Assembly: GCA_003251535.1 (NCBI GenBank)
Contig: QKFD01000060.1
Span: forward strand, 1 to 64,000
DNA: 64,000 nucleotides
Direction of reading: 5' to 3'
Source: Chromatiales bacterium
GTDB lineage: Bacteria > Pseudomonadota > Gammaproteobacteria > Thiohalomonadales > Thiohalomonadaceae
In this document: positions 1 through 64,000 of the stretch, in pieces
Numbering within the stretch: position 1 is the first letter of the stretch
How the letters are laid out: every line of letters begins with the position of its first letter
Notes under the pieces: generated by a model
The model's database searches: none
Told to the model about the DNA's origin: nothing
The model's input: the letters and a program-made list of their open reading frames with translations, nothing else
Program-made: the position numbers and the translations under genes

Positions 1-264
1 ACCTCCACCGTCTCTGCCAGATAGGCTGGATCGCTCGCATCGGCCAAGGCGCTGTAGTCAAAGTCACCGAGGGCTGCGCTCTTGGCCAGCGGTGAAGAGT
101 GCAGGCCAGCGGCAACAAACTGCTCCGTGGTCACCTTCGGCTGGCGGGCGGAGTTCGGCTGGAGCGGCATGAAGGGGAGGTTGTTGGGATCAAATGGCTG
201 GTGGGCACGCTCCAACTTTTTGCCGGCCAACCATCCTTTGAGCTTCTGCGCCTGCGCCAGCTCC
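1..264 (-). CDS. Unrecognised protein fragment, cut by left edge
   Basis: One minus-strand frame is open across the whole stretch and runs off the left edge. It reads as a soluble, fairly polar protein (for example LKGWLAGKKLERAHQPFDP, then MPLQPNSARQPKVTTEQF). I do not recognise the family. On its upstream side it abuts the IS66-type transposase tail near position 264, so its 5-prime end was probably lost to that insertion or to later decay. An in-frame ATG exists at 170, but the open frame continues above it, so the start is unknown. Codon use is GC-rich like the host genes, unlike the AT-rich genes to the right. It may be a broken gene; confidence that it is or was coding is moderate. Confidence 0.4.
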
Positions 265-494
265 ACAATAACCCGGCCGAGAATGTGATTCGGCCTATCG
301 CCCTGGGGCGCAAGAACTGGCTATTCGCCGGCTCGAAGTCTGCGGGGCGGCGCGCCGCCGCCATCATGAGCCTGCTCGCCACCGCCAAGGCCGACGGCCA
401 TGACCCCCACCATGCTTGGGTCTGCGACGTGCTTGAACGCCTGCCCACCACCCGCGCTTCTGATATCGCCTCCCTGCTTCCCCATACCTGGTAG
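264..494 (+). pseudogene. IS66-family transposase C-terminal remnant
   Basis: The last 75 or so codons of an IS66-type DDE transposase are visible. The conserved tail NNPAENVIRPIALGRKNW is followed by LFAGSKSAGRRAAAIMSL and the usual short tail ending in ASDIASLLPHTW before a TAG stop. The N-terminal zinc-finger-like region, the first catalytic residues and the accessory tnpA/tnpB genes are missing. Sequence upstream of about 264 reads as an unrelated minus-strand gene, so this is a truncated insertion-sequence relic and not a functional element. No terminal inverted repeat was identified. It marks the left border of a decayed accessory patch. Confidence 0.85.
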
Positions 495-581
495 CCTGCG
501 GGCATCTGAGCCTGTCGCTTGTTTTCAACCGAAGGCAAGGTGTCTTCAGCGGACGCTTACGATTTACGAGGATCCGCCCAA

Positions 582-1011
582 CTAGGTGCTTACCTTTCTT
601 TTTAAGAACAAAAGATATAAACCCGACACAAATCCCGAAATTACTCCACCTATCATTAATACCCATAAAGGCCATTCATTAGAGAACAGGCCGATCAAAC
701 CCACCATAGCGAAGAGCAGCCAGCAGCCAGTACGCACGAGTAACCGCTGATTGAATGGCAACAACTGAAGCACATAGGGTCGATATGACGAGAAAAACCA
801 AATAGGCATTAACACCAAAACCGATAACCATCGCCGGCACTATTGTAATGCCCGCATAAGACACGATGGTGTGCACATACTCTATTGGCCAATCATTCTG
901 TTTTAGTCGAGTGCCGATAAAAGGCATTTTATAAAAAAATTTAATAACAATAACTCCAGGCACTAGCAAACAGAATAGTTCAATTGCAGATTTAGCATTC
1001 AAGGTAGGCAC
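582..1011 (-). pseudogene. Small four-helix membrane protein, apparent frameshift
   Basis: Two overlapping minus-strand frames look like halves of one protein. The first (1011 to 679, GTG or TTG start) has hydrophobic segments around IELFCLLVPGVIVIKFF and VSYAGITIVPAMVIGFG. It then leaves the hydrophobic pattern and stops. The second frame (818 to 582) picks up with CWLLFAMVGLIGLF and WVLMIGGVISGFVSGLYLLF, ending in FLKRKVST. Joined near 740 they would give a protein of about 140 residues with four membrane helices. A single-base indel, real or from sequencing, would explain this. The gene is AT-rich compared with the flanking genome. It starts 13 bases after the stop of the fragment at 1025-1210. 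Family not recognised. Confidence 0.45.
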
Positions 1012-1024
1012 TCCCGTATTACGC

Positions 1025-1210
1025 TCATGGGGATATCAAAAGGGTTACCTTGCGATTGTTGAGCGCGACCCAAGCGTAACGCTTACCGCCACACAGCCCT
1101 CCATCTAGATCGGTGCCAAAGGCGAAGACGCTGGAGACGTCCACCGAGCCGCAGTCGTAGCGAGAAGTGACCCCGGAGGCACGCAGTGGGGCGATGACTA
1201 GGTTGGAGAC
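1025..1210 (-). pseudogene. C-terminal fragment of an unknown gene
   Basis: This minus-strand stretch of about 61 codons is GC-rich and protein-like (RASGVTSRYDCGSVDVSS, then FAFGTDLDGGLCGGKRYAW) and ends in a TGA at 1025-1027. There is no start codon or ribosome binding site. A stop lies a few codons upstream, and base composition becomes AT-rich exactly there, so only the 3-prime end of a larger gene seems to survive. The protein has two cysteines that could pair. I do not recognise the family. The AT-rich membrane gene follows at once on the same strand, so the two may once have been neighbours in one transcript. Confidence 0.35.
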
Positions 1211-1790
1211 ATTATTTCACATAACCCTAGACACACAATCAAAGCCACTCCCACAAAAACCATCAAAAGACACACTCATTGCCTTTCAAACCCACACAAT
1301 TTCACGCGACACACCTCAAGCATCCCCTCATTTTTCTCCTTAAAAATCTATCAGTTAGGAATCGTGTAGCGACGTAATCAACAATTTCGTGGCGAGGCGC
1401 GCTCAAAATTCCTCGGGAAATGAGCACCTGTTCAGAGCGAAAAATATCCTTGCCGCGAACGCGATGCGAACTGCGAGTAAAATGAGGGGAACCCTGAGGC
1501 GACACACTCCAATTTTTATGCTAAGCGAACAGAATCACTAAGCTGCTCTAGAAACCCTTCTATGAGACGCCAACTCGACTATTCGCCTCGACTACAACCA
1601 CATATTCTCGCACGATTACCGCGAGCGCTAAAATTAACCCGATTCAGCGCAACCACCTGAAATATAGTAAGAGCAACACCATTAGGATGGGTGTACAGGC
1701 ATTCGCATACCGCTCCACCACAATGCCTATTTTTTACTTTAGAACGGACTTCCTATTAGTTTTTTCTCTTTTCAAACGAAAAATCAGTAT
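1211..1790. other. AT-rich stretch without a convincing gene
   Basis: About 580 bases with no frame that looks like a real protein. A minus-strand ribosome binding site (AAGGAGAAAA before ATG near 1330) opens only a nine-codon frame. The longer minus frame at 1302-1505 has no clear start signal or recognisable content. I see no tRNA, no strong terminator and no direct repeats. It is best read as decayed accessory DNA. Confidence 0.5.
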
Positions 1791-1997
1791 CTATTTGAAG
1801 TCGAGACGTTGTTGTTCCCTGCTCGTAAAAAGGCAAAGAACCACCAATACCGTTATTACCGACACAGCAATTAGCAGCCTTTTCCATACAGCCAGATGGC
1901 TTGTAACGTACAACAAATCATCAAACACAAACATCGCTCCCACAAGAAGCACCGACACCAAAGCCGCCCTAAACAAACAGAATCGCCACCGACTCAT
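1791..1997 (-). CDS. Small two-helix membrane protein (68 aa)
   Basis: The frame starts at an ATG preceded by GAGGA seven bases upstream, a good ribosome binding site. The protein has two hydrophobic helices, one around residues 8-28 (LFRAALVSVLLVGAMFVF) and one around 40-58 (RLLIAVSVITVLVVLCLF). They are followed by a short charged cytoplasmic tail ending in QRLDFK. No family is recognised. The gene is AT-rich relative to the core genome and lies among other small membrane genes on the same strand. Lone small membrane proteins in such patches are sometimes immunity proteins, but nothing in the sequence proves that here. Confidence 0.5.
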   Translation of the reverse strand: MSRWRFCLFRAALVSVLLVGAMFVFDDLLYVTSHLAVWKRLLIAVSVITVLVVLCLFTSREQQRLDFK

Positions 1998-2014
1998 GAG
2001 AATTCCTCGACGTC

Positions 2015-2216
2015 TTAAGTGGATCTGAGAATAGCCACTGCACGGCTGACGATGAGGTAAATCATGGCCATGAAGATCTTCGCATTCTGATATTTACGAC
2101 CCCTGGCTCGGATGACCTAAAAAACCATTCAAACCTTCCAGTCATGCGCCAGTGTAGTTAGAGGTTTACCCGTGGGCAATTTGCTCAACGCTGTGCACTG
2201 CAAGGCACCTCATGCC
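2015..2216 (-). pseudogene. Degraded transposase C-terminus
   Basis: The minus strand preserves transposase-like wording interrupted by stops and at least one frameshift. VEQIAHG is followed, one frame over, by GKPLTTLAHDWKV. Then come two stop codons and VIRARGRKYQNAKIF leading into MAMIYLIVSRAVAILRST and a TAA. The final helix resembles the tails of IS4/IS5-like DDE transposases, but I cannot assign the family. Too many lesions are present for function. It is a second mobile-element relic in the same patch as the IS66 tail. Confidence 0.4.
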
Positions 2217-2388
2217 GTCTGTTGATGCATTTTCTCCCCACATCCAGCCCTGGCATTGAAGTATTCATATCTAAATGTTCACCCTCAGCGTAGGCGGTGG
2301 GGAAATTCAATAGAGCTGCCTTATTGGGCGTCTAGAGAGGATAAATTTCGCTCCTCAACCCACCTTCTCATAGATGTTCAGAGGCGAG

Positions 2389-2829
2389 TCAATTGGCTTT
2401 TTGTTGTAAACGCTTACGATTAGAGAAACAAAACAGAAGATGCAAAAATGCCATGGCAGCGTACCAATGCACCCTTACCGCAATAAATTGCTCACCCACT
2501 GTAGCGACAGCACAGGATGTTGCGACGATAAGAGAAATAGCCCAAGCGCTAGGCAGCCAATCTCCCTCCAGCCAGTCGCGGAAACGTCGTGAGGCACAGC
2601 ACGCAATCAAGAAAAACACAGGGAATCCCAAAGCCAGCAGGGTGAGAACGTACAATGGCGATCCGCCCGCCATTGCGGTAACTTGCAAATAGACAACCAT
2701 AGCGACAAAGCCAAACCCTAAGAAGACTGGATAGATACTTCGCAGCATCTTCCGAAGCACCATATACTCCACGAAAGTCAACACAAACCACAGGGTTAAC
2801 ATTTCATAAAAAAAGACATTATAGTTCAT
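2389..2829 (-). CDS. Four-helix membrane protein of unknown function (146 aa)
   Basis: The protein is hydrophobic along most of its length, with helices around residues 8-24 (EMLTLWFVLTFVEYMV), 34-52, 58-78 (LYVLTLLALGFPVFFLIACC) and 94-140. It ends in a positively charged tail (RKRLQQKAN). Its ATG overlaps the TAA of the preceding 50-codon frame (TAATG), so translation is probably coupled. No family is recognised. The gene is AT-rich compared with the genome and sits in the decayed accessory patch. It could be the last gene of a three-gene operon with the frames at 2829-2981 and 2992-3150. Confidence 0.55.
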   Translation of the reverse strand: MNYNVFFYEMLTLWFVLTFVEYMVLRKMLRSIYPVFLGFGFVAMVVYLQVTAMAGGSPLYVLTLLALGFPVFFLIACCASRRFRDWLEGDWLPSAWAISLIVATSCAVATVGEQFIAVRVHWYAAMAFLHLLFCFSNRKRLQQKAN

Positions 2830-2981
2830 TAGGTGACTGCTCTACCAAAAGCTCTTCGGATAGGACATCCTATCCATGAACGCTGTAAAAATGCCAAGAA
2901 ACATCTCTCATCGCTACGCCTGGCACGCTGACAAAAAATACGATAAGGAACCCTTTGACCTGGGCATCCAGCCAATGACAT
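2829..2981 (-). CDS. 50-residue basic, cysteine-containing peptide
   Basis: The frame opens at an ATG with a strong AAAGGAG site five bases upstream and ends in a TAA that shares one base with the ATG of the 146-residue membrane protein. The peptide (starting MSLAGCPGQRVPYRIFCQ) is rich in arginine and holds four cysteines. It has no membrane helix. It resembles no family known to me. The signals at both ends favour real translation, but the composition is odd, and it could be a translated leader or a gene eroded to a short relic. Confidence 0.4.
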   Translation of the reverse strand: MSLAGCPGQRVPYRIFCQRARRSDERCFLAFLQRSWIGCPIRRAFGRAVT

Positions 2982-2991
2982 CAAGACTCCT

Positions 2992-3150
2992 TTACGCTTT
3001 TCCAGACAACAGAAATACAGCCCCAACGACAACAAAGAGGCCGGCCATTATATATCTCCACCCTGCATCCAGCCCTAGACCACCAAACACCAAATAGAGA
3101 TCCAGCAACCCAGAAACGAGCAGTACAGCCCCGAAGATTCTCTCTTTCAT
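2992..3150 (-). CDS. 52-residue two-helix membrane peptide
   Basis: A short minus-strand frame starts MKERIFGAVLLVSGLLDLYL and ends LLSGKA before a TAA. Two hydrophobic segments (residues 5-22 and 33-50) are separated by a glycine-rich turn (VFGGLGLDAGWRY), so it probably forms a membrane hairpin. The stop lies 10 bases before the next start, and the strong ribosome binding site of the next gene begins right after this stop. The three genes from 3150 down to 2389 therefore look like one operon. The family is unknown, and the gene is shorter than most gene finders report. Confidence 0.5.
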   Translation of the reverse strand: MKERIFGAVLLVSGLLDLYLVFGGLGLDAGWRYIMAGLFVVVGAVFLLSGKA

Positions 3151-3655
3151 TGAGTGTTACACAACCCGTTTCTTAAAATTTACTTTAGAAACCTAGCCAG
3201 TGACCAGCAAAAATTATGAAGAATGGCACCCAATAACACCGGACACTATTCTTTGACATAAAAACTTCTAACGCTTCTTCCGATACATTCTTCAAACAAT
3301 CAAACTGTCTTATAGAATGATATATCACGTCCCACCGCCTCCCCGCGATCCACATCCCGATATGCCATTTGAATTTTCAAGCCGTTCTGCCAAAAAGAAT
3401 AAACAGACGACCTGGACACCCCTGACAAAAGCCTTCAGTCAGCCTGATGCAGGGCGCCCCCCAGTGTCGAGGAATAGCCCCCTGCCACCCAGCAGGGCCT
3501 TAAGAATTGACAGGAGACGAAATTACTACCACACCGTCCATCACATCAAGCCATTTTTATACATATGGTTTGATACCCTGTCAGAGATGACAGGTTTTCT
3601 TCATTCCCTTCCTCAAACTTCTTTTTGATGGGGTTTGTCGTGAGGTTGATGGCTT
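3151..3655. other. Intergenic stretch, no gene seen
   Basis: About 505 bases between the small membrane genes and the EamA transporter. The plus-strand frame at 3317-3628 has no ribosome binding site and a proline- and arginine-rich, shadow-like composition. The first 190 bases presumably hold the promoter of the minus-strand small-gene operon, but no clear -35/-10 pair stood out. The stretch marks the change from AT-rich accessory DNA back to the GC-rich core. Confidence 0.5.
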
Positions 3656-4558
3656 CTATTTCGAAAGAATCCGATCCCCTCGCGTTCCCCCTTGGCCCAC
3701 CGTCGTCCACTGCACAGCCAACACGCTGAGCAACACCGCTATGAGGCCCAACAGCGAGAGGCCATGCATCGTTTGCGATAGCAGACTCCACCCTAGCACC
3801 ACCGCCGTGAGGGGACTTAACAGCCCCAGGGAAGAGACCGCCACTGGAGGTAAACGGGCGATGCCGCGGAACCACAGAGCGTAGGCCAAGAGCGCCCCCA
3901 CCAGGCTCAGGTAGACATAGGCGGCTATTTGGATGGAGGAGAGGGGGGGCAGGGGGGCATCGACCCACCAGGCTATGGGTGCCAACATCACCCCGCCGAT
4001 TAGAAGTTGCCAACCGGTCAAGGCCATCAGCGGTACACCCAGACGCCAGCGCCGGGTGAGCCAAGTCCCAGTGGCCATGCAGATAGCGCCTGCGAGGGCG
4101 GCGCCTATTCCCACCGTCTCCCAGACGGTATCAGGAGAGAGGAACAGCGCCGCCATCCCGACCACTCCCATGACCGCCGCAACCACCGTGGTACGGGCGG
4201 GAGAATGGCGCTCCCAACCCCAGTTGAGCCCCATGATGAGGAGTGGTTGGATGGCACCCAATACGGCGGCCAGCCCCCCCGGGAGGCGATAGGCAGCGAC
4301 AAATAGCAGCGCTTGAAATAGCCCGATATTGAGGGCGGCCAGTACCAGTAATCGGCCCCACTCAGCGCGGGGAGGCGCCTTTCGCCACAACAGCACCAGC
4401 AGTAATCCGGCCGGCAGGACCCTGATTAAGGCGGCGGTGAAAGGGCGATCCGGCGGCAGCAGTTCCGAGGTCACTATGTAGGTTGTACCCCAGATCACCG
4501 GGGCGAAGGCGGTGACGACCACACTGCCCCACGGTAGTGAAACGGAGGGAGAGGACAT
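3656..4558 (-). CDS. EamA/DMT-family exporter (PecM-like)
   Basis: A 300-residue inner-membrane protein with about ten helices and the two internal EamA repeats of the drug/metabolite transporter superfamily. Typical signatures are APVIWGTTYIVTSELLPP near the N-terminus, LFVAAYRLPGGLAAVLGAIQ in the first repeat and LSLVGALLAYALWFRGI in the second. Length and layout match PecM/YdcZ-like exporters. It is divergent from a MarR-type regulator 73 bases away, with an 18-base palindrome between them. This is the classic arrangement of the PecS/PecM pair, in which the regulator represses the exporter until a small ligand binds. The substrate cannot be read from the sequence; a metabolite or aromatic efflux role is inference. 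The AT-rich patch ends just downstream. Confidence 0.85.
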   Translation of the reverse strand: MSSPSVSLPWGSVVVTAFAPVIWGTTYIVTSELLPPDRPFTAALIRVLPAGLLLVLLWRKAPPRAEWGRLLVLAALNIGLFQALLFVAAYRLPGGLAAVLGAIQPLLIMGLNWGWERHSPARTTVVAAVMGVVGMAALFLSPDTVWETVGIGAALAGAICMATGTWLTRRWRLGVPLMALTGWQLLIGGVMLAPIAWWVDAPLPPLSSIQIAAYVYLSLVGALLAYALWFRGIARLPPVAVSSLGLLSPLTAVVLGWSLLSQTMHGLSLLGLIAVLLSVLAVQWTTVGQGGTRGDRILSK

Positions 4559-4602
4559 ATCATTACCTTCAATTCAAGATAATTTGGATTCTAGGTAAGA
4601 TA

Positions 4603-4620
4603 TATCTTGACGTCAAGATA
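4603..4620. promoter_or_regulatory. Palindromic MarR-type operator
   Basis: TATCTTGACGTCAAGATA is a perfect 18-base palindrome between the divergent EamA and MarR genes. It ends 11 bases before the regulator start. A half-site, TCAAGATA, occurs at 4574-4581 on the side of the exporter gene. MarR-family dimers bind palindromes of this size and composition, so autorepression and repression of the exporter are likely. The family assignment of the regulator is from its protein sequence; binding is inferred. Confidence 0.8.
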
Positions 4621-4631
4621 ATGGGGGCCCC

Positions 4632-5141
4632 ATGAGCAGCGGACACCAACCAGCCGATGCAGTAGAACTCATTCTCCAGCAGTGGCGCCGTGAGCGCCCC
4701 GATCTCGATATCAGTCCGATGGGACCCATTGGGCGCCTCAGACGCTGTGCGGTGTTGTTGCAGCGCCGCTTGGAGGAGGCCTTTGCCCAGTTTGGTTTAA
4801 CGGCGTGGGAGTTCGATGTCTTGGCGACCTTACGGCGTGCAGGGGCGCCTTATCGCATGGCGCCCACGGCGCTATTCTCGGCCCTGATGATCACCTCGGG
4901 CACCATGACGCACCGGCTCAAACGCCTGGAGGCCAGTGCACTGATACAGCGCCTCCCCAACCAGCAAGACGCCCGCAGTATGCTGGTGGAGTTGACACCG
5001 CAGGGTTTGGCGCTGATAGACCGTGCGCTTGAGGCCCACCTCGAAAACGAGCGGGCGATCCTAGCGGCGCTCCCGCCCACGACGCTCAATAGCCTCGATA
5101 ACCAGCTCTCTGTGCTGCTCTCAGCCCTAGAGGAGTCGTAG
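4632..5141 (+). CDS. MarR-family transcriptional regulator (PecS-like)
   Basis: A 169-residue winged-helix repressor. The opening (QWRRERPDLDISPMGPIGRL) is the characteristic N-terminus of the MarR subgroup that includes PecS-like regulators. The DNA-binding core reads FGLTAWEFDVLATLRRAG, then TALFSALMITSGTMTHRLKR for the recognition helix. The wing follows with LPNQQDARSMLVELTPQG, where D and R are the usual wing residues. The C-terminal helices form the dimer interface. It is transcribed away from the EamA exporter, and the perfect palindrome at 4603-4620 lies in its own promoter region, so it should regulate both genes. The inducer is unknown. Confidence 0.88.
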   Translation: MSSGHQPADAVELILQQWRRERPDLDISPMGPIGRLRRCAVLLQRRLEEAFAQFGLTAWEFDVLATLRRAGAPYRMAPTALFSALMITSGTMTHRLKRLEASALIQRLPNQQDARSMLVELTPQGLALIDRALEAHLENERAILAALPPTTLNSLDNQLSVLLSALEES

Positions 5142-5685
5142 GGGAAGGGCTTTCGAGGGGGATATCCGCTCGCCTGCCGTCCCCATGACACCTGGCAAGA
5201 TGCCCCACCTCCAGCAGGCCGCGACAGCCCCCAATGGTCCTATGGCAGGGGCGACAGGGCTGGTGCCCGCCCCCTTGTCTCCCCAGATCGAGCCCCCGTT
5301 AATCCCGCCGCCTCAAGGGGTTGCTACTTCTACCAAATAGTGCTCTGACCCTTTTGACTGGATCTAAAACCCCACCATCCCTTAACTGGTTAACTTAAAT
5401 GGGGCCTCTGCCCAGGCAGAGAGACGTACCGCTTCAGGCCACTATTCCTACGACAATCCCTGGGGGGCGGCACGGCACAGCAAAGCAGCTGCTATCGCCG
5501 GTGAGGCTGCTATTGCGTCGCTATAACCCCCTTCACAGAGGGGTCGGATGGGTGTCGCAACTGTCAGGTTGCGACCAAATGCCGAAATTATGTTTCAAAT
5601 TGTGAAATGCTTAAGATCTGGAGGTAGGCTTAAGTTTCGTTTCGCATGGCCGATCCCGTCTAAGACCCAACTGAATCGATAGACC
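5142..5685. other. 544-base intergenic stretch with one hairpin
   Basis: No plausible gene on either strand. An 8-base perfect stem (GTCGCAAC at 5554-5561 with GTTGCGAC at 5568-5575, loop TGTCAG) lies about 110 bases before the next gene. It has no T-run, so it is not a standard terminator and could be a structured leader or an operator. A GC-rich first half follows the MarR gene, and an AT-richer second half precedes the M48-like gene, where its promoter should lie. Confidence 0.5.
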
Positions 5686-7530
5686 ATGACCCGATCCATG
5701 AACACGGAAGAGCTAGAGCGCTTTGGAGAGCTCATCCAGAAGGCGCACACCCTGGGGGATGCCAACCCCGAGCACTACCGCCAGCGGGTAGTGGCCCTGG
5801 CGCTGCTTGGTCCAGCGCTGTTCATCTCTGCTGCCATCCTCTTCCTTGGCCTTACCATCGGTGCTGTCGTCAGCCTGGTGGGGGGCCACCTGTTGATTGG
5901 CACGCTGCTGATACTGCTGGCGGGCCTGCTGTTGCGGATGTTTTGGGTACGCCTGCCGCCGCCCACCGGACATCGGCTCAATGCCCAAAAATACCCCCGT
6001 CTTTTCGGCGAAATTGACGAGATTTGCGGCAAACTCATCATCAAAAGGGTAGATGATGTACGCCTTGGCAACGGTTTCGGTATTGAGGTGGTGGAGACAC
6101 CGCTGTTCGGCGCCCTGCCGCTGCATCGGATCAGCGTAGTCATCGGCCTGCCACTGCTCACCGCCTTTGCCTCCACTGAAGCGGGGGCGCTACTGGCCCG
6201 CGAGCTGGCCCATGTCTCTTCCCACTGTGGCCCCATCCACCGCATGGTGATGGCAAGCCGCTCCATTGCCATGCGGTTGATGGAGACCTTGGAGGGTGAG
6301 GAGGGCCTCTTCTCCACCCCTTTACGCCGATTCTTTGAGTGGTATGCCCCGCGCTTGTATGCCTATAGCCTCGCCCTGGTCCACCGCTATGAATTGGAGG
6401 CGGATGCCGCCGCAGCAGAGGCCAGCTCAGTGGATGCAGTGGCCCTGGCGCTGGTGACGCGGGCGGTTAAACAGTCAGCTGCCGCGGAGCTGTTTTGGCA
6501 ACCGCTGTGGGCGCGGGCCAACGATGAGCCAGAACCGGTAACAGATGCCTGGAGCCAGCTGGCCCAGTTCCACCGCGACTTCAACGCGACCCGAGAGCAG
6601 ATATTGGCGCTGATCGCCCAGACCAGCAGTGGCGAGGAGGGCAATCCTGAACCCCCTCTTGGCGAGCGCTTGGAGCGGTTGCGTGCCAAGCTGCGACTAC
6701 CGCGGGAGTTCCGCCACAGTGCGGCCGAAAAGTTCTTGGGCGAGCGCTATCGCCCATGGCTGGCCAAGCTGGATGAGGAGTGGGCGGAAGATAATCTAAC
6801 CGAGTGGCAAGAGCGCTACATCGATACCCAAAACGCCCAGGCCCGGATGCTCGATCTCGGCCTTACGGGGGCAGATGAGCTGAGTAATGATGAACTATGG
6901 GAGCTGGCGACGCTGACGGAGCGCCTCAAGTCGGCCGAGGATGCGCTGGGCCACTATTGGGCATGGCATAAACGCAACCCCTCAAGCCCGCAGGGCGAAC
7001 TGGCCCTTGGCCGCTCGCTGCTGGCGCGAGGAGATGCCCGCGGACTACAGTTTCTGGAACACGCAGCAGAGGTACCCTCCCTACTGCTGGAGGCTAGCCA
7101 ACTGGCAGTGGCCTATCTGGAGCAGACGGGCAAAGAGGTGCAGGTCCGAGTCTGGCGCGGCCGTGCCCAGGCACAAGCAGAGCAGGCCCAGGCAGCGGAG
7201 CGAGAACGGGCCAGTGTGCGCACAACGGATACCTTTGAGCCACCGCAGCTCAGCAATGAACAGGTGCGGGAGCTTAAGCTGGCGCTGAGTTCGGTGCCCG
7301 GTCTGGAGGAGGCGCACATCGCCCGCAAGCGGCTCAATCACTTCCCAGAGCAACCACTCTATGTATTGGCCTGCAAAATTGCTGGGAGCCACAACGAACG
7401 GATGCGCCACCAGATCTTGGAGCGCACCCGCTCTCTTAACGGTGAAACGAGGGTGCTATTCACCCGCGGTGCCGAGTCAGGGGCGGCGGAAAAGACCCGC
7501 CGAGTGGGTGAGAAGGTGCTCTCTCTGTAG
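5686..7530 (+). CDS. M48-like membrane protein with degenerate zinc motif
   Basis: A 614-residue protein with two long hydrophobic segments near residues 35-85 (VVALALLGPALFISAAILFL and LIGTLLILLAGLLLRMFW), followed by a domain that resembles M48 zinc peptidases. Where M48 enzymes have HExxH, this protein has RELAH (Arg172 in place of the first histidine). The downstream partner motif YELEADAAAAEA (around residue 236) keeps the E..D pattern. The C-terminal half is helical, with TPR-like wording (LTERLKSAEDALGHYWAW, then NPSSPQGELALGRSLLARGD). It is probably a catalytically dead member of the family acting as a membrane scaffold or sensor; this is inference. Start at 5686; an ATG at 5698 is also possible. 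It is transcribed alone. Confidence 0.7.
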   Translation: MTRSMNTEELERFGELIQKAHTLGDANPEHYRQRVVALALLGPALFISAAILFLGLTIGAVVSLVGGHLLIGTLLILLAGLLLRMFWVRLPPPTGHRLNAQKYPRLFGEIDEICGKLIIKRVDDVRLGNGFGIEVVETPLFGALPLHRISVVIGLPLLTAFASTEAGALLARELAHVSSHCGPIHRMVMASRSIAMRLMETLEGEEGLFSTPLRRFFEWYAPRLYAYSLALVHRYELEADAAAAEASSVDAVALALVTRAVKQSAAAELFWQPLWARANDEPEPVTDAWSQLAQFHRDFNATREQILALIAQTSSGEEGNPEPPLGERLERLRAKLRLPREFRHSAAEKFLGERYRPWLAKLDEEWAEDNLTEWQERYIDTQNAQARMLDLGLTGADELSNDELWELATLTERLKSAEDALGHYWAWHKRNPSSPQGELALGRSLLARGDARGLQFLEHAAEVPSLLLEASQLAVAYLEQTGKEVQVRVWRGRAQAQAEQAQAAERERASVRTTDTFEPPQLSNEQVRELKLALSSVPGLEEAHIARKRLNHFPEQPLYVLACKIAGSHNERMRHQILERTRSLNGETRVLFTRGAESGAAEKTRRVGEKVLSL

Positions 7531-7542
7531 TAGTTGCAACCA

Positions 7543-7578
7543 CCCCACACCACTGATTGAGTTCAGTGTGGCGTGGGG
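7543..7578. terminator. Imperfect hairpin between convergent genes
   Basis: CCCCAC pairs with GTGGGG and CACTGA with TCAGTG, around a loop of TTGAGT, with a small internal bulge. It lies between the plus-strand M48-like gene and the minus-strand methyltransferase, so it may stop transcription from both sides. There is no T-run. Confidence 0.5.
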
Positions 7579-7600
7579 TAGCGCCTCCGCACCTAGACGC

Positions 7601-8191
7601 TTATATCTTGGTCCATACCAGGGTTAGGTTGTCCCGCGGCATGGTATGGCTGGCAACCAGGCGCAGGCCAACAGCCTGGGCCAACCGCTCAAGGTCATCC
7701 AGATCTCGAACCCCTTGGGCGGGATCTCTCTGCTTGAGATAGTGATCGAACTCCACATTGCTCTGGGCTATCGCCTCACCCCGCCGAAAAGGCCCATAGA
7801 GGCAGAAACGACCACCACCCCGCAGTACCTCTGCAACCCCGACAAACAGCTGCTCCACCACCGGCCACGGCATGATATGAGCGGTGTTGGCGGAAAAGAG
7901 GTAGTCGGTATGTGCCACCGGCCAAGGGGTCGTTGCCACATCTAACTCCAGCACTGGACGCAGATTGGAGGCTGGCTCCGCCTTCAGCCACTGCTCGATA
8001 CCGGCGAGCCTCTCCGCCCGATCACTGGGTTGCCAGGTGAGATGGGGCAAGCGTGGAGAAAACCAGACCGCGTGTTCACCCGTGCCGCTGCCTATCTCCA
8101 ATACCAGGCCAGGCTCAGCAAATTCTTGCGCCAGCACCGCCAGGATCGGCTCGCGGTTCTCGTCACATGCAGGGGCGTGGGGTAGGGTCAT
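7601..8191 (-). CDS. DUF938-family SAM-dependent methyltransferase
   Basis: A 196-residue class I methyltransferase-like protein of the DUF938 family. The SAM-binding motif I reads LVLEIGSGTGEHAVWF. WQPSDRAERLAGIEQWL follows as the acidic motif II, and LLFSANTAHIMPW-like wording (YLFSANTAHIMPW) is the family signature. The N-terminus APACDENREPILAVLAQEF is also typical. Length is normal for the family. The substrate is not known. It stands alone, convergent with the M48-like gene and divergent from the secreted protein at 8332. Confidence 0.85.
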   Translation of the reverse strand: MTLPHAPACDENREPILAVLAQEFAEPGLVLEIGSGTGEHAVWFSPRLPHLTWQPSDRAERLAGIEQWLKAEPASNLRPVLELDVATTPWPVAHTDYLFSANTAHIMPWPVVEQLFVGVAEVLRGGGRFCLYGPFRRGEAIAQSNVEFDHYLKQRDPAQGVRDLDDLERLAQAVGLRLVASHTMPRDNLTLVWTKI

Positions 8192-8331
8192 AGCGGCTCC
8201 TTGAAATCAAGCATCGGGCACCTTGCAAGGGGATTGGGGCGCTGTCGGCCATCCTCGCAATTCCTGGATAAGTTCGGCATAGTAAACCGCTTTGTTCGAT
8301 TTTTATGTATCTGTTTTAGCGGAGTGTTTTC

Positions 8332-8859
8332 ATGCGCCACCTCTGGCCCGTACTGTTACTTCTCTGGTTGGGCACCCCAGCGCAGGCGGCCCAATGCAAG
8401 GTAGATGGCAAGTGGTATCCCTATGACCACCCTTACTGCGGTGGCCCCAGTGAACCGGAGGCGCCCCCCGCTCCCCAGGTGATCTACGTACCTGTCCCCG
8501 TTCCCGCGGGCACCCCCAATGCGCTCGCCCCCTACCCGCCGGCCAGCACCCTGCCGCCAGATGAGCCGCCCCGGGAAACGGCCCCTCCTGCACCGCCGGC
8601 CAAGAGTTACTACGAACGCATGGCCGATGAATATGACCGTGAAACCGCGCGGCGTAAGGCTGCCAGGGAGCAGGCAGATGCCGCATCCAAGAGCCGACGT
8701 GCTGAGCAAGATAAACAGGATCGCCAATGCGAGACGTTGAAAGAGGAAGCTCGGCGCTATCGCAACCTCGCCCGCGGTGGCTGTGAACCCTCTGAGTGCC
8801 GTTACTATGACGGCAAATACGCCGAGGCCCAGCGCAAGGCCGATCTTGCCTGCCAATAG
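8332..8859 (+). CDS. Secreted proline-rich, coiled-coil protein
   Basis: A 175-residue protein with a clear signal peptide (MRHLWPVLLLLWLGTPAQAA, cleavage after AQA-A). After a short cysteine pair (QCKVDGKWYPYDHPYCGG) comes a proline-rich linker (residues about 40-95), then a charged helix (ARRKAAREQADAASKSRRAE). The C-terminus has four more cysteines around CETLKEEARRYRNLARGGC. The helical tail resembles periplasmic DUF4124-linked proteins, but I recognise no family. A CGGAG site lies seven bases before the ATG. It is probably periplasmic with disulfide bonds. Function unknown. Confidence 0.65.
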   Translation: MRHLWPVLLLLWLGTPAQAAQCKVDGKWYPYDHPYCGGPSEPEAPPAPQVIYVPVPVPAGTPNALAPYPPASTLPPDEPPRETAPPAPPAKSYYERMADEYDRETARRKAAREQADAASKSRRAEQDKQDRQCETLKEEARRYRNLARGGCEPSECRYYDGKYAEAQRKADLACQ

Positions 8860-9019
8860 GACCCCCTGCCTTGTTCAAGACGGACCAAGCGCGCCCCTAA
8901 TCGATCCCCCATCCGCGAGATAAGGTCCTACCCAGTTGAGTCCCCCTTGAGGGGGGCTTCATCTAACTGTCGCCTGATATTCACGCCCCCTTCATGCCAC
9001 CCGGAAATACTTGTAATGC

Positions 9020-10195
9020 ATGAACGTCGCGACCGATTACTGGACCACCGACGCCCCTCAGCGGCGCGTTTGCGTGGTTACAGAGACCTATCCGCCGGAG
9101 ATCAACGGCGTCGCCCGCACCCTAGAACGGCTGGTGGGGGGGCTGACCGCACGCGGTCACCAGCTCCATGTGGTACGCCCTCGCCAGACTGGAGATAGCG
9201 CCAGCAATAGCCAGCAGACCATCGCCACCACCCTAGTCTCCGGGTTGCCGGTTCCGGTCTACCGCGATCTCCACATCGGCCTACCCGCCTCCGGCCGCCT
9301 CACCCGCCTCTGGCGGGAGCAGCGCCCCGATGTGATCTATGTCGCCACCGAGGGACCACTGGGTTGGTCAGCGGTGGCCACTGCGGCCCGGGAGCGCATC
9401 CCCGTGGTGAGCGGTTTCCACACCAACTTCCACACCTATAGCAGCCACTACGGCCTGGGCTTTCTCCACCGGCCCATCTACGGCTATCTGCGGCGGCTCC
9501 ACAACCAGACTGCCTGTACCGTGGTCCCAACCCAGGACCTACGGGAAGAGCTGTTGCGGGGAGAGTTTTCTAAGGTGGAGGTGATGGGGCGCGGGGTGGA
9601 TTGCGATCTCTTCTCACCGGCCCGCCGCAGTGAGGCACTCCGCCAGACCTGGGGCGTAGGCCCAGGCGAGAAGGCGGTGCTCTACGTCGGCCGGCTGGCG
9701 GCGGAGAAAAACCTGCCACTGGCCGTGCGCGCCTTTGAGGCGATGCAGGCCATCGACCCCACCCTACGTTTTGTGCTCATCGGCAACGGCCCGATGCGCG
9801 AACGACTGGCCCGCAGCCACCCGCGGCTGGTGTTCTGCGGTGCCCATACAGGCATTCCGTTGGCGGAACACTTTGCATCCGGCGATCTGTTTCTCTTCCC
9901 GAGCCGCTCTGAGACCTTCGGCAATGTAGTGCTGGAGGCGATGGCATCGGGTCTCGCCGTGGTGGCGTTCGACTATGCCGGTCCCCGCGACCTTATCCAC
10001 CACGGTCACGATGGCCTATTGGCCCCCTTCGATGACGATAACGCCTTCATCCATGCCGCTACCCGCCTGCTGAGCGACACCGAGCAGCAGGCTACTCTGC
10101 GCCACAACGCCCGCCTAACCGCCGAGGGAAGAGGCTGGGGGGCGGTGGTAGAACGCTTCGAAACCCTGCTTCTGGACGCCTGCAAGGGAGGATAA
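9020..10195 (+). CDS. Family 4 glycosyltransferase
   Basis: A 391-residue GT-B fold enzyme that transfers a sugar from a nucleotide donor, probably to a lipid or glycan acceptor on the cytoplasmic membrane face. The N-terminal half has VCVVTETYPPEINGVARTLE and SGFHTNFHTYSSHYGLG, as in mannosyl- and glucosyl-transferases of the MgtA/PimB type. The C-terminal half has the donor-binding sequence LYVGRLAAEKNLPLAVRAFE and the E-x7-E motif in SETFGNVVLEAMASG. Its stop is four bases before the PAP2 phosphatase start, so the two should be co-transcribed, which suggests a shared glycolipid pathway. The exact sugar and acceptor cannot be read from the sequence. Confidence 0.88.
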   Translation: MNVATDYWTTDAPQRRVCVVTETYPPEINGVARTLERLVGGLTARGHQLHVVRPRQTGDSASNSQQTIATTLVSGLPVPVYRDLHIGLPASGRLTRLWREQRPDVIYVATEGPLGWSAVATAARERIPVVSGFHTNFHTYSSHYGLGFLHRPIYGYLRRLHNQTACTVVPTQDLREELLRGEFSKVEVMGRGVDCDLFSPARRSEALRQTWGVGPGEKAVLYVGRLAAEKNLPLAVRAFEAMQAIDPTLRFVLIGNGPMRERLARSHPRLVFCGAHTGIPLAEHFASGDLFLFPSRSETFGNVVLEAMASGLAVVAFDYAGPRDLIHHGHDGLLAPFDDDNAFIHAATRLLSDTEQQATLRHNARLTAEGRGWGAVVERFETLLLDACKGG

Positions 10196-10199
10196 GCTC

Positions 10200-10757
10200 A
10201 TGGCCGCTATTCGCATTCGCAACAGCACCCTGGTCCGCCGCATGGGTGAGTATGACGCCCACCTCTGTCTGCTGTTCAACCGCGCCGTCCACCGGCCGTG
10301 GGTGAACCGCTTCTTTGCCGTGGTGAGCCGTCTAGGCAACGGTGTGTTCTGGTACCTCCTGATGGGTGCAATGGTGCTACTGGGGGGACGCGAAGGGCTC
10401 ATTGCCGCCCTGCATATGTTGGCGGTGGGCCTGGTGGGCCTCGCTATCTATAAGGCGCTCAAGGACTCCCTCGTGCGCCCGCGCCCGTTTGCCGTGGTGC
10501 AGCAGATCCGCCTCGGTACACCACCGCTGGATCTCTATAGTTTCCCCTCTGGCCACACCCTCCACGCAGTGGGCTTTACCCTGGTAGCGCTCCAGTACTA
10601 CCCCGGCCTCGCCTGGCTGCTGGTGCCCTTCACCCTGCTGGTTGCCGCCTCGCGGGTGGTCCTGGGGCTACACTACCCCTCGGATGTTGTGGCCGGGGCC
10701 GCGATTGGCATGATGTTGGCGCTGGCCACCGCGGGGATGCCGGCTGAGCTACTGTAG
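10200..10757 (+). CDS. PAP2-family membrane phosphatase
   Basis: A 185-residue membrane protein with the three-part PAP2 catalytic signature: KDSLVRPRP, then SFPSGHTLHAVGF, then SRVVLGLHYPSDVVAGAAIG. The histidines and arginine needed for phosphotransfer are all present. Such enzymes remove phosphate from lipids such as undecaprenyl pyrophosphate, phosphatidate or phosphatidylglycerophosphate. Several hydrophobic helices place the active site on the periplasmic side. It follows the GT4 gene by four bases, so a role in recycling or trimming the lipid product of that enzyme is a fair inference. A strong hairpin closes the pair. Confidence 0.88.
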   Translation: MAAIRIRNSTLVRRMGEYDAHLCLLFNRAVHRPWVNRFFAVVSRLGNGVFWYLLMGAMVLLGGREGLIAALHMLAVGLVGLAIYKALKDSLVRPRPFAVVQQIRLGTPPLDLYSFPSGHTLHAVGFTLVALQYYPGLAWLLVPFTLLVAASRVVLGLHYPSDVVAGAAIGMMLALATAGMPAELL

Positions 10758-10781
10758 CTCCACCAGCTCGCAGTAGAGGGG

Positions 10782-10811
10782 AGGTCTCTCCCCGCTGACG
10801 GGGCGAGACCT
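10782..10811 (+). terminator. Strong hairpin after the PAP2 gene
   Basis: AGGTCTCTCCCC (10782-10793) pairs with GGGGCGAGACCT (10800-10811) with one mismatch, loop GCTGAC. There is no T-run. It separates the GT4-PAP2 pair from the Fur-controlled unit that follows. Confidence 0.6.
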
Positions 10812-10822
10812 GACGCCGCACA

Positions 10823-10858
10823 AAATGAGATTGACTCTCATTTGAGAAAGTTTATCAT
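10823..10858 (+). promoter_or_regulatory. Fur-box-like palindrome overlapping a sigma-70 promoter
   Basis: AAATGAGA (10823-10830) and TCTCATTT (10836-10843) form a perfect inverted repeat around TTGAC. It resembles the AATGAGAA-type half-sites of Fur operators. A -35-like TTGACT at 10831-10836 and a -10-like TATCAT at 10853-10858, 16 bases apart, overlap it, so a bound repressor would block transcription of the small cysteine protein and the DUF2325 gene. Binding by Fur is inferred from sequence resemblance only. Confidence 0.7.
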
Positions 10859-10889
10859 CTAACGGAAATCCACCCAGGAGAACCGCTAG

Positions 10890-11027
10890 ATGAGTACCTG
10901 TACGACCCCATCCACCCCCCATCGCCCCACCCCCATCCTGCCCTCAGTCCAGGGTAATCCAGCCCCATCGCGTCCTTGTGGCAACTGTCCCAACTGCCCT
11001 CGCCGCCAGCGGCCCCAAGGGGGTTGA
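10890..11027 (+). CDS. 45-residue CxxCxxC peptide, probably iron-regulated
   Basis: The frame has an AGGAG site nine bases before the ATG, starts MSTCTTPSTPHRPTPILPSV and ends with the cysteine cluster PCGNCPNCPRRQRPQGG. Three cysteines are spaced CxxCxxC, with one more near the N-terminus. The rest is proline-rich and probably disordered. Such a cluster suits metal or iron-sulfur binding. It is the first gene behind a Fur-like box and ends three bases before the DUF2325 gene, so the two are surely co-transcribed. I do not recognise a named family, and the gene is short enough to be missed by automatic annotation. Confidence 0.65.
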   Translation: MSTCTTPSTPHRPTPILPSVQGNPAPSRPCGNCPNCPRRQRPQGG

Positions 11028-11030
11028 GCC

Positions 11031-12356
11031 ATGTGTGACCATGCCCCCAACCGGGTCTGTTTCGATCTGGCCATTGATGAGAGCGGCGATCGGTTACTGG
11101 TCCGTGCCGCGGGATCGAGCCACTGCCTAATGGAGATCGAACGGCCTACCCTCCCCCTAAATGGGCTACCCGGGGCGGCGGAACTGTTGGCGCTAGTGGG
11201 GGGGTATGGCATCGGTGAACCCGTGCTACCGGAGCTGCCGGAGAGCGGCACCGGACGGCGGCGGTTGTGGGAGTTGAAGGCGAGCTATCACTGCCCGGTG
11301 ATTGGCACCTGTCTCAGCGTGGGGGAGCTACGCAAACTCTCGCGCCAGACCGGGATCGTCGGCGCCGCCCGCTTCAGTGACTATGAACTCCATGCCGCCT
11401 TCGTCAATCTTGCCGGCGAACCCAACCCCGCCTCGCGCCGCCTACACAAGCGGCTGGATGAGAAGTTTGCCGCCACCCTGCGCCGCTTTGCACCGCTCAG
11501 TGATACCCAAGCGGTGCGCCAGGCGTGGCGCACCGCCCGCGAGCGCGGCGACATCGCCGCCGCCCTCTGGGCAGCGATGACCCATCCACAAGCGGATGCG
11601 GAGTTGATGCAGGAGATCTACCGCGAGGTCCACATGCTCTCCCACCAGATTGGGGCAGGCCTGCGGGCCGATCTGAAACGGTTGGCGGAGTTGGAGCAGG
11701 AGAATGGGCGGCTGACCCATGAGTTGACCCGCAGCGTAGAGCGTTCGGCCCGGAGCTTGGCGGAAAAGGAGCAGACGTTACGCGAGTTGGAGCTGCGTCT
11801 AGGCCGTACCACCGCTTTAGAGGGACGCCTGGCGGCGCTGGAGAGTGGCGCCACCCTAGCGACAGCGCGGGAACGGATCGCGGGCCTGGAGCGGGAGCTG
11901 GCCGCCCAGCAACGCCGCACGGATCGGGCCGAGCGGCTGGTACAGGCCCTGGAGCAGCGCAATACAGCCGTGGCCCACCTACCACCACAGTCCCTGCCTA
12001 CCCCCCAAGGCGGGGAGACAACCGTAAGCGAGGAGCCCTGTCCACCAGATCTATGCGGCCGCTGCGTCCTCTGTGTCGGCGGCCTAACGGGTGCCGCGAG
12101 CCACTACCGCAAGGTGGTGGAGCGCTGTAACGGCCAGTTCCTACATCATGACGGCGGCCTGGAGGAGAGTGCCCACCGCCTACAGGCGCTGCTGGCGCGG
12201 GCCGATGTGGTGGTCTGCCCCGCCGACTGTGTGAGCCACAACGCCTATTGGCGAGTCAAACGGCTCTGTAAGGCCCAAGGCAAACCCTGTCTGATGTTGC
12301 CCAGCTCCGGAGTCTCCGGCCTCGCCCAGGCGCTGGTCCAATTCACCCCCGCCTAG
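11031..12356 (+). CDS. DUF2325-domain protein, Fur-box-controlled
   Basis: A 441-residue cytoplasmic protein in three parts. The N-terminal region (to about 190) contains ELKASYHCPVIGTCLSVGEL and a helical segment. Residues about 195-310 are a long coiled coil (ELEQENGRLTHELTRSVERS, then EKEQTLRELELRLGRTTALE). The C-terminus is a DUF2325 domain: CVLCVGGLTGAASHYRKVVE, then QFLHHDGGLEESAHRLQALL and ADVVVCPADCVSHNAYWRVK. Just before it lies a cysteine cluster (CPPDLCGRCVLC). DUF2325 has no settled biochemical role. Control by a Fur-like box and the cysteine-rich partner suggest an iron- or redox-linked function, which is inference. Confidence 0.8.
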   Translation: MCDHAPNRVCFDLAIDESGDRLLVRAAGSSHCLMEIERPTLPLNGLPGAAELLALVGGYGIGEPVLPELPESGTGRRRLWELKASYHCPVIGTCLSVGELRKLSRQTGIVGAARFSDYELHAAFVNLAGEPNPASRRLHKRLDEKFAATLRRFAPLSDTQAVRQAWRTARERGDIAAALWAAMTHPQADAELMQEIYREVHMLSHQIGAGLRADLKRLAELEQENGRLTHELTRSVERSARSLAEKEQTLRELELRLGRTTALEGRLAALESGATLATARERIAGLERELAAQQRRTDRAERLVQALEQRNTAVAHLPPQSLPTPQGGETTVSEEPCPPDLCGRCVLCVGGLTGAASHYRKVVERCNGQFLHHDGGLEESAHRLQALLARADVVVCPADCVSHNAYWRVKRLCKAQGKPCLMLPSSGVSGLAQALVQFTPA

Positions 12357-12366
12357 TGCAAAGCTC

Positions 12367-12397
12367 GGGTTGCCCAGCAACCCCCGCTGGGCAACCC
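12367..12397. terminator. Bidirectional hairpin between DUF2325 and speE
   Basis: GGGTTGCCCAGC (12367-12378) and GCTGGGCAACCC (12386-12397) form a perfect 12-base stem with a seven-base loop. It lies between two convergent genes and can stop transcripts from both. No clear T-run follows. Confidence 0.7.
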
Positions 12398-12433
12398 ACA
12401 GAGGGCCAGCGCCGTGACCCTCTCAGCCACCAC

Positions 12434-13303
12434 TCACCCCTTTAGAGCGGCAAACGCCTCCTGCATGTAGGTGGGCAGGGCCGTGGCACCGCGGTGGAGA
12501 TCGGCATTGTAGTAACGGGTGGCGAAGGGCCTCTCCCGCGCTGCCTGCTCGCGGAAACCGGAGAAGGCGGCATCCTTGCAAGCCATGGTGCAGCTCCACC
12601 AACCAGAGGGATAGACCGGCTGCGGGAAGTGGAGGCTCTGCACGTCGGCAAAACCACTGCGGCGCAGTGCTTTGTGGATGTCGGTCAGCAGATGCATGTG
12701 GTAGAGCGGCGATTCGCTCTGCTGCACCAGCAGGCCGTGGGTCCCCAGGGCGCGGATGGCATCGTGGTAGAACGCCTCGCCAAATAGCCCCTCGGCTGGT
12801 CCCACCGGATCGGTGCTATCGATGATGATGACATCGTAGTAACCCGCCTCAGCCTCCTTCACCCAGCGGATGCCGTCCTCAAACAGCAGCTCGGCCCGTG
12901 GATCGCCGTTGGATTCACACAGCAGCGGAAAATACTCCTCCGCCAGGCGGGTGACCCGCTCGTCGATCTCCACCTGGTGGGCCACCTCTACGCCGGGGTG
13001 ACGCAGCACCTCGCGCAGGGTGCCGCAGTCACCACCGCCGATCACCAGGACCCGTTTGGGATTGGGATGGGTGAATAGCACCGGGTGGGACATCATTTCG
13101 TGGTAGATGAAATTGTCGCGATCGGTCAGCATCACCAGGCCATCGATGGTCATCAGGCGGCCGAAGCCCTCGGTATCGTAGATGGCGATGGTCTGGAATG
13201 GGGTCTTCTCCTCGTGCAGTTTGGCCTTAACGCGCAGGGAGAAGGCGGCCCCGTTGGGGTCGTGGATTTCGCTGTACCACTCGGTATTGGTGTCCAGGGA
13301 CAT
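12434..13303 (-). CDS. speE: Spermidine synthase
   Basis: Transfers the aminopropyl group of decarboxylated S-adenosylmethionine to putrescine, giving spermidine. The 289-residue protein has the family signatures YHEMMSHPVLFTHPNPKRVL, the nucleotide-binding loop VIGGGDCGTLREVLRH, the catalytic-site sequence IIIDSTDPVGPAEGLFGEAF and the C-terminal LHFPQPVYPSGWWSCTMACK. The loop reads GGGDC where most homologues have GGGDG. The start at 13303 follows a GAGGAG site. It is divergent from speA, which makes the agmatine from which putrescine is derived. The decarboxylase speD and the agmatine-to-putrescine enzymes are not in this window. Confidence 0.95.
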   Translation of the reverse strand: MSLDTNTEWYSEIHDPNGAAFSLRVKAKLHEEKTPFQTIAIYDTEGFGRLMTIDGLVMLTDRDNFIYHEMMSHPVLFTHPNPKRVLVIGGGDCGTLREVLRHPGVEVAHQVEIDERVTRLAEEYFPLLCESNGDPRAELLFEDGIRWVKEAEAGYYDVIIIDSTDPVGPAEGLFGEAFYHDAIRALGTHGLLVQQSESPLYHMHLLTDIHKALRRSGFADVQSLHFPQPVYPSGWWSCTMACKDAAFSGFREQAARERPFATRYYNADLHRGATALPTYMQEAFAALKG

Positions 13304-13512
13304 GGGGCGGGCTCCTCGTGAAAGTGGGGCGAAAGATACCCACCGCTCATTGCGCCCGCAACCACACCGCAAGCCCGGACGCCCAAGCGGGGGGTGCAGA
13401 ATAGCTCAGCCGCCACCAGCGTGCCCCGCCCACCCTGCCGATAGCTCGCTAAGGGCCCCGCTCGGCAGCCACTTTTGGGATAATGCGCCCCCTTGCTAGG
13501 CGAGGAATCACC

Positions 13513-15402
13513 ATGTCCGACTGGAGCACGCAACACAGCCGCGATACCTACAACGTCACCCACTGGGGCGGCGGCTATTTCGATGTAAGTTCGCGGGGTC
13601 ACCTCACCGTCCACCCCGATCGCAGCCCCGAGCGCGCCATCGATCTATTCGAGCTGGCCAGTCGTGCCCAGGCGGAGGGGTTGGATCTACCGCTGTTGGT
13701 GCGATTCACTGGCATCTTGACCGATCGCGTCGGTCAGCTGCTCAATGCCTTTGATGAGGCCATCGCTGAGGCGGACTATCAAGGCCACTTCACCGCCGTC
13801 TATCCCATCAAGGTGAACCAGCAGCGCAGTGTGGTAGAGCGCATCATCGGCGGCGGCCCGCCGGGTCGGGTGGGGCTGGAGGCGGGCAGTAAACCGGAGC
13901 TGTTGGTGGTGCTGGCCATGGTCCCCCAGGGCGGAGTGGTGGTCTGCAACGGCTATAAGGATCGTGAGTACATCCGCCTCGCTCTCATTGGCACGGCCTT
14001 GGGCCATCGCGTCTACATCGTCATCGAGAAGCTCTCCGAGCTGAACCTGGTGCTGGAGGAGGCGGAGGCGTTAGGGGTGACCCCGCTACTCGGCGTGCGG
14101 GTGAGACTCGCCTCTATCGGGGCTGGCAAGTGGCAGAACACCGGCGGTGAGAAGTCTAAGTTTGGCCTCTCCGCCTCCCAGATCCTGGCGGTGGTGGAGC
14201 GACTCCAGGCGGCCGGTCGGCTCGATGCCCTCAAACTGCTCCACTTCCACCTCGGCTCGCAGATTGCCAACATCCGCGATATCCAGCGCGGGGCGCGGGA
14301 GGCCTCACGCTTCTATGCGGAGCTACACCGGCTCGGCGCCCAGGTGGCCGTGGTGGATGTTGGCGGCGGCTTGGGGGTGGACTACGAAGGGACCCGCTCT
14401 CGCAGCTTCTGCTCCATGAACTACTCGGTGCATGAGTACGCCCGCAACGTGGTCCACGCCTTGTGGGAGGTGTGTACCGAGTCTGAGCTGCCCCACCCCG
14501 ACATCATCACCGAGTCGGGCCGCGCCATGACCGCCCACCACGCGGTGCTGATCACCGAAGTGGTCGATCTCGATCTCGCACCGGACCACGAATCGGTGGC
14601 CGCCCCCGCCCCTAACGACCCGATCATCCTCCACAATCTGTGGGAGGCACTGGCCGATATCTCCGATCGCTCGCTGGTGGAGGCCTATCACGACGCCGCC
14701 CACTGGCTCGCCGAGGCGCGGACCATGTTCGATCACGGCGTGCTGACCCTGGAGCAGCGCTCCCACGCCGAGCAGCTCTACTTTGCCACCTGCCGCAAGG
14801 TGCGGGATCGCCTGCAACCCAGCGTGCGCGCCCACCGCGAGATCCTCGATGAGCTGAACGAGAAGCTGGCCGACAAATATTTCTGCAACTTCTCCCTCTT
14901 CCAGTCCCTGCCAGACGCCTGGGGTATCGACCAGATCTTCCCCATCATGCCGCTGAATCGTCTGGATCAGCCCCCCCTACGGCGGGCAGTGCTGCAAGAT
15001 ATGACCTGCGACTCCGACGGCGCCGTGGAGCGCTATGTCGATCGTGAAGGGGTAGAGACCACCCTGCCGGTACACGCCCTGCGGGAGGATGAACCCTATC
15101 TGCTCGGTTTCTTCATGGTAGGGGCCTACCAGGAGATCCTGGGGGATATGCACAACCTGTTTGGCGATACCAACTCGGTGGATGTGCTCTCCGATGCGCA
15201 GGGCGGCTACCGGCTGGAGGGGGCCGAGCATGGCGACACCGTGGCCGATCTACTGCGCTATGTACACTTTGATCCAGCGGCGCTGGCGGCCGTCTACCAT
15301 AGCAAGGTGGCAGCCGCAGCCGATCTCCCCGCCACACTACGTGACGAGTGGCTGGCGGAGCTGAAGGATGGCCTAACCGGCTACACCTATCTGGAGAAGT
15401 AG
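13513..15402 (+). CDS. speA: Biosynthetic arginine decarboxylase
   Basis: A 629-residue pyridoxal-phosphate enzyme that converts arginine to agmatine, the first step of one route to putrescine. The PLP lysine lies in FTAVYPIKVNQQRSVVERI. VDVGGGLGVDYEGTRS forms the phosphate-binding loop, TESGRAMTAHHAVLI is the conserved active-site stretch, and CDSDGAVERYVD holds the catalytic cysteine-aspartate. Length equals that of the E. coli enzyme family. The ATG at 13513 follows a GAGG site. A GATAAT -10-like box lies at 13479-13484. It is divergent from speE; a coiled-coil membrane protein follows two bases after its stop. Confidence 0.95.
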   Translation: MSDWSTQHSRDTYNVTHWGGGYFDVSSRGHLTVHPDRSPERAIDLFELASRAQAEGLDLPLLVRFTGILTDRVGQLLNAFDEAIAEADYQGHFTAVYPIKVNQQRSVVERIIGGGPPGRVGLEAGSKPELLVVLAMVPQGGVVVCNGYKDREYIRLALIGTALGHRVYIVIEKLSELNLVLEEAEALGVTPLLGVRVRLASIGAGKWQNTGGEKSKFGLSASQILAVVERLQAAGRLDALKLLHFHLGSQIANIRDIQRGAREASRFYAELHRLGAQVAVVDVGGGLGVDYEGTRSRSFCSMNYSVHEYARNVVHALWEVCTESELPHPDIITESGRAMTAHHAVLITEVVDLDLAPDHESVAAPAPNDPIILHNLWEALADISDRSLVEAYHDAAHWLAEARTMFDHGVLTLEQRSHAEQLYFATCRKVRDRLQPSVRAHREILDELNEKLADKYFCNFSLFQSLPDAWGIDQIFPIMPLNRLDQPPLRRAVLQDMTCDSDGAVERYVDREGVETTLPVHALREDEPYLLGFFMVGAYQEILGDMHNLFGDTNSVDVLSDAQGGYRLEGAEHGDTVADLLRYVHFDPAALAAVYHSKVAAAADLPATLRDEWLAELKDGLTGYTYLEK

Positions 15403-15404
15403 AG

Positions 15405-16013
15405 ATGACCGCAATCCCAGACGATGCCGGGGCTAACGCCGGGCTCCCCCCGCCGAGTGGGGGGGGCATGATGACGCTACAGCAGACCCGCATGTTCTTC
15501 GCCCAGGATGCCTTTGCCTACGTCGATTCCTATCGGCGCTACTCCCTCGACCAGCCGCCCACCATCACCGATGCCAAGGACCGGTTGGAGGATCAGATGG
15601 CCCATATGGATATGATCCCCACCCGCGCCTGGGCGGAGCTGCGGGGCATGGAGCACGCCTTGCGTTTTAAGCTCAAACGGACCGAGCCGGGGGTGGTGGT
15701 ACTGGGGGAGTCAGCCGGCATCCTCGACAAAGAGGGGCGGCTGCTGCCCCCCGACGCTGGGCGGCGTTCGGCGGAGGTGAAGCAGCTACAAGAGGAGCGT
15801 GACCGGTTGCAGACCGAACTCCTCAACTACAAGGCCCACATCAAACAGCTGGAAGAGTACATCCATGAGCAGGAGGTACTCCTCGCCAAGGCACGCCAAG
15901 ACAGTGCTACCTTAAAACGGCGCTTGGAGCAGTCCTATGGCTATTTTGTGATCTCCGGGATCACCGCTCTCCTCGCCATCGTGGCCCTCATCGGGATCCT
16001 CATCTCTAAATAA
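15405..16013 (+). CDS. Coiled-coil protein with C-terminal membrane anchor
   Basis: A 202-residue protein starting two bases after the speA stop, so it is very probably co-transcribed. The N-terminus is short and glycine/proline-rich. Residues about 35-110 are soluble (MFFAQDAFAYVDSYRRYSLD), about 115-175 form a coiled coil (EVKQLQEERDRLQTELLNYK, then HIKQLEEYIHEQEVLLAKAR), and the last 20 or so residues are one membrane helix (VISGITALLAIVALIGILIS). It should be tail-anchored in the inner membrane facing the cytoplasm. No family is recognised. Position suggests a link to polyamine synthesis, but nothing in the protein proves it. Confidence 0.6.
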   Translation: MTAIPDDAGANAGLPPPSGGGMMTLQQTRMFFAQDAFAYVDSYRRYSLDQPPTITDAKDRLEDQMAHMDMIPTRAWAELRGMEHALRFKLKRTEPGVVVLGESAGILDKEGRLLPPDAGRRSAEVKQLQEERDRLQTELLNYKAHIKQLEEYIHEQEVLLAKARQDSATLKRRLEQSYGYFVISGITALLAIVALIGILISK

Positions 16014-16032
16014 CGCGGGTAACCTCTCCCCT

Positions 16033-16308
16033 ATGTTGACCCTGCTGATTGATCGCACCCCCTCCGCTGAGCGGCTGGCGGACCTCGCTGTCACCGAGTG
16101 GCCCATCTGGAGTTGTGAGGTCTCCACCTTTCCTTGGCACTATGAGAGCGCTGAAACTTGCCTCTTCCTGGCCGGCGAGGTAGTCGTTACCCCGGCAGAT
16201 GGGGCCCCGGTCAGCCTAGGCCAGGGTGATCTGGTGACCTTCCCCGCGGGCATGTCCTGCACCTGGGAGGTACGCCAAGCGGTGCGCAAACACTATCGCT
16301 TCGATTGA
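16033..16308 (+). CDS. Small cupin-domain protein (DUF861 type)
   Basis: A 91-residue single cupin barrel. WPIWSCEVSTFPWHYESAET and CLFLAGEVVVTPADG cover the first cupin motif, and LGQGDLVTFPAGMSCTWEV the second. The size and FPAGMSCTWEV signature fit the Cupin_3/DUF861 group related to the C-terminus of EutQ. The usual metal-binding histidines are only partly kept (one H in the first motif), so it may bind a small ligand without a catalytic metal. It starts 19 bases after the coiled-coil gene and is probably in the same transcript. Confidence 0.75.
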   Translation: MLTLLIDRTPSAERLADLAVTEWPIWSCEVSTFPWHYESAETCLFLAGEVVVTPADGAPVSLGQGDLVTFPAGMSCTWEVRQAVRKHYRFD

Positions 16309-16386
16309 CGCCGAGCGGGGTCATCGCAGGCTGTGCCAGGGTCGGAAAACGGTTATGCTGCTCACCACCCGAGTCCGCTGGACACC

Positions 16387-16905
16387 ATGACCCGTACCCT
16401 CCTCGCCCTCCTGTTTCTCCTTTTCGTCACCGGCTACCCTACCGCCCAGGCGGAGCCTGATCCCGGTGAAGCCGCTACGGCCTTCTATGCGGCCTACCAG
16501 CAACTCAACTTCACCGGGCTGCCCAACGATGAGCAGCTCACTACGCTAACGCCCTATTTGAGTCGCCGCCTAGTGAGCCAGCTGCAAGAGGCGAAGCTAC
16601 AACAGGCGATATTTATCGACCAACACCCCGACGAAAAACCACCGCTGGTGGAGGGCGATCTCTTCTCCAGCCTGTTCGAGGGGGCAAGCAGCGCTAAGGC
16701 CGGGGTAGTACGCCGTAGCGGCGCCACGGCCCGGGTGGCGATGCACATGCAGCGCAGCGAAGATGGCACCGTGGTGGAGTGGAGTGATCGCTACACCTTG
16801 GTGCGAGAACGCGGCCGTTGGCTGTTGGATGATGTGGAGTATCGGGGCGACTGGGCCTTCGCCTCGCGGGGTACCTTGAGCGGTACCCTCAGCGGGCCAC
16901 TTTGA
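16387..16905 (+). CDS. Periplasmic protein of unknown function
   Basis: A 172-residue protein with a signal peptide (MTRTLLALLFLLFVTGYPTA, cleavage after AQA). The mature part reads FYAAYQQLNFTGLPNDEQLT, then DLFSSLFEGASSAKAG and RYTLVRERGRWLLDDVEYRG. This layout resembles DUF3828-like or NTF2-like periplasmic domains that end in a ligand-pocket strand (RWLLDDVEY). The pattern is common in uncharacterised lipoproteins and exported proteins. No catalytic motif is visible. The start is the ATG at 16387, where the signal peptide begins. Confidence 0.6.
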   Translation: MTRTLLALLFLLFVTGYPTAQAEPDPGEAATAFYAAYQQLNFTGLPNDEQLTTLTPYLSRRLVSQLQEAKLQQAIFIDQHPDEKPPLVEGDLFSSLFEGASSAKAGVVRRSGATARVAMHMQRSEDGTVVEWSDRYTLVRERGRWLLDDVEYRGDWAFASRGTLSGTLSGPL

Positions 16906-16995
16906 TCGATCCCCATTTTCCGTGGAGTTGCCCTGAGCCGGGCAAGGGAATTCCCGGGTTTACCGACCCCGTTGCTTCCGTTATCGTCGCGGGCG

Positions 16996-17313
16996 ATGAC
17001 CTACCAAATCGTCCTAACCACTTGCCCCGATCTGGCCACCGCTAAATCCATTGCGACCCAGTTAGTGGGCCATAAGTTAGCCGCCTGCGTCTCTATTGTC
17101 CCCGGCCTGCTCTCCATCTATGAGTGGCAGGGGGCACTGGAGGAGTCAGCGGAGTTGCTGCTCCTGGCCAAATCGCGGACTGACGCCTTCGAGGCACTAG
17201 CGGCAGCTATCCGTGGTCATCACCCCTATGAACTCCCGGAGATTATCGCCGTCCCTATCGAGTCGGGATTTGCCCCCTATCTCGCGTGGATCGACGACCA
17301 AATGGATAGATAA
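16996..17313 (+). CDS. cutA: CutA1-like divalent-cation tolerance protein
   Basis: A 105-residue trimer-forming protein of the CutA1 family. Diagnostic stretches are LTTCPDLATAKSIATQLVGH, KLAACVSIVPGLLSIYEWQG and HHPYELPEIIAVPIESG, ending YLAWIDDQMD. Length is normal. In E. coli CutA affects copper tolerance and lies next to dsbD (dipZ). The same order is kept here, with the dsbD start two bases after the cutA stop. A link between metal stress and periplasmic disulfide reduction is suggested by this conserved pairing; the molecular role of CutA is still unclear. Confidence 0.93.
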   Translation: MTYQIVLTTCPDLATAKSIATQLVGHKLAACVSIVPGLLSIYEWQGALEESAELLLLAKSRTDAFEALAAAIRGHHPYELPEIIAVPIESGFAPYLAWIDDQMDR

Positions 17314-17315
17314 GC

Positions 17316-19631
17316 ATGAAAGCTCTGATGCGCCTCTGCCTGCTGCTGGCAGGCCTACTGCCCCTCGTCCCTGCCCTCGCCCAGCTGACCGGCGACGAGG
17401 AGTTATTGGATCCTGACAAAGCATTCCAGTTCAGCGCAGAGGTGGTCGGTCCAGACCGTGTGCGTGCGACGTGGACGGCTGCCGAGGGCTACTACCTATA
17501 CCGCAGCAAACTCCGCCTCTCTACCGAGAGCACCGGCGTGACCCTGGGGGATCCCGCCCTGCCGGCCGGGAAGAAAAAAGAGGATCCTGCCTTTGGTCAG
17601 GTGGAGATCTACCACGGCACGGTCACCGCAGAGCTTCCGGTCAACCTCGCCAGCGACGCCTCGCGCACCTTTACGCTCACCGCCGCATACCAAGGTTGCG
17701 CCGAAGTGGGGGTCTGCTACCCACCGCAGCGCAAAGAGGTGACCCTCACCCTGCCGCCCGGAGCGGCCCCGGCTCCCGCCCCAGTGGCGGAAGCGCCGGC
17801 CAGCTCCCCGGCAACCACGGCCGGCGGCGGCCTGCTGAATGGCCTCGATTTCAATACCGGCGAGCCGGAGGTACTCGATCCAGAGGTGGCCTTCGTCCCC
17901 ACGGTACGGATGGCAGATGCCGACACCATCCAGGTATCCATGGATATCGTTCCTGGCCACTATCTCTACCGAGAGCGCTTTAAGTTTGCCCTCATCGATC
18001 CACCGGCCGGGGTCACCTTGGGCGAGGCGCAAGTCCCAGCGGGGGAAGAGAAGGATGATGAGTTCTTCGGCCGCATCCAGGTCCACCACCATCCGCTGGA
18101 GATCCGCATCCCGGTACAGCACGCCACCGCCAGCGGTCCTATCACCCTAGAGCTGGGTTATCAGGGCTGCTCCGAGGTGGGCGTCTGCTATCCGCCCCAG
18201 AAGAAGCGGTTTGAACTTGTCTTAGCTGGCGGTACCACCGAAGCGGGGGTAACCCCTGCCCCCACCGCCACGACAACCAGCTCCGCCGCCCCCAGCACCT
18301 CGGCGGCGAGTCGCTCAGAGCCACTCTCCCAACAGGATGAGTTGGCGGCGCAACTCCAATCCGGCAACACCATGGCAGTGCTGCTCAGCTTCTTTGGATT
18401 GGGACTGCTGCTCGCCTTTACCCCCTGCGTATTCCCGATGATCCCGATCCTGTCGAGCATCATCGTAGGCCAAGGGAGCAGCCTCACCACCCAACGCGCC
18501 TTCACGCTATCGGTGGTCTATGTGCTGGCGATGGCACTCACCTACACCGCCGCAGGGGTGGTGGCCGGTCTGTTTGGCTCTAACATCCAGGCAATGTTCC
18601 AAAACCCCTGGGTGTTGGGGAGCTTCTCAGCCGTCTTTGTGGCCCTATCCCTCTCCATGTTCGGTTTCTACGAACTGCAACTCCCCTCTGCATTGCAGAC
18701 CCGTCTCACGGAAGTGAGTAATCGCCAACAGGGTGGAACTCTCGCCGGCGTGGCGATCATGGGGTTGCTCTCAGCGCTCATCGTGGGTCCCTGTGTCGCC
18801 CCCCCACTCATGGGGGCACTCATCTACATCGGCCAGACCGGTGATCCCTGGTTGGGCGGCTCGGCCCTGTTTGCCCTCTCCCTTGGCATGGGGGCACCGT
18901 TGGTGGTGGTAGGCACCTCTGCGGGTAAGCTGCTACCTCGTGCCGGTGGCTGGATGGATGCGGTCAAGGCCGTGTTTGGGGTTCTACTACTGGCCGTCGC
19001 CATCTGGATGCTGGAGCGGGTCATTCCGGCCTGGGTCAACCTACTGCTGTGGGCGCTGCTGGCCCTTACTTCGGCGGTCTACATGGGCGCCCTGGATGCC
19101 GCCAATAGCGGCTGGCAGCGGCTCTGGAAGGGTTTGGGAGTGGCGCTGCTTGTTTGGGGTGCACTGCTGCTCGTCGGCCTGGCCTCCGGCGGGAGAGATC
19201 CAATGGCCCCGCTCGCCCACCTGAAGGTTATGGGTGGTGTGGGGGGCGCGGCCATGGCCCCCGCCCACTTGGAGTTCCGTCGGGTCAAATCCGAGGCGGA
19301 TCTAGAGCGTGAGCTGGCCGCCGCAGCCGCAGCGAGCCGGCCTGTGATGCTCGACTTCTACGCTGACTGGTGTGTCTCCTGTAAGGAGTTTGAAAAGTAC
19401 ACCTTTGCCGATCCCAGCGTCGTTGCGGCCCTGGAGGGGATCCTCACCCTCCAGGCCGATGTCACTGCCAATGATGATGAGGACCAGGCACTACTCAAGC
19501 GCTTCCAGCTCATCGGCCCGCCGGCCATCCTCTTCTATGGGGCGGATGGCCAGGAGCGGCGCGGCTATCGCTTGGTGGGCTTTGAGGAGGCGGAGAAGTT
19601 CAAGGCACGGGTAGAGCAGGCCACCCGTTAG
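17316..19631 (+). CDS. dsbD: Thiol:disulfide interchange protein DsbD with duplicated alpha domain
   Basis: Carries electrons from cytoplasmic thioredoxin to periplasmic disulfide isomerases and cytochrome c maturation. The 771-residue protein is longer than the usual 560-600. After a signal peptide come two copies of the DsbD alpha domain, each with its cysteine pair: AYQGCAEVGVCYPPQ near residue 130 and GYQGCSEVGVCYPPQ near 286. The membrane domain follows with its two redox cysteines in LLLAFTPCVFPMIPILSS (about 370) and IVGPCVAPPLMGAL (about 491). The C-terminal thioredoxin domain has DFYADWCVSCKEFEKYTF (about 685). A proline- and alanine-rich linker separates the domains. It is co-transcribed with cutA. 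Confidence 0.95.
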   Translation: MKALMRLCLLLAGLLPLVPALAQLTGDEELLDPDKAFQFSAEVVGPDRVRATWTAAEGYYLYRSKLRLSTESTGVTLGDPALPAGKKKEDPAFGQVEIYHGTVTAELPVNLASDASRTFTLTAAYQGCAEVGVCYPPQRKEVTLTLPPGAAPAPAPVAEAPASSPATTAGGGLLNGLDFNTGEPEVLDPEVAFVPTVRMADADTIQVSMDIVPGHYLYRERFKFALIDPPAGVTLGEAQVPAGEEKDDEFFGRIQVHHHPLEIRIPVQHATASGPITLELGYQGCSEVGVCYPPQKKRFELVLAGGTTEAGVTPAPTATTTSSAAPSTSAASRSEPLSQQDELAAQLQSGNTMAVLLSFFGLGLLLAFTPCVFPMIPILSSIIVGQGSSLTTQRAFTLSVVYVLAMALTYTAAGVVAGLFGSNIQAMFQNPWVLGSFSAVFVALSLSMFGFYELQLPSALQTRLTEVSNRQQGGTLAGVAIMGLLSALIVGPCVAPPLMGALIYIGQTGDPWLGGSALFALSLGMGAPLVVVGTSAGKLLPRAGGWMDAVKAVFGVLLLAVAIWMLERVIPAWVNLLLWALLALTSAVYMGALDAANSGWQRLWKGLGVALLVWGALLLVGLASGGRDPMAPLAHLKVMGGVGGAAMAPAHLEFRRVKSEADLERELAAAAAASRPVMLDFYADWCVSCKEFEKYTFADPSVVAALEGILTLQADVTANDDEDQALLKRFQLIGPPAILFYGADGQERRGYRLVGFEEAEKFKARVEQATR

Positions 19632-19661
19632 CCCGTCTCCATCTAGGTAGCATCGCACTTT

Positions 19662-19692
19662 GGGGGGCGAAGGCCCTTAGGCATCGCCCCCC
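19662..19692 (+). terminator. Hairpin after dsbD
   Basis: GGGGGGCGA (19662-19670) and TCGCCCCCC (19684-19692) form a perfect nine-base stem with a 13-base loop, starting 30 bases after the dsbD stop. There is no T-run, so termination may be partial. Confidence 0.5.
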
Positions 19693-19970
19693 TGTAGTAA
19701 CCCCTCTCTGAAGCCAGAAGCCCTCCATGGTTGTTCGGGTGGGCGTGACGCCCCCAATCCCCCGGTAGCAGATTGTCAGGGATCAAGGTACCAGGCGTGC
19801 CCTGTGAGCGGGCCTATCGCCAGCGGAAGCAAAGGTGGTAGGTGACGCTTGGCAAAAAGACGGGCGAGGCGTTTATACGCAGACACAACCAAACAGCGGG
19901 TTAGCCCTCAGGCAGGGGAATGGGGAACAACGATTGAGGCCCTACATGGGCGGTGAAAGACGATGAGAAG

Positions 19971-20008
19971 GCACAAAAAAACCCGGGAAGACCCGGGTTT
20001 TTTTGTGC
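19971..20008. terminator. Bidirectional rho-independent terminator
   Basis: The arms 19971-19987 and 19992-20008 are perfect 17-base complements. The core CCCGGG-AAGA-CCCGGG is flanked by seven A on the left and seven T on the right. It therefore works as an intrinsic terminator on both strands. It ends the rpmB-rpmG transcript from the right and any read-through from dsbD. Confidence 0.92.
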
Positions 20009-20028
20009 TGCACCTCGGAGGCGGAAAG

Positions 20029-20184
20029 TTACTTAATCTTCGCTTCCTTATAAACCACGTGCTGGCGAACGACGGGATCAAACTTCTTGATCTCCATCTT
20101 CCCCGGCATGGTGCGCTTGTTCTTGGTGGTGGTGTAGAAGTGGCCGGTACCGGCGCTGGAGACGAGGCGAATCTTGTCACGCAT
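20029..20184 (-). CDS. rpmG: 50S ribosomal protein L33
   Basis: A 51-residue basic ribosomal protein starting [20 protein letters not shown] and continuing [20 protein letters not shown], ending KEAKIK. This is the typical non-zinc form of L33, without the CxxC pairs. It follows rpmB by 14 bases in the order usual for Gammaproteobacteria and is closed by a strong intrinsic terminator. Confidence 0.97.
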
Positions 20185-20198
20185 GGCTCAAATCCTCC

Positions 20199-20435
20199 TC
20201 AGACCTTCTCGCCCTTGGCACGCAGCTCAGCAACAACCGCCTCGATGCCCTTCTTGTCGATGATACGCATCGCCTTGGTACTCAGGCGCAGGCGCACAAA
20301 GCGATTCTCGCTCTCAAGCCAAAAACGATGAGAGTGAAGATTGGGCAGAAAACGGCGCCGCGTCTTGTTATTGGCATGGGAAACATTGTTTCCCGTCATC
20401 GGGCCCTTGCCCGTCACCTGGCAAACTCTGGACAT
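20199..20435 (-). CDS. rpmB: 50S ribosomal protein L28
   Basis: A 78-residue ribosomal protein starting [20 protein letters not shown], with [20 protein letters not shown] and the C-terminal stretch [18 protein letters not shown]. It is a full-length match to the family pattern. It is first in an rpmB-rpmG pair, and radC lies upstream on the same strand, as in E. coli. Confidence 0.97.
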
Positions 20436-20543
20436 TGAAATTGTGCCTCCGAAAATGCACTACGCGCCCGACCTGGGGCGAAGAGCCGCCTTTTATAGCA
20501 AACCCCCCGGCTACCGATCAAGTTATTTGTCACTGATGGCCTT

Positions 20544-21218
20544 TCAACACAGGCCAAGGGCGGCCAGCGAGACGGGCTCACCATCCCCCACCACGAGGTG
20601 ATCGAGTACCCGCACCCCCACGACTTTGAGCGCATCCTTAAGTCGTCGGGTCATATCGCGGTCGGCTTGGCTCGGTTCAGCCAGGCCCGAGGGGTGGTTA
20701 TGGGCCAGAATGACGGCCGCTGCATTGTGATCAAGGGCGCGGCGCACCACTTCCCGCGGATGGATTTGGGCGCAATCCAGTGTCCCGGAGAAGAGCTCCT
20801 CATAGATGATGATCCGATGGCGGCTATCAAGGAAGATGCAGGCAAAAACCTCCCGATCGTAATCGCGCATCCGTGCAGTGAGGTAGGGCCCAGCCATCCC
20901 AGGGCTCTCGATAGTAGCCCCCCGTTTTAGATCCTCCATGAGCTGACGCCGAGCGATCTCCATCACAGCCTGTAGCTGGGTGACCTTAGCCAGGCCAAGA
21001 CCGGTTTGGCGGCGAAGACGGCGGGGATCCGCCCTCAACAGGGCGCGCAATCCACCAAAACTGGTCACGAGATCCCGGGCCATCTCCACCGCACTACGTC
21101 CACGGCAACCGGTGCGTAACAATATCGCTAACAACTCTGCGTCGGAGAGGCTGGCGGCCCCCTGCGCCCATAACTTCTCCCGCGGCCGTTCCTGTTCTGG
21201 CCAGTCACAGATTGCCAT
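20544..21218 (-). CDS. radC: RadC-like JAB-domain protein
   Basis: A 224-residue protein with an N-terminal helix-hairpin-helix region ([20 protein letters not shown], then [20 protein letters not shown]) and a C-terminal JAB/MPN metalloprotease-like fold. The metal site reads [20 protein letters not shown], with the HxHx(8)D pattern intact. RadC was once linked to DNA repair, but the true function is unsettled. The start at 21218 has a strong AAAGGAGG site. It is divergent from coaBC, with a 91-base gap that holds both promoters. Confidence 0.93.
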
Positions 21219-21309
21219 AGGGAATCCTCCTTTTGTATAAATATACAGTTCCACTGGCTATGATATAGCTCATCGGGCCTTAAGGCCACTGATGTTAAGA
21301 TGACGCCCC

Positions 21310-22521
21310 ATGCACAGCCTCCACCAACGACGCCTGCTGCTCGGGGTGGGCGGTGGCATTGCCGCCTATAAAAGCGCCGAGCTGGTGCGCGAGTTGACGC
21401 GCCAAGGCGCCGAGGTCCGGGTGGTGATGACCGCAGCCGCCACCGAGTTCATCACCCCGCTTACGCTCCAGGCGCTCTCCGGCCATCCGGTACGGCAGGC
21501 ACTGTTTGACGCCCAGGCAGAGGCGGGTATGGATCACATCACCCTCGCCCGCTGGGCAGAGCTGGTGCTCATCGCCCCCGCCACGGCGGATCTGATGGCA
21601 CGCCTGGCGCTGGGCCTGGCGGATGACCTCCTGACCACACTCTGCCTTGCCACCGAGGCCCCCATTGCCCTGGCGCCGGCGATGAATCGGCAGATGTGGG
21701 CGGCACCCGCCACCCGCGACAACGCCACCCTCCTCACCACACGCGGCCTCCACCTGTTAGGACCCGCCGATGGCGAGCAGGCGTGTGGCGAGAGTGGGTT
21801 GGGCCGGATGTTAGAACCCCAGGAGATAGCTAGAAGGGCAACAACCTTGTTGAGCAGTGGCCCCCTAGCTGGAGTCCGAGTGGTTGTCACTGCCGGTCCC
21901 ACCCGCGAGGCCATCGACCCAGTGCGCTTCATCAGTAACCGCAGTTCCGGGCGCATGGGTTATGCCGTGGCTCAAGCAGCGGCTGAAGCAGGGGCCAACG
22001 TGCTGCTGGTTAGTGGCCCAGTCGCCCTTCCAGCGCCGGCAGGGGTCGAGCGGATCATGGTGGAGAGCGCGGAGCAGATGTATACCGAGGTGATGGCGCA
22101 CCCTTGCGATCTATTCATCGCTACGGCGGCCGTTGCCGACTACCGGCCTCAGATCACTGCGGCCACAAAGTTGAAAAAGACAGCGGCTGAGATGAGCCTA
22201 CCGCTCACCCGTAATCCGGACATCCTCGCTGCGGTGGCGGCCCTGCCACAGCCCCCGTTCACTGTGGGGTTTGCTGCTGAAACCGATCAGCTCGAACAGT
22301 ACGCCCGCGGCAAGCTGGAGGCGAAGCGGCTGAATATGATTGCTGCCAACTGGGTGGGAGAGCGGGCCGCTGGGGCCGGTTTTGAGAGCGATGAGAACGC
22401 CTTGGAGCTGTTTTGGCCTGGCGGCTCCTTGACCCTCCCCCGCGCTGCCAAACTCCCCCTTGCCCGCCACCTGGTCAAGGTGATCTCCGAACATTTCCAC
22501 CAACTCCGCCCATCCCCATGA
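21310..22521 (+). CDS. coaBC: Bifunctional phosphopantothenoylcysteine synthetase/decarboxylase
   Basis: Carries out two steps of coenzyme A synthesis: joining cysteine to 4-phosphopantothenate and decarboxylating the product. The 403-residue protein has an FMN-dependent N-terminal domain ([20 protein letters not shown], then the PxMNxxMW motif in [10 protein letters not shown], and the catalytic cysteine in [13 protein letters not shown]). The CTP-using C-terminal synthetase has [34 protein letters not shown] and [10 protein letters not shown]. It overlaps dut by four bases (ATGA), the usual coaBC-dut pair. Confidence 0.96.
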
Positions 22522-22979
22522 ACCGCCGCGCCATTGAACTACGCATTCTCGACCCTCGCCTGGGCACAACCATCCCGCTGCCACAGCACGCCACCGATGG
22601 TTCGGCAGGGCTCGATCTACGGGCCTGTTTGGATGCCCCGATTCTGCTCGCCCCCGGCGAGACAACGCTGATCCCAACCGGGTTTGCCATCCACATCGCC
22701 GACCCCAGCCTGGCAGCGGTCCTGCTGCCGCGCTCCGGGTTGGGCCATAAACACGGCATTGTGCTTGGTAACCTGCTGGGGCTCATCGACTCCGACTACC
22801 AAGGTCAGATCCAGATCTCCTGCTGGAATCGGGGCCAGACCCCGTTCAGTATTGCAGTAGGAGAGCGCATCGCGCAGATGGTTTTCGTGCCAGTCGTGCA
22901 GGTCGATTTCACGGTGGTGGATACCTTTGCGCAGAGCGAGCGAGGAGAGGGCGGCTTCGGACACACAGGCCGTCACTAG
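22518..22979 (+). CDS. dut: dUTP diphosphatase
   Basis: Hydrolyses dUTP to dUMP, which keeps uracil out of DNA and feeds thymidylate synthesis. The 153-residue subunit of the trimer shows all family motifs: [50 protein letters not shown], and the C-terminal arm [12 protein letters not shown] that closes over the active site. The ATG at 22518 overlaps the coaBC stop, so translation is coupled. Confidence 0.96.
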
Positions 22980-23014
22980 TTCCCCCATCCCCCTTACGAA
23001 GGCGAGGAGGAGCG

Positions 23015-24175
23015 ATGGAAACCGGCAGGCCAACCGTCCGTTCCAGGCAACGCGCAGCACCACTGACAGCAGGTAAGCGCGGCCCCACCCTGACCGTGCG
23101 CATAGTGGTATGGGCAGGGGCAGCGACTGTCTTCGCCATCTTAGCCCTGGCGGGGATGCTCATTTTCCATGAATTCAATACGGTAAGCGCAGAGGCGACC
23201 CAGCGCGCCGGTGAGGCCCAAGCGATTGGCCTTGCCGCCGCCGTGGGTGGACGTAGCGAGGGGCTGGGCAGCTATCTCTCCACCCTGGCCAGGAGTGAAC
23301 CGTTAGCACAGTCGCTTGCTAGCGATGATCCGACAGCCCACATAGAGGCCGAAGCGAAGCTGCTCCAACAGCTACCCGAGGGTAGCAAGGTGGAGCTGTA
23401 TCAAGGGGAACAGCGGCCCGATCCCAACTCCGGTTACGGCTACTCAGGGGCCGATCTCATACGTCGCGCCCAGGCCGGAGAGGAGCCGCCACTGGAGCTA
23501 CACGCCCCCGCCACCAATCACCAGATGCTGATGACCGCCCGCCCCATTGGCGGAACACACCCTATCGGAGCGGTACTCTTCCTCCTTGATACCAAGGAGA
23601 TAGCCAGCTGGCTACCGAAACCCTCCAACAACGGTTATGCCGAATTGAAGCAGGGGGAGGTGGTCATTGCCCACACCGGTGACGCCAATGCCCAGCAAGG
23701 AAACCCATATTTCAGCGCCGTCAAAGGCGCCATCTGGCAGCTCTCCTACTGGCCAGCGGCCGCTACCAACGAGGGTGCCATCACGTTGTTAAGTATGGTG
23801 TTCGGCGGCGCGCTCCTTACCGTCACCACCCTCCTACTTGGCCTCGGCTGGTGGTTAGGGCGGCTGGTGGGAGAAGATCTCGCCAACTTCGTCCGCCGCA
23901 CGATGAATCGCAAATATGCCGGCCACGATCTACCGCTGAAGCTGCGAGAATTCCACGCTACTGCGGTGGAGCTGGAGCGCCGCAGGACAGAACGAGGACG
24001 CAGCAACTTAAGTTCAGTGCTCCATACAGAGGAGACGCCGTCTACTCCCCCGCCGCCGCCATCAGTGCCCGATCCAGCGGCAGATCTGGTCTTTATGCCA
24101 AAAGATGCCCTTCAAGTAGAGGAGTTGCCTCCCTCCAGCGCCCCCCTTCACCACTCCACTCCAGAGCGGAGGTAG
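23015..24175 (+). CDS. AlgC-type membrane sensor region without the enzyme domain
   Basis: A 386-residue protein with a membrane helix near 28-48 (VVWAGAATVFAILALAGMLI), a periplasmic sensor-like domain (about 50-250), a second helix near 252-278 (LLSMVFGGALLTVTTLLLGL), a HAMP-like linker (about 280-325) and a proline-rich disordered tail. Long phosphomannomutase/phosphoglucomutase proteins of the AlgC type begin with just this layout, and algC lies between dut and argB in pseudomonads. Here the protein stops before any phosphohexomutase domain, and no remnant of one is visible before argB. It may be a stand-alone sensor or a truncated gene. Start chosen at 23015 after GAGGAG. Confidence 0.6.
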   Translation: METGRPTVRSRQRAAPLTAGKRGPTLTVRIVVWAGAATVFAILALAGMLIFHEFNTVSAEATQRAGEAQAIGLAAAVGGRSEGLGSYLSTLARSEPLAQSLASDDPTAHIEAEAKLLQQLPEGSKVELYQGEQRPDPNSGYGYSGADLIRRAQAGEEPPLELHAPATNHQMLMTARPIGGTHPIGAVLFLLDTKEIASWLPKPSNNGYAELKQGEVVIAHTGDANAQQGNPYFSAVKGAIWQLSYWPAAATNEGAITLLSMVFGGALLTVTTLLLGLGWWLGRLVGEDLANFVRRTMNRKYAGHDLPLKLREFHATAVELERRRTERGRSNLSSVLHTEETPSTPPPPPSVPDPAADLVFMPKDALQVEELPPSSAPLHHSTPERR

Positions 24176-24318
24176 CGCACACCCAACCCCTCCCTCTACA
24201 CTGTCCGGCGCTCTCAGGGGAGAGGGAGCCCCGGGCCGCAGGCGGGCCATTCCACTCTTGCCCTGGCTTCGACTCGATGACCCATCGAGCGGAACTCAAT
24301 TTCCGCAAAATCCCGTAA

Positions 24319-25883
<1,565 letters not shown>

Positions 25884-25919
25884 GTTAGCCGACCGCAGAG
25901 ACCCTGGTTCAACCTCCTC

Positions 25920-25941
25920 CCCGCAGTCACTCGGCTGCGGG
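25920..25941. terminator. Hairpin between convergent slmA and DUF4124 gene
   Basis: CCCGCAG (25920-25926) pairs with CTGCGGG (25935-25941), loop TCACTCGG, with further imperfect pairing of CCTC and GAGG outside. No T-run is seen. The position between two convergent stops supports a terminator. Confidence 0.5.
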
Positions 25942-25961
25942 AGAGGTGCGCTCACCATGGC

Positions 25962-26591
25962 TCACTGGAGACCGCGCAGCTCCTTATAGCGGGCCAGGTC
26001 AGCATTGTGAGTATCTATAATGCGCTGTTTCTCTTCCTCTTTTTGTTGGATGAAAAATTGCTTGTTGTGCTGCTGGCGCTCTAGATCGGCAATGATAGCG
26101 CGGTCCTTGTCTGATACTGGACGGCCAACACGCTCTAAGGTCGCTGCGTTTTTCCGCTCTTCAGCGAGCTTGTTCTCAACCGTCTCCAACCCCGCTTGGG
26201 TCACTTGGATGAGCGAATCCAAGGACTCCACCTTTTTATCGCGGGACTTGATGATGTCCTCTGCGCTGGTATACACCGCTAGCAGCACCGCATCCCGCCT
26301 ATCCTGCTCTGCCTTGACGCGCGCCTCCTCTGCCGCCTTCTCCTCTGCTGCCTGCTTAGCTGCTTGCTCGGCAGCCAGCTCTTCAGGGGTCTTAGCACGC
26401 TCCCGTTTATCGACGGTGATACCTTGCTCATTGACCACCTGAATCGACTGCTGGGCATATTCGGGCGGGATGGTGTTGCCACATTCGCGGACACCCTCCT
26501 TATTGGTCCAGCACTTGAAGGTACCCGCCGTTACCGGTGCGGTAACGAGGATGAGAGGTAGAGCCATAGCGATCATTCGGGCTGAAACCAT
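25962..26591 (-). CDS. DUF4124-type periplasmic coiled-coil protein
   Basis: A 209-residue exported protein. A signal peptide (ARMIAMALPLILVTAPVTAG) is followed by the DUF4124-like head TFKCWTNKEGVRECGNTIPP, where two cysteines probably form a disulfide. Then comes a long charged coiled coil rich in alanine and glutamate (EELAAEQAAKQAAEEKAAEE) to the C-terminus. Such proteins are common in the Chromatiales and relatives and have no assigned role. The ATG at 26591 is preceded by an in-frame GTG. It is transcribed alone, convergent with slmA. Confidence 0.75.
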   Translation of the reverse strand: MVSARMIAMALPLILVTAPVTAGTFKCWTNKEGVRECGNTIPPEYAQQSIQVVNEQGITVDKRERAKTPEELAAEQAAKQAAEEKAAEEARVKAEQDRRDAVLLAVYTSAEDIIKSRDKKVESLDSLIQVTQAGLETVENKLAEERKNAATLERVGRPVSDKDRAIIADLERQQHNKQFFIQQKEEEKQRIIDTHNADLARYKELRGLQ

Positions 26592-26782
26592 CACGTTCTT
26601 CCCCTGTGGTCAAAGATGAATCCGGCCATCAGTATACCGCCGACGACCTGGAGGACAGCGTGGCCGGCGCTGCAACCTAAGGTTCTTAAACTAGTGCGCC
26701 GTTCTCCCTCTATTCTTCGGTAGGGCTGGCGCAAGCCTTGCTTAATCTATCTGAAGAGTCAATTACTCGACTGGAGGCGTCC

Positions 26783-27598
26783 ATGCCCCAACGCATCCGT
26801 ATCGCGCTCCTCGCTGCCATTGTTCTGGCAGCGGCTGTGGCGCAGCTATTTGCCGCCGGATCCGCGCTCATTGCGGCACTCGCCGGGCTGGTCTTGGTCT
26901 TGGGAGGAACGGCCCTAACGGCCCTCATCAGCCACTCCGGTGCGGCGTTGGTTGACCTCTGGCACACCATACGGGGTGGACTCGGGACGCCTATTCAAGA
27001 GGGTGCGGATGATGGCCTCGCCTGGTTTCTTCAGGCAGCAGACTGGTACCGACGGGGTGATATCCGCAACGCAGAGACCCTAGCCGCCCGCATTGAAGGG
27101 GCCTTTCTTAAACAGGGGGCGCGCCTGGTCTTGGATGGCTTCCCGCGGGATCAAATCAACCTAGTGCTCGAATGGCAGGTCGCTGAAGAGCGGGAGACTT
27201 TGCGCCGGCCGGTCGAGCTGGCCCGCGCCATGGCGGGCTACGCCCCCGCCTTTGGAATGCTGGGCACCCTATTAGGCTTGGTGCAGATGCTATTCGGCTT
27301 AGGCAGCAGCAACCTCGCCGCCCTGGGATCGGCCATGGGCTTCGCCATGTTGACCACGGTCTACGGTCTTATTCTGGCCAATCTGATACTCAAACCCATA
27401 GCCATGAAGTTGGAACAGCGAGGCCGTGCCCAACTGGCGTTACGGGTCTCCCAACACCAAGCGGTATTGATGTTATTTGATCGGCAACACTCCCAGCTGA
27501 TCCGTGAAGCGTTGACTGCCCTGCGCCCAGGGGAGGGGGGTCACCCACTCGCCACCTCGGCAAGCAAGGCGGCGCTCCACTTAGCGGGTGCCCGCTGA
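26783..27598 (+). CDS. MotA/TolQ/ExbB-type proton-channel subunit
   Basis: A 271-residue inner-membrane protein with two helices at the N-terminus (IRIALLAAIVLAAAVAQLFA, then GLVLVLGGTALTALI), a cytoplasmic loop, and two helices near the C-terminus. The last pair matches MotA: GYAPAFGMLGTLLGLVQMLF and GFAMLTTVYGLILANLILKP, with the conserved proline and alanine residues. The next gene encodes the matching MotB-like partner. No flagellar genes lie near, so this may drive another periplasmic process; gliding, envelope maintenance or a second stator set are alternatives. Start at 26783 after a GGAGG site. Confidence 0.85.
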   Translation: MPQRIRIALLAAIVLAAAVAQLFAAGSALIAALAGLVLVLGGTALTALISHSGAALVDLWHTIRGGLGTPIQEGADDGLAWFLQAADWYRRGDIRNAETLAARIEGAFLKQGARLVLDGFPRDQINLVLEWQVAEERETLRRPVELARAMAGYAPAFGMLGTLLGLVQMLFGLGSSNLAALGSAMGFAMLTTVYGLILANLILKPIAMKLEQRGRAQLALRVSQHQAVLMLFDRQHSQLIREALTALRPGEGGHPLATSASKAALHLAGAR

Positions 27599-27611
27599 GC
27601 AGGCCTTGGTG

Positions 27612-28556
27612 ATGCACGTAACGCCTGCCCACACCGCCCATCCAGATCCTTGGGATGCCTGGGGTGAAGAGGGGGAGAGTAGCTGGCTCTTGAGCTATGT
27701 TGACATCCTCAGCCTGATACTCGCCCTAATGGTGGTACTCCTGGGCCACACTGCCGCCCACCAGATGGCCACAGAGCGTCAACGCACCGACACTCCAGCC
27801 AAATTAGCCCAAGTTACGCCCCCGCCATCCCAAAAGCCCAGCCCGCCTCCCAAACCATCGCTCCCCCCGACGCCACTGTCGGTGGCAGCCGCCTTGCTGG
27901 AGTCGCCACCATCGACCCCGCCCGCTCCCCTGGAACCGCTCCCCCTGCGGGTCAAACCTTTAGCCATTGAACTCCCTCCGGAGGAGCCGCGCGTCTTTGA
28001 GGTGGTAACGCGCGAGGCAGCACCCACCCCTGTCACCAATGAACTGGTGGGACCACCCGCACCGTCACCGGAGGAGCAGCTGGCCGCCATGGTAGAGGCG
28101 CGCTTCCCCGACGGCCTCATTAAGGCGCTGCATAGCGACCATGAAGTGTCGTTGGAGATTGCCGATACAGTGCTGTTTCCCTCGGCACAGGCAGACCTGG
28201 CACCCGAGGCGCTACCCGTATTGATACGGCTAGCGCAGACGTTGCGTGATGCGGGGGAGATCAGAATTGCAGTGGAGGGGCATACCGATAATCGCCCCAT
28301 TCGAGGAGGGCGCTTCAACTCCAACTGGGAGCTATCAGCTGCACGGGCGGCAGCGGTCACCAAGTATCTTGTACAACAGGGGCTCGATCCGGCCCGTCTA
28401 CGCTCCATCGGCTATGCCGATACCCACCCAGTGGCGGATAACGGAGATGCTATCGGACGCGCCCTGAATCGGCGGGTCAATCTGGTGGTGGAGTTCGATC
28501 CGCCAGAGCCGGCGACCGACGAGGCCCCTGCCAGTACGAAAAAAGGCCCCACCTAG
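27612..28556 (+). CDS. MotB-like OmpA-domain stator partner
   Basis: A 314-residue protein with one N-terminal helix (SSWLLSYVDILSLILALMVV) that carries the aspartate in the position of the MotB proton-binding residue. A long proline-rich periplasmic linker (about residues 60-150) follows, and then an OmpA/MotB peptidoglycan-binding domain: VEGHTDNRPIRGGRFNSNWE, LSAARAAAVTKYLVQQGLDP and GRALNRRVNLVVEF. It pairs with the MotA-like gene upstream. The ATG at 27612 is favoured over the GTG at 27588, which overlaps the first gene. The linker is longer and more proline-rich than in standard MotB. Confidence 0.85.
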   Translation: MHVTPAHTAHPDPWDAWGEEGESSWLLSYVDILSLILALMVVLLGHTAAHQMATERQRTDTPAKLAQVTPPPSQKPSPPPKPSLPPTPLSVAAALLESPPSTPPAPLEPLPLRVKPLAIELPPEEPRVFEVVTREAAPTPVTNELVGPPAPSPEEQLAAMVEARFPDGLIKALHSDHEVSLEIADTVLFPSAQADLAPEALPVLIRLAQTLRDAGEIRIAVEGHTDNRPIRGGRFNSNWELSAARAAAVTKYLVQQGLDPARLRSIGYADTHPVADNGDAIGRALNRRVNLVVEFDPPEPATDEAPASTKKGPT

Positions 28557-28601
28557 TAAGCAGGGAGACAACCGCCCTTCTTACTAAACACTAAAGTCGG
28601 T

Positions 28602-28650
28602 ACCGCCACCTTTCGATCGTGGACCCAAGCCACGACCGATCGGCGGCGGT
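28602..28650. terminator. Long imperfect hairpin between convergent genes
   Basis: ACCGCC (28602-28607) pairs with GGCGGT (28645-28650), and CGATCGTGG (28614-28622) largely with CCACGACCGATCG (28630-28642). The structure lies between the stops of the MotB-like gene and the 63-residue minus-strand gene. There is no T-run. Confidence 0.45.
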
Positions 28651-28662
28651 GACCGAATACCA

Positions 28663-28854
28663 TCACATCTCGAAGATCTGCTCCATAGCCTCCAGACCCT
28701 CTTCCACCAACCGCTTGAGGTCATCGGGATTGCCATCCTGCTCACACACCATGCTGGTGTAGACGGCCAATGACTTCAACGCGCAGGCGATCTTGGCCAC
28801 CTCATTGGGGTCCAGTTGTGCGCCGGGTTTCAGTTTCCAGTGCTCAGCAGCCAT
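28663..28854 (-). CDS. 63-residue conserved-looking acidic protein
   Basis: The frame starts at an ATG with a GGAG site and reads MAAEHWKLKPGAQLDPNEVA, then CALKSLAVYTSMVCEQDGNP and ends KRLVEEGLEAMEQIFEM. It is helical and acidic with two cysteines, without a signal or membrane helix. I cannot name a family. It lies between the MotB-like gene and pyrE on the pyrE strand, downstream of pyrE, and might be co-transcribed with it. Confidence 0.6.
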   Translation of the reverse strand: MAAEHWKLKPGAQLDPNEVAKIACALKSLAVYTSMVCEQDGNPDDLKRLVEEGLEAMEQIFEM

Positions 28855-28917
28855 GGTGCGATCTCCTAATGGTAGATGTGAGTGGAGAGCCAATACTACC
28901 GTAAGCCGTGCGGTTTC

Positions 28918-29559
28918 TCAGCATCCGTAAGCAACACGGTAGTCACGAATGGCGGCCAGCTGATCCTCCATCCCCGGTTGGGCCGCCAAATATTCAATTA
29001 GGTCGGCTAAACCAACGATTTTGGCGACCTTCAGACCGTAGTTACGCTCCACCTCCTGCACCGCTGACAGCTCTCCGGTACCCCGCTCCTGTCGATCGAG
29101 GGCGATCACCACACCTGCTGCGGTGGCGCCAGCCGCCTCGATGAGGGCGAGGGATTCGCGTACCGCCGTGCCAGCAGTCATCACATCATCAATGATGAGC
29201 ACCCGACCGGCGAGGGGTGCCCCTACAATCTGTCCCCCCTCACCGTGGTCTTTTGCCTCTTTGCGGTTGAAACACCATGGTAGGTCGCGTCCATGGTGAT
29301 CCGCTAAGGCAACAGCGGTCGCCGCGGCCAACGGGATCCCTTTGTAGGCGGGTCCAAATAGAACGTCGAATTCGATGCCCGAATCGACGATGGCACTGGC
29401 GTAGTAGCGACCCAAACGGGCCAATGCGGTCCCCGTGTTAAAGAGCCCTGCGTTGAAAAAGTAAGGACTTACTCTCCCTGACTTGAGGGTAAACTGGCCG
29501 AACCGCAGCACCTCACGACCGATAGCAAATTCAATGAAATCACGCTGATAATCATGCAT
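28918..29559 (-). CDS. pyrE: Orotate phosphoribosyltransferase
   Basis: Joins orotate to PRPP to make orotidine monophosphate in pyrimidine synthesis. The 213-residue protein has [19 protein letters not shown] at the substrate site, the flexible loop with [19 protein letters not shown], and the PRPP-binding motif [20 protein letters not shown]. Length is normal for the family. The ATG at 29559 is preceded by a GGAG-like site. It lies near the dut/argB/slmA block, as in many Gammaproteobacteria, and is divergent from an M48 lipoprotein gene. Confidence 0.95.
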
Positions 29560-29700
29560 GGCAGGCTCCTCGCTAAGGGCGCCAGTATAGGGGAGCGATA
29601 GTGGGTGAGGCGACCTACCGGTTCCGTCACCGCATTGCCCGCTGCTATCCTTGCGCGGCATACCAGGCCGATCGGGCTAACTGTTTTTCCGGGGGAAGCG

Positions 29701-30486
29701 ATGCTGCGTACCATCCCGCTGCTGCTGTTACTGCTGTTGACCGGCTGCGCCACCTCACCCCTGGGGCGCTCACAGCTGAAGTTTCTTCCCGATGAAGATA
29801 TGACCCAAATGGGGATAACGGCCTTCAGCGAGGTGAAACAGCAGAGCCCAGAGGTGCGCGATCCCGGCACCCGCCGCTATGTCACCTGTGTCGCTGACCA
29901 CATTACTGGCGCCCTCGCCGGCGCAGGGCCGCGACAGTGGGAGGTTGCGGTGTTTCGCAATGACGAGCCCAATGCCTTTGCCCTTCCAGGCGGCAAGATT
30001 GGGGTCTATACCGGAATTTTGAGTGTGGCGGAGAATCAGCACCAACTGGCCACAGTGATTGCCCACGAGGTCGCCCACGTCATTGCCGAGCACCCCAATG
30101 AGCGGGTCTCTACCACCTACGCCACTCAGATAGGGGTGGATCTGGTGGGCACCTTAGCAACAGGCGAAGGGGGTGCCCATAGCGAGTTGATGGGACTACT
30201 TGGAGTCGGGGCGCAATATGGATTTCTGCTCCCCTTCACCAGGACCCAGGAGAGTGAGGCCGATCTACTGGGGCTGGATCTAATGGCAAAAGCGGGGTTT
30301 AATCCGCGTGAGAGCGTCCGCTTCTGGCAGAACATGCAGCGGGCCGGGGGCAGCGATACCCCCGAGTTTCTCTCCACCCACCCCTCTGGCAACACCCGTA
30401 TGGCGGATCTGAACAACCGCATGGGGCAGGCCGTTACCCTTTACGACGAGGCACGCGCCCGTGGCCGCCGTCCGCGCTGCGATTAA
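29701..30486 (+). CDS. M48-family metalloprotease lipoprotein (LoiP/YcaL type)
   Basis: A 261-residue lipoprotein. The signal peptide ends in a lipobox (LLLTGCATS, Cys16). The peptidase domain keeps the zinc site: HEVAH at 122-126 in TVIAHEVAHVIAEHPNERVS, and the third ligand in TRTQESEADLLGLDLMAKAG. It is anchored in the outer or inner membrane and should degrade or trim periplasmic proteins, like LoiP or YcaL. Length fits. Unlike the M48-like protein at 5686, the catalytic residues are all here. The stop lies 25 bases inside the next gene. Confidence 0.92.
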   Translation: MLRTIPLLLLLLLTGCATSPLGRSQLKFLPDEDMTQMGITAFSEVKQQSPEVRDPGTRRYVTCVADHITGALAGAGPRQWEVAVFRNDEPNAFALPGGKIGVYTGILSVAENQHQLATVIAHEVAHVIAEHPNERVSTTYATQIGVDLVGTLATGEGGAHSELMGLLGVGAQYGFLLPFTRTQESEADLLGLDLMAKAGFNPRESVRFWQNMQRAGGSDTPEFLSTHPSGNTRMADLNNRMGQAVTLYDEARARGRRPRCD

Positions 30487-30916
30487 GTGGTTACTGCTAC
30501 TACCCACCATTGGGGTAGCCGCCAGCTATACCAGCTACGCCCTCATCAATGACGACGCCACCTTGCGCATCCGTGGCCGCACGGTACATCTCTACGGGAT
30601 CTATATCCCCCCCACCGATCAGGGCTGCCAGAACTTCCTCCAGCCTCCCCGCTGTGGCCAGCGCCCAGCCTTGGCACTTGACTTCAAGGTGGGCTCCCAC
30701 TTCATCACCTGCCATGAATTGGCCAACCACACCGATGGCACAGTAACCGCCCAGTGCTTTCTGGATGGCGAGGATCTCAGCGAGTGGATGCTAAGCAACG
30801 GTTGGGCCGCCGCACTACCAGAAGCCCCAGTGGAGTATCAGGTGGCAGAGCGCATTGCCGAGCGCCGCGGGCTCGGCATCTGGGGGATCCCGCTCGATTC
30901 TAGGATAGGGCGTTAG
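30461..30916 (+). CDS. Staphylococcal-nuclease-fold protein, catalytic residues missing
   Basis: A 151-residue exported or membrane-anchored protein with an N-terminal hydrophobic segment (AAIKWLLLLPTIGVAASYTS). The rest follows the SNase pattern: ATLRIRGRTVHLYGIYIPP, then QPPRCGQRPALALDFKVG, TVTAQCFLDGEDLSEWML and SNGWAAALPEAPVEYQVAER. In active enzymes the first motif reads RLxGIDxPE and a later one DRYGR; here it is HLYGIYIPP and HTDGTVTAQ, so the catalytic arginines and glutamate appear lost. It starts at GTG inside the end of the M48 gene, so the two are coupled. It probably has a binding and not a cleaving role (inference). Confidence 0.7.
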   Translation: MAAVRAAIKWLLLLPTIGVAASYTSYALINDDATLRIRGRTVHLYGIYIPPTDQGCQNFLQPPRCGQRPALALDFKVGSHFITCHELANHTDGTVTAQCFLDGEDLSEWMLSNGWAAALPEAPVEYQVAERIAERRGLGIWGIPLDSRIGR

Positions 30917-30943
30917 TCCCATCCCTGCGGTTATCCCGGCGGC

Positions 30944-31351
30944 TCATTGAATCACGAAATCGGTAAAGTAAACCTGCTCTACTAATGGCTTACCAACCAG
31001 CTCTTGAAACAGTTGGCGCAGCTCTTCGCCAGCCTGCTGGCGCAACACCTCCCGCTGCGGTACCTCTTTGATCGCCTCGATGTCTTGCTTAGCAAAGAGC
31101 ATCAGCAGCCGATCCCGCACCGCTGGCATGTGGTGAGAGATAATCCCACCGGCATCGCTATCGTGCGACAGCACCTGCACCTTCACCTGCACAAACCGTA
31201 GCCGCTTACCCTCCAGGAGGTTGGTCACAAAGGGAGGCTCCAGCGGAAAGTAGGGCCCCGTAGGTCCACCACCACCGGAGGCAAGGGCAGAGGAGGTGGG
31301 GAGCAGCAGTGAACAGAGTAGTAATAGTATCGGTAGACGCGACATGGCCAT
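30944..31351 (-). CDS. FliL-family protein with a signal peptide
   Basis: A 135-residue protein. A hydrophobic N-terminus (PILLLLCSLLLPTSSALASG) looks more like a cleavable signal than the usual FliL anchor. The rest fits the FliL fold: YFPLEPPFVTNLLEGKRLRF, VQVKVQVLSHDSDAGGII and the C-terminal VLRQQAGEELRQLFQELVGK, ending VEQVYFTDFVIQ. FliL stabilises flagellar stators. No flagellar operon is near, but a MotA/MotB-like pair lies about 3 kb away. Start at 31351, after GAGG. Confidence 0.8.
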   Translation of the reverse strand: MAMSRLPILLLLCSLLLPTSSALASGGGGPTGPYFPLEPPFVTNLLEGKRLRFVQVKVQVLSHDSDAGGIISHHMPAVRDRLLMLFAKQDIEAIKEVPQREVLRQQAGEELRQLFQELVGKPLVEQVYFTDFVIQ

Positions 31352-31418
31352 GGCGAGGACCTCGGTCGATGCGTGGTAGTTGATCTTAGCGTTCCCATCG
31401 AGCAGATGGGCACGCCCA

Positions 31419-32315
31419 TCATGACCCCTTGCGCTTGGCGCGGGGGTGGGCCTGATCATAGACCTTGGCCAAGTGCTGAAAATCGAGGTGGGTATAGATC
31501 TGGGTGGTCGCAATGTCGCTGTGGCCCAACAACTCCTGCACCGCCCGTAGATCGCCGCTTGACTCTAATAGATGGGTGGCAAAGGAGTGGCGCAGCATAT
31601 GGGGATGAACATGGAGTGGCACCCCTTGCCGGATTGCCCATAGCCGCAACCGCTCTTGCAGTGAACGGGGAGAGAGTCGCGTTCCGCGACTAGAGACAAA
31701 CAGCGCCAACTCCTGCGCCCCTGCTAACTCGGCGCGGACCTTTAGCCACGCCTGCAATGCCTCCAACGCGAAGCGCCCCACGGGTAGCAAACGCTCCTTA
31801 TCACCCTTGCCATGGCGCACCCGAACTGAGCCGTCGGCCAGATTGAGATCATAGAGATCAAGCTCCACCGTCTCCGCTAAACGCAGGCCCGAGGAGTAGA
31901 TAAGCTCAAACATGGCCCGATCCCGCTGATCGATGCTCTCAGCGCCCCCCTTCTCCAGTAGTTTGGCGGTTTGATCGACATCCAAGGTCTTGGGGAGTCG
32001 CTGGGGGCTCTTAGGGGCCGCGATCTCCGCTGCTGGATTGTGTAACAGCACCTCTTCTCGAATCAGAAAACCGAAGAAGGTGCGCAACGCCGATAGCTCC
32101 CTCTGCACAGTGCGACCGGAGCAGCCGCTGCGGTGTCGCCAAGCGACATACTGGCGGATGCTATGGGCATTCAGCTGCTCCCAAGCGGAGATGTTGCGCG
32201 CACCACAAAACTCGACAAAGCGCGCCAGATCCCGGCCATAGTTCTTCACCGTATGGGCCGACAGCCGCCGCTCATACTGGAGGTGTTGGGCAAATCGCTC
32301 TAGCCAGGTCTCCAT
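31419..32315 (-). CDS. xerC: Site-specific tyrosine recombinase XerC
   Basis: With XerD it resolves chromosome dimers at the dif site. The 298-residue protein has the N-terminal core-binding domain ([20 protein letters not shown]) and the catalytic domain with Arg in [18 protein letters not shown], Lys in [12 protein letters not shown], HxxR in [18 protein letters not shown] and the final [16 protein letters not shown] that holds the nucleophilic tyrosine. It overlaps DUF484 by one base, the common gammaproteobacterial order (dapF, usually upstream, is not seen here). Confidence 0.95.
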
Positions 32316-33001
32316 CAGCTTGGCATGTGACGCAGAATCACCCGCGCCAGCACCCCGCCCAGATGACGCAAGAAGATGGTACCCATCTCTGGATGGAAAC
32401 GGCGCGGATCGATGCTGCCAATTCCCAAGACCCCCAGGCAGGTTGGCTTATTGGGCTCACAGATGGGCACTAGGGCACCAGAGCCCACCTCCTCCCCAGC
32501 CGCACCAAACAGGAATTGGAGTTGGTCATCATGCAGGTGGCCACACACCGGCTCGTGGCGGGTCAGAACACGCTCTAGGCAGATGAGCGCCGGATCGTCA
32601 GCAGAGATGAACTCGGGGCGCTGCCCGCGACCAAACAGCCGCACCGTCACACCATCGGCCTTAAACTCCTCCTTCAGCTCCCGCTCCAGCACCACCAACA
32701 CCTCATCGAGGTGGGTTGCGCTGATGAGATCGAGGATCAGCTGCTCCATCTTCTCCAACAACGCCTCATTGGCATGACCAATCTGAGCCAGGTGTTGCAA
32801 ACGACGGCGTAGCTCGGTGCGCTGGTCCCGCAGGATCCCCACCTGTCGCTCCAATAGTGAGACGGCACTGCCCGTATCGGGGTGAGGAAGCTGCATATCG
32901 GCCAGCAGCTCGGGGTGGCGCTGAAAGAAATCGGGATATTTGCGCAGAAACTCGACCACCAGGGCGTCGTTCAGTTCGACCGGCAGTTGGACTTTGCTCA
33001 T
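32315..33001 (-). CDS. DUF484 family protein
   Basis: A 228-residue GAF-like protein usually encoded directly upstream of xerC. It starts LNDALVVEFLRKYPDFFQRH (after MSKVQLPVE) and has the family stretch PHPDTGSAVSLLERQVGILR, then a coiled segment and a C-terminal GAF-like domain (GALVPICEPNKPTCLGVLGI). The stop overlaps the xerC ATG by one base. The biochemical role is unknown; its constant pairing with xerC suggests a function in chromosome resolution or cell division, which is inference. Confidence 0.9.
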   Translation of the reverse strand: MSKVQLPVELNDALVVEFLRKYPDFFQRHPELLADMQLPHPDTGSAVSLLERQVGILRDQRTELRRRLQHLAQIGHANEALLEKMEQLILDLISATHLDEVLVVLERELKEEFKADGVTVRLFGRGQRPEFISADDPALICLERVLTRHEPVCGHLHDDQLQFLFGAAGEEVGSGALVPICEPNKPTCLGVLGIGSIDPRRFHPEMGTIFLRHLGGVLARVILRHMPS

Positions 33002-33091
33002 CGGATCAGGGCCTATGCAGCATCATGGGGCAATAGAGGAACACTACCCAACCACCTCGCATGGGTAAAGCACTCGTTTATAGCTCAAGAA

Positions 33092-33460
33092 TCAGCGCCG
33101 CACTCCGCCATATGTCGGCGCCGATGGCTGCCACTCGCGCGGCAGTGGCGGGGGCAGAGGAGGTGGCACGGGATCACGATATGGCCCCCCAGATTGATAG
33201 CCATCACTAAAGCCATCCCGATATCCCCGTGAGTAGCTGGGTAGTGGATAAGGCGCGGCGGGATAACCGCCCCTACTGCGGCTTTGGATGGGTATGCACT
33301 CAATGGAGTAGCGCTTACAGTTGGTACGCCACACCGAATCGTTCAGCATCGCGGTGGTCTTCGCCTCACACTCTACCCGCGTCACCTCGCGCCGCTCGAT
33401 GACCTCTGGCGCCCTCCCCAGCAGGGTGACAACCATCAATACCATTGCGCCATCACTCAT
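33092..33460 (-). CDS. Short proline- and arginine-rich protein
   Basis: A 122-residue protein. It begins with a weak hydrophobic stretch (MVLMVVTLLG) that may be a short signal. A cysteine-containing segment follows (TRVECEAKTTAMLNDSVWRT, then NCKRYSIECIPI), and then a tail rich in proline, glycine, tyrosine and arginine (GGYPAAPYPLPSYSRGYRDG). An AGGTGG site precedes the ATG at 33460. No family is recognised. It is upstream of DUF484 on the same strand, with 90 bases between, and divergent from nupC. Confidence 0.5.
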   Translation of the reverse strand: MSDGAMVLMVVTLLGRAPEVIERREVTRVECEAKTTAMLNDSVWRTNCKRYSIECIPIQSRSRGGYPAAPYPLPSYSRGYRDGFSDGYQSGGPYRDPVPPPLPPPLPREWQPSAPTYGGVRR

Positions 33461-33592
33461 CACCCACCTCGTGCCCTACCTGGATAGTAGCGATTCTAGC
33501 CTGGATTATTCCCCCGGATTGCATAGAGGTGCTGGCCCCTCTGCCCAGGTATCAGTACCATCAGGCCGCCCTCTGCCACCGAGTTGACACAG

Positions 33593-34870
33593 ATGGATCA
33601 CCACAACCTAGTCAGCCTATTAGGCATCTGCCTATTCCTACTCCTCGCTTGGGGCCTGTCATGGGATCGCTCCCGAGTCAATTGGCGAGTGTTGGGCTGG
33701 GGTGTGGCATTTCAGCTACTGTTTGCTCTCTTTATTTTTGTCTTCCCCACCGGGGCCAACCTCTTCCTCTATCTCAACGATCTCGTTGCGGCAGTGGTGG
33801 CTGCCGCCGATGCCGGGTCACGTTTTATGTTCGGGCCTCTGGCCCTGGCACCAGGGGAGCAGGGCTCGCTGGGGTTCATTTTCAGCTTTCAGGCACTCCC
33901 CACCATCATCTTCTTCTCCTCTCTCACCGCCCTGCTCTACTACATCCCTCTGCTCCCCTGGTTGATCCGCCTCTTCTCCCGTCTGTTTACCCGCTCCATG
34001 GGGATCTCGGGTGCGGAATCGCTGGTGGCAGCGAGCAACATCTTCATCGGCGTGGAGTCAACCCTGACCATCCGCCCCTACCTCTCTCGAATGACCAATT
34101 CTGAGCTGGGGGTTGTACTCACCGCCGGCATGGCGACAGTGGCCTCCAACGTGCTGGCGCTCTACGTTTTCACGTTGGGCAATGAGCTACCTACCATCGC
34201 TGGTCATCTGGTCTCCGCTTCCATCTTGTCGGCACCGGCGGCCATCGTCATGGCCAAATTGATGATGCCGGAGTTGGCGGTGCCGGAGACCCTCGGTAGC
34301 CATGTAGAACCCCACTATGAGCGCCCCAGCAATGCCATGGAGGCCATCATCAATGGGGCCAACGCCGGTGTGCGGCTGATTGTTGGAATCGCCGCGCTCC
34401 TCATCGCAGTTCTGGGGTTGGTGGCCCTGCTCAACAGCGCCATCGGTTGGCTTGGAACCACTCTAGGTGCCGGGGAGTGGCGGTTGGAGCTTCTACTGGG
34501 CCAGCTCTTCTATCCGTTGACCGTGCTGATGGGGGTACCACTGGAGGATGCAGCGCCGGTGGCTGCCATGGTGGGTGAGCGGTTGGTCGTTACCGAGGTG
34601 GTCTCATATCAACATCTGGCAGAGGCGCTCAAAGCGGGGACCCTCCAGGGCCGCTCAGCCCTCATCACCGCCTATGCCCTCTGCGGCTTTGCCCACCTCG
34701 CTTCAGTCGCCATATTCGTGGGAGGCGCCGCCGCCTTAGCACCTGAGCGCACTGCCGATTTGGCACGTATCGCGCCACGGGCCTTGGCAGCGGCGACCCT
34801 GGCCACGCTGATGACGGGCGCGGTGGCGGGTGCCTTCTACCACAGCGGTCTAACCTCTATCCTGCACTGA
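33593..34870 (+). CDS. NupC-type nucleoside:cation symporter
   Basis: A 425-residue inner-membrane transporter of the concentrative nucleoside transporter family. Signatures are FIFSFQALPTIIFFSSLTAL, then MGISGAESLVAASNIFIGVE (substrate and cation site), VVLTAGMATVASNVLALYVF and ITAYALCGFAHLASVAIFVG. These are close to NupC. It takes up nucleosides with protons or sodium. An in-frame TTG at 33584 precedes the ATG at 33593. It appears to be transcribed alone. Confidence 0.92.
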   Translation: MDHHNLVSLLGICLFLLLAWGLSWDRSRVNWRVLGWGVAFQLLFALFIFVFPTGANLFLYLNDLVAAVVAAADAGSRFMFGPLALAPGEQGSLGFIFSFQALPTIIFFSSLTALLYYIPLLPWLIRLFSRLFTRSMGISGAESLVAASNIFIGVESTLTIRPYLSRMTNSELGVVLTAGMATVASNVLALYVFTLGNELPTIAGHLVSASILSAPAAIVMAKLMMPELAVPETLGSHVEPHYERPSNAMEAIINGANAGVRLIVGIAALLIAVLGLVALLNSAIGWLGTTLGAGEWRLELLLGQLFYPLTVLMGVPLEDAAPVAAMVGERLVVTEVVSYQHLAEALKAGTLQGRSALITAYALCGFAHLASVAIFVGGAAALAPERTADLARIAPRALAAATLATLMTGAVAGAFYHSGLTSILH

Positions 34871-34927
34871 CCCCCTCCCCAACCGCGGAGGGAGTAAAAA
34901 CCCGGCGAGACCCATGAGGGGAGAGAA

Positions 34928-35440
34928 GTGCTGTTAGAGTTTCTTCAGTTACAAAATCGCTACGATAGTTGGCTAAACAACCAGCTTTTCGAGGTCTGCG
35001 CCCTGATGAGCGATGAGGAGCGTAAGCGCGACCTCGGTGCCTTTTTCCGCTCTATCCACGGCACCTTCAACCATCTGCTACTAGGCGATAAGCTCTGGTT
35101 CGGCCGCCTCACCGGGGAACCATTTGCCATCACGTCACTGGCCCAGGAGCTACACACCGACTTTGGTGAGTTGCGCCAACAACAGACCCAGATGGATCAG
35201 CAGATTGCAGACTATCTGCACAACCTGAGTGAGATCGATCTGGGGCGCGAACTGACCTATGTGAGTGCGGTGGATGGCCAAACCCGATGCTTTCCCCTCC
35301 AATGGGTGCTATCGCATCTGTTCTCGCACCATGTCCACCATCGGGGGCAGATCACGGTGCTTATCAACCAGCTAGGTCACTCGTTTGGGGAGACCGATCT
35401 GCTCGCCATGCCGGAGCCGATACTGCGCCTTGAGCGGTAA
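34928..35440 (+). CDS. DinB-family protein
   Basis: A 170-residue four-helix-bundle protein of the DinB/YfiT type. FFRSIHGTFNHLLLGDKLWF and LFSHHVHHRGQITVLINQLG hold the three histidines that bind a metal in this family. These proteins are thiol-linked or metal-dependent transferases or hydrolases of mostly unknown substrate; the name does not imply DNA damage induction here. It starts at GTG (34928) after a GGGGAG site, 57 bases after nupC. It is convergent with ntrC. Confidence 0.88.
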   Translation: MLLEFLQLQNRYDSWLNNQLFEVCALMSDEERKRDLGAFFRSIHGTFNHLLLGDKLWFGRLTGEPFAITSLAQELHTDFGELRQQQTQMDQQIADYLHNLSEIDLGRELTYVSAVDGQTRCFPLQWVLSHLFSHHVHHRGQITVLINQLGHSFGETDLLAMPEPILRLER

Positions 35441-35464
35441 TACCACCCCCGCCCCTGCGAGACC

Positions 35465-36877
35465 TCAAGCCGACTCGTCCATATCTAGCTCTTTTATCTT
35501 CCGCGTCAGCGTATTGCGACCCCATCCGAGGATTCGAGCGGCCTCCTGACGGTGGCCACCGGTCTGCCTCAAGGCAGTCTCGATCATAATGCGTTCAAAA
35601 TCGGGTACAGCCGAGTCGAGCAGGTTGATCTCACCGCGTGCTAGACGCAGTTCTGCCCAACGCCGGAGGGGTGCGCGCCAATCATCATCGGCGCACTCCC
35701 CTGTCTTAGCGGCCTCACGCAACTCTGGGGGGAGATCCTCCAGGTGGATCTCTTGACCAGGGGACATCACCGTCAACCAACGGCAGGTGTTCTCCAGTTG
35801 GCGCACATTGCCTGGCCAATCTAGGGTAGCGAGGTAGGCCTCCGTCTCTTTAGCAAGGCGCTTGACCTCCACCTGTAACTCCTCCGCCGCCCGCTTGAGG
35901 AAGTAGCGGATCAGCAAGGGGATATCCTCCCGCCGTTGGCGCAGCGAGGGCAGATGGATACGGATGACATTGAGGCGGTGGAACAGATCCTCGCGGAACA
36001 GCCCCTGCTCCACCCGCTTACTGAGATCCTGATGGGTGGCGGCGATAATGCGCACATCCACGCGCACCGGCTGGTGGCCCCCTACCCGGTAGAACTCGCC
36101 ATCGGCCAACACCCGCAACAGACGGGTCTGCAACTCGGCCGGCATGTCGCCGATCTCATCCAGAAACAGGGTCCCGCCATCGGCCTGCTCAAACCGTCCT
36201 TGGCGGGCTGCCTGGGCGCCAGTGAAGGCGCCCCGTTCATGGCCAAACAGCTCTGATTCCAATAGATCCCGCGGGATCGCCGCCATATTGAGGGCAATAA
36301 ACGGCTTATTGGCACGTGGACTGTGGCGATGGAGGGCATGGGCCACTAGCTCTTTGCCAGTGCCCGATTCGCCATTGATAAGCACCGTGATGTTGGAGCG
36401 GGAGAGGCGGCCGATAGCACGGAACACCTCCTGCATGGCCGGCGCTTCCCCGATGATCTCAGTGCTCTCGGATACCGCTTTCTCCTCCTCCGAGCGGTGC
36501 TGATCCCGACGGTGCGCCACGGCGCGGCGCGCCAACTCCACCGCCTCATCAACATCGAACGGCTTAGGAAGGTATTCGAAGGCCCCCCCTTGATAGGCAG
36601 AGACCGCGCTATCTAGGTCGGAGTGGGCGGTCATGACAATGACCGGTAACCCCGGTTTTCGCTCATTGATAGCGGCCAGTAGTTCCAGACCGCTCATACC
36701 AGGCATCCGAATGTCAGTGATGATGGCGTCCGGCTGATCGCGGCGTAGCGCCTCCAGGGCGCTATCGGCATTTTCGTAGCTACGGGCCTCCATATCGGCC
36801 TGCTTGAGGGCCCGCTCCAGTACCCAACGAATGGAGCGGTCGTCATCGATAATCCAGATACGTGCGGGTTGATTCAT
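35465..36877 (-). CDS. ntrC: Nitrogen regulator NtrC (sigma-54 activator)
   Basis: A 470-residue response regulator that activates sigma-54 promoters under nitrogen limitation. The receiver has the acidic pocket WIIDDDRSIRWVLERALKQ and the phosphorylated aspartate in DAIITDIRMPGMSGLEL. The AAA+ domain has Walker A INGESGTGKELVAHALHRH, the sigma-54-contacting GAFTGA loop in GHERGAFTGAQAARQGRFEQ, and FLDEIGDMPAELQTRLLRVL. The Fis-like C-terminus is TGGHRQEAARILGWGRNTLT. It is encoded downstream of ntrB, and NtrC-like sites lie upstream of ntrB and glnA. Confidence 0.95.
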   Translation of the reverse strand: MNQPARIWIIDDDRSIRWVLERALKQADMEARSYENADSALEALRRDQPDAIITDIRMPGMSGLELLAAINERKPGLPVIVMTAHSDLDSAVSAYQGGAFEYLPKPFDVDEAVELARRAVAHRRDQHRSEEEKAVSESTEIIGEAPAMQEVFRAIGRLSRSNITVLINGESGTGKELVAHALHRHSPRANKPFIALNMAAIPRDLLESELFGHERGAFTGAQAARQGRFEQADGGTLFLDEIGDMPAELQTRLLRVLADGEFYRVGGHQPVRVDVRIIAATHQDLSKRVEQGLFREDLFHRLNVIRIHLPSLRQRREDIPLLIRYFLKRAAEELQVEVKRLAKETEAYLATLDWPGNVRQLENTCRWLTVMSPGQEIHLEDLPPELREAAKTGECADDDWRAPLRRWAELRLARGEINLLDSAVPDFERIMIETALRQTGGHRQEAARILGWGRNTLTRKIKELDMDESA

Positions 36878-36958
36878 CTCAGAAACCCCATGCCAACGCG
36901 GCGTCCGACCGACGCAACTCGATAGGGGGTAAGGGGTCCCGGTGGGATTTCCTAGCAA

Positions 36959-38098
36959 TCATCTCTTTTTGCTCCCGGGGCGGCCCTGTTGGGCATGGGC
37001 GCCACCGATCTTTGGTGTCTCAAGGGGCGTACCGATGGCCAATGGCAGCAGCACGGTGAATACCGTCTCACCTGGACGGCTTTCGCACTCGATGAGGCCA
37101 CCGTGTTGGTTGATGAGGCTTTGGGCGATGGGGAGGCCAAGGCCAGTCCCCTCTGGGCGACCGGTGACCATGGGCAGAAAGATGCCCTCTTTCACCTCGG
37201 CCGGGATCCCAGGGCCGTTGTCGATGACATCCAAGCGGGCAACTAATTTATGGCGCGTCTGACCGATGGTATATTGACGCAGGGTACGGGTACGCAGGGT
37301 GATGCTGCCCCGCTCTCCGAGCGCCTCAACGGCATTCCGTACCAAGTTGAGTACCGCCTGGATAAGTTGATCTTGGTCAGCCAGTAGCTCAGGGATCGAG
37401 GGATCAAAATCGGATATGAAGCACACCCCTACTGGCGCCTCGACCCGCAGCAGCTGCCGTACCCGCTCCACAACATGGTGAATGTTGACTGGCCTGCGTT
37501 GAGGTAGGGCGTTGGGGCCGAGCATTCGATTGACCAAGCTCTGGAGCCGATCCGCCTCGCTGATGATGATGCCGGTGTACTCCTTCAGCTCCTCCTCATG
37601 CAGCTCCCGCTCTAGTAGTTGCGCGGCCCCTCGTAACCCACCCAATGGATTCTTGATCTCATGCGCCAGACCGCGCACCAACACGCGCACCGCACTGCTT
37701 TGAGCCAGTAGATTCTCTTCTCGGGTGATACGCAGTTGCCGGTCAACTTGAGTCATCTCCACCAACAACTCGCGGCGCCCATCCGGCTCCGCCAGTGGTA
37801 GGGCGGTGAGGTCAACGGTAAAACGGCGCTCAGGGCCGATACGTAGCACCAATTCGCGTTCAGTGAAGGGGTGTCCGGAAGAGAGCGCCCGCGCTAAGGA
37901 GGAGACTAGGCCGGGGTCGGAGAGGAGATCGCCAGCCGCAACACCGGTAATGCGCCTAGCACTGACAGCAAACAGCATCTCCGCCGCGGGATTGACGTAG
38001 ACGAGGCGCATAGAGGCGTCGAACAGCAGAACGCCGGAGTGTAGGTTTTCTAGGATGCGCTGATACAGGGCATCTGGCGGGGAGTTAGGCATCTCCAT
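36959..38098 (-). CDS. ntrB: Nitrogen sensor kinase NtrB
   Basis: Phosphorylates NtrC when PII signals nitrogen shortage. The 379-residue soluble kinase has an N-terminal PAS domain (ILENLHSGVLLFDASMRLVY), the phosphorylated histidine in RGLAHEIKNPLGGLRGAAQL, and the ATPase motifs LNLVRNAVEALGERG, DNGPGIPAEVKEGIF and GTGLGLPIAQSLINQHGG. The start at 38098 is chosen after GGGCGG; an ATG at 38092 is also possible. It lies 81 bases upstream of ntrC on the same strand, the standard gammaproteobacterial order. Confidence 0.94.
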   Translation of the reverse strand: MEMPNSPPDALYQRILENLHSGVLLFDASMRLVYVNPAAEMLFAVSARRITGVAAGDLLSDPGLVSSLARALSSGHPFTERELVLRIGPERRFTVDLTALPLAEPDGRRELLVEMTQVDRQLRITREENLLAQSSAVRVLVRGLAHEIKNPLGGLRGAAQLLERELHEEELKEYTGIIISEADRLQSLVNRMLGPNALPQRRPVNIHHVVERVRQLLRVEAPVGVCFISDFDPSIPELLADQDQLIQAVLNLVRNAVEALGERGSITLRTRTLRQYTIGQTRHKLVARLDVIDNGPGIPAEVKEGIFLPMVTGRPEGTGLGLPIAQSLINQHGGLIECESRPGETVFTVLLPLAIGTPLETPKIGGAHAQQGRPGSKKR

Positions 38099-38284
38099 GC
38101 ACCGCCCAATGCAAGAAGTAAACCACGCATGAACCGACAACTAGGAGGGTGACGCAAGCCCTTAATCAGATCGTAATCATTTGATGCCATTGGGCTTTGA
38201 ACAGATCCATCAGCCTCTACCTAGGGTGCTGCAACTCGGCCATGCCCCAACTCGGTGAGCGACTGCGCTGTAGAACAGTGCGCA

Positions 38285-38301
38285 CGCACCAATATAGTGC
38301 C
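38285..38301. promoter_or_regulatory. NtrC-binding-site-like inverted repeat upstream of ntrB
   Basis: CGCACCAATATAGTGCC matches the NtrC operator pattern TGCACCA-N3-TGGTGCA at 11 of 14 specified positions. It lies about 190 bases before the ntrB start, just after the DUF4124 gene, so ntrBC may have its own autoregulated promoter. No matching sigma-54 promoter was found between it and ntrB, so repression or a sigma-70 promoter is as likely. Confidence 0.55.
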
Positions 38302-38336
38302 ACACCACTGCGGTTACGGGCTAATTTAGTTCAACC

Positions 38337-38969
38337 TTAACGTGCAGATAGACCGGGATAGGTCAATCTGGGGACGGTTCCACCCGGCACGCCATTGAGA
38401 GGATCCGCCTCACCCTGCTTGCGGAACTGGTGCTGGACATGGACCTTAGTGATGGGTGAGGTGATGAGTGTTTTCCCCTTGGCATCAACCACCTTCGCTT
38501 GCAGGGAATGGGTCCCGCGCAACACCCCCTCAAGCACAAACACACCGCCGCCTTTCGCTTGCACTTGACCATCCAGTGACAGCACCACTTGGTGTTCGGA
38601 GCGCAACTGCGGATCTACCAACACCGCCACCTGCAACCGGTTGTCATTGGCCACCACAGTGGAGTCATTGGCTGGGCTCACGATCTGGAGCTTCTTGTAT
38701 TTGAAATTGGCATCTTCCCCCTCTGGGAGCGGAGCGGGTGCCTGGGCGGCAGGGTTAACCTCGGCGGGGAGGGTTGGAAGCGGAGCGGGAGGGGTATAGG
38801 TGTAGGTGCTTGGCTGTTCCAGCTGTACGGGTTCGGCCCCATCCACCGGTTCATCGGTAAACTCGATGGAACCATCTGGATGGACGATTCGATAGGCCTC
38901 GGCAAACAGCGAGCCGTGGACTGACAACAGCAGGATCAAGAGCAGGATACGGTTCATGTTTTTAAGCAT
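38337..38969 (-). CDS. DUF4124-domain exported protein
   Basis: A 210-residue protein with a signal peptide (MNRILLLILLLSVHGSLFAE) and the DUF4124 head AYRIVHPDGSIEFTDEPVDG. A proline-rich linker follows and then an Ig-like beta domain (KLQIVSPANDSTVVANDN, LDGQVQAKGGGVFVLEGVLR). Such a gene lies between glnA and ntrB in many Gammaproteobacteria, and this is the same place. The role is unknown; a nitrogen link rests on position only. Start at 38969; a second ATG at 38957 is the first residue of a typical signal peptide. Confidence 0.75.
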   Translation of the reverse strand: MLKNMNRILLLILLLSVHGSLFAEAYRIVHPDGSIEFTDEPVDGAEPVQLEQPSTYTYTPPAPLPTLPAEVNPAAQAPAPLPEGEDANFKYKKLQIVSPANDSTVVANDNRLQVAVLVDPQLRSEHQVVLSLDGQVQAKGGGVFVLEGVLRGTHSLQAKVVDAKGKTLITSPITKVHVQHQFRKQGEADPLNGVPGGTVPRLTYPGLSAR

Positions 38970-39001
38970 AATCCGCTCGGTCAAAGGCGACAACGCCCCA
39001 T

Positions 39002-39032
39002 AAAAAAACACCCCCGCCAAAAGGCGGGGGTG
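39002..39032 (-). terminator. Intrinsic terminator of glnA
   Basis: Read on the minus strand, CACCCCCGCC-TTTT-GGCGGGGGTG is a perfect ten-base stem (39009-39032 in plus coordinates) followed by seven T (39002-39008). It starts 31 bases after the glnA stop. This is a textbook rho-independent terminator, so the DUF4124 gene probably needs its own promoter. Confidence 0.93.
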
Positions 39033-39062
39033 CGGTGATCGCAAGCGACTGTGTACGGCGCC

Positions 39063-40472
39063 TTAGACGCTGTAGTACATGTCGAATTCGATCGGGTGGG
39101 TGGTCATCCGCAGGCGGGTGACATCATCCATCTTGAGACCGATGTAGGCATCGATCATGTCGTCAGTGAAGACGCCACCAGCGGTGAGGAAGGCGCGGTC
39201 GTTATCCAGCGCCTCAAGTGCCATATCCAGGCTGTGGCAGACGGTGGGGATAGCGCTCGCCTCTTCTGCCGGCAGGTCATACAGATCCTTATCCATGGCA
39301 TCGCCCGGGTGGATCTTGTTGATGATGCCGTCCAGGCCGGCCATCAGCATGGCGGAGAAGGCCAGGTAAGGGTTGGCGATCGGGTCCGGGAAGCGGACTT
39401 CGATACGACGAGCCTTCGGATTCTGGACGTAGGGGATACGGATAGAGGCAGAGCGGTTGCGGGCAGAGTAGGCCAGCATCACCGGGGCCTCGAAGCCAGG
39501 AACCAGGCGCTTGTAGCTGTTGGTGCCAGGGTTGGTCAGGGCGTTCAGGGCACGGGCGTGCTTGATGATGCCACCGATGTAGTAGAGCGCCGTCTCAGAG
39601 AGGCCACCATACAGGTTGCCAGTAAAGAGGTTCACGCCCTCTTTGGAGATGGACTGGTGGCAGTGCATACCGGAACCGTTATCACCCACCAGCGGCTTGG
39701 GCATGAAGGTAGCGGTCTTGCCGTAGCTGTGGGCGACGTTGTGGACGCAGTACTTGAGGACCTGCACCTCATCGGCCTTGCTCACCAGCGAGTTGAACTT
39801 GGTACCGATCTCGCACTGCCCAGAGGTCGCCACTTCGTGGTGATGCACCTCTACGTTCAGCCCCATCTCTTCCATGGCCAAGCACATGGCAGCACGGATG
39901 TCATTCAGGGAGTCAACCGGGGGCACGGGGAAGTAACCACCCTTGACTGCCGGACGGTGACCCATGTTGCCGTCCTGATAGACGCGCTCAGAGTTCCAGT
40001 CGGCCTCTTCGGAGTCCACTTTGACGAAGCAGCCGGACATGTCGGAGCCCCAACGAACGTCGTCGAGGATGAAGAACTCCGGCTCAGGACCGAAGTAGGC
40101 GTCATCACCGATACCGGTGGACTTCAAGTACTCGATCGCACGCTTGGCGACGGAGCGCGGGTCGCGCTCATAGCCCTGCATGGTGGCGGGCTCAATGATG
40201 TCGCAGGTGATGATCATGGTCGGCTCGTCGGTGAAGGGATCCAGCACCGCGGTCGAGGGATCCGGCATGAGGATCATGTCGGACTCATTGATGTGCTTCC
40301 AGCCGGCGATGGAGGAACCATCGAACATCAGGCCATCGGCGAAGGTGTCGGCATCGATCTTGGAAGACGGATAGGTCACGTGCTGCTGCTTGCCGCGCGT
40401 ATCAGTGAACCGCATGTCGACGAATTTGACGCCGCCATCCTTGATTTTTTGAATTACCTCTTCAGCAGACAT
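39063..40472 (-). CDS. glnA: Glutamine synthetase, type I
   Basis: Makes glutamine from glutamate and ammonium with ATP, the main ammonium-assimilation enzyme. The 469-residue protein has [17 protein letters not shown] at the N-terminus, [12 protein letters not shown] in the substrate site, the ATP-binding stretch [20 protein letters not shown], and the adenylylation site with tyrosine in [12 protein letters not shown] (about residue 398). It is controlled by the sigma-54 promoter at 40555-40570 and the NtrC-like site at 40676-40692. Confidence 0.97.
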
Positions 40473-40554
40473 CGAACGCCTCCCAGTGAGCGTGGTTTTG
40501 AATGGACAGGGGTCGGGACTATGCGCCGACCTAGCCGGAAAGTCCCGAAAAGGG

Positions 40555-40570
40555 TGCATGAACCATGCCA
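40555..40570 (-). promoter_or_regulatory. Sigma-54 promoter of glnA
   Basis: On the minus strand TGGCATGGTTCATGCA matches the sigma-54 -24/-12 consensus TGGCACG-N4-TTGCA at all but two positions, with the required GG and GC spaced correctly. Transcription should start near 40543, leaving a leader of about 70 bases before glnA. Together with the upstream NtrC-like site this predicts nitrogen-regulated expression. Confidence 0.85.
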
Positions 40571-40675
40571 GCCCGAATAGGCTAGCTATGTCATTGAATC
40601 TAATCTAAAGGCACACCCATTGAAACGCCGCAAAAACAGGTGTTTTCCCTAATATAGGGCATGTCTTAAAAAAAG

Positions 40676-40692
40676 AGCCCCATTTTAGTGCA
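40676..40692. promoter_or_regulatory. NtrC enhancer-like site upstream of glnA
   Basis: On the minus strand TGCACTAAAATGGGGCT matches the NtrC pattern TGCACCA-N3-TGGTGCA at 11 of 14 specified positions. It lies about 110 bases upstream of the sigma-54 promoter, the usual enhancer distance, and touches the end of the cation-efflux gene. Confidence 0.65.
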
Positions 40693-40693
40693 A

Positions 40694-41860
40694 TTAACCA
40701 AAGTGGACAGAGAGCCGCTTCAATGTCGGCACCTCTTCTGCTGCTCGGGTTAATTCAGCGACCAGATTGTGCCCCTGCTCTGGCGCTTGGAACAGGGCCA
40801 GAGGCAGCAACACCTCAGCATGGATCCCGCCGTGCAGATAGTGCAGGGTCAACTTTTCTATTTGGCGGGCCTCTTCAATGTGGCTCCACGCCACCTCCAG
40901 CTGAGCGGTGATCTGGCTACGCATCGGCAGCTCCACCGCCACAGGCCGGGGCAGCAGCTCATCATCTTCCGGATCGATATGTACCAGCATATCGCGGATG
41001 TCGCCTACCCGGTTGACGACCCGCGAGTAGACACTATCGCTGATGTAGTGCCCTTCAGAGACCGATATCTCCGTATCCACCAGCACATGGACATCCACCA
41101 AGGCCCCACCTGCCATCTTCCGGGTCCGCAAACCATGGACAGCGCGGACGCCATCGACGGAGAGGATAGCGGTGCGGATCTCAGCCAACTCTTCGGGCGC
41201 CAAACCGGTGTCAATCAGCTCATGGGCCCCATGCCAAGCCAAATCCCAACCAATCTTGGCGATCATAAAGGCGACCCCAATGGCGGCAATGGCATCCAAT
41301 TTAGGGTACCCCGCCATCGCCCCCGCGATACCCACGACAGCCACAATCGAGGCAATGGCATCGGAGCGACTATGCCAGGCGTTGGCCTCCAGCAAGGCGG
41401 ATTTGAGTCGGCGCGCCACCCGAATGGTGTACTGAAATACCCACTCTTTGGCGAAGATCGAGACAAACGCCACGGCGAGGGCCACGCTGCCCGGCACCAG
41501 CAGCAACTCGGGGCTGCGGAGTCGAACCACCGCATCCCAACCAATGCCCAGACCGGTTGCCACCAACGCAACCCCTAAACCGAGGGTGGCTAGGGTCTCG
41601 ATGCGGCCGTGCCCGTAGGGGTGGTTCTCATCCGCCTCCTTGGCACCGTGCTTGGCGGCAAACAGCACCAGAAAATCCGACGCTAGATCCGCCACCGAAT
41701 GGATACCATCGGCAATAAGTGCTTGGGAGTTACCCACCACCCCTGCCACCAGCTTCACCACGGCCACGATGGCATTGACCAATGCCCCGACCAGAGTGAC
41801 ACGATGGATCTCACGGTAGCGGCTCTCTAGAACCGCCGAGCCCTCAATGGGAGCAGTCAT
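40694..41860 (-). CDS. Cation diffusion facilitator (probable Zn type)
   Basis: A 388-residue inner-membrane metal:proton antiporter with six helices. Site A residues are H and D in LIADGIHSVADLASDFLVLF (helix 2) and H and D in NAWHSRSDAIASIVAVVG (helix 5). The HD-HD pattern is typical of zinc exporters, whereas FieF-type iron/zinc proteins have DD-HD. The C-terminal cytoplasmic domain is present (VDGVRAVHGLRTRKMAGGAL, then VDVHVLVDTEISVSEGHYIS). It is followed by an extra 80-90 residues that may be a second ferredoxin-like domain, as the protein is longer than the usual 300. It is 22 bases downstream of the TusA-like gene and perhaps in one transcript with it. Confidence 0.88.
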   Translation of the reverse strand: MTAPIEGSAVLESRYREIHRVTLVGALVNAIVAVVKLVAGVVGNSQALIADGIHSVADLASDFLVLFAAKHGAKEADENHPYGHGRIETLATLGLGVALVATGLGIGWDAVVRLRSPELLLVPGSVALAVAFVSIFAKEWVFQYTIRVARRLKSALLEANAWHSRSDAIASIVAVVGIAGAMAGYPKLDAIAAIGVAFMIAKIGWDLAWHGAHELIDTGLAPEELAEIRTAILSVDGVRAVHGLRTRKMAGGALVDVHVLVDTEISVSEGHYISDSVYSRVVNRVGDIRDMLVHIDPEDDELLPRPVAVELPMRSQITAQLEVAWSHIEEARQIEKLTLHYLHGGIHAEVLLPLALFQAPEQGHNLVAELTRAAEEVPTLKRLSVHFG

Positions 41861-41882
41861 CGATTCGGCTGCCTCCTAATGG

Positions 41883-42128
41883 TTATGGGTCCAGTGGCTG
41901 GCTAGGGCCGACCTCGATCTCGACCAGCACCTCACCCTCTGCACGACTCACTTCGACCACTCGGTGGCCATTGATACGGCACCATGCGGGAATGTCGTTT
42001 AAGGCACCCGGATCGGTGGCAACCACGGTGAGGCGATCACCGGGTTGCAGCTGTTGCACCTTATCTTGGGTGCGGATGACCGGCATCGGGCAGAGTAGCC
42101 GCCGAGTATCGAGTTGGTAATGACTCAC
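41883..42128 (-). CDS. TusA-family sulfur carrier
   Basis: An 81-residue sulfur-relay protein. HYQLDTRRLLCPMPVIRTQD holds the conserved CPxP motif, whose cysteine carries the persulfide. The rest is a small two-layer fold (LQPGDRLTVVATDPGALNDI, then INGHRVVEVSRAEGEVLVEI). The GTG at 42128 overlaps the stop of the upstream MnmA-like gene (GTGA); a GTG three codons earlier is possible. The overlap means coupled synthesis with that enzyme, so it probably supplies the sulfur for RNA thiolation. In sulfur oxidisers TusA also takes part in dissimilatory sulfur transfer; either role is possible here. Confidence 0.88.
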   Translation of the reverse strand: MSHYQLDTRRLLCPMPVIRTQDKVQQLQPGDRLTVVATDPGALNDIPAWCRINGHRVVEVSRAEGEVLVEIEVGPSQPLDP

Positions 42129-43168
42129 ACCTGCCACGCCTCTGCAATCTCATGCCCCGCCAGCGGAGCCACACTCAGTTCACATTCACTACCATCAAGA
42201 TAGTGAACCTTCACCATCACCTGTTCGGCACTACGCCCTTGAGAGTAGCGGGCGGCGATACGGGCAGCCAGTTCTAGATCTGCCGCGCTGAGCTCACCAT
42301 CCACCAGGACCAGGGGCCCCATATGACTCTCCACTGTCAGATGGGTGAACTCCTTGCGGTAACCGGAGAGGAAGTTGTTCTCCCCCTCCTCGCGCCCAAC
42401 CACGAGCTTAAAGTGGGGGGCTGGCCGCAGGTGGCGCCCCACCTTCAACAGCATGATGTCATCCAGGGTGTAGTCGCGGCTGGAACGGTGCTCCCACAGA
42501 TCGACAAGCTTACGGGAGTACTGCTCGTCCGTGAGGAAGCAGCACCCCCCCGACGGCTGGGCATAATCGGTAAAACCATACTGGGCGGCGAGGGCCATCT
42601 GCGGCTTGCGAGAGCGCCCAGAGAGGTCGAGCAGCTGCTCCCGCTCAACCCACCCCTCCCTTTCGGGCAGAGTCGGCGGCAGGTTGCGAGCACAGAGAGG
42701 ACGTAGCAGACGGTCATCCGCACCAGATTGGTGCGCCACCACTGGCATTGTATCCTTGCGCTGCGACATGGGGCGCTGGCCAATCACCTCACCAGTGATG
42801 ATGAAGTCGAAGCCATTCTGCTCGATCCACTCCATGGCCTTCTTCACCATGAAGATCTTGCAATCGAGACAGGGGTTCATATGGGCGCCATAGCCGTGGC
42901 GGGGATGGATCAATACATCCTTATACTCCTCCACCACGTCAACGATATGGAGCTTAATGCCGAGCTGCTCGGCTACCCATAGGGCGTTGTTGCGCTTCTG
43001 TTTCTGGACATCCTTCTTGCGGATGGCGTGGGTATGGCCCTCGACACAGAAGCCGGTGTAAAAGTTGATGCCCTCCACCTGCACCCCCTGATCGAGGATG
43101 AGCTTGGCGGCCAGCATGGAGTCGAGACCGCCGGAGATGAGGGCGATCGCCTTGCGCTGCTTGTTCAT
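42125..43168 (-). CDS. MnmA/ThiI-like tRNA thiolation enzyme with NFACT-R-like domain
   Basis: A 347-residue PP-loop ATPase. The N-terminal motif ALISGGLDSMLAAKLILDQG adenylates the target. Two cysteine sites follow, MNPCLDCKIFMVKKAMEWIE and SGGCCFLTDEQYSRKLVDLW, which match the catalytic and persulfide cysteines of MnmA-type thiouridylases. The middle has DFIITGEVIGQRPMSQRKDT. The C-terminal third (FKLVVGREEGENNFL, then GPLVLVDGELSAADLELAAR) resembles the NFACT-R RNA-binding domain seen in uncharacterised members of this group. The RNA substrate is unknown. It overlaps a TusA-like gene by four bases, forming a sulfur-donor/enzyme pair. It is not the canonical MnmA, which is longer in its C-terminal part. 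Confidence 0.75.
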   Translation of the reverse strand: MNKQRKAIALISGGLDSMLAAKLILDQGVQVEGINFYTGFCVEGHTHAIRKKDVQKQKRNNALWVAEQLGIKLHIVDVVEEYKDVLIHPRHGYGAHMNPCLDCKIFMVKKAMEWIEQNGFDFIITGEVIGQRPMSQRKDTMPVVAHQSGADDRLLRPLCARNLPPTLPEREGWVEREQLLDLSGRSRKPQMALAAQYGFTDYAQPSGGCCFLTDEQYSRKLVDLWEHRSSRDYTLDDIMLLKVGRHLRPAPHFKLVVGREEGENNFLSGYRKEFTHLTVESHMGPLVLVDGELSAADLELAARIAARYSQGRSAEQVMVKVHYLDGSECELSVAPLAGHEIAEAWQV

Positions 43169-43330
43169 GGATAACCTTACGACTACGGAGCGGGCATTCT
43201 AACTAAACCTGGCCGCCCTCGCCCGACTCGTCACAGGGCCCGGCACAAGTTCGCGGTTATTTCCCCCCTGCTGGCGCGTTATACTGCGGCGCTTTGCCAT
43301 TTAGGCCGCTTGAACGATCACGGGGATCCC

Positions 43331-44251
43331 ATGAGTCAGCCACTTGACCTCTCCACCTTCCAGGGACTCATTCTCGCCCTCCAACAATATTGGGCGGGTA
43401 AGGGCTGTGTAGTGCTCCAGCCCTTCGATATGGAGGTGGGTGCTGGCACCTTCCATCCCGCCACCTTCCTGCGTGCCATTGGTCCGGAGCCCTGGAATGC
43501 CGCCTATGTGCAGCCCTCGCGCCGGCCAGCCGATGGGCGCTACGGTGAAAACCCCAACCGACTACAGCACTACTACCAGTTCCAGGTAGTAATGAAGCCC
43601 TCACCGTTGGCCATCCAGGAGCTTTATCTCGATTCGCTCCGGATGCTCGGTTTTGATCCCCTGGTGCACGATATCCGCTTCGTTGAGGATAACTGGGAGT
43701 CCCCCACCCTGGGTGCTTGGGGGCTCGGCTGGGAGGTGTGGCTAAACGGTATGGAGGTGACCCAATTCACCTACTTCCAGCAGGTAGGGGGGCTGGAGTG
43801 CCGACCGGTCACCGGCGAGATCACCTACGGTCTGGAGCGGCTAGCGATGTATATCCAGGGGGTAGAGAGCGTCTACGACCTCACCTGGACCAATGGGCCC
43901 TTCGGTAAAGTGACCTACGGCGATGTGTTCCACCAGAATGAGGTGGAGATGTCCGCCTTTAACTTCGAGCACGCAGACGTGGCCACGCTGTTCAAACACT
44001 TCGACTTCTACGAGGGGGAGAGCCAGCGGCTCATCGAGTTGGGGCTCCCCCTCCCGGCCTATGAGATGGTGTTGAAGACCTCCCACACCTTCAATCTACT
44101 GGATGCCCGCCGCGCCATCTCCGTCACCGAGCGCCAGCGTTTCATCCTCCGGGTGCGCGCCCTAGCCCGCGCTGTAGCCCAGGCCTACTACGAGCGACGG
44201 GAGAAGCTCGGCTTCCCCATGGGACAGATGCAGGGGGAGGTGACCCAATGA
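43331..44251 (+). CDS. glyQ: Glycyl-tRNA synthetase alpha subunit
   Basis: The catalytic subunit of the bacterial alpha2-beta2 enzyme that charges tRNA-Gly. The 306-residue protein has [60 protein letters not shown] and the C-terminal [20 protein letters not shown]. These cover the class II motifs. It overlaps glyS by four bases (ATGA). The ATG at 43331 is preferred over the upstream one because it matches the family N-terminus. Confidence 0.97.
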
Positions 44252-46335
44252 GCACCCGTGACCTGTTGATCGAGATCGGCACCGAAGAGCTGCCACCCAA
44301 GGCCCTAAAGCGGCTCTCCGAGGCCTTCACCAAGGGTATCGTCGAGGGGCTGGGCAAGGCCGAGTTGGACTTCTCCAGCCAACGCAGCTATGCCGCCCCG
44401 CGCCGGTTAGCGGTACTGCTCACGGATCTGGTGGCCCAACAGAGCGACCGCGAGGTGGAGCGGAGGGGACCCGCCCTCACCAGCGCCTTCGATGAGATGG
44501 GACAGCCGACCAAGGCGTGCCAGGGTTTCGCCCGCTCCTGTGGCGTGGATGTCTCGGAGCTGGAGAAGCTAGAGACCGACAAAGGGTGCTGGCTGGTCTA
44601 CCGTAGCCAACAAGAGGGGCGGCCAGCCACCGAGCTGATCCCCGATATTGTGCGTAACTCCCTGGATAAACTGCCGATCCCTAAGCGGATGCGCTGGGGG
44701 GCGCTGGATTCAGAGTTTGTGCGCCCCGTGCACTGGGTGGTGCTGCTGTTTGGCAATGAGGTGATAGAGACCGAGATTCTCAGCGTGAAGAGCGGCCGTG
44801 AGACCCGCGGCCACCGCTTCCACTGCCCCCACAATCTCTATATCGGTGAGCCAGCCGCCTACGCCCCGCTACTTGAAACCGAGGGTAAGGTGGTGGCCGA
44901 TTTTGCCGATCGGCGAGAGGCCATCCGTGCCCAGGTCCTTGAGGCCGCTAGCCGGCTCGGCGGACAGGCGGTGCTGGATGAAGACCTGCTGGATGAGGTC
45001 ACGGCGCTGGTGGAGTGGCCCTCAGCGGTCTTCGGCGGTTTTGAGCGGCGCTTTCTCGCGGTACCAGCAGAGGCGCTCATCTCCACCATGAAGGGCAATC
45101 AGAAATACTTCCCGGTGGTGGATAGCCAGGGCAAACTGATGCCTTGGTTCATCACCATCAGCAACATCGAGAGCCGTGATGTTGCTCAGGTACGGGCCGG
45201 CAACGAGCGGGTGGTACGCCCCCGCCTCACCGATGCGGAGTTCTTCTGGAACCAAGACCGGAAACGGCCGCTGGCCGAGCGCCGCGAGCAACTTGCATCT
45301 GTAGTGTTCCAAACCAAGTTGGGGAGCATTGCCGATAAGCAGGCCCGGGTGGAGACACTGGCCTGCACCATCGCCAACCTCATTGGGGGTGATCCTGAAC
45401 TAGCTGGTCGGGCCGCCCAACTTGCCAAGTGCGACCTACTCACCGAGATGGTGGGGGAGTTCCCCGAGCTACAAGGGATCATGGGCCGTTACTACGCCGC
45501 CCATGACAATGAGAGCCCAGAGGTGGCGGAGGCGTTGGACGAGCAGTACATGCCGCGCTTCGCTGGTGACCAGCTCCCCATCACCCCGACCGGGCAGGCA
45601 CTTGCCATCGCCGATCGGCTGGATACCTTGGTGGGTATCTTTGGCATCAACCAACCGCCCACCGGCGATAAAGACCCGTTCGGTCTGCGCCGCTCCACCC
45701 TGGGCGTGCTCCGTATCCTCATTGAGAAGGGACTCGATCTCGATCTCCCTACCCTGCTCCGCCAAGCCGCTGAGGGCCAGCAGAAGCAAGGCATCACCCT
45801 GCTGGACGGGGTGGTAGAGCAGGTGTTCGATTTCATGCTGGAACGACTGCGGGGCTATTTCCACGACAGTGGGATCGCCCTGGATACCTTCGAGTCGGTG
45901 CTCGCCAAACGCCCCGGCCAGCCACTCGACTTTGATCGCCGGGTGCGGGCGGTGAGCACCTTCCGCCAGCTACCCGAGGCGGAGGCGCTGGCCACGGCCA
46001 ATAAGCGTATCGGCAATATCCTGCGGCAGGCCCATGAGGGGGGCATTGCGGTTGCGACCACTATCGAGAGCGCCCGCCTAGTGGAACCGCAGGAGTTGGC
46101 GCTGGCCAAGGCCATGGCGGCCCTGACCACAGAGGTGGATGGGCTGTTCGCCGAGCGCAACTATGAGGCCGCTCTGCTGCGTCTTGCCACCTTGCGCGGG
46201 CCCATAGACGCCTTTTTCGACGCGGTTATGGTCATGGCCGAGGATCCAGCAGTCCGCGCCAACCGGCTTGCCCTATTGAAGCAGCTCTCTGAGCTGTTCC
46301 TGCAAGCGGCGGACATCTCACGGCTGCAAGGTTGA
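44248..46335 (+). CDS. glyS: Glycyl-tRNA synthetase beta subunit
   Basis: The 695-residue tRNA-binding subunit that completes the enzyme with GlyQ. It starts [20 protein letters not shown] and contains the HD-type region [40 protein letters not shown] and the C-terminal anticodon-binding part with [20 protein letters not shown]. Length is normal. The ATGA overlap with glyQ couples translation. Confidence 0.97.
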
Positions 46336-46385
46336 AGCAGCCCGCCAAATATGATCATCTAGATCCGACAACAGAGAGGGCCTGC

Positions 46386-47084
46386 ATGGCGCAACAAGAC
46401 TCTTGGGCGGAGATGCTGGCCGCCGTACAGGCGTTCCACGACAAACACGACTTTAAGAACACCGGCGGTGAAGAGCTGACCTACCGGGTCGCCCTCATGG
46501 CGGAGGAGCTGGGGGAGATCTCCTCAGCGGTTAGCAAAGGCAAACCGCGGGAGGCCCTGGCAGAAGAGGTGGCCGATCTGCTCATCCTCCTGATGGGTAC
46601 AGGGATTGCGGCGGAGTTCGATCTCAACGCCGCTTTCTGGCAAAAAATGGATAAGTTAATGCAGCGCTCCTCCCGCATGGTGGAGGGACGCATTCGCGTA
46701 TCGGAGTTTCGTGATATGGAACCATCCCCAGCTACCCGCAATGAACTCGTCGCCATTCACCCCTATAAGGTGAGAGATCTCTGGGTATTCGACGATGAAC
46801 AGGCCGGGTTGGTACAGGAGCCGTTTGTCGCAGGTGCGGATCTCATCATTGATGCGATGGTGACCGACATCCCCCATGCCGACCAAGGCTTCACTCTGGT
46901 CTTCTCTGCCCACCCTTTCCCCGGTCACCAGCTCGCCTTGGAACGGCGCAAGGCCGAGGCAAATGGCCACTGGTACTTTAGCCCAAGCCTCGATCTAGAG
47001 GGGTGGTTCTGTCCCGCCCTGCTCCGCTACTTTGCCACCGCTCCTGAGCAGCTATATGCCCAGTTTCGGGCGGGTGTCATCTGA
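46386..47084 (+). CDS. MazG-like pyrophosphohydrolase fused to a DUF6717-like domain
   Basis: A 232-residue protein with two parts. Residues about 1-105 form a MazG/dUTPase-type all-helical nucleotide pyrophosphohydrolase: YRVALMAEELGEISSAVSKG and EALAEEVADLLILLMGTGIA give the EExxE and ExxD metal sites. Residues about 120-232 read AIHPYKVRDLWVFDDEQAGL, then FTLVFSAHPFPGHQLALERR and GWFCPALLRYFATAPEQLYA, which I match to the DUF6717 family. The function of the second part is unknown. It could be a house-cleaning enzyme tied to a second reaction. The ATG at 46386 follows GAGAGGG, 50 bases after glyS. Confidence 0.75.
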   Translation: MAQQDSWAEMLAAVQAFHDKHDFKNTGGEELTYRVALMAEELGEISSAVSKGKPREALAEEVADLLILLMGTGIAAEFDLNAAFWQKMDKLMQRSSRMVEGRIRVSEFRDMEPSPATRNELVAIHPYKVRDLWVFDDEQAGLVQEPFVAGADLIIDAMVTDIPHADQGFTLVFSAHPFPGHQLALERRKAEANGHWYFSPSLDLEGWFCPALLRYFATAPEQLYAQFRAGVI

Positions 47085-47175
47085 TCGCCCATCTTCCAAC
47101 GGTAGCCCACAGAATCACCGTGGTTATCCGCTGCTGCTCCGGCCGAGGTAGGGTGTGCCCACAAGGCGGCAGCCG

Positions 47176-47718
47176 ATGAAGCTGGTCATCCTGGACCGGG
47201 ATGGTGTCATCAACCAGGACTCTGACGCCTATATCAAGTCCCCCGATGAGTTCATTCCCATCCCCGGTAGCTTGGAGGCCATTGCGCGGCTCAACCACGC
47301 CGGCTACACAGTGGCGGTGGCCACCAATCAGTCAGGGATCGCCCGAGGTTACTTTGATCTCAACACCCTGAATCAGATGCACGCCAAGCTCCAGCGGCTG
47401 CTAGCCGCCGTGGGCGGACGGATTGATCTACTGCTGTTCTGCCCCCACGGCCCGGAGGCGGAGTGCCACTGCCGCAAGCCCAAACCCGGTATGTTGGAAG
47501 AGGTGGGGCGCAGGCTCGACCAGCCACTGCAAGGTGTGCCGGTGGTGGGTGACTCACTACGGGACCTGGAGGCGGCCCAAGCAGTTGGGGCGTGGCCTCT
47601 GCTAGTACGCACCGGCAAAGGGGAGAGGACTCTGGGCAAACCGCTGGAGCTGACCGGTGTCTCCATCTGCCGCGATCTCAATGCAGCTGTCGATCTCATC
47701 TTGGCACAGGAGGGTTAA
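47176..47718 (+). CDS. gmhB: D,D-heptose 1,7-bisphosphate phosphatase
   Basis: A HAD-family enzyme for ADP-heptose synthesis in lipopolysaccharide core assembly. The 180-residue protein has the DxD motif in KLVILDRDGVINQDSDAYIK, TNQSGIARGYFDLNTL, the zinc-binding CPHGPEAECHCRKPKPGM and VGDSLRDLEAAQAVGAWPLL. The stop overlaps the ATG of the acyltransferase by one base (TAATG), so both are made together. This gmhB-plsC pair is common next to glyS in Gammaproteobacteria. Confidence 0.95.
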   Translation: MKLVILDRDGVINQDSDAYIKSPDEFIPIPGSLEAIARLNHAGYTVAVATNQSGIARGYFDLNTLNQMHAKLQRLLAAVGGRIDLLLFCPHGPEAECHCRKPKPGMLEEVGRRLDQPLQGVPVVGDSLRDLEAAQAVGAWPLLVRTGKGERTLGKPLELTGVSICRDLNAAVDLILAQEG

Positions 47719-48431
47719 TGGGCGTTATTCGCTCGGGTTTGTACTACGTGGGTGCCACCCTCGCTACCATCTTCTTCTCGCTGACCGGCCTGTTGTTGCT
47801 ACCCACATCGTTTCATTTCCGCTTCCGCTTCATGGTGGGTTGGGCCCACTTCAGCCTCTGGTGGTTGGCCCTCACCTGCCGGATCCACTATGAGGTAGAG
47901 GGGCTGGAACGGATCCCGCCGGGTCCCTGCATAGTGCTCGCCAAACATCAATCGGCCTGGGAGACCATCGCGTTTCAAGCCATCTTTCCGGCGCAGACCT
48001 GGGTACTGAAGCGCGAACTGCTCTATATCCCCTTCTTCGGTTGGGGCCTAATCCCCCTGGAACCCATTGCCATCGATCGCAAAGCGGGGCGCAAAGCGCT
48101 CTCTCAGGTGATCACCCAAGGCATAGAGCGGATCCAGCGCGGTATATGGATCATTGTCTTTCCGGAAGGGACCCGCACAGCACCAGGGACTCAAGGTACC
48201 TATAACATTGGCGGCGCCAAGCTGGCCGAGGAGGCAGCGGTGCCAGTGGTACCTGTCGCCCACAATGCCGGGGTGTTTTGGCCGCGCCAGAGCTGGATTA
48301 AGCGGCCCGGGACTATCCGAGTGGTCATCGGCCCCACCATCGCCACCGAAGGGCGCAAAGCTAGCCAGATCCTGCGACAGGCCGAGGGGTGGATTGAGGA
48401 GACCTGCGCCCAGCTCCCGCTCACACCGTAA
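47718..48431 (+). CDS. 1-acyl-sn-glycerol-3-phosphate acyltransferase-like protein
   Basis: A 237-residue inner-membrane acyltransferase of the PlsC family. A hydrophobic N-terminus (YYVGATLATIFFSLTGLLLL) is followed by the catalytic motif VLAKHQSAWETIAFQAIFPA, the substrate motif IPFFGWGLIPLEPIAIDRKA and FPEGTRTAPGTQGTYNIGG, with VPVVPVAHNAGVFWPRQSW near the end. The first motif reads HxxxxE and not the usual HxxxxD, which is normal for this subgroup. It probably acylates lysophosphatidic acid in phospholipid synthesis. Coupled to gmhB. Confidence 0.9.
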   Translation: MGVIRSGLYYVGATLATIFFSLTGLLLLPTSFHFRFRFMVGWAHFSLWWLALTCRIHYEVEGLERIPPGPCIVLAKHQSAWETIAFQAIFPAQTWVLKRELLYIPFFGWGLIPLEPIAIDRKAGRKALSQVITQGIERIQRGIWIIVFPEGTRTAPGTQGTYNIGGAKLAEEAAVPVVPVAHNAGVFWPRQSWIKRPGTIRVVIGPTIATEGRKASQILRQAEGWIEETCAQLPLTP

Positions 48432-48546
48432 CCCCACTCTTTTCGCTGCGTTAGAGGGATAGGGATATCCCCTCCGCCCCAACAGATCTTGCGCCCATTG
48501 AAGTGGGTCGAATCTAGTTGATTGAAATCCTCAGTTAAACATCTAC

Positions 48547-48555
48547 TGATATACT
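48547..48555 (+). promoter_or_regulatory. Extended -10 promoter-like element before fbp
   Basis: TGATATACT fits an extended -10 box (TGN plus TATACT) about 109 bases before the fbp start, in an AT-richer stretch of the 232-base gap. No good -35 lies at the usual spacing, as expected for extended -10 promoters. Confidence 0.5.
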
Positions 48556-48663
48556 AATTAGCTCACCGCTGTTGGGAGCGGTGTTCCGGTATCCCTTGTG
48601 GATCCCGGATTCTCCATCGGTCTGGGCCCGCAGGCCCGATCGCATCGCCTAGTGGAAGAGCAC

Positions 48664-49692
48664 ATGCACGATAACCGTACCACCGTCACCCAGTTCATCA
48701 TCGAAGAGCAGCGCCATATTCAGGGCGCCACCGGTGACTTCACCTCACTGCTCAACGACATCGTCACCGCCTGTAAGGTGATCTCCAATTTGGTCAATCA
48801 TGGCGCACTCGTCGGTGTACTCGGCAGCGCCGGTAGCGAAAATGTCCAGGGAGAGACGCAGAAGAAACTGGATGTCATCTCCAACGAGATCTTCCTCAAA
48901 TCCAACGAGTGGGCTGGCCACTTAGCCGCCATGGCCTCAGAGGAGATGGATGAGATCTACCCCATCCCCAATAGCTATCCACGCGGTAAGTATCTACTCA
49001 CTTTTGATCCGCTGGACGGCTCTTCCAATATCGATGTCAACGTCTCCGTTGGGACCATCTTCTCCATCTTGCGCTGCCCCGGCAGCGGTACCCACCCCAC
49101 GGCTGATGCCTTCCTCCAGCCCGGGGTCAAACAGGTGGCCGCCGGTTACGCCCTCTACGGCCCCTCTACCATGCTGGTTCTCACCACTGGACATGGGGTC
49201 AACGGCTTCACCCTGGACCAGAATATTGGTGAGTTCATCCTGACCCACCCCAACATGACGGTCCCAGAGGAGACGCGGGAGTTTGCCATCAACGCCTCCA
49301 ATATGCGCTTCTGGGACAAACCGGTGCGACGCTACGTGGAGGAGTGTCTGGAGGGGAAAGAGGGTCCGCGGGAGAGCGACTTCAACATGCGCTGGATCGC
49401 CTCCATGGTCGCAGAGGTCCACCGTATCCTCACCCGCGGTGGGATCTTCATGTACCCCATGGATTCCAAGATGCGGGCCAGCGGTAAAGAGGGAAAGCTG
49501 CGGCTCATGTACGAGGCCAACCCCATGGGCTTCATCATTGAGCAGGCCGGCGGAGCCGCCACCACCGGTACCCAGCGCATCATGGAGATCGCACCTAAGG
49601 ATCTGCACCAGCGGGTCCCGGTGATCCTCGGCTCCAAGCAGGAGGTGGTGCGGGTGGAGCAGTACTACCAGGAGGCGGGGGGCGATATCTAG
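48664..49692 (+). CDS. fbp: Fructose-1,6-bisphosphatase, class I
   Basis: Removes the 1-phosphate of fructose 1,6-bisphosphate in gluconeogenesis and, where present, the Calvin cycle. The 342-residue protein has [20 protein letters not shown] at the N-terminus, the metal-binding [20 protein letters not shown], the catalytic-site [20 protein letters not shown] and [20 protein letters not shown] near the end. Length is normal. The ATG at 48664 follows GGAAGAG. A strong hairpin comes 32 bases after the stop. Confidence 0.96.
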
Positions 49693-49723
49693 CCTGCCCG
49701 CGGTAAAACCTCTCTTCGCCACC

Positions 49724-49752
49724 ACAGAAGGGGCCCATTGGGCCCCTTCTGT
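49724..49752. terminator. Bidirectional hairpin between fbp and sulfatase
   Basis: ACAGAAGGGGCCC (49724-49736) and GGGCCCCTTCTGT (49740-49752) form a perfect 13-base stem with a three-base loop, between convergent genes. A pyrimidine-rich run follows on the plus strand but is not a clean T-run. Confidence 0.75.
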
Positions 49753-49779
49753 CGTCTATCTCTCCCTGACGGGAAGCTC

Positions 49780-51525
49780 TTACTCGTCGTTACGGGTCGT
49801 TGGCCGCAAGCGCTTGGCGGCCCGCTGTTCGGCCAAGAGTGCTTTTAGGCGATCCACCAGCACCGGTGACACGTTGGAACTCACGCAGTCAGAGAGCAGG
49901 TTGGTGGTTTCGTTGGGGTCCTCATCTAGGTTGTATAGCTCCCACTCCTCCGGCACATAGTATTGCGAGGTCGTGCCATCAGGATTGCCAACCCCCTGGC
50001 CAACAAAGCGCGGATTCTCAAAATAGCGGCTCAATTTGTAGAGATGTTTGTCTACGCGAGCGATGACGGTCTCGATATGGTGGGGCTCCACCACCGGCCG
50101 GTATGGCTGTTGCTGCGCCCGCTGCGCCATGGCGGAAAGGAGCTGCTGCTCCCAAGAGTTGGCCGGCGCCCCCTTTGCAGCATCAGAGAGGAACACGGCG
50201 GTGATCTTGGGGGCACTGACCTCGTTCAGACCCTCGTCCACTTCATCATCGGTCATGAAGTAGATGGGCTCATCCGCCATCCCCTCCCCGCGCAGCAGAG
50301 GGGCCAAGCTCGCCCCCACCGGCGGGTGGACCTCTGTGTGGCTCTTGGCCAACTGGTCCGCGCAGGCAGAGATATCCAACCCCGCCAGATCCATCAGGGT
50401 GGGTAACAGATCAACGTGGCTGGTCAGGGCGCTGGTCACTGCCTGGGTGGGGGGATCGGTGCGATAGGCGGGCAGGGAGATGTAGAGCGGTACCCGAATA
50501 CACTCATCGTAGGCGTTATACCACTTCTGATGCATCCCACCGTGGGCACCCAAGACGTCGCCGTGATCAGAGGTAAAGATCACAATGGTGTCCTGGAACA
50601 GGTGGCTGCACTGGGAGAGGGTGCTGTACACCGAGTTAATGCCCCGATCGACCTCTTTCTGGAGGTAGAGATAGAGCTGATAGTAGCGATCTAAAGTGGG
50701 CTGACGGTAGTAGAACAGGCCGTAGTTGAGCACGTAGTCCTGTTGGCAACGCGGTTTGGAGCAGAGGCTCTCGTGCCGCGTGGGGGGATTGATGACCGGT
50801 ATACCGTCCAGATCGGGCTCCGGCAGGCCAAGCAGCTTCCACGCCTGACCGGAAAATACGATGTCATGGGGATTGACGAAGGAGCAGACCGCCAGCCATG
50901 GCTTGTAGTCTGGATTCACCACCGCCTGCTGCTCCAGCTCCAAGAGCATCTCCACCGTCTGCTTGGCAAAACCCGGATCGCGCATCGTCCCTGTATTGGC
51001 CGCCAGCGAGCCGTGGGGCTCTGGACCGATCCAACCATCAAAGCCGTAGTCGGAGAGGCGGTTGGCATTCTTGTAGAGGGCGATCTTGTCCGGGTAGGGG
51101 TTACCTGCACTGTCATTGGTCAGCAGACCGGTATGAGTGCCGGGGATGATGAGATCTTGATCAGAGATGTGCCACTTGCCGTGGTAGTAGGTGTCGTACT
51201 CGCCGCTGGCGCGAAACCAATCCCCCAGGGTCGGCACGGTGAAAGGGGGAAGCCAGAACAGCCCCGGATCACTAGAGCTTTTTGCCAATCCACTGGTTTG
51301 ACTGACACCGTGCAGTGAAGGGTACTGTCCGGTGAAGAACGAAGCACGGCTGGGTTCGCACGCGGTTGATGCCGCATAGTGGCGCTCAAAGCTGACAGCC
51401 GCCTCGCGTATCTTGCGTCGCCCAGGCATCTCGCTATCTCGGTATTTAAATACCGCCTCCCCTTCATACCCCATGGGAAAGCGCTCTTCATCAGTCATGA
51501 TGATTAGGATGTTCGGTTTGCGCAT
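49780..51525 (-). CDS. Type I sulfatase (formylglycine-dependent)
   Basis: A 581-residue member of the alkaline-phosphatase superfamily that cleaves sulfate esters. The N-terminal metal site is KPNILIIMTDEERFPMG. The formylglycine motif CEPSR (Cys56 in YAASTACEPSRASFFTGQYP) fits the CxPSR rule for oxidation by a formylglycine-generating enzyme. The second metal site is FTSDHGDVLGAHGGMHQKWY. No signal peptide is visible, so it may act in the cytoplasm. The substrate is unknown; choline sulfatases and aryl sulfatases share this layout. The start at 51525 follows AGAGG. It is transcribed alone, divergent from the two-component pair. Confidence 0.9.
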   Translation of the reverse strand: MRKPNILIIMTDEERFPMGYEGEAVFKYRDSEMPGRRKIREAAVSFERHYAASTACEPSRASFFTGQYPSLHGVSQTSGLAKSSSDPGLFWLPPFTVPTLGDWFRASGEYDTYYHGKWHISDQDLIIPGTHTGLLTNDSAGNPYPDKIALYKNANRLSDYGFDGWIGPEPHGSLAANTGTMRDPGFAKQTVEMLLELEQQAVVNPDYKPWLAVCSFVNPHDIVFSGQAWKLLGLPEPDLDGIPVINPPTRHESLCSKPRCQQDYVLNYGLFYYRQPTLDRYYQLYLYLQKEVDRGINSVYSTLSQCSHLFQDTIVIFTSDHGDVLGAHGGMHQKWYNAYDECIRVPLYISLPAYRTDPPTQAVTSALTSHVDLLPTLMDLAGLDISACADQLAKSHTEVHPPVGASLAPLLRGEGMADEPIYFMTDDEVDEGLNEVSAPKITAVFLSDAAKGAPANSWEQQLLSAMAQRAQQQPYRPVVEPHHIETVIARVDKHLYKLSRYFENPRFVGQGVGNPDGTTSQYYVPEEWELYNLDEDPNETTNLLSDCVSSNVSPVLVDRLKALLAEQRAAKRLRPTTRNDE

Positions 51526-51884
51526 AGCCTGGCCACCTCTTTTGATCATTTGGAAGGGTAGTCTTCAATCCGCCACGGTAGACGGCCCAGTCACAGGAGC
51601 AGGGCCTAGGAGATGAGACCCAAAGGACCTCAGCCCTGCTTTATGTTGTATAGCCCCCCGTGATCTCCTGCACGCCAGCTGATAGGCGACGGCGCGCGCC
51701 CTAATTTCCCATGGTGACCGGCTGAAATCCCATCGGCATTGCGGCGACTGCTACCCTCTCCCTATCACTGAATATCAGTAGCCGTCCCATAAAATGGGGT
51801 CAGATATTCAGACTAGGAGCCGTTGGACAGATCTACTACGATCGGTGACCCAATCAATACGAACAAATAGAGAAGGGGATCAGG
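51526..51884. other. 359-base divergent promoter region with inverted repeats
   Basis: No gene is seen between the minus-strand sulfatase and the plus-strand regulator. The right half contains the repeats listed separately at 51768-51811. The left half has no recognised motif. Confidence 0.5.
51768..51811. repeat. Nested inverted repeats, candidate operator
   Basis: CTGAATATC (51768-51776) and GATATTCAG (51803-51811) are perfect nine-base inverted repeats 26 bases apart. Between them lies a smaller palindrome, CCCAT-AAA-ATGGG (51786-51798). They sit 74 bases before the response-regulator start and could be its binding sites. Function is inferred from position and symmetry. Confidence 0.55.
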
Positions 51885-52577
51885 GTGGCAGAGTGGGGAC
51901 TCACTTCGCTAAAACACATGAAGGTGTTATTCGCCGATGATGATATCTACACCACGGAGTCGATGTGCCAGATCCTGGGGCTCTACTTTGGCGAGGTGCT
52001 GGCAGCCGCTGATGGTGTACAGGCCTGGCGCCTGTTTCAGGAGACAGCACCCGATGTAGTGCTACTGGATATCGACATGCCTGGTATCGACGGCCTCAGC
52101 TTAGCCCGTCAGATCCGCGATCAGGATGCCGATCTCCCCATGGCCATACTGACCTGTCATGACGATAGGGAGCTATTACTGCAAGCCATCTCCTTGGGAT
52201 TGACGGACTATCTACTGAAACCCATCGATCCCAACGCCCTCCGCCAGCTATTACTACGCTGTTTTCAACAGCTCGAACTACGGGGCCGAGTACGTTATGT
52301 CTTTCCTGAAGGAGCCAGCTACTACCCCACCACCGAAAAGGCGTTCAACGCCGAGGGGGAGATTACACTGTCAAAAAATGAGAGACGCTTTCTCCAGTAT
52401 CTGCTGGCGCGCCGAGGCCGGCTGGTACAGGTCGAGCACATCTGCCGCCACTTAGCCGATGAGGCGCGGGAGGAGCTGACCATTCAGGGGCTACGTAATC
52501 TGGTCCATCGACTGAGACGCAAATTGGGTAAACGGGCCATTTTGTCGGAGCGTGATCTAGGCTATCAGCTCCCATGA
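51885..52577 (+). CDS. OmpR-type response regulator
   Basis: A 230-residue regulator. The receiver begins MKVLFADDDIYTTESMCQIL and has the phosphorylated aspartate in PDVVLLDIDMPGIDGLSLAR (Asp62). LLKPIDPNALRQLLLRCF closes the domain. The C-terminal winged helix reads ITLSKNERRFLQYLLARRGR, then TIQGLRNLVHRLRRKLGKRA. Translation starts at GTG (51885) with AAGGGG upstream; an ATG eleven codons later is also possible. The stop overlaps the kinase start (ATGA), so the two form a coupled pair. The signal is unknown. Confidence 0.9.
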   Translation: MAEWGLTSLKHMKVLFADDDIYTTESMCQILGLYFGEVLAAADGVQAWRLFQETAPDVVLLDIDMPGIDGLSLARQIRDQDADLPMAILTCHDDRELLLQAISLGLTDYLLKPIDPNALRQLLLRCFQQLELRGRVRYVFPEGASYYPTTEKAFNAEGEITLSKNERRFLQYLLARRGRLVQVEHICRHLADEAREELTIQGLRNLVHRLRRKLGKRAILSERDLGYQLP

Positions 52578-54484
52578 TCGTCCGTCGCTTGCTGACGCTG
52601 CTGTTACTGTTGGCGGCGGCGTCAGTGCAAGCCGATTCCAATACATTTGCCGTTCACGCCACGACCCCCATCACCTCGCTCCAACCCTACATGCGATTTC
52701 TGCTCGATCCAGAGCAGCGCTATGACTATCACACCGCCACCGCCAATGATCAGTGGCAATCCATCGCACGCTCTGGATTCGGCTATTCGCAAGGAGCGGT
52801 GTGGAGCCGTGTCACCCTTGTCAGCGGTGATGGCAGGGCCCACACGGTCATACTCCACAATCCACGACCAGGCATCAATTACGTGGATGTCTATCTTCAA
52901 CGGCGAGGAGAACCACTAAAACACTATGCACTGGGGCTTCTCCGCCCCCTCAACGAACAGCCGCTCCCTCACCGCTTTACTGCGCTACCCGTAGAGCTAA
53001 CACCCAACGAGCCGGTCACGATCACCACCCGCGTTCAATCCGAGGGTCCGTTGGAGATCAGCTGGGTCGTCAGCCTAATTGGTGATTTCTCGCGCTGGTC
53101 GATGGGTGAACATATCATCAGAGGCGGGCTCTTCGGCATCGTCTTCGCCATGACTATCTACAGTCTGGTCCTCTGGTGGAGTCTGCGACAGCCCGTCCTG
53201 TTGGCCTACGCCATCTTTGGTGTATTACTCCAAGCAGTGGCATTTACCTACCAAGGGCTATACCGGATCTATAACTTTGGTATCGATCCCAGCGGATTCT
53301 TCTATAGTCTTTGGCTGCTTGCCTGCCTCATGAGCATTGCCATGGTCAAAGTGGGTGTCTACTTCTTTGACACCCCACACCACCTTCCACGCTTTCACCG
53401 CTGGCTTCAGCTACTACAAGTTGGATTGGGACTGCTCTGTCTGGTGGGCGTAGTCACCTTGTTCCAACACAAGCAGCCCGTTTCTCCCATCCTTTTCCAT
53501 ATCTTTTTGGTGCTGACCTATCTCAGCCTACTTGTGGTGGGCATCGTGGGCCTTTGGCAACGACGGGTAGGGGCGCTCTATTATTTACTGGGCCACGGCA
53601 GTCTACTGATGGCCCAGGTTGCCGCACAGATGTCCATTCTTGGGCTCTTCAGCTCATTCTCCACCACCACCCTCGCCATCCCCATCGGGGCCGTGCTAGA
53701 TACCATCTTCCTGGCCAAGGGCATTGGTGACCAGCTCGCCCAGATGCGCAAAACCCTCGCCCAGCAAAGGGAGAGTGCCTTAGTGCAATCCCGCTTTGCG
53801 GCACTGGGCAAGGCCATCGGCATGATCACCCATCAGTGGCGGCGGCCGCTCGCCCAGCAGGGGGCGCTACTGACAGAGCTGGCGATGACACTGGAGCACA
53901 CCCCAACGTCCTCTCTCCCGCCCAGGGTCACCTCGGTGCTACTCCCGAGGATGCGCGACAATCTCTCGCTTCTCAGCGAGACCGTCACCGAGTTCCGTGC
54001 CTATTTTGGCGCCGACCCTTCGCGCCCGCGCCCCTATCAGCCAGCAGAGGTCATCAGCAGCAGCTTGGCCCTACTCAGCTGGCAACAACGCTCACCGAAG
54101 ATTGAGCTGGTGTGGAGTGCGCCTGCGCAGGAGATCTATTTGGCCGGGCAGCCCACCACTCTGGCCCATGTACTCATGATCTTGCTGGAGAACGCCAACG
54201 ATATCTTTCTCGATCGGCAGATTGGCGCACCGATGATTCAGATCACGTTGCGCGACACCGCGGGCACGGTATCCATCACGGTGCAGGACAATGGCGGGGG
54301 GATTGAGTTTCAGCCTGTCGAGCAGATCTTCGACAGTTTTGTCAGCGGTAAACAGGGGCACAACACCGGTATGGGGCTCTACTTTGCCCGCCTACTGATA
54401 GAGGAAAAGATGGGGGGAGGGATCGAGGCGCGTAATATTCCAGGTGGGGCTTGCTTCACTATTTTGCTGCCCCATTCTGTTTGA
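52574..54484 (+). CDS. 7TMR-DISM histidine kinase
   Basis: A 636-residue sensor kinase. After a signal peptide (LTLLLLLAAASVQADSNTFA) comes a periplasmic DISMED2-like beta domain (about 30-190), typical of carbohydrate-like ligand binding. Seven membrane helices follow (about 195-395), then the dimerisation helix with the phosphorylated His420 in ALGKAIGMITHQWRRPLAQQ. The ATPase domain has VLMILLENANDIFLDRQ, QDNGGGIEFQPVEQIFDSF and NTGMGLYFARLLIEEKMGGG. It overlaps the OmpR-type regulator by four bases. A sulfatase lies divergently next to the pair, so a sulfated or sugar-like ligand is possible but unproven. Confidence 0.9.
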   Translation: MIVRRLLTLLLLLAAASVQADSNTFAVHATTPITSLQPYMRFLLDPEQRYDYHTATANDQWQSIARSGFGYSQGAVWSRVTLVSGDGRAHTVILHNPRPGINYVDVYLQRRGEPLKHYALGLLRPLNEQPLPHRFTALPVELTPNEPVTITTRVQSEGPLEISWVVSLIGDFSRWSMGEHIIRGGLFGIVFAMTIYSLVLWWSLRQPVLLAYAIFGVLLQAVAFTYQGLYRIYNFGIDPSGFFYSLWLLACLMSIAMVKVGVYFFDTPHHLPRFHRWLQLLQVGLGLLCLVGVVTLFQHKQPVSPILFHIFLVLTYLSLLVVGIVGLWQRRVGALYYLLGHGSLLMAQVAAQMSILGLFSSFSTTTLAIPIGAVLDTIFLAKGIGDQLAQMRKTLAQQRESALVQSRFAALGKAIGMITHQWRRPLAQQGALLTELAMTLEHTPTSSLPPRVTSVLLPRMRDNLSLLSETVTEFRAYFGADPSRPRPYQPAEVISSSLALLSWQQRSPKIELVWSAPAQEIYLAGQPTTLAHVLMILLENANDIFLDRQIGAPMIQITLRDTAGTVSITVQDNGGGIEFQPVEQIFDSFVSGKQGHNTGMGLYFARLLIEEKMGGGIEARNIPGGACFTILLPHSV

Positions 54485-54492
54485 TTGAAACA

Positions 54493-54524
54493 CGGCCCTT
54501 GCACCCAGCGGAGTGTAAGGGCCG
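54493..54524. terminator. Bidirectional hairpin between kinase and gyrB
   Basis: CGGCCCTTGCAC (54493-54504) pairs with GTGTAAGGGCCG (54513-54524) with one mismatch, loop CCAGCGGA. It lies between convergent stops of the kinase and gyrB. No T-run. Confidence 0.65.
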
Positions 54525-54556
54525 CATCCAGCTAAGCAGACAGCACCTACTTGAGA

Positions 54557-56977
<2,421 letters not shown>

Positions 56978-57002
56978 CTACTCCGGTTCCAGAACCTGAG
57001 AA

Positions 57003-58097
57003 TTATACCACTTCGGCGATATCCCCCTGTTCCACGTGAAACACTTTGTGCTCTGCCCACCTATCCAGTGGGTAACGACTGCTCTCCGTACCCGTAATGA
57101 AGGTTTGCAGCCCTAACTTCCCATAGGCAGCAAGTACCCACGCCAAGCTCTCTCCATCCAGTTCAGAACTGAGATCATCCAACAGCAATACAGGACGAAT
57201 GGAAGCCTGCTCATCTAAGAGCTGCACCTGTGCCAATCTGAGAGCGTATACCAAGCTTTTCTGCTGACCCCTAGAGAGATAGTGGCGAGCCGCCGTACCT
57301 CCCAGCTCAATAAACAGATCCCCTCGATGGGCACCATACAGAGAGCTACCCACCCGCCTCTCTCTCTGCCGCGCACTCTTCAGCCACTCCAACGGATCAC
57401 CTGCACCTGCCTCTGGCCAACCTCTGCGATACCGTACATTGACCAACCCCAGACCAGCGGGTAGACCAGAAGCGGATAACATACTTAGAGCATTTTGTAG
57501 GTTCTCGACATACAGCTCCCGACTCGCTTCCATACGATTCGAGGCCTCCACCCACAACCTATCCCACTCCCGTAGTTCCGCCTCTCTCGCGTTCTGTTTG
57601 AGCGCAGCATTACGTTGCAACAGGACCCGCCTCCCCTCTCTCCAACTCTGGGCAAACTGATGTTCCACGTGAAACAGAGCCCAATCGACAAGGCGCCTAC
57701 GCTCACTTGGACCACCTTCCACCACCAATTCGCTTCCGGCCACCATGGCTACCACAGGAAGCATCTTGGCCAATTCAGCAATTCCCTTAGCTGGCCGGCC
57801 GTCGATCCGCTCCTCTCGCAATCCCCTAAGCTCTCGCCTGATGCCCAACTTGAACGGCGTCCCACTATCGCTACGTAACTCACAGTAGATCGACATAGCA
57901 GAGCCACCCCGAGTGATGAGATCCCTCACCTCTCCAGGACGAAAACTCTTACCGCTACTCAATAGATGGATGGCCTCCAACAGGCTGCTCTTGCCGCTAC
58001 CGTTGGCCCCGCCAATACTATTAATGCCGCCGCAGGGAACCAGCTCCACCTGCCGTAAGTTCCGGACACCTTCGATCTTGATTCGCTGAATGATCAT
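57003..58097 (-). CDS. recF: DNA replication and repair protein RecF
   Basis: An SMC-like ATPase that helps load RecA at gaps. The 364-residue protein has Walker A INSIGGANGSGKSSLLEAIH, the ABC signature HYLSRGQQKSLVYALRLAQ and Walker B RPVLLLDDLSSELDGESLAW. Two FHVE stretches (ALFHVEHQFAQSW and HKVFHVEQGDIAEVV) are encoded by parS-like sequences. No good ribosome binding site precedes the ATG at 58097, because an intrinsic terminator ends ten bases upstream; an in-frame GTG lies at 58109. Expression may depend on read-through from dnaN or on an internal promoter. Confidence 0.95.
   Translation of the reverse strand: MIIQRIKIEGVRNLRQVELVPCGGINSIGGANGSGKSSLLEAIHLLSSGKSFRPGEVRDLITRGGSAMSIYCELRSDSGTPFKLGIRRELRGLREERIDGRPAKGIAELAKMLPVVAMVAGSELVVEGGPSERRRLVDWALFHVEHQFAQSWREGRRVLLQRNAALKQNAREAELREWDRLWVEASNRMEASRELYVENLQNALSMLSASGLPAGLGLVNVRYRRGWPEAGAGDPLEWLKSARQRERRVGSSLYGAHRGDLFIELGGTAARHYLSRGQQKSLVYALRLAQVQLLDEQASIRPVLLLDDLSSELDGESLAWVLAAYGKLGLQTFITGTESSRYPLDRWAEHKVFHVEQGDIAEVV
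57028..57043. other. parS site (centromere for ParB)
   Basis: TGTTCCACGTGAAACA differs from the consensus parS TGTTTCACGTGAAACA at one base (C for T at position 5). It is a known tolerated variant of the ParB recognition palindrome. It lies in the last codons of recF, about 3.8 kb from the dnaA-rpmH gap. Confidence 0.9.
57661..57676. other. parS site, second copy
   Basis: An identical 16-base copy (TGTTCCACGTGAAACA), 633 bases from the first and also inside recF. Two identical copies this close by chance would be very unlikely. Together they mark the origin-proximal segregation region; parA and parB are expected to the right beyond mnmE. Confidence 0.9.
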
Positions 58098-58107
58098 GGA
58101 TTGCACC

Positions 58108-58136
58108 AAAAAAAAGGGGAGGCACTGGCCTCCCCT
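58108..58136 (-). terminator. Intrinsic terminator between dnaN and recF
   Basis: On the minus strand AGGGGAGGC-CAGT-GCCTCCCCT is a perfect nine-base stem followed by eight T. The T-run ends ten bases before the recF ATG. All features of a strong rho-independent terminator are present. Confidence 0.92.
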
Positions 58137-58164
58137 CTTCCTCGTATCGATTAAGGGCGACGCA

Positions 58165-59265
58165 TCAGAGCCGCATCGGCATCACTACATAGCGCGAGGC
58201 CGACTGGCCAACCCCGACAACTAGGCAACTGCTATTAGAGTCGGTCAACAGTAACTCCACGCGCTCACTCTTGATGGCGCTAAGCGCATCCACCACGTAG
58301 CTGACGTTAAAGCCGATCTCAAACTCCGGCCCGGAGTACTCCACCTCGATCTCCTCTTCTGCTTCCTCTTGCTCGGCATTGTGAACATTTGCCCGCAGCC
58401 GATTCTCATCTAACACGATACGCACACCCCGAAACTTCTCATTGGAGAGGATGGCGGTACGGCCCAACGCCTCTTTAAGCAGCACCCGATCCGCCACCAC
58501 CGTCTTATCGGCGTCCTTGGGAATAACCCGCTCATAGTCAGGAAAACGGCCATCGATGAGTTTGGAGGTCATCACAATCTCACCTAAATCGACCCGCACA
58601 TGGTTGCTAGAGAGCACCAGTTTGATCGCCTCGGCATCATCCCCCAGCAGGCGGGAGAGCTCCTGTACCCCTTTGCGCGGAATGATGATCTGCCGCCGCT
58701 CCTGCTCACCGAACTCCCCCTCCAGCTCACTCACCGCGAGTCGATGACCATCGGTGGCGACTGTGCGCAGCCGTCCAGACTCCACCTCAAACAACATACC
58801 ATTCAGGTAGTAACGCACATCCTGGTTGGCCATACAGAACTGCGTCGCCTCAATCAGGCCGCGCAGCGCTGCCGCGGGGACCACGATATCACTGGCAGCG
58901 CGTACAGAATTGGTGACCGGAAACTCATTAGCGGGAAGCGTCGCCAGCTGAAAGCGACTGCGCCCAGACCGCAGCAACAGACGCTCACCATCAGAGTGGA
59001 TATCGATCTTCGCCTCATCCGGCAGGGCGCGGCAGATATCCATGAATTTACGGGCGGGGACTGTCAGCTCCCCCTCTTCGGCGCCCTCCAGTGGGGCATC
59101 CGCGGTCAGCTCCACCTCCAGATCCGTACCAATCAAAGTCAGTCGATCGGGCTTCACCTGCAACAGCACATTGGCCAACACCGGCAAGGTGTGACGCCGC
59201 TCCACCACACCACTCACCACTTGAAGAGGTTTGAGCAGCGTTTCCCGCACGATGCTGAACTTCAT
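58165..59265 (-). CDS. dnaN: DNA polymerase III beta clamp
   Basis: The ring-shaped processivity clamp. The 366-residue protein starts MKFSIVRETLLKPLQVVSGV and has RHTLPVLANVLLQVKPDRLT, MDICRALPDEAKIDIHSDGE, FMAN-like wording around QFCMANQDVRYYLNGMLFEV and the C-terminal SASRYVVMPMRL that forms the protein-binding pocket. Length matches the E. coli clamp. It lies 135 bases downstream of dnaA and is closed by a strong terminator. Confidence 0.97.
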   Translation of the reverse strand: MKFSIVRETLLKPLQVVSGVVERRHTLPVLANVLLQVKPDRLTLIGTDLEVELTADAPLEGAEEGELTVPARKFMDICRALPDEAKIDIHSDGERLLLRSGRSRFQLATLPANEFPVTNSVRAASDIVVPAAALRGLIEATQFCMANQDVRYYLNGMLFEVESGRLRTVATDGHRLAVSELEGEFGEQERRQIIIPRKGVQELSRLLGDDAEAIKLVLSSNHVRVDLGEIVMTSKLIDGRFPDYERVIPKDADKTVVADRVLLKEALGRTAILSNEKFRGVRIVLDENRLRANVHNAEQEEAEEEIEVEYSGPEFEIGFNVSYVVDALSAIKSERVELLLTDSNSSCLVVGVGQSASRYVVMPMRL

Positions 59266-59400
59266 ACCACGCTCCCGCTTTTAACCGATTCGTCTGTCAT
59301 TCCAAGTGTCCGTGCCTTACGGCTACTATCACTATGCCCCGAACACTCATCTGAAACTGATAGCCACCCCAGTGGCGCTCACCCCTCCTGCCATGCGCAG

Positions 59401-60732
59401 TTAGGTGGTGAGGGTACGCAGCAGATTGGCGTAATCCTCCGCCAAGCGCTGATCCGCCTCCCGCAGCTCCTTCACCTTATTGCAGGCATAGAGCACTGTG
59501 GTGTGGTCACGCCCGAAGGCGTCACCAATCTCCGGCAGGCTATGACTGGTCAGCTCCTTGGCGAGCGCCATGGCGATCTGCCGAGGCCGCGCCACGGAGC
59601 GACTACGCCGATTGGAGCGGAGATCCGCCACGCGAATCTTGTAATAGGCGGCCACGGTCTTCTGGATATTTTCGATAGTGACCAGTTTGGCCTGCACCGC
59701 TAATAGATCGGATAGGGCCTGCTTAGCAAAATCGACCGTGATGGCAGAGTTGGTAAAGCGCGCCGTGGCGATCACCCGCCGCAGTGCCCCCTCCAGCTCG
59801 CGCACGTGGGAACGGATCCGCTCTCCCATGAAGAAGGCAACATCGCTCGGCAGGGCAACCCCTCCCTGCGCTGCTTTGCTCTTCAGGATAGCAACCCGCG
59901 TCTCCAGATCCGGCGGCTCAATCGCCACCGTAAGCCCCCAGCTAAAACGAGATTTAAGGCGATCCTCCAGCCCCTCCACCTCTTTGGGAAAGCGATCACA
60001 CGTGATGATGATCTGCCGCTGGCCATCCAGGAGCGCATTAAAGGTGTGGAAAAACTCCTCCTGGGTATAGTCCTTACCGGCGAAGAACTGGATATCGTCG
60101 ATCAAGAGCGCATCAAGAGAGCGATAGAACCGTTTGAACTCATCGATGGCCTTATGCTGTAACGCCTTGACCATATCCTGGAAGAAGTTCTCAGAGTTCA
60201 GATAAGCTACTGAAGCATTGGGGTTTTTCCTGAGAATGGTGTTACCAATGGCCTGCATTAGGTGGGTCTTACCTAAGCCGGTACCACCATAAATGGCCAG
60301 CGGGTTGTAGGCCTCTCCAGGATTCTCCGCCACCTGGGCCGCGGCTGCCTTGGCCAGGGAGTTGGATTTCCCCTCAACAAAGTTATCAAACGTAAACTCA
60401 CGATTCAGATTGCCGCGCCGCAGGTTGACCGCAGCCCCCGTACCGGCAGGGCGTGGCATAGGAGGCAGCTCAGGTACCTTCTCCACCGGCGCGGCGAGTC
60501 GGCGACTACCGACGCTGAAGCCGATGCTCTGCATCCCCAGCTCTCCTAAGAGCTGTTCCATGCGCTCTCTATAGTGATCATTTACCCAGTCTAAGACAAA
60601 GGGGTTGGGGGCGTAGAGCGTCATCCGCTCGCCCTCCTCCTCCGCCTGTAACGGGCGGATCCATTGATTAAACTGGTCGGCGGGGATCTCCTGCTCCAAC
60701 CGCTCGAGACAGCGCTGCCAGACGGGTTGCAC
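59401..60732 (-). CDS. dnaA: Chromosomal replication initiator DnaA
   Basis: Opens the origin by binding DnaA boxes. The 443-residue protein has domain I ([20 protein letters not shown]), the AAA+ Walker [21 protein letters not shown], Walker B region [20 protein letters not shown], and domain IV with the DNA-binding signature [16 protein letters not shown]. Length is normal. A perfect DnaA box lies 74 bases upstream of its start, so autoregulation is likely. Confidence 0.97.
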
Positions 60733-60805
60733 GGATAAGAAACCTCGGGAAAGAACACCACTACAGGGAGGGAAAAGGGGCTCAGTCTAGCTCGCTGAGC
60801 CAAAG

Positions 60806-60814
60806 TTATCCACA
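60806..60814 (+). promoter_or_regulatory. DnaA box
   Basis: TTATCCACA is the perfect consensus DnaA box, between dnaA and rpmH. Confidence 0.85.
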
Positions 60815-60845
60815 CCCTGTGGGGTATCGATAGCAATACCCTCAG

Positions 60846-60874
60846 TTGACAAAAAACGCAAAATCAGATTATCA
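60846..60874 (+). promoter_or_regulatory. Promoter of rpmH
   Basis: A consensus -35 TTGACA (60846-60851) and a -10 TTATCA (60869-60874) are 17 bases apart, about 53 bases before the rpmH ATG. The spacing and sequence are those of a strong sigma-70 promoter. Confidence 0.8.
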
Positions 60875-60927
60875 TTTGCGCCCTTTTTTCCCGCCCTTAT
60901 TGGGTCGCAACTAGAGATTCTCCCGCC

Positions 60928-61062
60928 ATGAAGCGTACCTTCCAGCCCAGTGTCATCTCGCGCAAGCGCACTCACGGTTTCCGCGCTCGCATGGCTACCA
61001 AAAACGGTCGTAAGGTGCTGGCAGCCCGCCGTGCTAAGGGCCGTCACCGCCTCACTGTCTGA
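60928..61062 (+). CDS. rpmH: 50S ribosomal protein L34
   Basis: A 44-residue, very basic ribosomal protein, [20 protein letters not shown] followed by [20 protein letters not shown] and RLTV. It is a complete match to the family. It is first in the rpmH-rnpA-yidD-yidC operon next to the origin, with a strong promoter upstream. The rnpA start lies seven bases after its stop. Confidence 0.98.
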
Positions 61063-61069
61063 CCCCGAG

Positions 61070-61456
61070 TTGATCGGGCCCGCTCCGTCCGGCGGGGAGC
61101 AGCAAGAGACCTTCCCCCGAGCGGCCCGGATCACCCGGGCCGTCGACTTCAAGCGAGTCCTCGATTCTGCGTGTCGGATAAAGAGCGGCTGTCTCACCTT
61201 TGTTGCCCTCCCGAACGAACTCGGGCGGGCCCGCTTGGGTCTTGCCATTCCGAAGCGCCACGTGCCCCGTGCGGTTGCTCGCAATCGAGTGAAACGCCGG
61301 CTACGGGAGAGCTTCCGCCGCCACCGCAACTCCCTGCCGAGTCTGGATGTCGTAGTACTGGGTCGGCCGGGACTCAACACCCAGAACAACGCCCAGCTCT
61401 GCGCTTCCATAGAGCGGGCCTGGCGGGTGTTGACAGAGCGTTTCGCTACCTCCTGA
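61070..61456 (+). CDS. rnpA: Ribonuclease P protein component
   Basis: The protein subunit of RNase P, which trims tRNA 5-prime ends. The 128-residue frame has [40 protein letters not shown] and the RNA-binding signature [17 protein letters not shown]. No ATG or GTG fits the family N-terminus; the TTG at 61070, seven bases after the rpmH stop, is the best start. No clear ribosome binding site precedes it, so translation is probably coupled to rpmH. Confidence 0.92.
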
Positions 61457-61458
61457 TC

Positions 61459-61656
61459 TTGCCCATCCGGGCCTACCGCCTGCTCTTCAGCCCCTTTGTG
61501 GGTCACAATTGCCGCTTCTATCCCACCTGCTCTGCCTACGCAGAAGAGGCCATCACCCGTCATGGCGGGCTGCGCGGCGGCTGGTTAGCGCTCCGCAGGC
61601 TATTACGCTGCCACCCATGGCACCCAGGTGGGATAGATCCGGTGCCCGACAAATAA
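61459..61656 (+). CDS. yidD: Membrane protein insertion efficiency factor YidD
   Basis: A small amphipathic membrane-associated protein that helps YidC. The frame holds the family core [40 protein letters not shown] and [19 protein letters not shown]. The usual N-terminus (about ten residues before PIRAY) is present in the frame as RAFRYLLIL but has no ATG or GTG. A TTG at 61459 or a CTG at 61453 are the nearest starts, right at the rnpA stop. Coupling with rnpA is likely and the exact start is uncertain. Confidence 0.88.
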
Positions 61657-61671
61657 CCGACTGAGCCCCCC

Positions 61672-63279
61672 ATGGACCTGCAGAAGCTCCTCCTTTGGAT
61701 CGCCCTGGCCTTTGTCACCATGCTGCTGTGGCAGGCCTGGCAGCGTGACTACGGCCCCCAGCCACCTCCGGTCGCCTCCATGGCGGCTCCTCACCAACCG
61801 CAAACCACCCAGGCAGCCGGCGACCAGCCCAATGTGCCGAATGCCGGCCTGGAGACCAGCGCCTCTTCGCAGGTCGTGGATGTCTATACCGACGTCTTCC
61901 ACGCCGTCATTGACACCCGCGGCGGTACCTTGCGGCGGGTCGAGCTGCTGAAGTACCCCGTATCGGTGGAGGACAAGGCCCCGCCCTTTGTCCTGCTCGA
62001 CAGCTCTGATCAGCAGCTGTTTATCGCCCAGTCGGGCCTGCAATCCCCCTCTGGGATCGCACCCGATCACTACACCGTCTACGAGAGTGCGGCCACCGAA
62101 TACCGCCTCGCCGCCGGTGAAAAGGAGCTTATCGTACCGCTCACCTGGAACTCGCCAGAGGGGATCCGGATCACCAAGAGCTACCACTTCAAGCCCAGCG
62201 ACTACCTGATGGATGTCGACTTTACGGTGGAGAACCGGAGTGGTCGCCCCTGGAGTGGCCTGATGTACCGCCAGCTCCAACGTACCCGACCCACCGCCAA
62301 GTCGCACTTCATCTACACCTACACCGGCGGCGTCTGGTACAGCCCGGAAGAGCGGTATCAGAAGTACAAGTTTGATGAGATGGAGGAGGCCAACCTCTCA
62401 AAGACGGTGGCCAACGGTTGGATTGCCATGATCCAGCACTACTTCCTCGCTTCTTGGATCCCCACCGCCGAGCAGGCCAACAACTTCTACAGTCGGGTGG
62501 CTGAGGGGGGGCGCTATATCATCGGTGCCCAAGGGCCACTCAAGGAGATCGCCCCGGGCCAGACAGGCACCTACGGTGCCCGCCTATTCGTCGGCCCGAA
62601 ACTGCAAGATCACCTAGAAGAGGTGGCCCCCGGCCTCGATCTGGCGGTGGATTACGGCAAACTGCACTTCATTGCCAAACCGATCTTCTGGCTGCTGGAG
62701 ACCATCCATAACCTCATTGGTAACTGGGGTTGGTCTATCGTCATCCTGACCCTGCTCATCAAGCTGGCGTTTTACAAGCTCTCCGAGACCAGCTACCGCT
62801 CGATGGCCCACATGCGCCACCTACAGCCCAAGCTGAAGGCGTTGCAGGAGCGCTATGCCGACGACAAGCAGAAGCTGCAAGAAGCGATGATGAAGATGTA
62901 CCGAGAGGAGAAGATCAATCCGCTCGGTGGTTGCCTACCCATCCTGGTCCAGATCCCGGTGTTCATCTCTCTCTACTGGGTGCTGCTAGAGAGCGTGGAG
63001 ATGCGCCAGGCCGACTTCATGCTCTGGATCAACGATCTCTCATCGCCGGATCCCTACTTCGTGCTCCCCATCATCATGGGGATCACCATGCTGATCCAGC
63101 ACCGCCTCAACCCCACCCCTCTGGACCCAGTACAGGCGAAGGTGATGATGGTCCTACCCGTCATCTTTACCTTCTTCTTCCTCTGGTTCCCCGCTGGGTT
63201 GGTGGTCTATTGGGTGGTCAATAACACCCTCTCAATCTTGCAGCAGTGGTACATCACCCGCTTTGTGGTCAAATCGTGA
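61672..63279 (+). CDS. yidC: Membrane protein insertase YidC
   Basis: Inserts proteins into the inner membrane, alone or with SecYEG. The 535-residue protein has the N-terminal anchor LLLWIALAFVTMLLWQAWQR, a large periplasmic beta domain (about 60-330), and the conserved membrane core NLIGNWGWSIVILTLLIKLA, then AMMKMYREEKINPLGGCLPI and LPVIFTFFFLWFPAGLVVYW. The arginine of the inner groove lies in YRSMAHMRHLQPKLKALQ or nearby. Length is typical of Gram-negative YidC. It follows yidD by 15 bases and is closed by a strong terminator. Confidence 0.97.
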   Translation: MDLQKLLLWIALAFVTMLLWQAWQRDYGPQPPPVASMAAPHQPQTTQAAGDQPNVPNAGLETSASSQVVDVYTDVFHAVIDTRGGTLRRVELLKYPVSVEDKAPPFVLLDSSDQQLFIAQSGLQSPSGIAPDHYTVYESAATEYRLAAGEKELIVPLTWNSPEGIRITKSYHFKPSDYLMDVDFTVENRSGRPWSGLMYRQLQRTRPTAKSHFIYTYTGGVWYSPEERYQKYKFDEMEEANLSKTVANGWIAMIQHYFLASWIPTAEQANNFYSRVAEGGRYIIGAQGPLKEIAPGQTGTYGARLFVGPKLQDHLEEVAPGLDLAVDYGKLHFIAKPIFWLLETIHNLIGNWGWSIVILTLLIKLAFYKLSETSYRSMAHMRHLQPKLKALQERYADDKQKLQEAMMKMYREEKINPLGGCLPILVQIPVFISLYWVLLESVEMRQADFMLWINDLSSPDPYFVLPIIMGITMLIQHRLNPTPLDPVQAKVMMVLPVIFTFFFLWFPAGLVVYWVVNNTLSILQQWYITRFVVKS

Positions 63280-63302
63280 ACCATCACTCGCTGTGAGCAA
63301 CT

Positions 63303-63332
63303 AAAAACGGGCGCCCTAGAGCGCCCGTTTTT
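63303..63332 (+). terminator. Intrinsic terminator of the rpmH-yidC operon
   Basis: AAAAACGGGCGC (63303-63314) and GCGCCCGTTTTT (63321-63332) form a perfect 12-base stem with loop CCTAGA, ending in a T-run. It stands 23 bases after the yidC stop and separates mnmE. Confidence 0.93.
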
Positions 63333-63515
63333 GTTTAATAGGCCCTACCTTCCGGTCTCGGCATCGGAAACATAAAGAGAACGCACGCCTCTCCCCAACT
63401 TCCCGTTAGCCCGCGTGGTGAGAGCAGTGCCTAATAACTGCCCAACCAGGGTGTAGACAGGCTGGCCCAAATGGACCAACGAGCAAGCGCCCGTCCCCCC
63501 CACCAGGAGCTGAAC

Positions 63516-64000
63516 ATGCAGTCTGACGAGACCATCGCCGCCATCGCTACCCCTCCAGGACGCGGAGGGGTGGGTATCATCCGCATTGCCGGCCCCGCCG
63601 CCGCCAATGTCGCCCACGCGCTACTGGGCGATGTACCACAGCCCCGGCGAGCAGAGCTACGCCCCTTTCTCGATGGCAATGGTCAACCCCTGGATAGCGG
63701 CATCGCCCTCTGGTTTCCCGCCCCCCACAGCTTTACCGGCGACGATATTCTCGAACTACAGGCCCACGGCGGCCCGGTGGTCCTGGATATGCTGCTCCAC
63801 GCCGTCCTAGCCGCTGGCGCCCGCCTGGCCGCGCCAGGGGAGTTCTCGTTGCGCGCCTTCCTCAATGGCAAACTGGACCTTACTCAGGCGGAAGCGATCG
63901 CCGATCTCATCGATGCCGACTCAGTACAAGCCGCCCGTTCAGCCCTGCGCTCCCTACAAGGGGAGTTCTCACGCCGCGTGGAGGGGGTACTAGAGGGGCT
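63516..64000 (+). CDS. mnmE: tRNA modification GTPase MnmE, cut by right edge
   Basis: The first 161 residues of the GTPase that, with MnmG, modifies the wobble uridine of several tRNAs. The start [20 protein letters not shown] is typical of the N-terminal tetrahydrofolate-binding domain. [20 protein letters not shown] and [20 protein letters not shown] follow. The GTPase domain lies beyond the window. AGGAGC precedes the ATG. mnmG, rsmG, parA and parB usually follow in this order. Confidence 0.96.

Follow-up and report, generated by a model that had tools for sequence, protein, structure and literature searches.

Several described systems resemble, in one respect or another, the locus analyzed here. 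It has been reported that PA4570 of P. aeruginosa is induced by iron starvation and has a canonical Fur site (PMC13277308; PMC8534726). Cj1384c of C. jejuni, a single-domain DUF2325 protein, is controlled by PerR, and its gene neighbors katA and cj1386, the latter for haem trafficking (PMC9426514). CruR, which contains DUF2946, and CutF are metal-sensing upstream open reading frames of copper genes (PMC9426467, PMC9973294). An iron-regulated operon is a known kind of unit, and the function of the main protein of the operon described here, a DUF2325 protein, is undescribed. A full-text literature search on DUF2325 returned no link to Fur or to iron uptake, which other literature may hold, and a search for a described Fur-controlled module of hemP, bacterioferritin and cysteine proteins returned nothing on point.

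The DUF2325 gene studied here lies in what we call the window, the whole stretch of 64,000 nucleotides of DNA from a Chromatiales bacterium that was analyzed, and is preceded by a Fur box and a short frame encoding 45 amino acids. Like the window DUF2325 gene, the PA4570 family of Pseudomonas (NCBIfam NF050178) is reported to have a Fur site, and relatives of PA4570 are encoded beside DUF2325 in 22 of 99 loci. Unlike DUF2325, PA4570 is a small protein (the family model has 69 positions) and is absent from the window and its genome; its own function is likewise undescribed. The haem-uptake operons that contain hemP are similar in that 23 of 99 loci have hemP close to DUF2325, often as part of one Fur-boxed gene run that also holds a TonB receptor, whereas the window has no adjacent hemP or TonB receptor, and HemP is unrelated to either DUF2325 or the 45-aa frame. 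Cj1384c shares with the window protein the DUF2325 domain and a richness in cysteines, and its regulator PerR belongs to the Fur family. In contrast, Cj1384c has only 104 amino acids, is without the N-terminal Cys/His domain and the coiled coil, and was reported to be induced by oxidative stress rather than to respond to iron. By analogy, the context of Cj1384c fits a role in iron or haem handling but does not prove it.

The first-pass annotation had described a perfect Fur-like inverted repeat overlapping a promoter, and this was found to be the case. The Fur box (AAATGAGATTGACTCTCATTT, 10823..10843, no strand assigned) is a perfect 8+8 inverted repeat with a 5-nt centre, AAATGAGA-TTGAC-TCTCATTT, which matches 16 of the 18 fixed positions of the Fur consensus AAATGANAATNATTNTCATTT; this repeat and its complement were the only matches in the window with three or fewer mismatches, compared with 0.00 in shuffled sequences. 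A second, weaker Fur-like site (13 of 18, no strand assigned) overlaps it at 10840..10860. The sigma-70-type promoter-like site on the plus strand (10831..10858) consists of a -35 element TTGACT at 10831-10836 and a -10 element TATCAT at 10853-10858, separated by a 16-nt spacer (10 of 12 matches, with 0.2 such pairs per region in shuffled sequences). The -35 element falls within the repeat, and the inverted repeat therefore overlaps the promoter, as is expected for a member of a Fur regulon. The assignment as a Fur box rests on this repeat, on the consensus match, on its rank in the genome and on a position kept in relatives. When the 4.6-Mb genome was scanned with a near-consensus Fur pattern allowing up to two mismatches, five sites were found, compared with none for the reversed pattern used as a control, and the window site was the best of the five and the sole one without a mismatch. 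Three of the other sites precede genes for a DhbC-like isochorismate synthase (C53), an SBP_bac_6/8-type substrate-binding protein (C26) and an imelysin (C85), and the fifth, near a pilus assembly gene (C102), is probably a chance occurrence. The C26 protein may bind iron(III), judging from its Fur box and its general family; in NCBIfam it gave partial matches only, and these suggest different substrates.

The conservation of this arrangement was analyzed in relatives of the DUF2325 protein. In 369 genomes of the class, 21 clear orthologues and 5 weak matches were found. A single-sequence search of genome contigs found no DUF2325 relatives, whereas an alignment-based scan of bacterial and archaeal genomes confirmed at least 584, from which 80 further named loci were drawn. 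For the 95 loci with enough sequence, a box was scored when at least 14 of 18 positions matched within 450 nt upstream of the conserved RxKLWEL motif. With this threshold, a Fur box was present upstream of DUF2325 in 48 of the 95 loci (51%), compared with 20 of 508 other genes (4%) in the same loci (Fisher p 1e-28; 1.2% in shuffled sequences), and in several further loci the operon is headed by the box, 830-900 nt upstream. For the 90 proteins placed in a tree, the upstream 1000 nt contained a box in 62 cases and none in 26, two being unscorable (62 of 88 scored), and the presence of the box was clustered on the tree, with only 5 of 500 shuffles as low. The window protein groups with that of locus L030, which is also boxed. 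The predicted boxed arrangement was thus shown to be conserved in many Gammaproteobacteria and some Alphaproteobacteria, and the iron control of DUF2325 proposed in the first-pass annotation, which depended on the Fur-like box being conserved upstream of DUF2325, has withstood this comparison. Taken together, the sequence evidence indicates that the DUF2325 promoter is almost certainly controlled by Fur. However, no Fur box could be detected for approximately 30% of the relatives, and in Caballeronia and Rhizobium (L138 and L139) DUF2325 is plasmid-borne and located near nifQ or molybdenum-cofactor genes, which suggests a different metal setting for part of the family. Therefore, DUF2325 is not solely an iron family, and iron control is a feature of only part of it. 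Shorter DUF2325 genes were observed close to hemP in L048 (G340) and in G242, and that of L048 has an upstream Fur box (16 of 18).

The genes surrounding DUF2325 in the relatives were mostly identified by single-query sequence searches, with one profile for PA4570-like proteins, and the counts are therefore approximate. Within about 6 kb of DUF2325 in the 99 loci, the HemP (23) and PA4570-like (22) genes mentioned above were accompanied by TonB receptors (22), bacterioferritin (Bfr, 13), Bfd (5), ferritin (Ftn, 5), FeoB (1) and FeoC (1), and at least one such iron or haem neighbor was present in 53 of the 99 loci. For a single-copy gene such as hemP, and 12 kb of a 4-Mb genome, chance would be estimated to give well below one locus in 99. 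Co-occurrence in the 369 genomes was also elevated, both for DUF2325 and PA4570-like proteins (8 of 21, 1.8 expected, p 1e-4) and for DUF2325 and HemP (11 of 21, 4.1 expected, p 5e-4). These predicted neighborhoods showed physical linkage of DUF2325 in relatives to hemP, TonB receptors, PA4570-like genes and the iron storage or release genes bfr, bfd and ftn. For instance, L030, the nearest row of the tree, has a TonB-type receptor (named from sequence only) and a PepSY-TM protein upstream and bacterioferritin directly downstream. The window DUF2325 gene itself has no iron gene directly adjacent; a spermidine synthase is encoded downstream and a PAP2 phosphatase and a glycosyltransferase upstream, and neither a PA4570-like nor a HemP match was found in its genome. 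The earlier description of the locus as an undescribed iron module is nevertheless fair for its DUF2325 part, because the neighbors in relatives are haem-uptake and iron-storage genes. Since relatives in many proteobacteria share Fur control as well as these neighbors, DUF2325 seems to belong to the iron-starvation toolkit as a so far undescribed component.

Small cysteine-rich proteins were observed in several of these neighborhoods. In eight loci (L036, L043, L061, L068, L074, L075, L078 and L079) the operon order is PA4570-like, HemP, DUF2325, headed by a Fur box and with a TonB receptor nearby, and the PA4570-like protein is a longer form with a C-terminal CxxCxxC. In L038, L039, L045, L070-L073, L076 and L077 a second small Cys-rich family is encoded downstream of DUF2325; its pattern is RLELS..TL.RLL...ADFRCLDC..K.CVWRL, with weak similarity to PA4570 and no Pfam match. 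In the Desulfobulbaceae loci L124, L125 and L114, small proteins, some of which carry a Cys cluster at the C terminus, are encoded next to DUF2325; a flavodoxin-like protein is also found there in L114 and L125, and FeoB and FeoC are encoded upstream in L124.

The DUF2325 protein has 441 amino acids and is encoded on the plus strand (11031..12356, as are the parts given below), starting 3 nt after the stop of the short frame. This start is supported by an enrichment of Met-Cys starts in the N-terminal region of relatives, where 57 of 276 start codons are followed by Cys, compared with 1.2% in the body of the proteins. The N-terminal extension (residues 1-75, 11031..11255) has three predicted strands at residues 11-37 and no family match. 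It was considered as a fused PA4570-like domain and rejected, the profile score of residues 1-76 being no better than that of shuffles; likewise, a search of NCBIfam gave no NF050178 match in the DUF2325 N-terminus or in the peptide of the short frame. The extension is followed by a helical domain (residues 76-208, 11256..11654) with invariant C88, C94, H121, W166, W180 and H201 and nearly invariant H205, by long coiled-coil-like helices in the model (residues 190-314, 11598..11972), by a linker cysteine cluster seen in the sequence (C337, C342, C345 and C348, 12039..12074) and by the DUF2325 domain (PF10087, residues 345-437, 12063..12341), which has a receiver/flavodoxin-like alpha/beta fold. 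The PF10087 match to residues 345-437 (E 4.2e-28; 97.8 bits, against a gathering threshold of 33.6) places the protein in the family, and the coiled coil and the separate cysteine cluster that had been noted at first reading are both present. Besides the cysteines, histidines and tryptophans listed above, G92, M202, L203, G350, G351, H373, G375, L384, D392, S402, H403 and A405 were invariant in 86 sequences, and 60 of the 86 relatives have at least three Cys in the 28 residues before VGG. The model of the protein (mean pLDDT 86) consists of the helical domain, the long helices and the alpha/beta C-terminal domain. The C-terminal domain matched the folds of receivers (best match BaeR, Z 10.9, rmsd 2.3, 93 residues), in a tie with other alpha/beta folds such as deoxyribosyltransferases (Z 10.5), while a Pfam search gave no receiver family match. 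For the helical domain, modelled alone with a pLDDT of 94.8, a fold search of the PDB gave nothing above Z 3.9, which is no proof of a new fold, and the only sequence matches in the PDB were chance ones to coiled coils. A link to SO_1188 of Shewanella was considered and rejected, since this is a PepSY inner-membrane protein.

Based on these sequence features, the unit is very probably repressed by Fur and induced by iron starvation. The full reading, in which its main product is a cytosolic DUF2325 protein that handles metal or haem, is the most likely one and is quite possible, although we stop just short of expecting it. When iron is short, Fur would leave the -35 region and the operon would be made. 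The DUF2325 protein could dimerise or oligomerise via its coiled coil, and the invariant Cys and His residues of the helical domain, together with the cysteines of the linker and the DUF2325 domain, might bind iron, haem or an Fe-S cluster. In this way the protein would handle iron or haem obtained from uptake or released from ferritin. The small Cys-rich neighbors might be exchangeable partners, perhaps the 45-aa peptide in the window and, elsewhere, PA4570-like proteins, FeoC or the downstream Cys-rich family. The metal- or haem-handling role of DUF2325, considered by itself, is a real possibility of about the same or slightly lower strength. Against it, the C-terminal fold resembles receivers and deoxyribosyltransferases rather than a known metalloprotein, and in the literature no binding of metal, haem or Fe-S was found reported for any DUF2325 protein. 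Whether DUF2325, with an N-terminal Cys/His fold that has no solved match, and a set of exchangeable partners comprising CxxCxxC peptides, PA4570-like proteins, FeoC and the downstream Cys-rich family together form a widespread, undescribed Fur-controlled module for haem or iron handling is more doubtful, and we propose it only tentatively. This work gives a candidate role to a domain of undescribed function and brings two orphan genes, those for DUF2325 and PA4570, into one context with hemP and bacterioferritin. Should DUF2325 prove to bind haem or iron, it would help to close a long-standing gap in bacteria that lack the well-studied pathways, namely the cytosolic fate of haem and iron after uptake and the use made of ferritin iron.

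Alternatively, DUF2325 could act in the iron-starvation response as an adaptor for signalling or regulation. The receiver-like domain and the long coiled coil would then pass on a thiol or metal state, either to a nucleic acid or to another protein, and no iron would be carried. The fold match to receivers would agree with this, the conserved cysteines could sense redox, and Cj1384c was strongly induced by oxidative light stress (PMC9426514). However, a shared fold says nothing of function and Pfam assigns the domain to DUF2325, not to the receivers; furthermore, no DNA-binding domain was found in the Pfam and NCBIfam searches, and the neighboring genes serve uptake and storage and are not two-component systems. 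We consider an adaptor unlikely. It is also conceivable that the box is bound not by the iron-sensing Fur but by another regulator of the Fur family (Zur, PerR or Irr), because the genome encodes three proteins of the Fur family and the single-domain DUF2325 of C. jejuni was reported to be PerR-regulated (PMC9426514). This is very improbable, since the box fits the classical Fur consensus, an isochorismate synthase of the siderophore type, a binding protein and an imelysin are encoded behind other near-consensus sites in the genome, and the DUF2325 neighbors in relatives are iron and haem genes.

The 45-aa frame (MSTCTTPSTPHRPTPILPSVQGNPAPSRPCGNCPNCPRRQRPQGG, 10890..11027, plus strand), a putative partner or leader peptide, follows a Shine-Dalgarno-like AGGAG (10876..10880, plus strand). 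The proline-rich CxxCxxC frame of 45 residues, with DUF2325 three bases further on, is present as the first-pass annotation had it. In contrast, the view of this peptide as a conserved partner of DUF2325 could be upheld only in part. Similar frames, 41-52 codons long and containing C-x(2,3)-C-x2-C, were found upstream of DUF2325 in five relatives (L038, L054, L059, L066 and L099), at less than 100 nt from the conserved motif in four and at about 550 nt in L054, and the window frame, which lies directly upstream of DUF2325, shows the cysteine pattern of this Thiotrichaceae type. Small frames bearing CxxCxxC were present upstream of DUF2325 in 17 of 96 loci, compared with 2.5% of control windows, although PA4570-like proteins, Bfd and FeoC account for many of the 17. 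However, most relatives are without a short CxxCxxC frame and have a PA4570-like protein, HemP, FeoC or a family of about 100 amino acids instead. Furthermore, the match of the window frame to the other peptides barely exceeds cysteine spacing alone, its score against a profile of the five peptides being reached by 10 of 2000 full shuffles and by 121 of 2000 with the cysteines fixed. The L038 peptide, when searched across the 369 genomes, clearly matched only itself, and a Pfam search gave no HemP (PF10636) match for the 45-aa frame. Its codon usage (-0.30 bits per codon) is below the 5th percentile (+0.15) of the in-frame stretches of the window, and because this signature is unlike the coding DNA of the window, the frame is only putatively translated. 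From these sequence comparisons, a role of the peptide at the protein level appears rather unlikely.

Two other explanations of the short frame are compatible with the metal- or haem-handling reading of DUF2325. It could be an open frame that arose by chance in a GC-rich leader, with the DUF2325 unit still a genuine Fur target, and this is a substantial possibility that falls somewhat short of even. The poor codon score, the reduction of the peptide similarity to cysteine spacing and the different 95-aa frame at this position in the sister locus L030 would all agree with it. However, a Pro/Thr/Cys-rich composition would lower the codon score regardless, such a frame is rare in control windows, short CxxCxxC frames recur at this position, and the good Shine-Dalgarno sequence and the 3-nt coupling argue for a gene. 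Alternatively, by analogy with CruR and CutF, the frame could be a metal-sensing leader that controls the translation or transcription of DUF2325. Like these, it is a small cysteine-motif frame at the head of a metal-related operon; it is proline-rich, has its own Shine-Dalgarno sequence and stops 3 nt before the DUF2325 start, and the arrangement, minus the Pro-rich part, is found in L038, L059, L066 and L099. Unlike CruR, which combines DUF2946 with CXXC and a C-terminal RAPP, the frame has no DUF2946 or other Pfam match and no RAPP arrest motif, and ends in RRQRPQGG. CutF has a signal sequence, a Pro-rich C terminus and a stem-loop over the downstream ribosome-binding site, whereas the window frame has no hydrophobic N-terminus or signal peptide, and the RNA fold of this region is less stable than that of shuffled sequences (z +1.8), with no protective stem-loop predicted. 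A leader of this kind is improbable. The same fold result led us to reject an attenuator formed by structured RNA between the short frame and DUF2325.

A few minor observations were also made. A tight grouping with Inquilinus limosus was observed for the DUF2325 contig of L121, which is labelled Mycobacterium sp. KBS0706, and the record is possibly mislabelled or contaminated. Relatives of the region were not found in the phage collection. In positions 1-4000 of the window, where no repeat array was found, the G+C content is 0.49-0.51, compared with approximately 0.60, and there is a strong negative GC skew.
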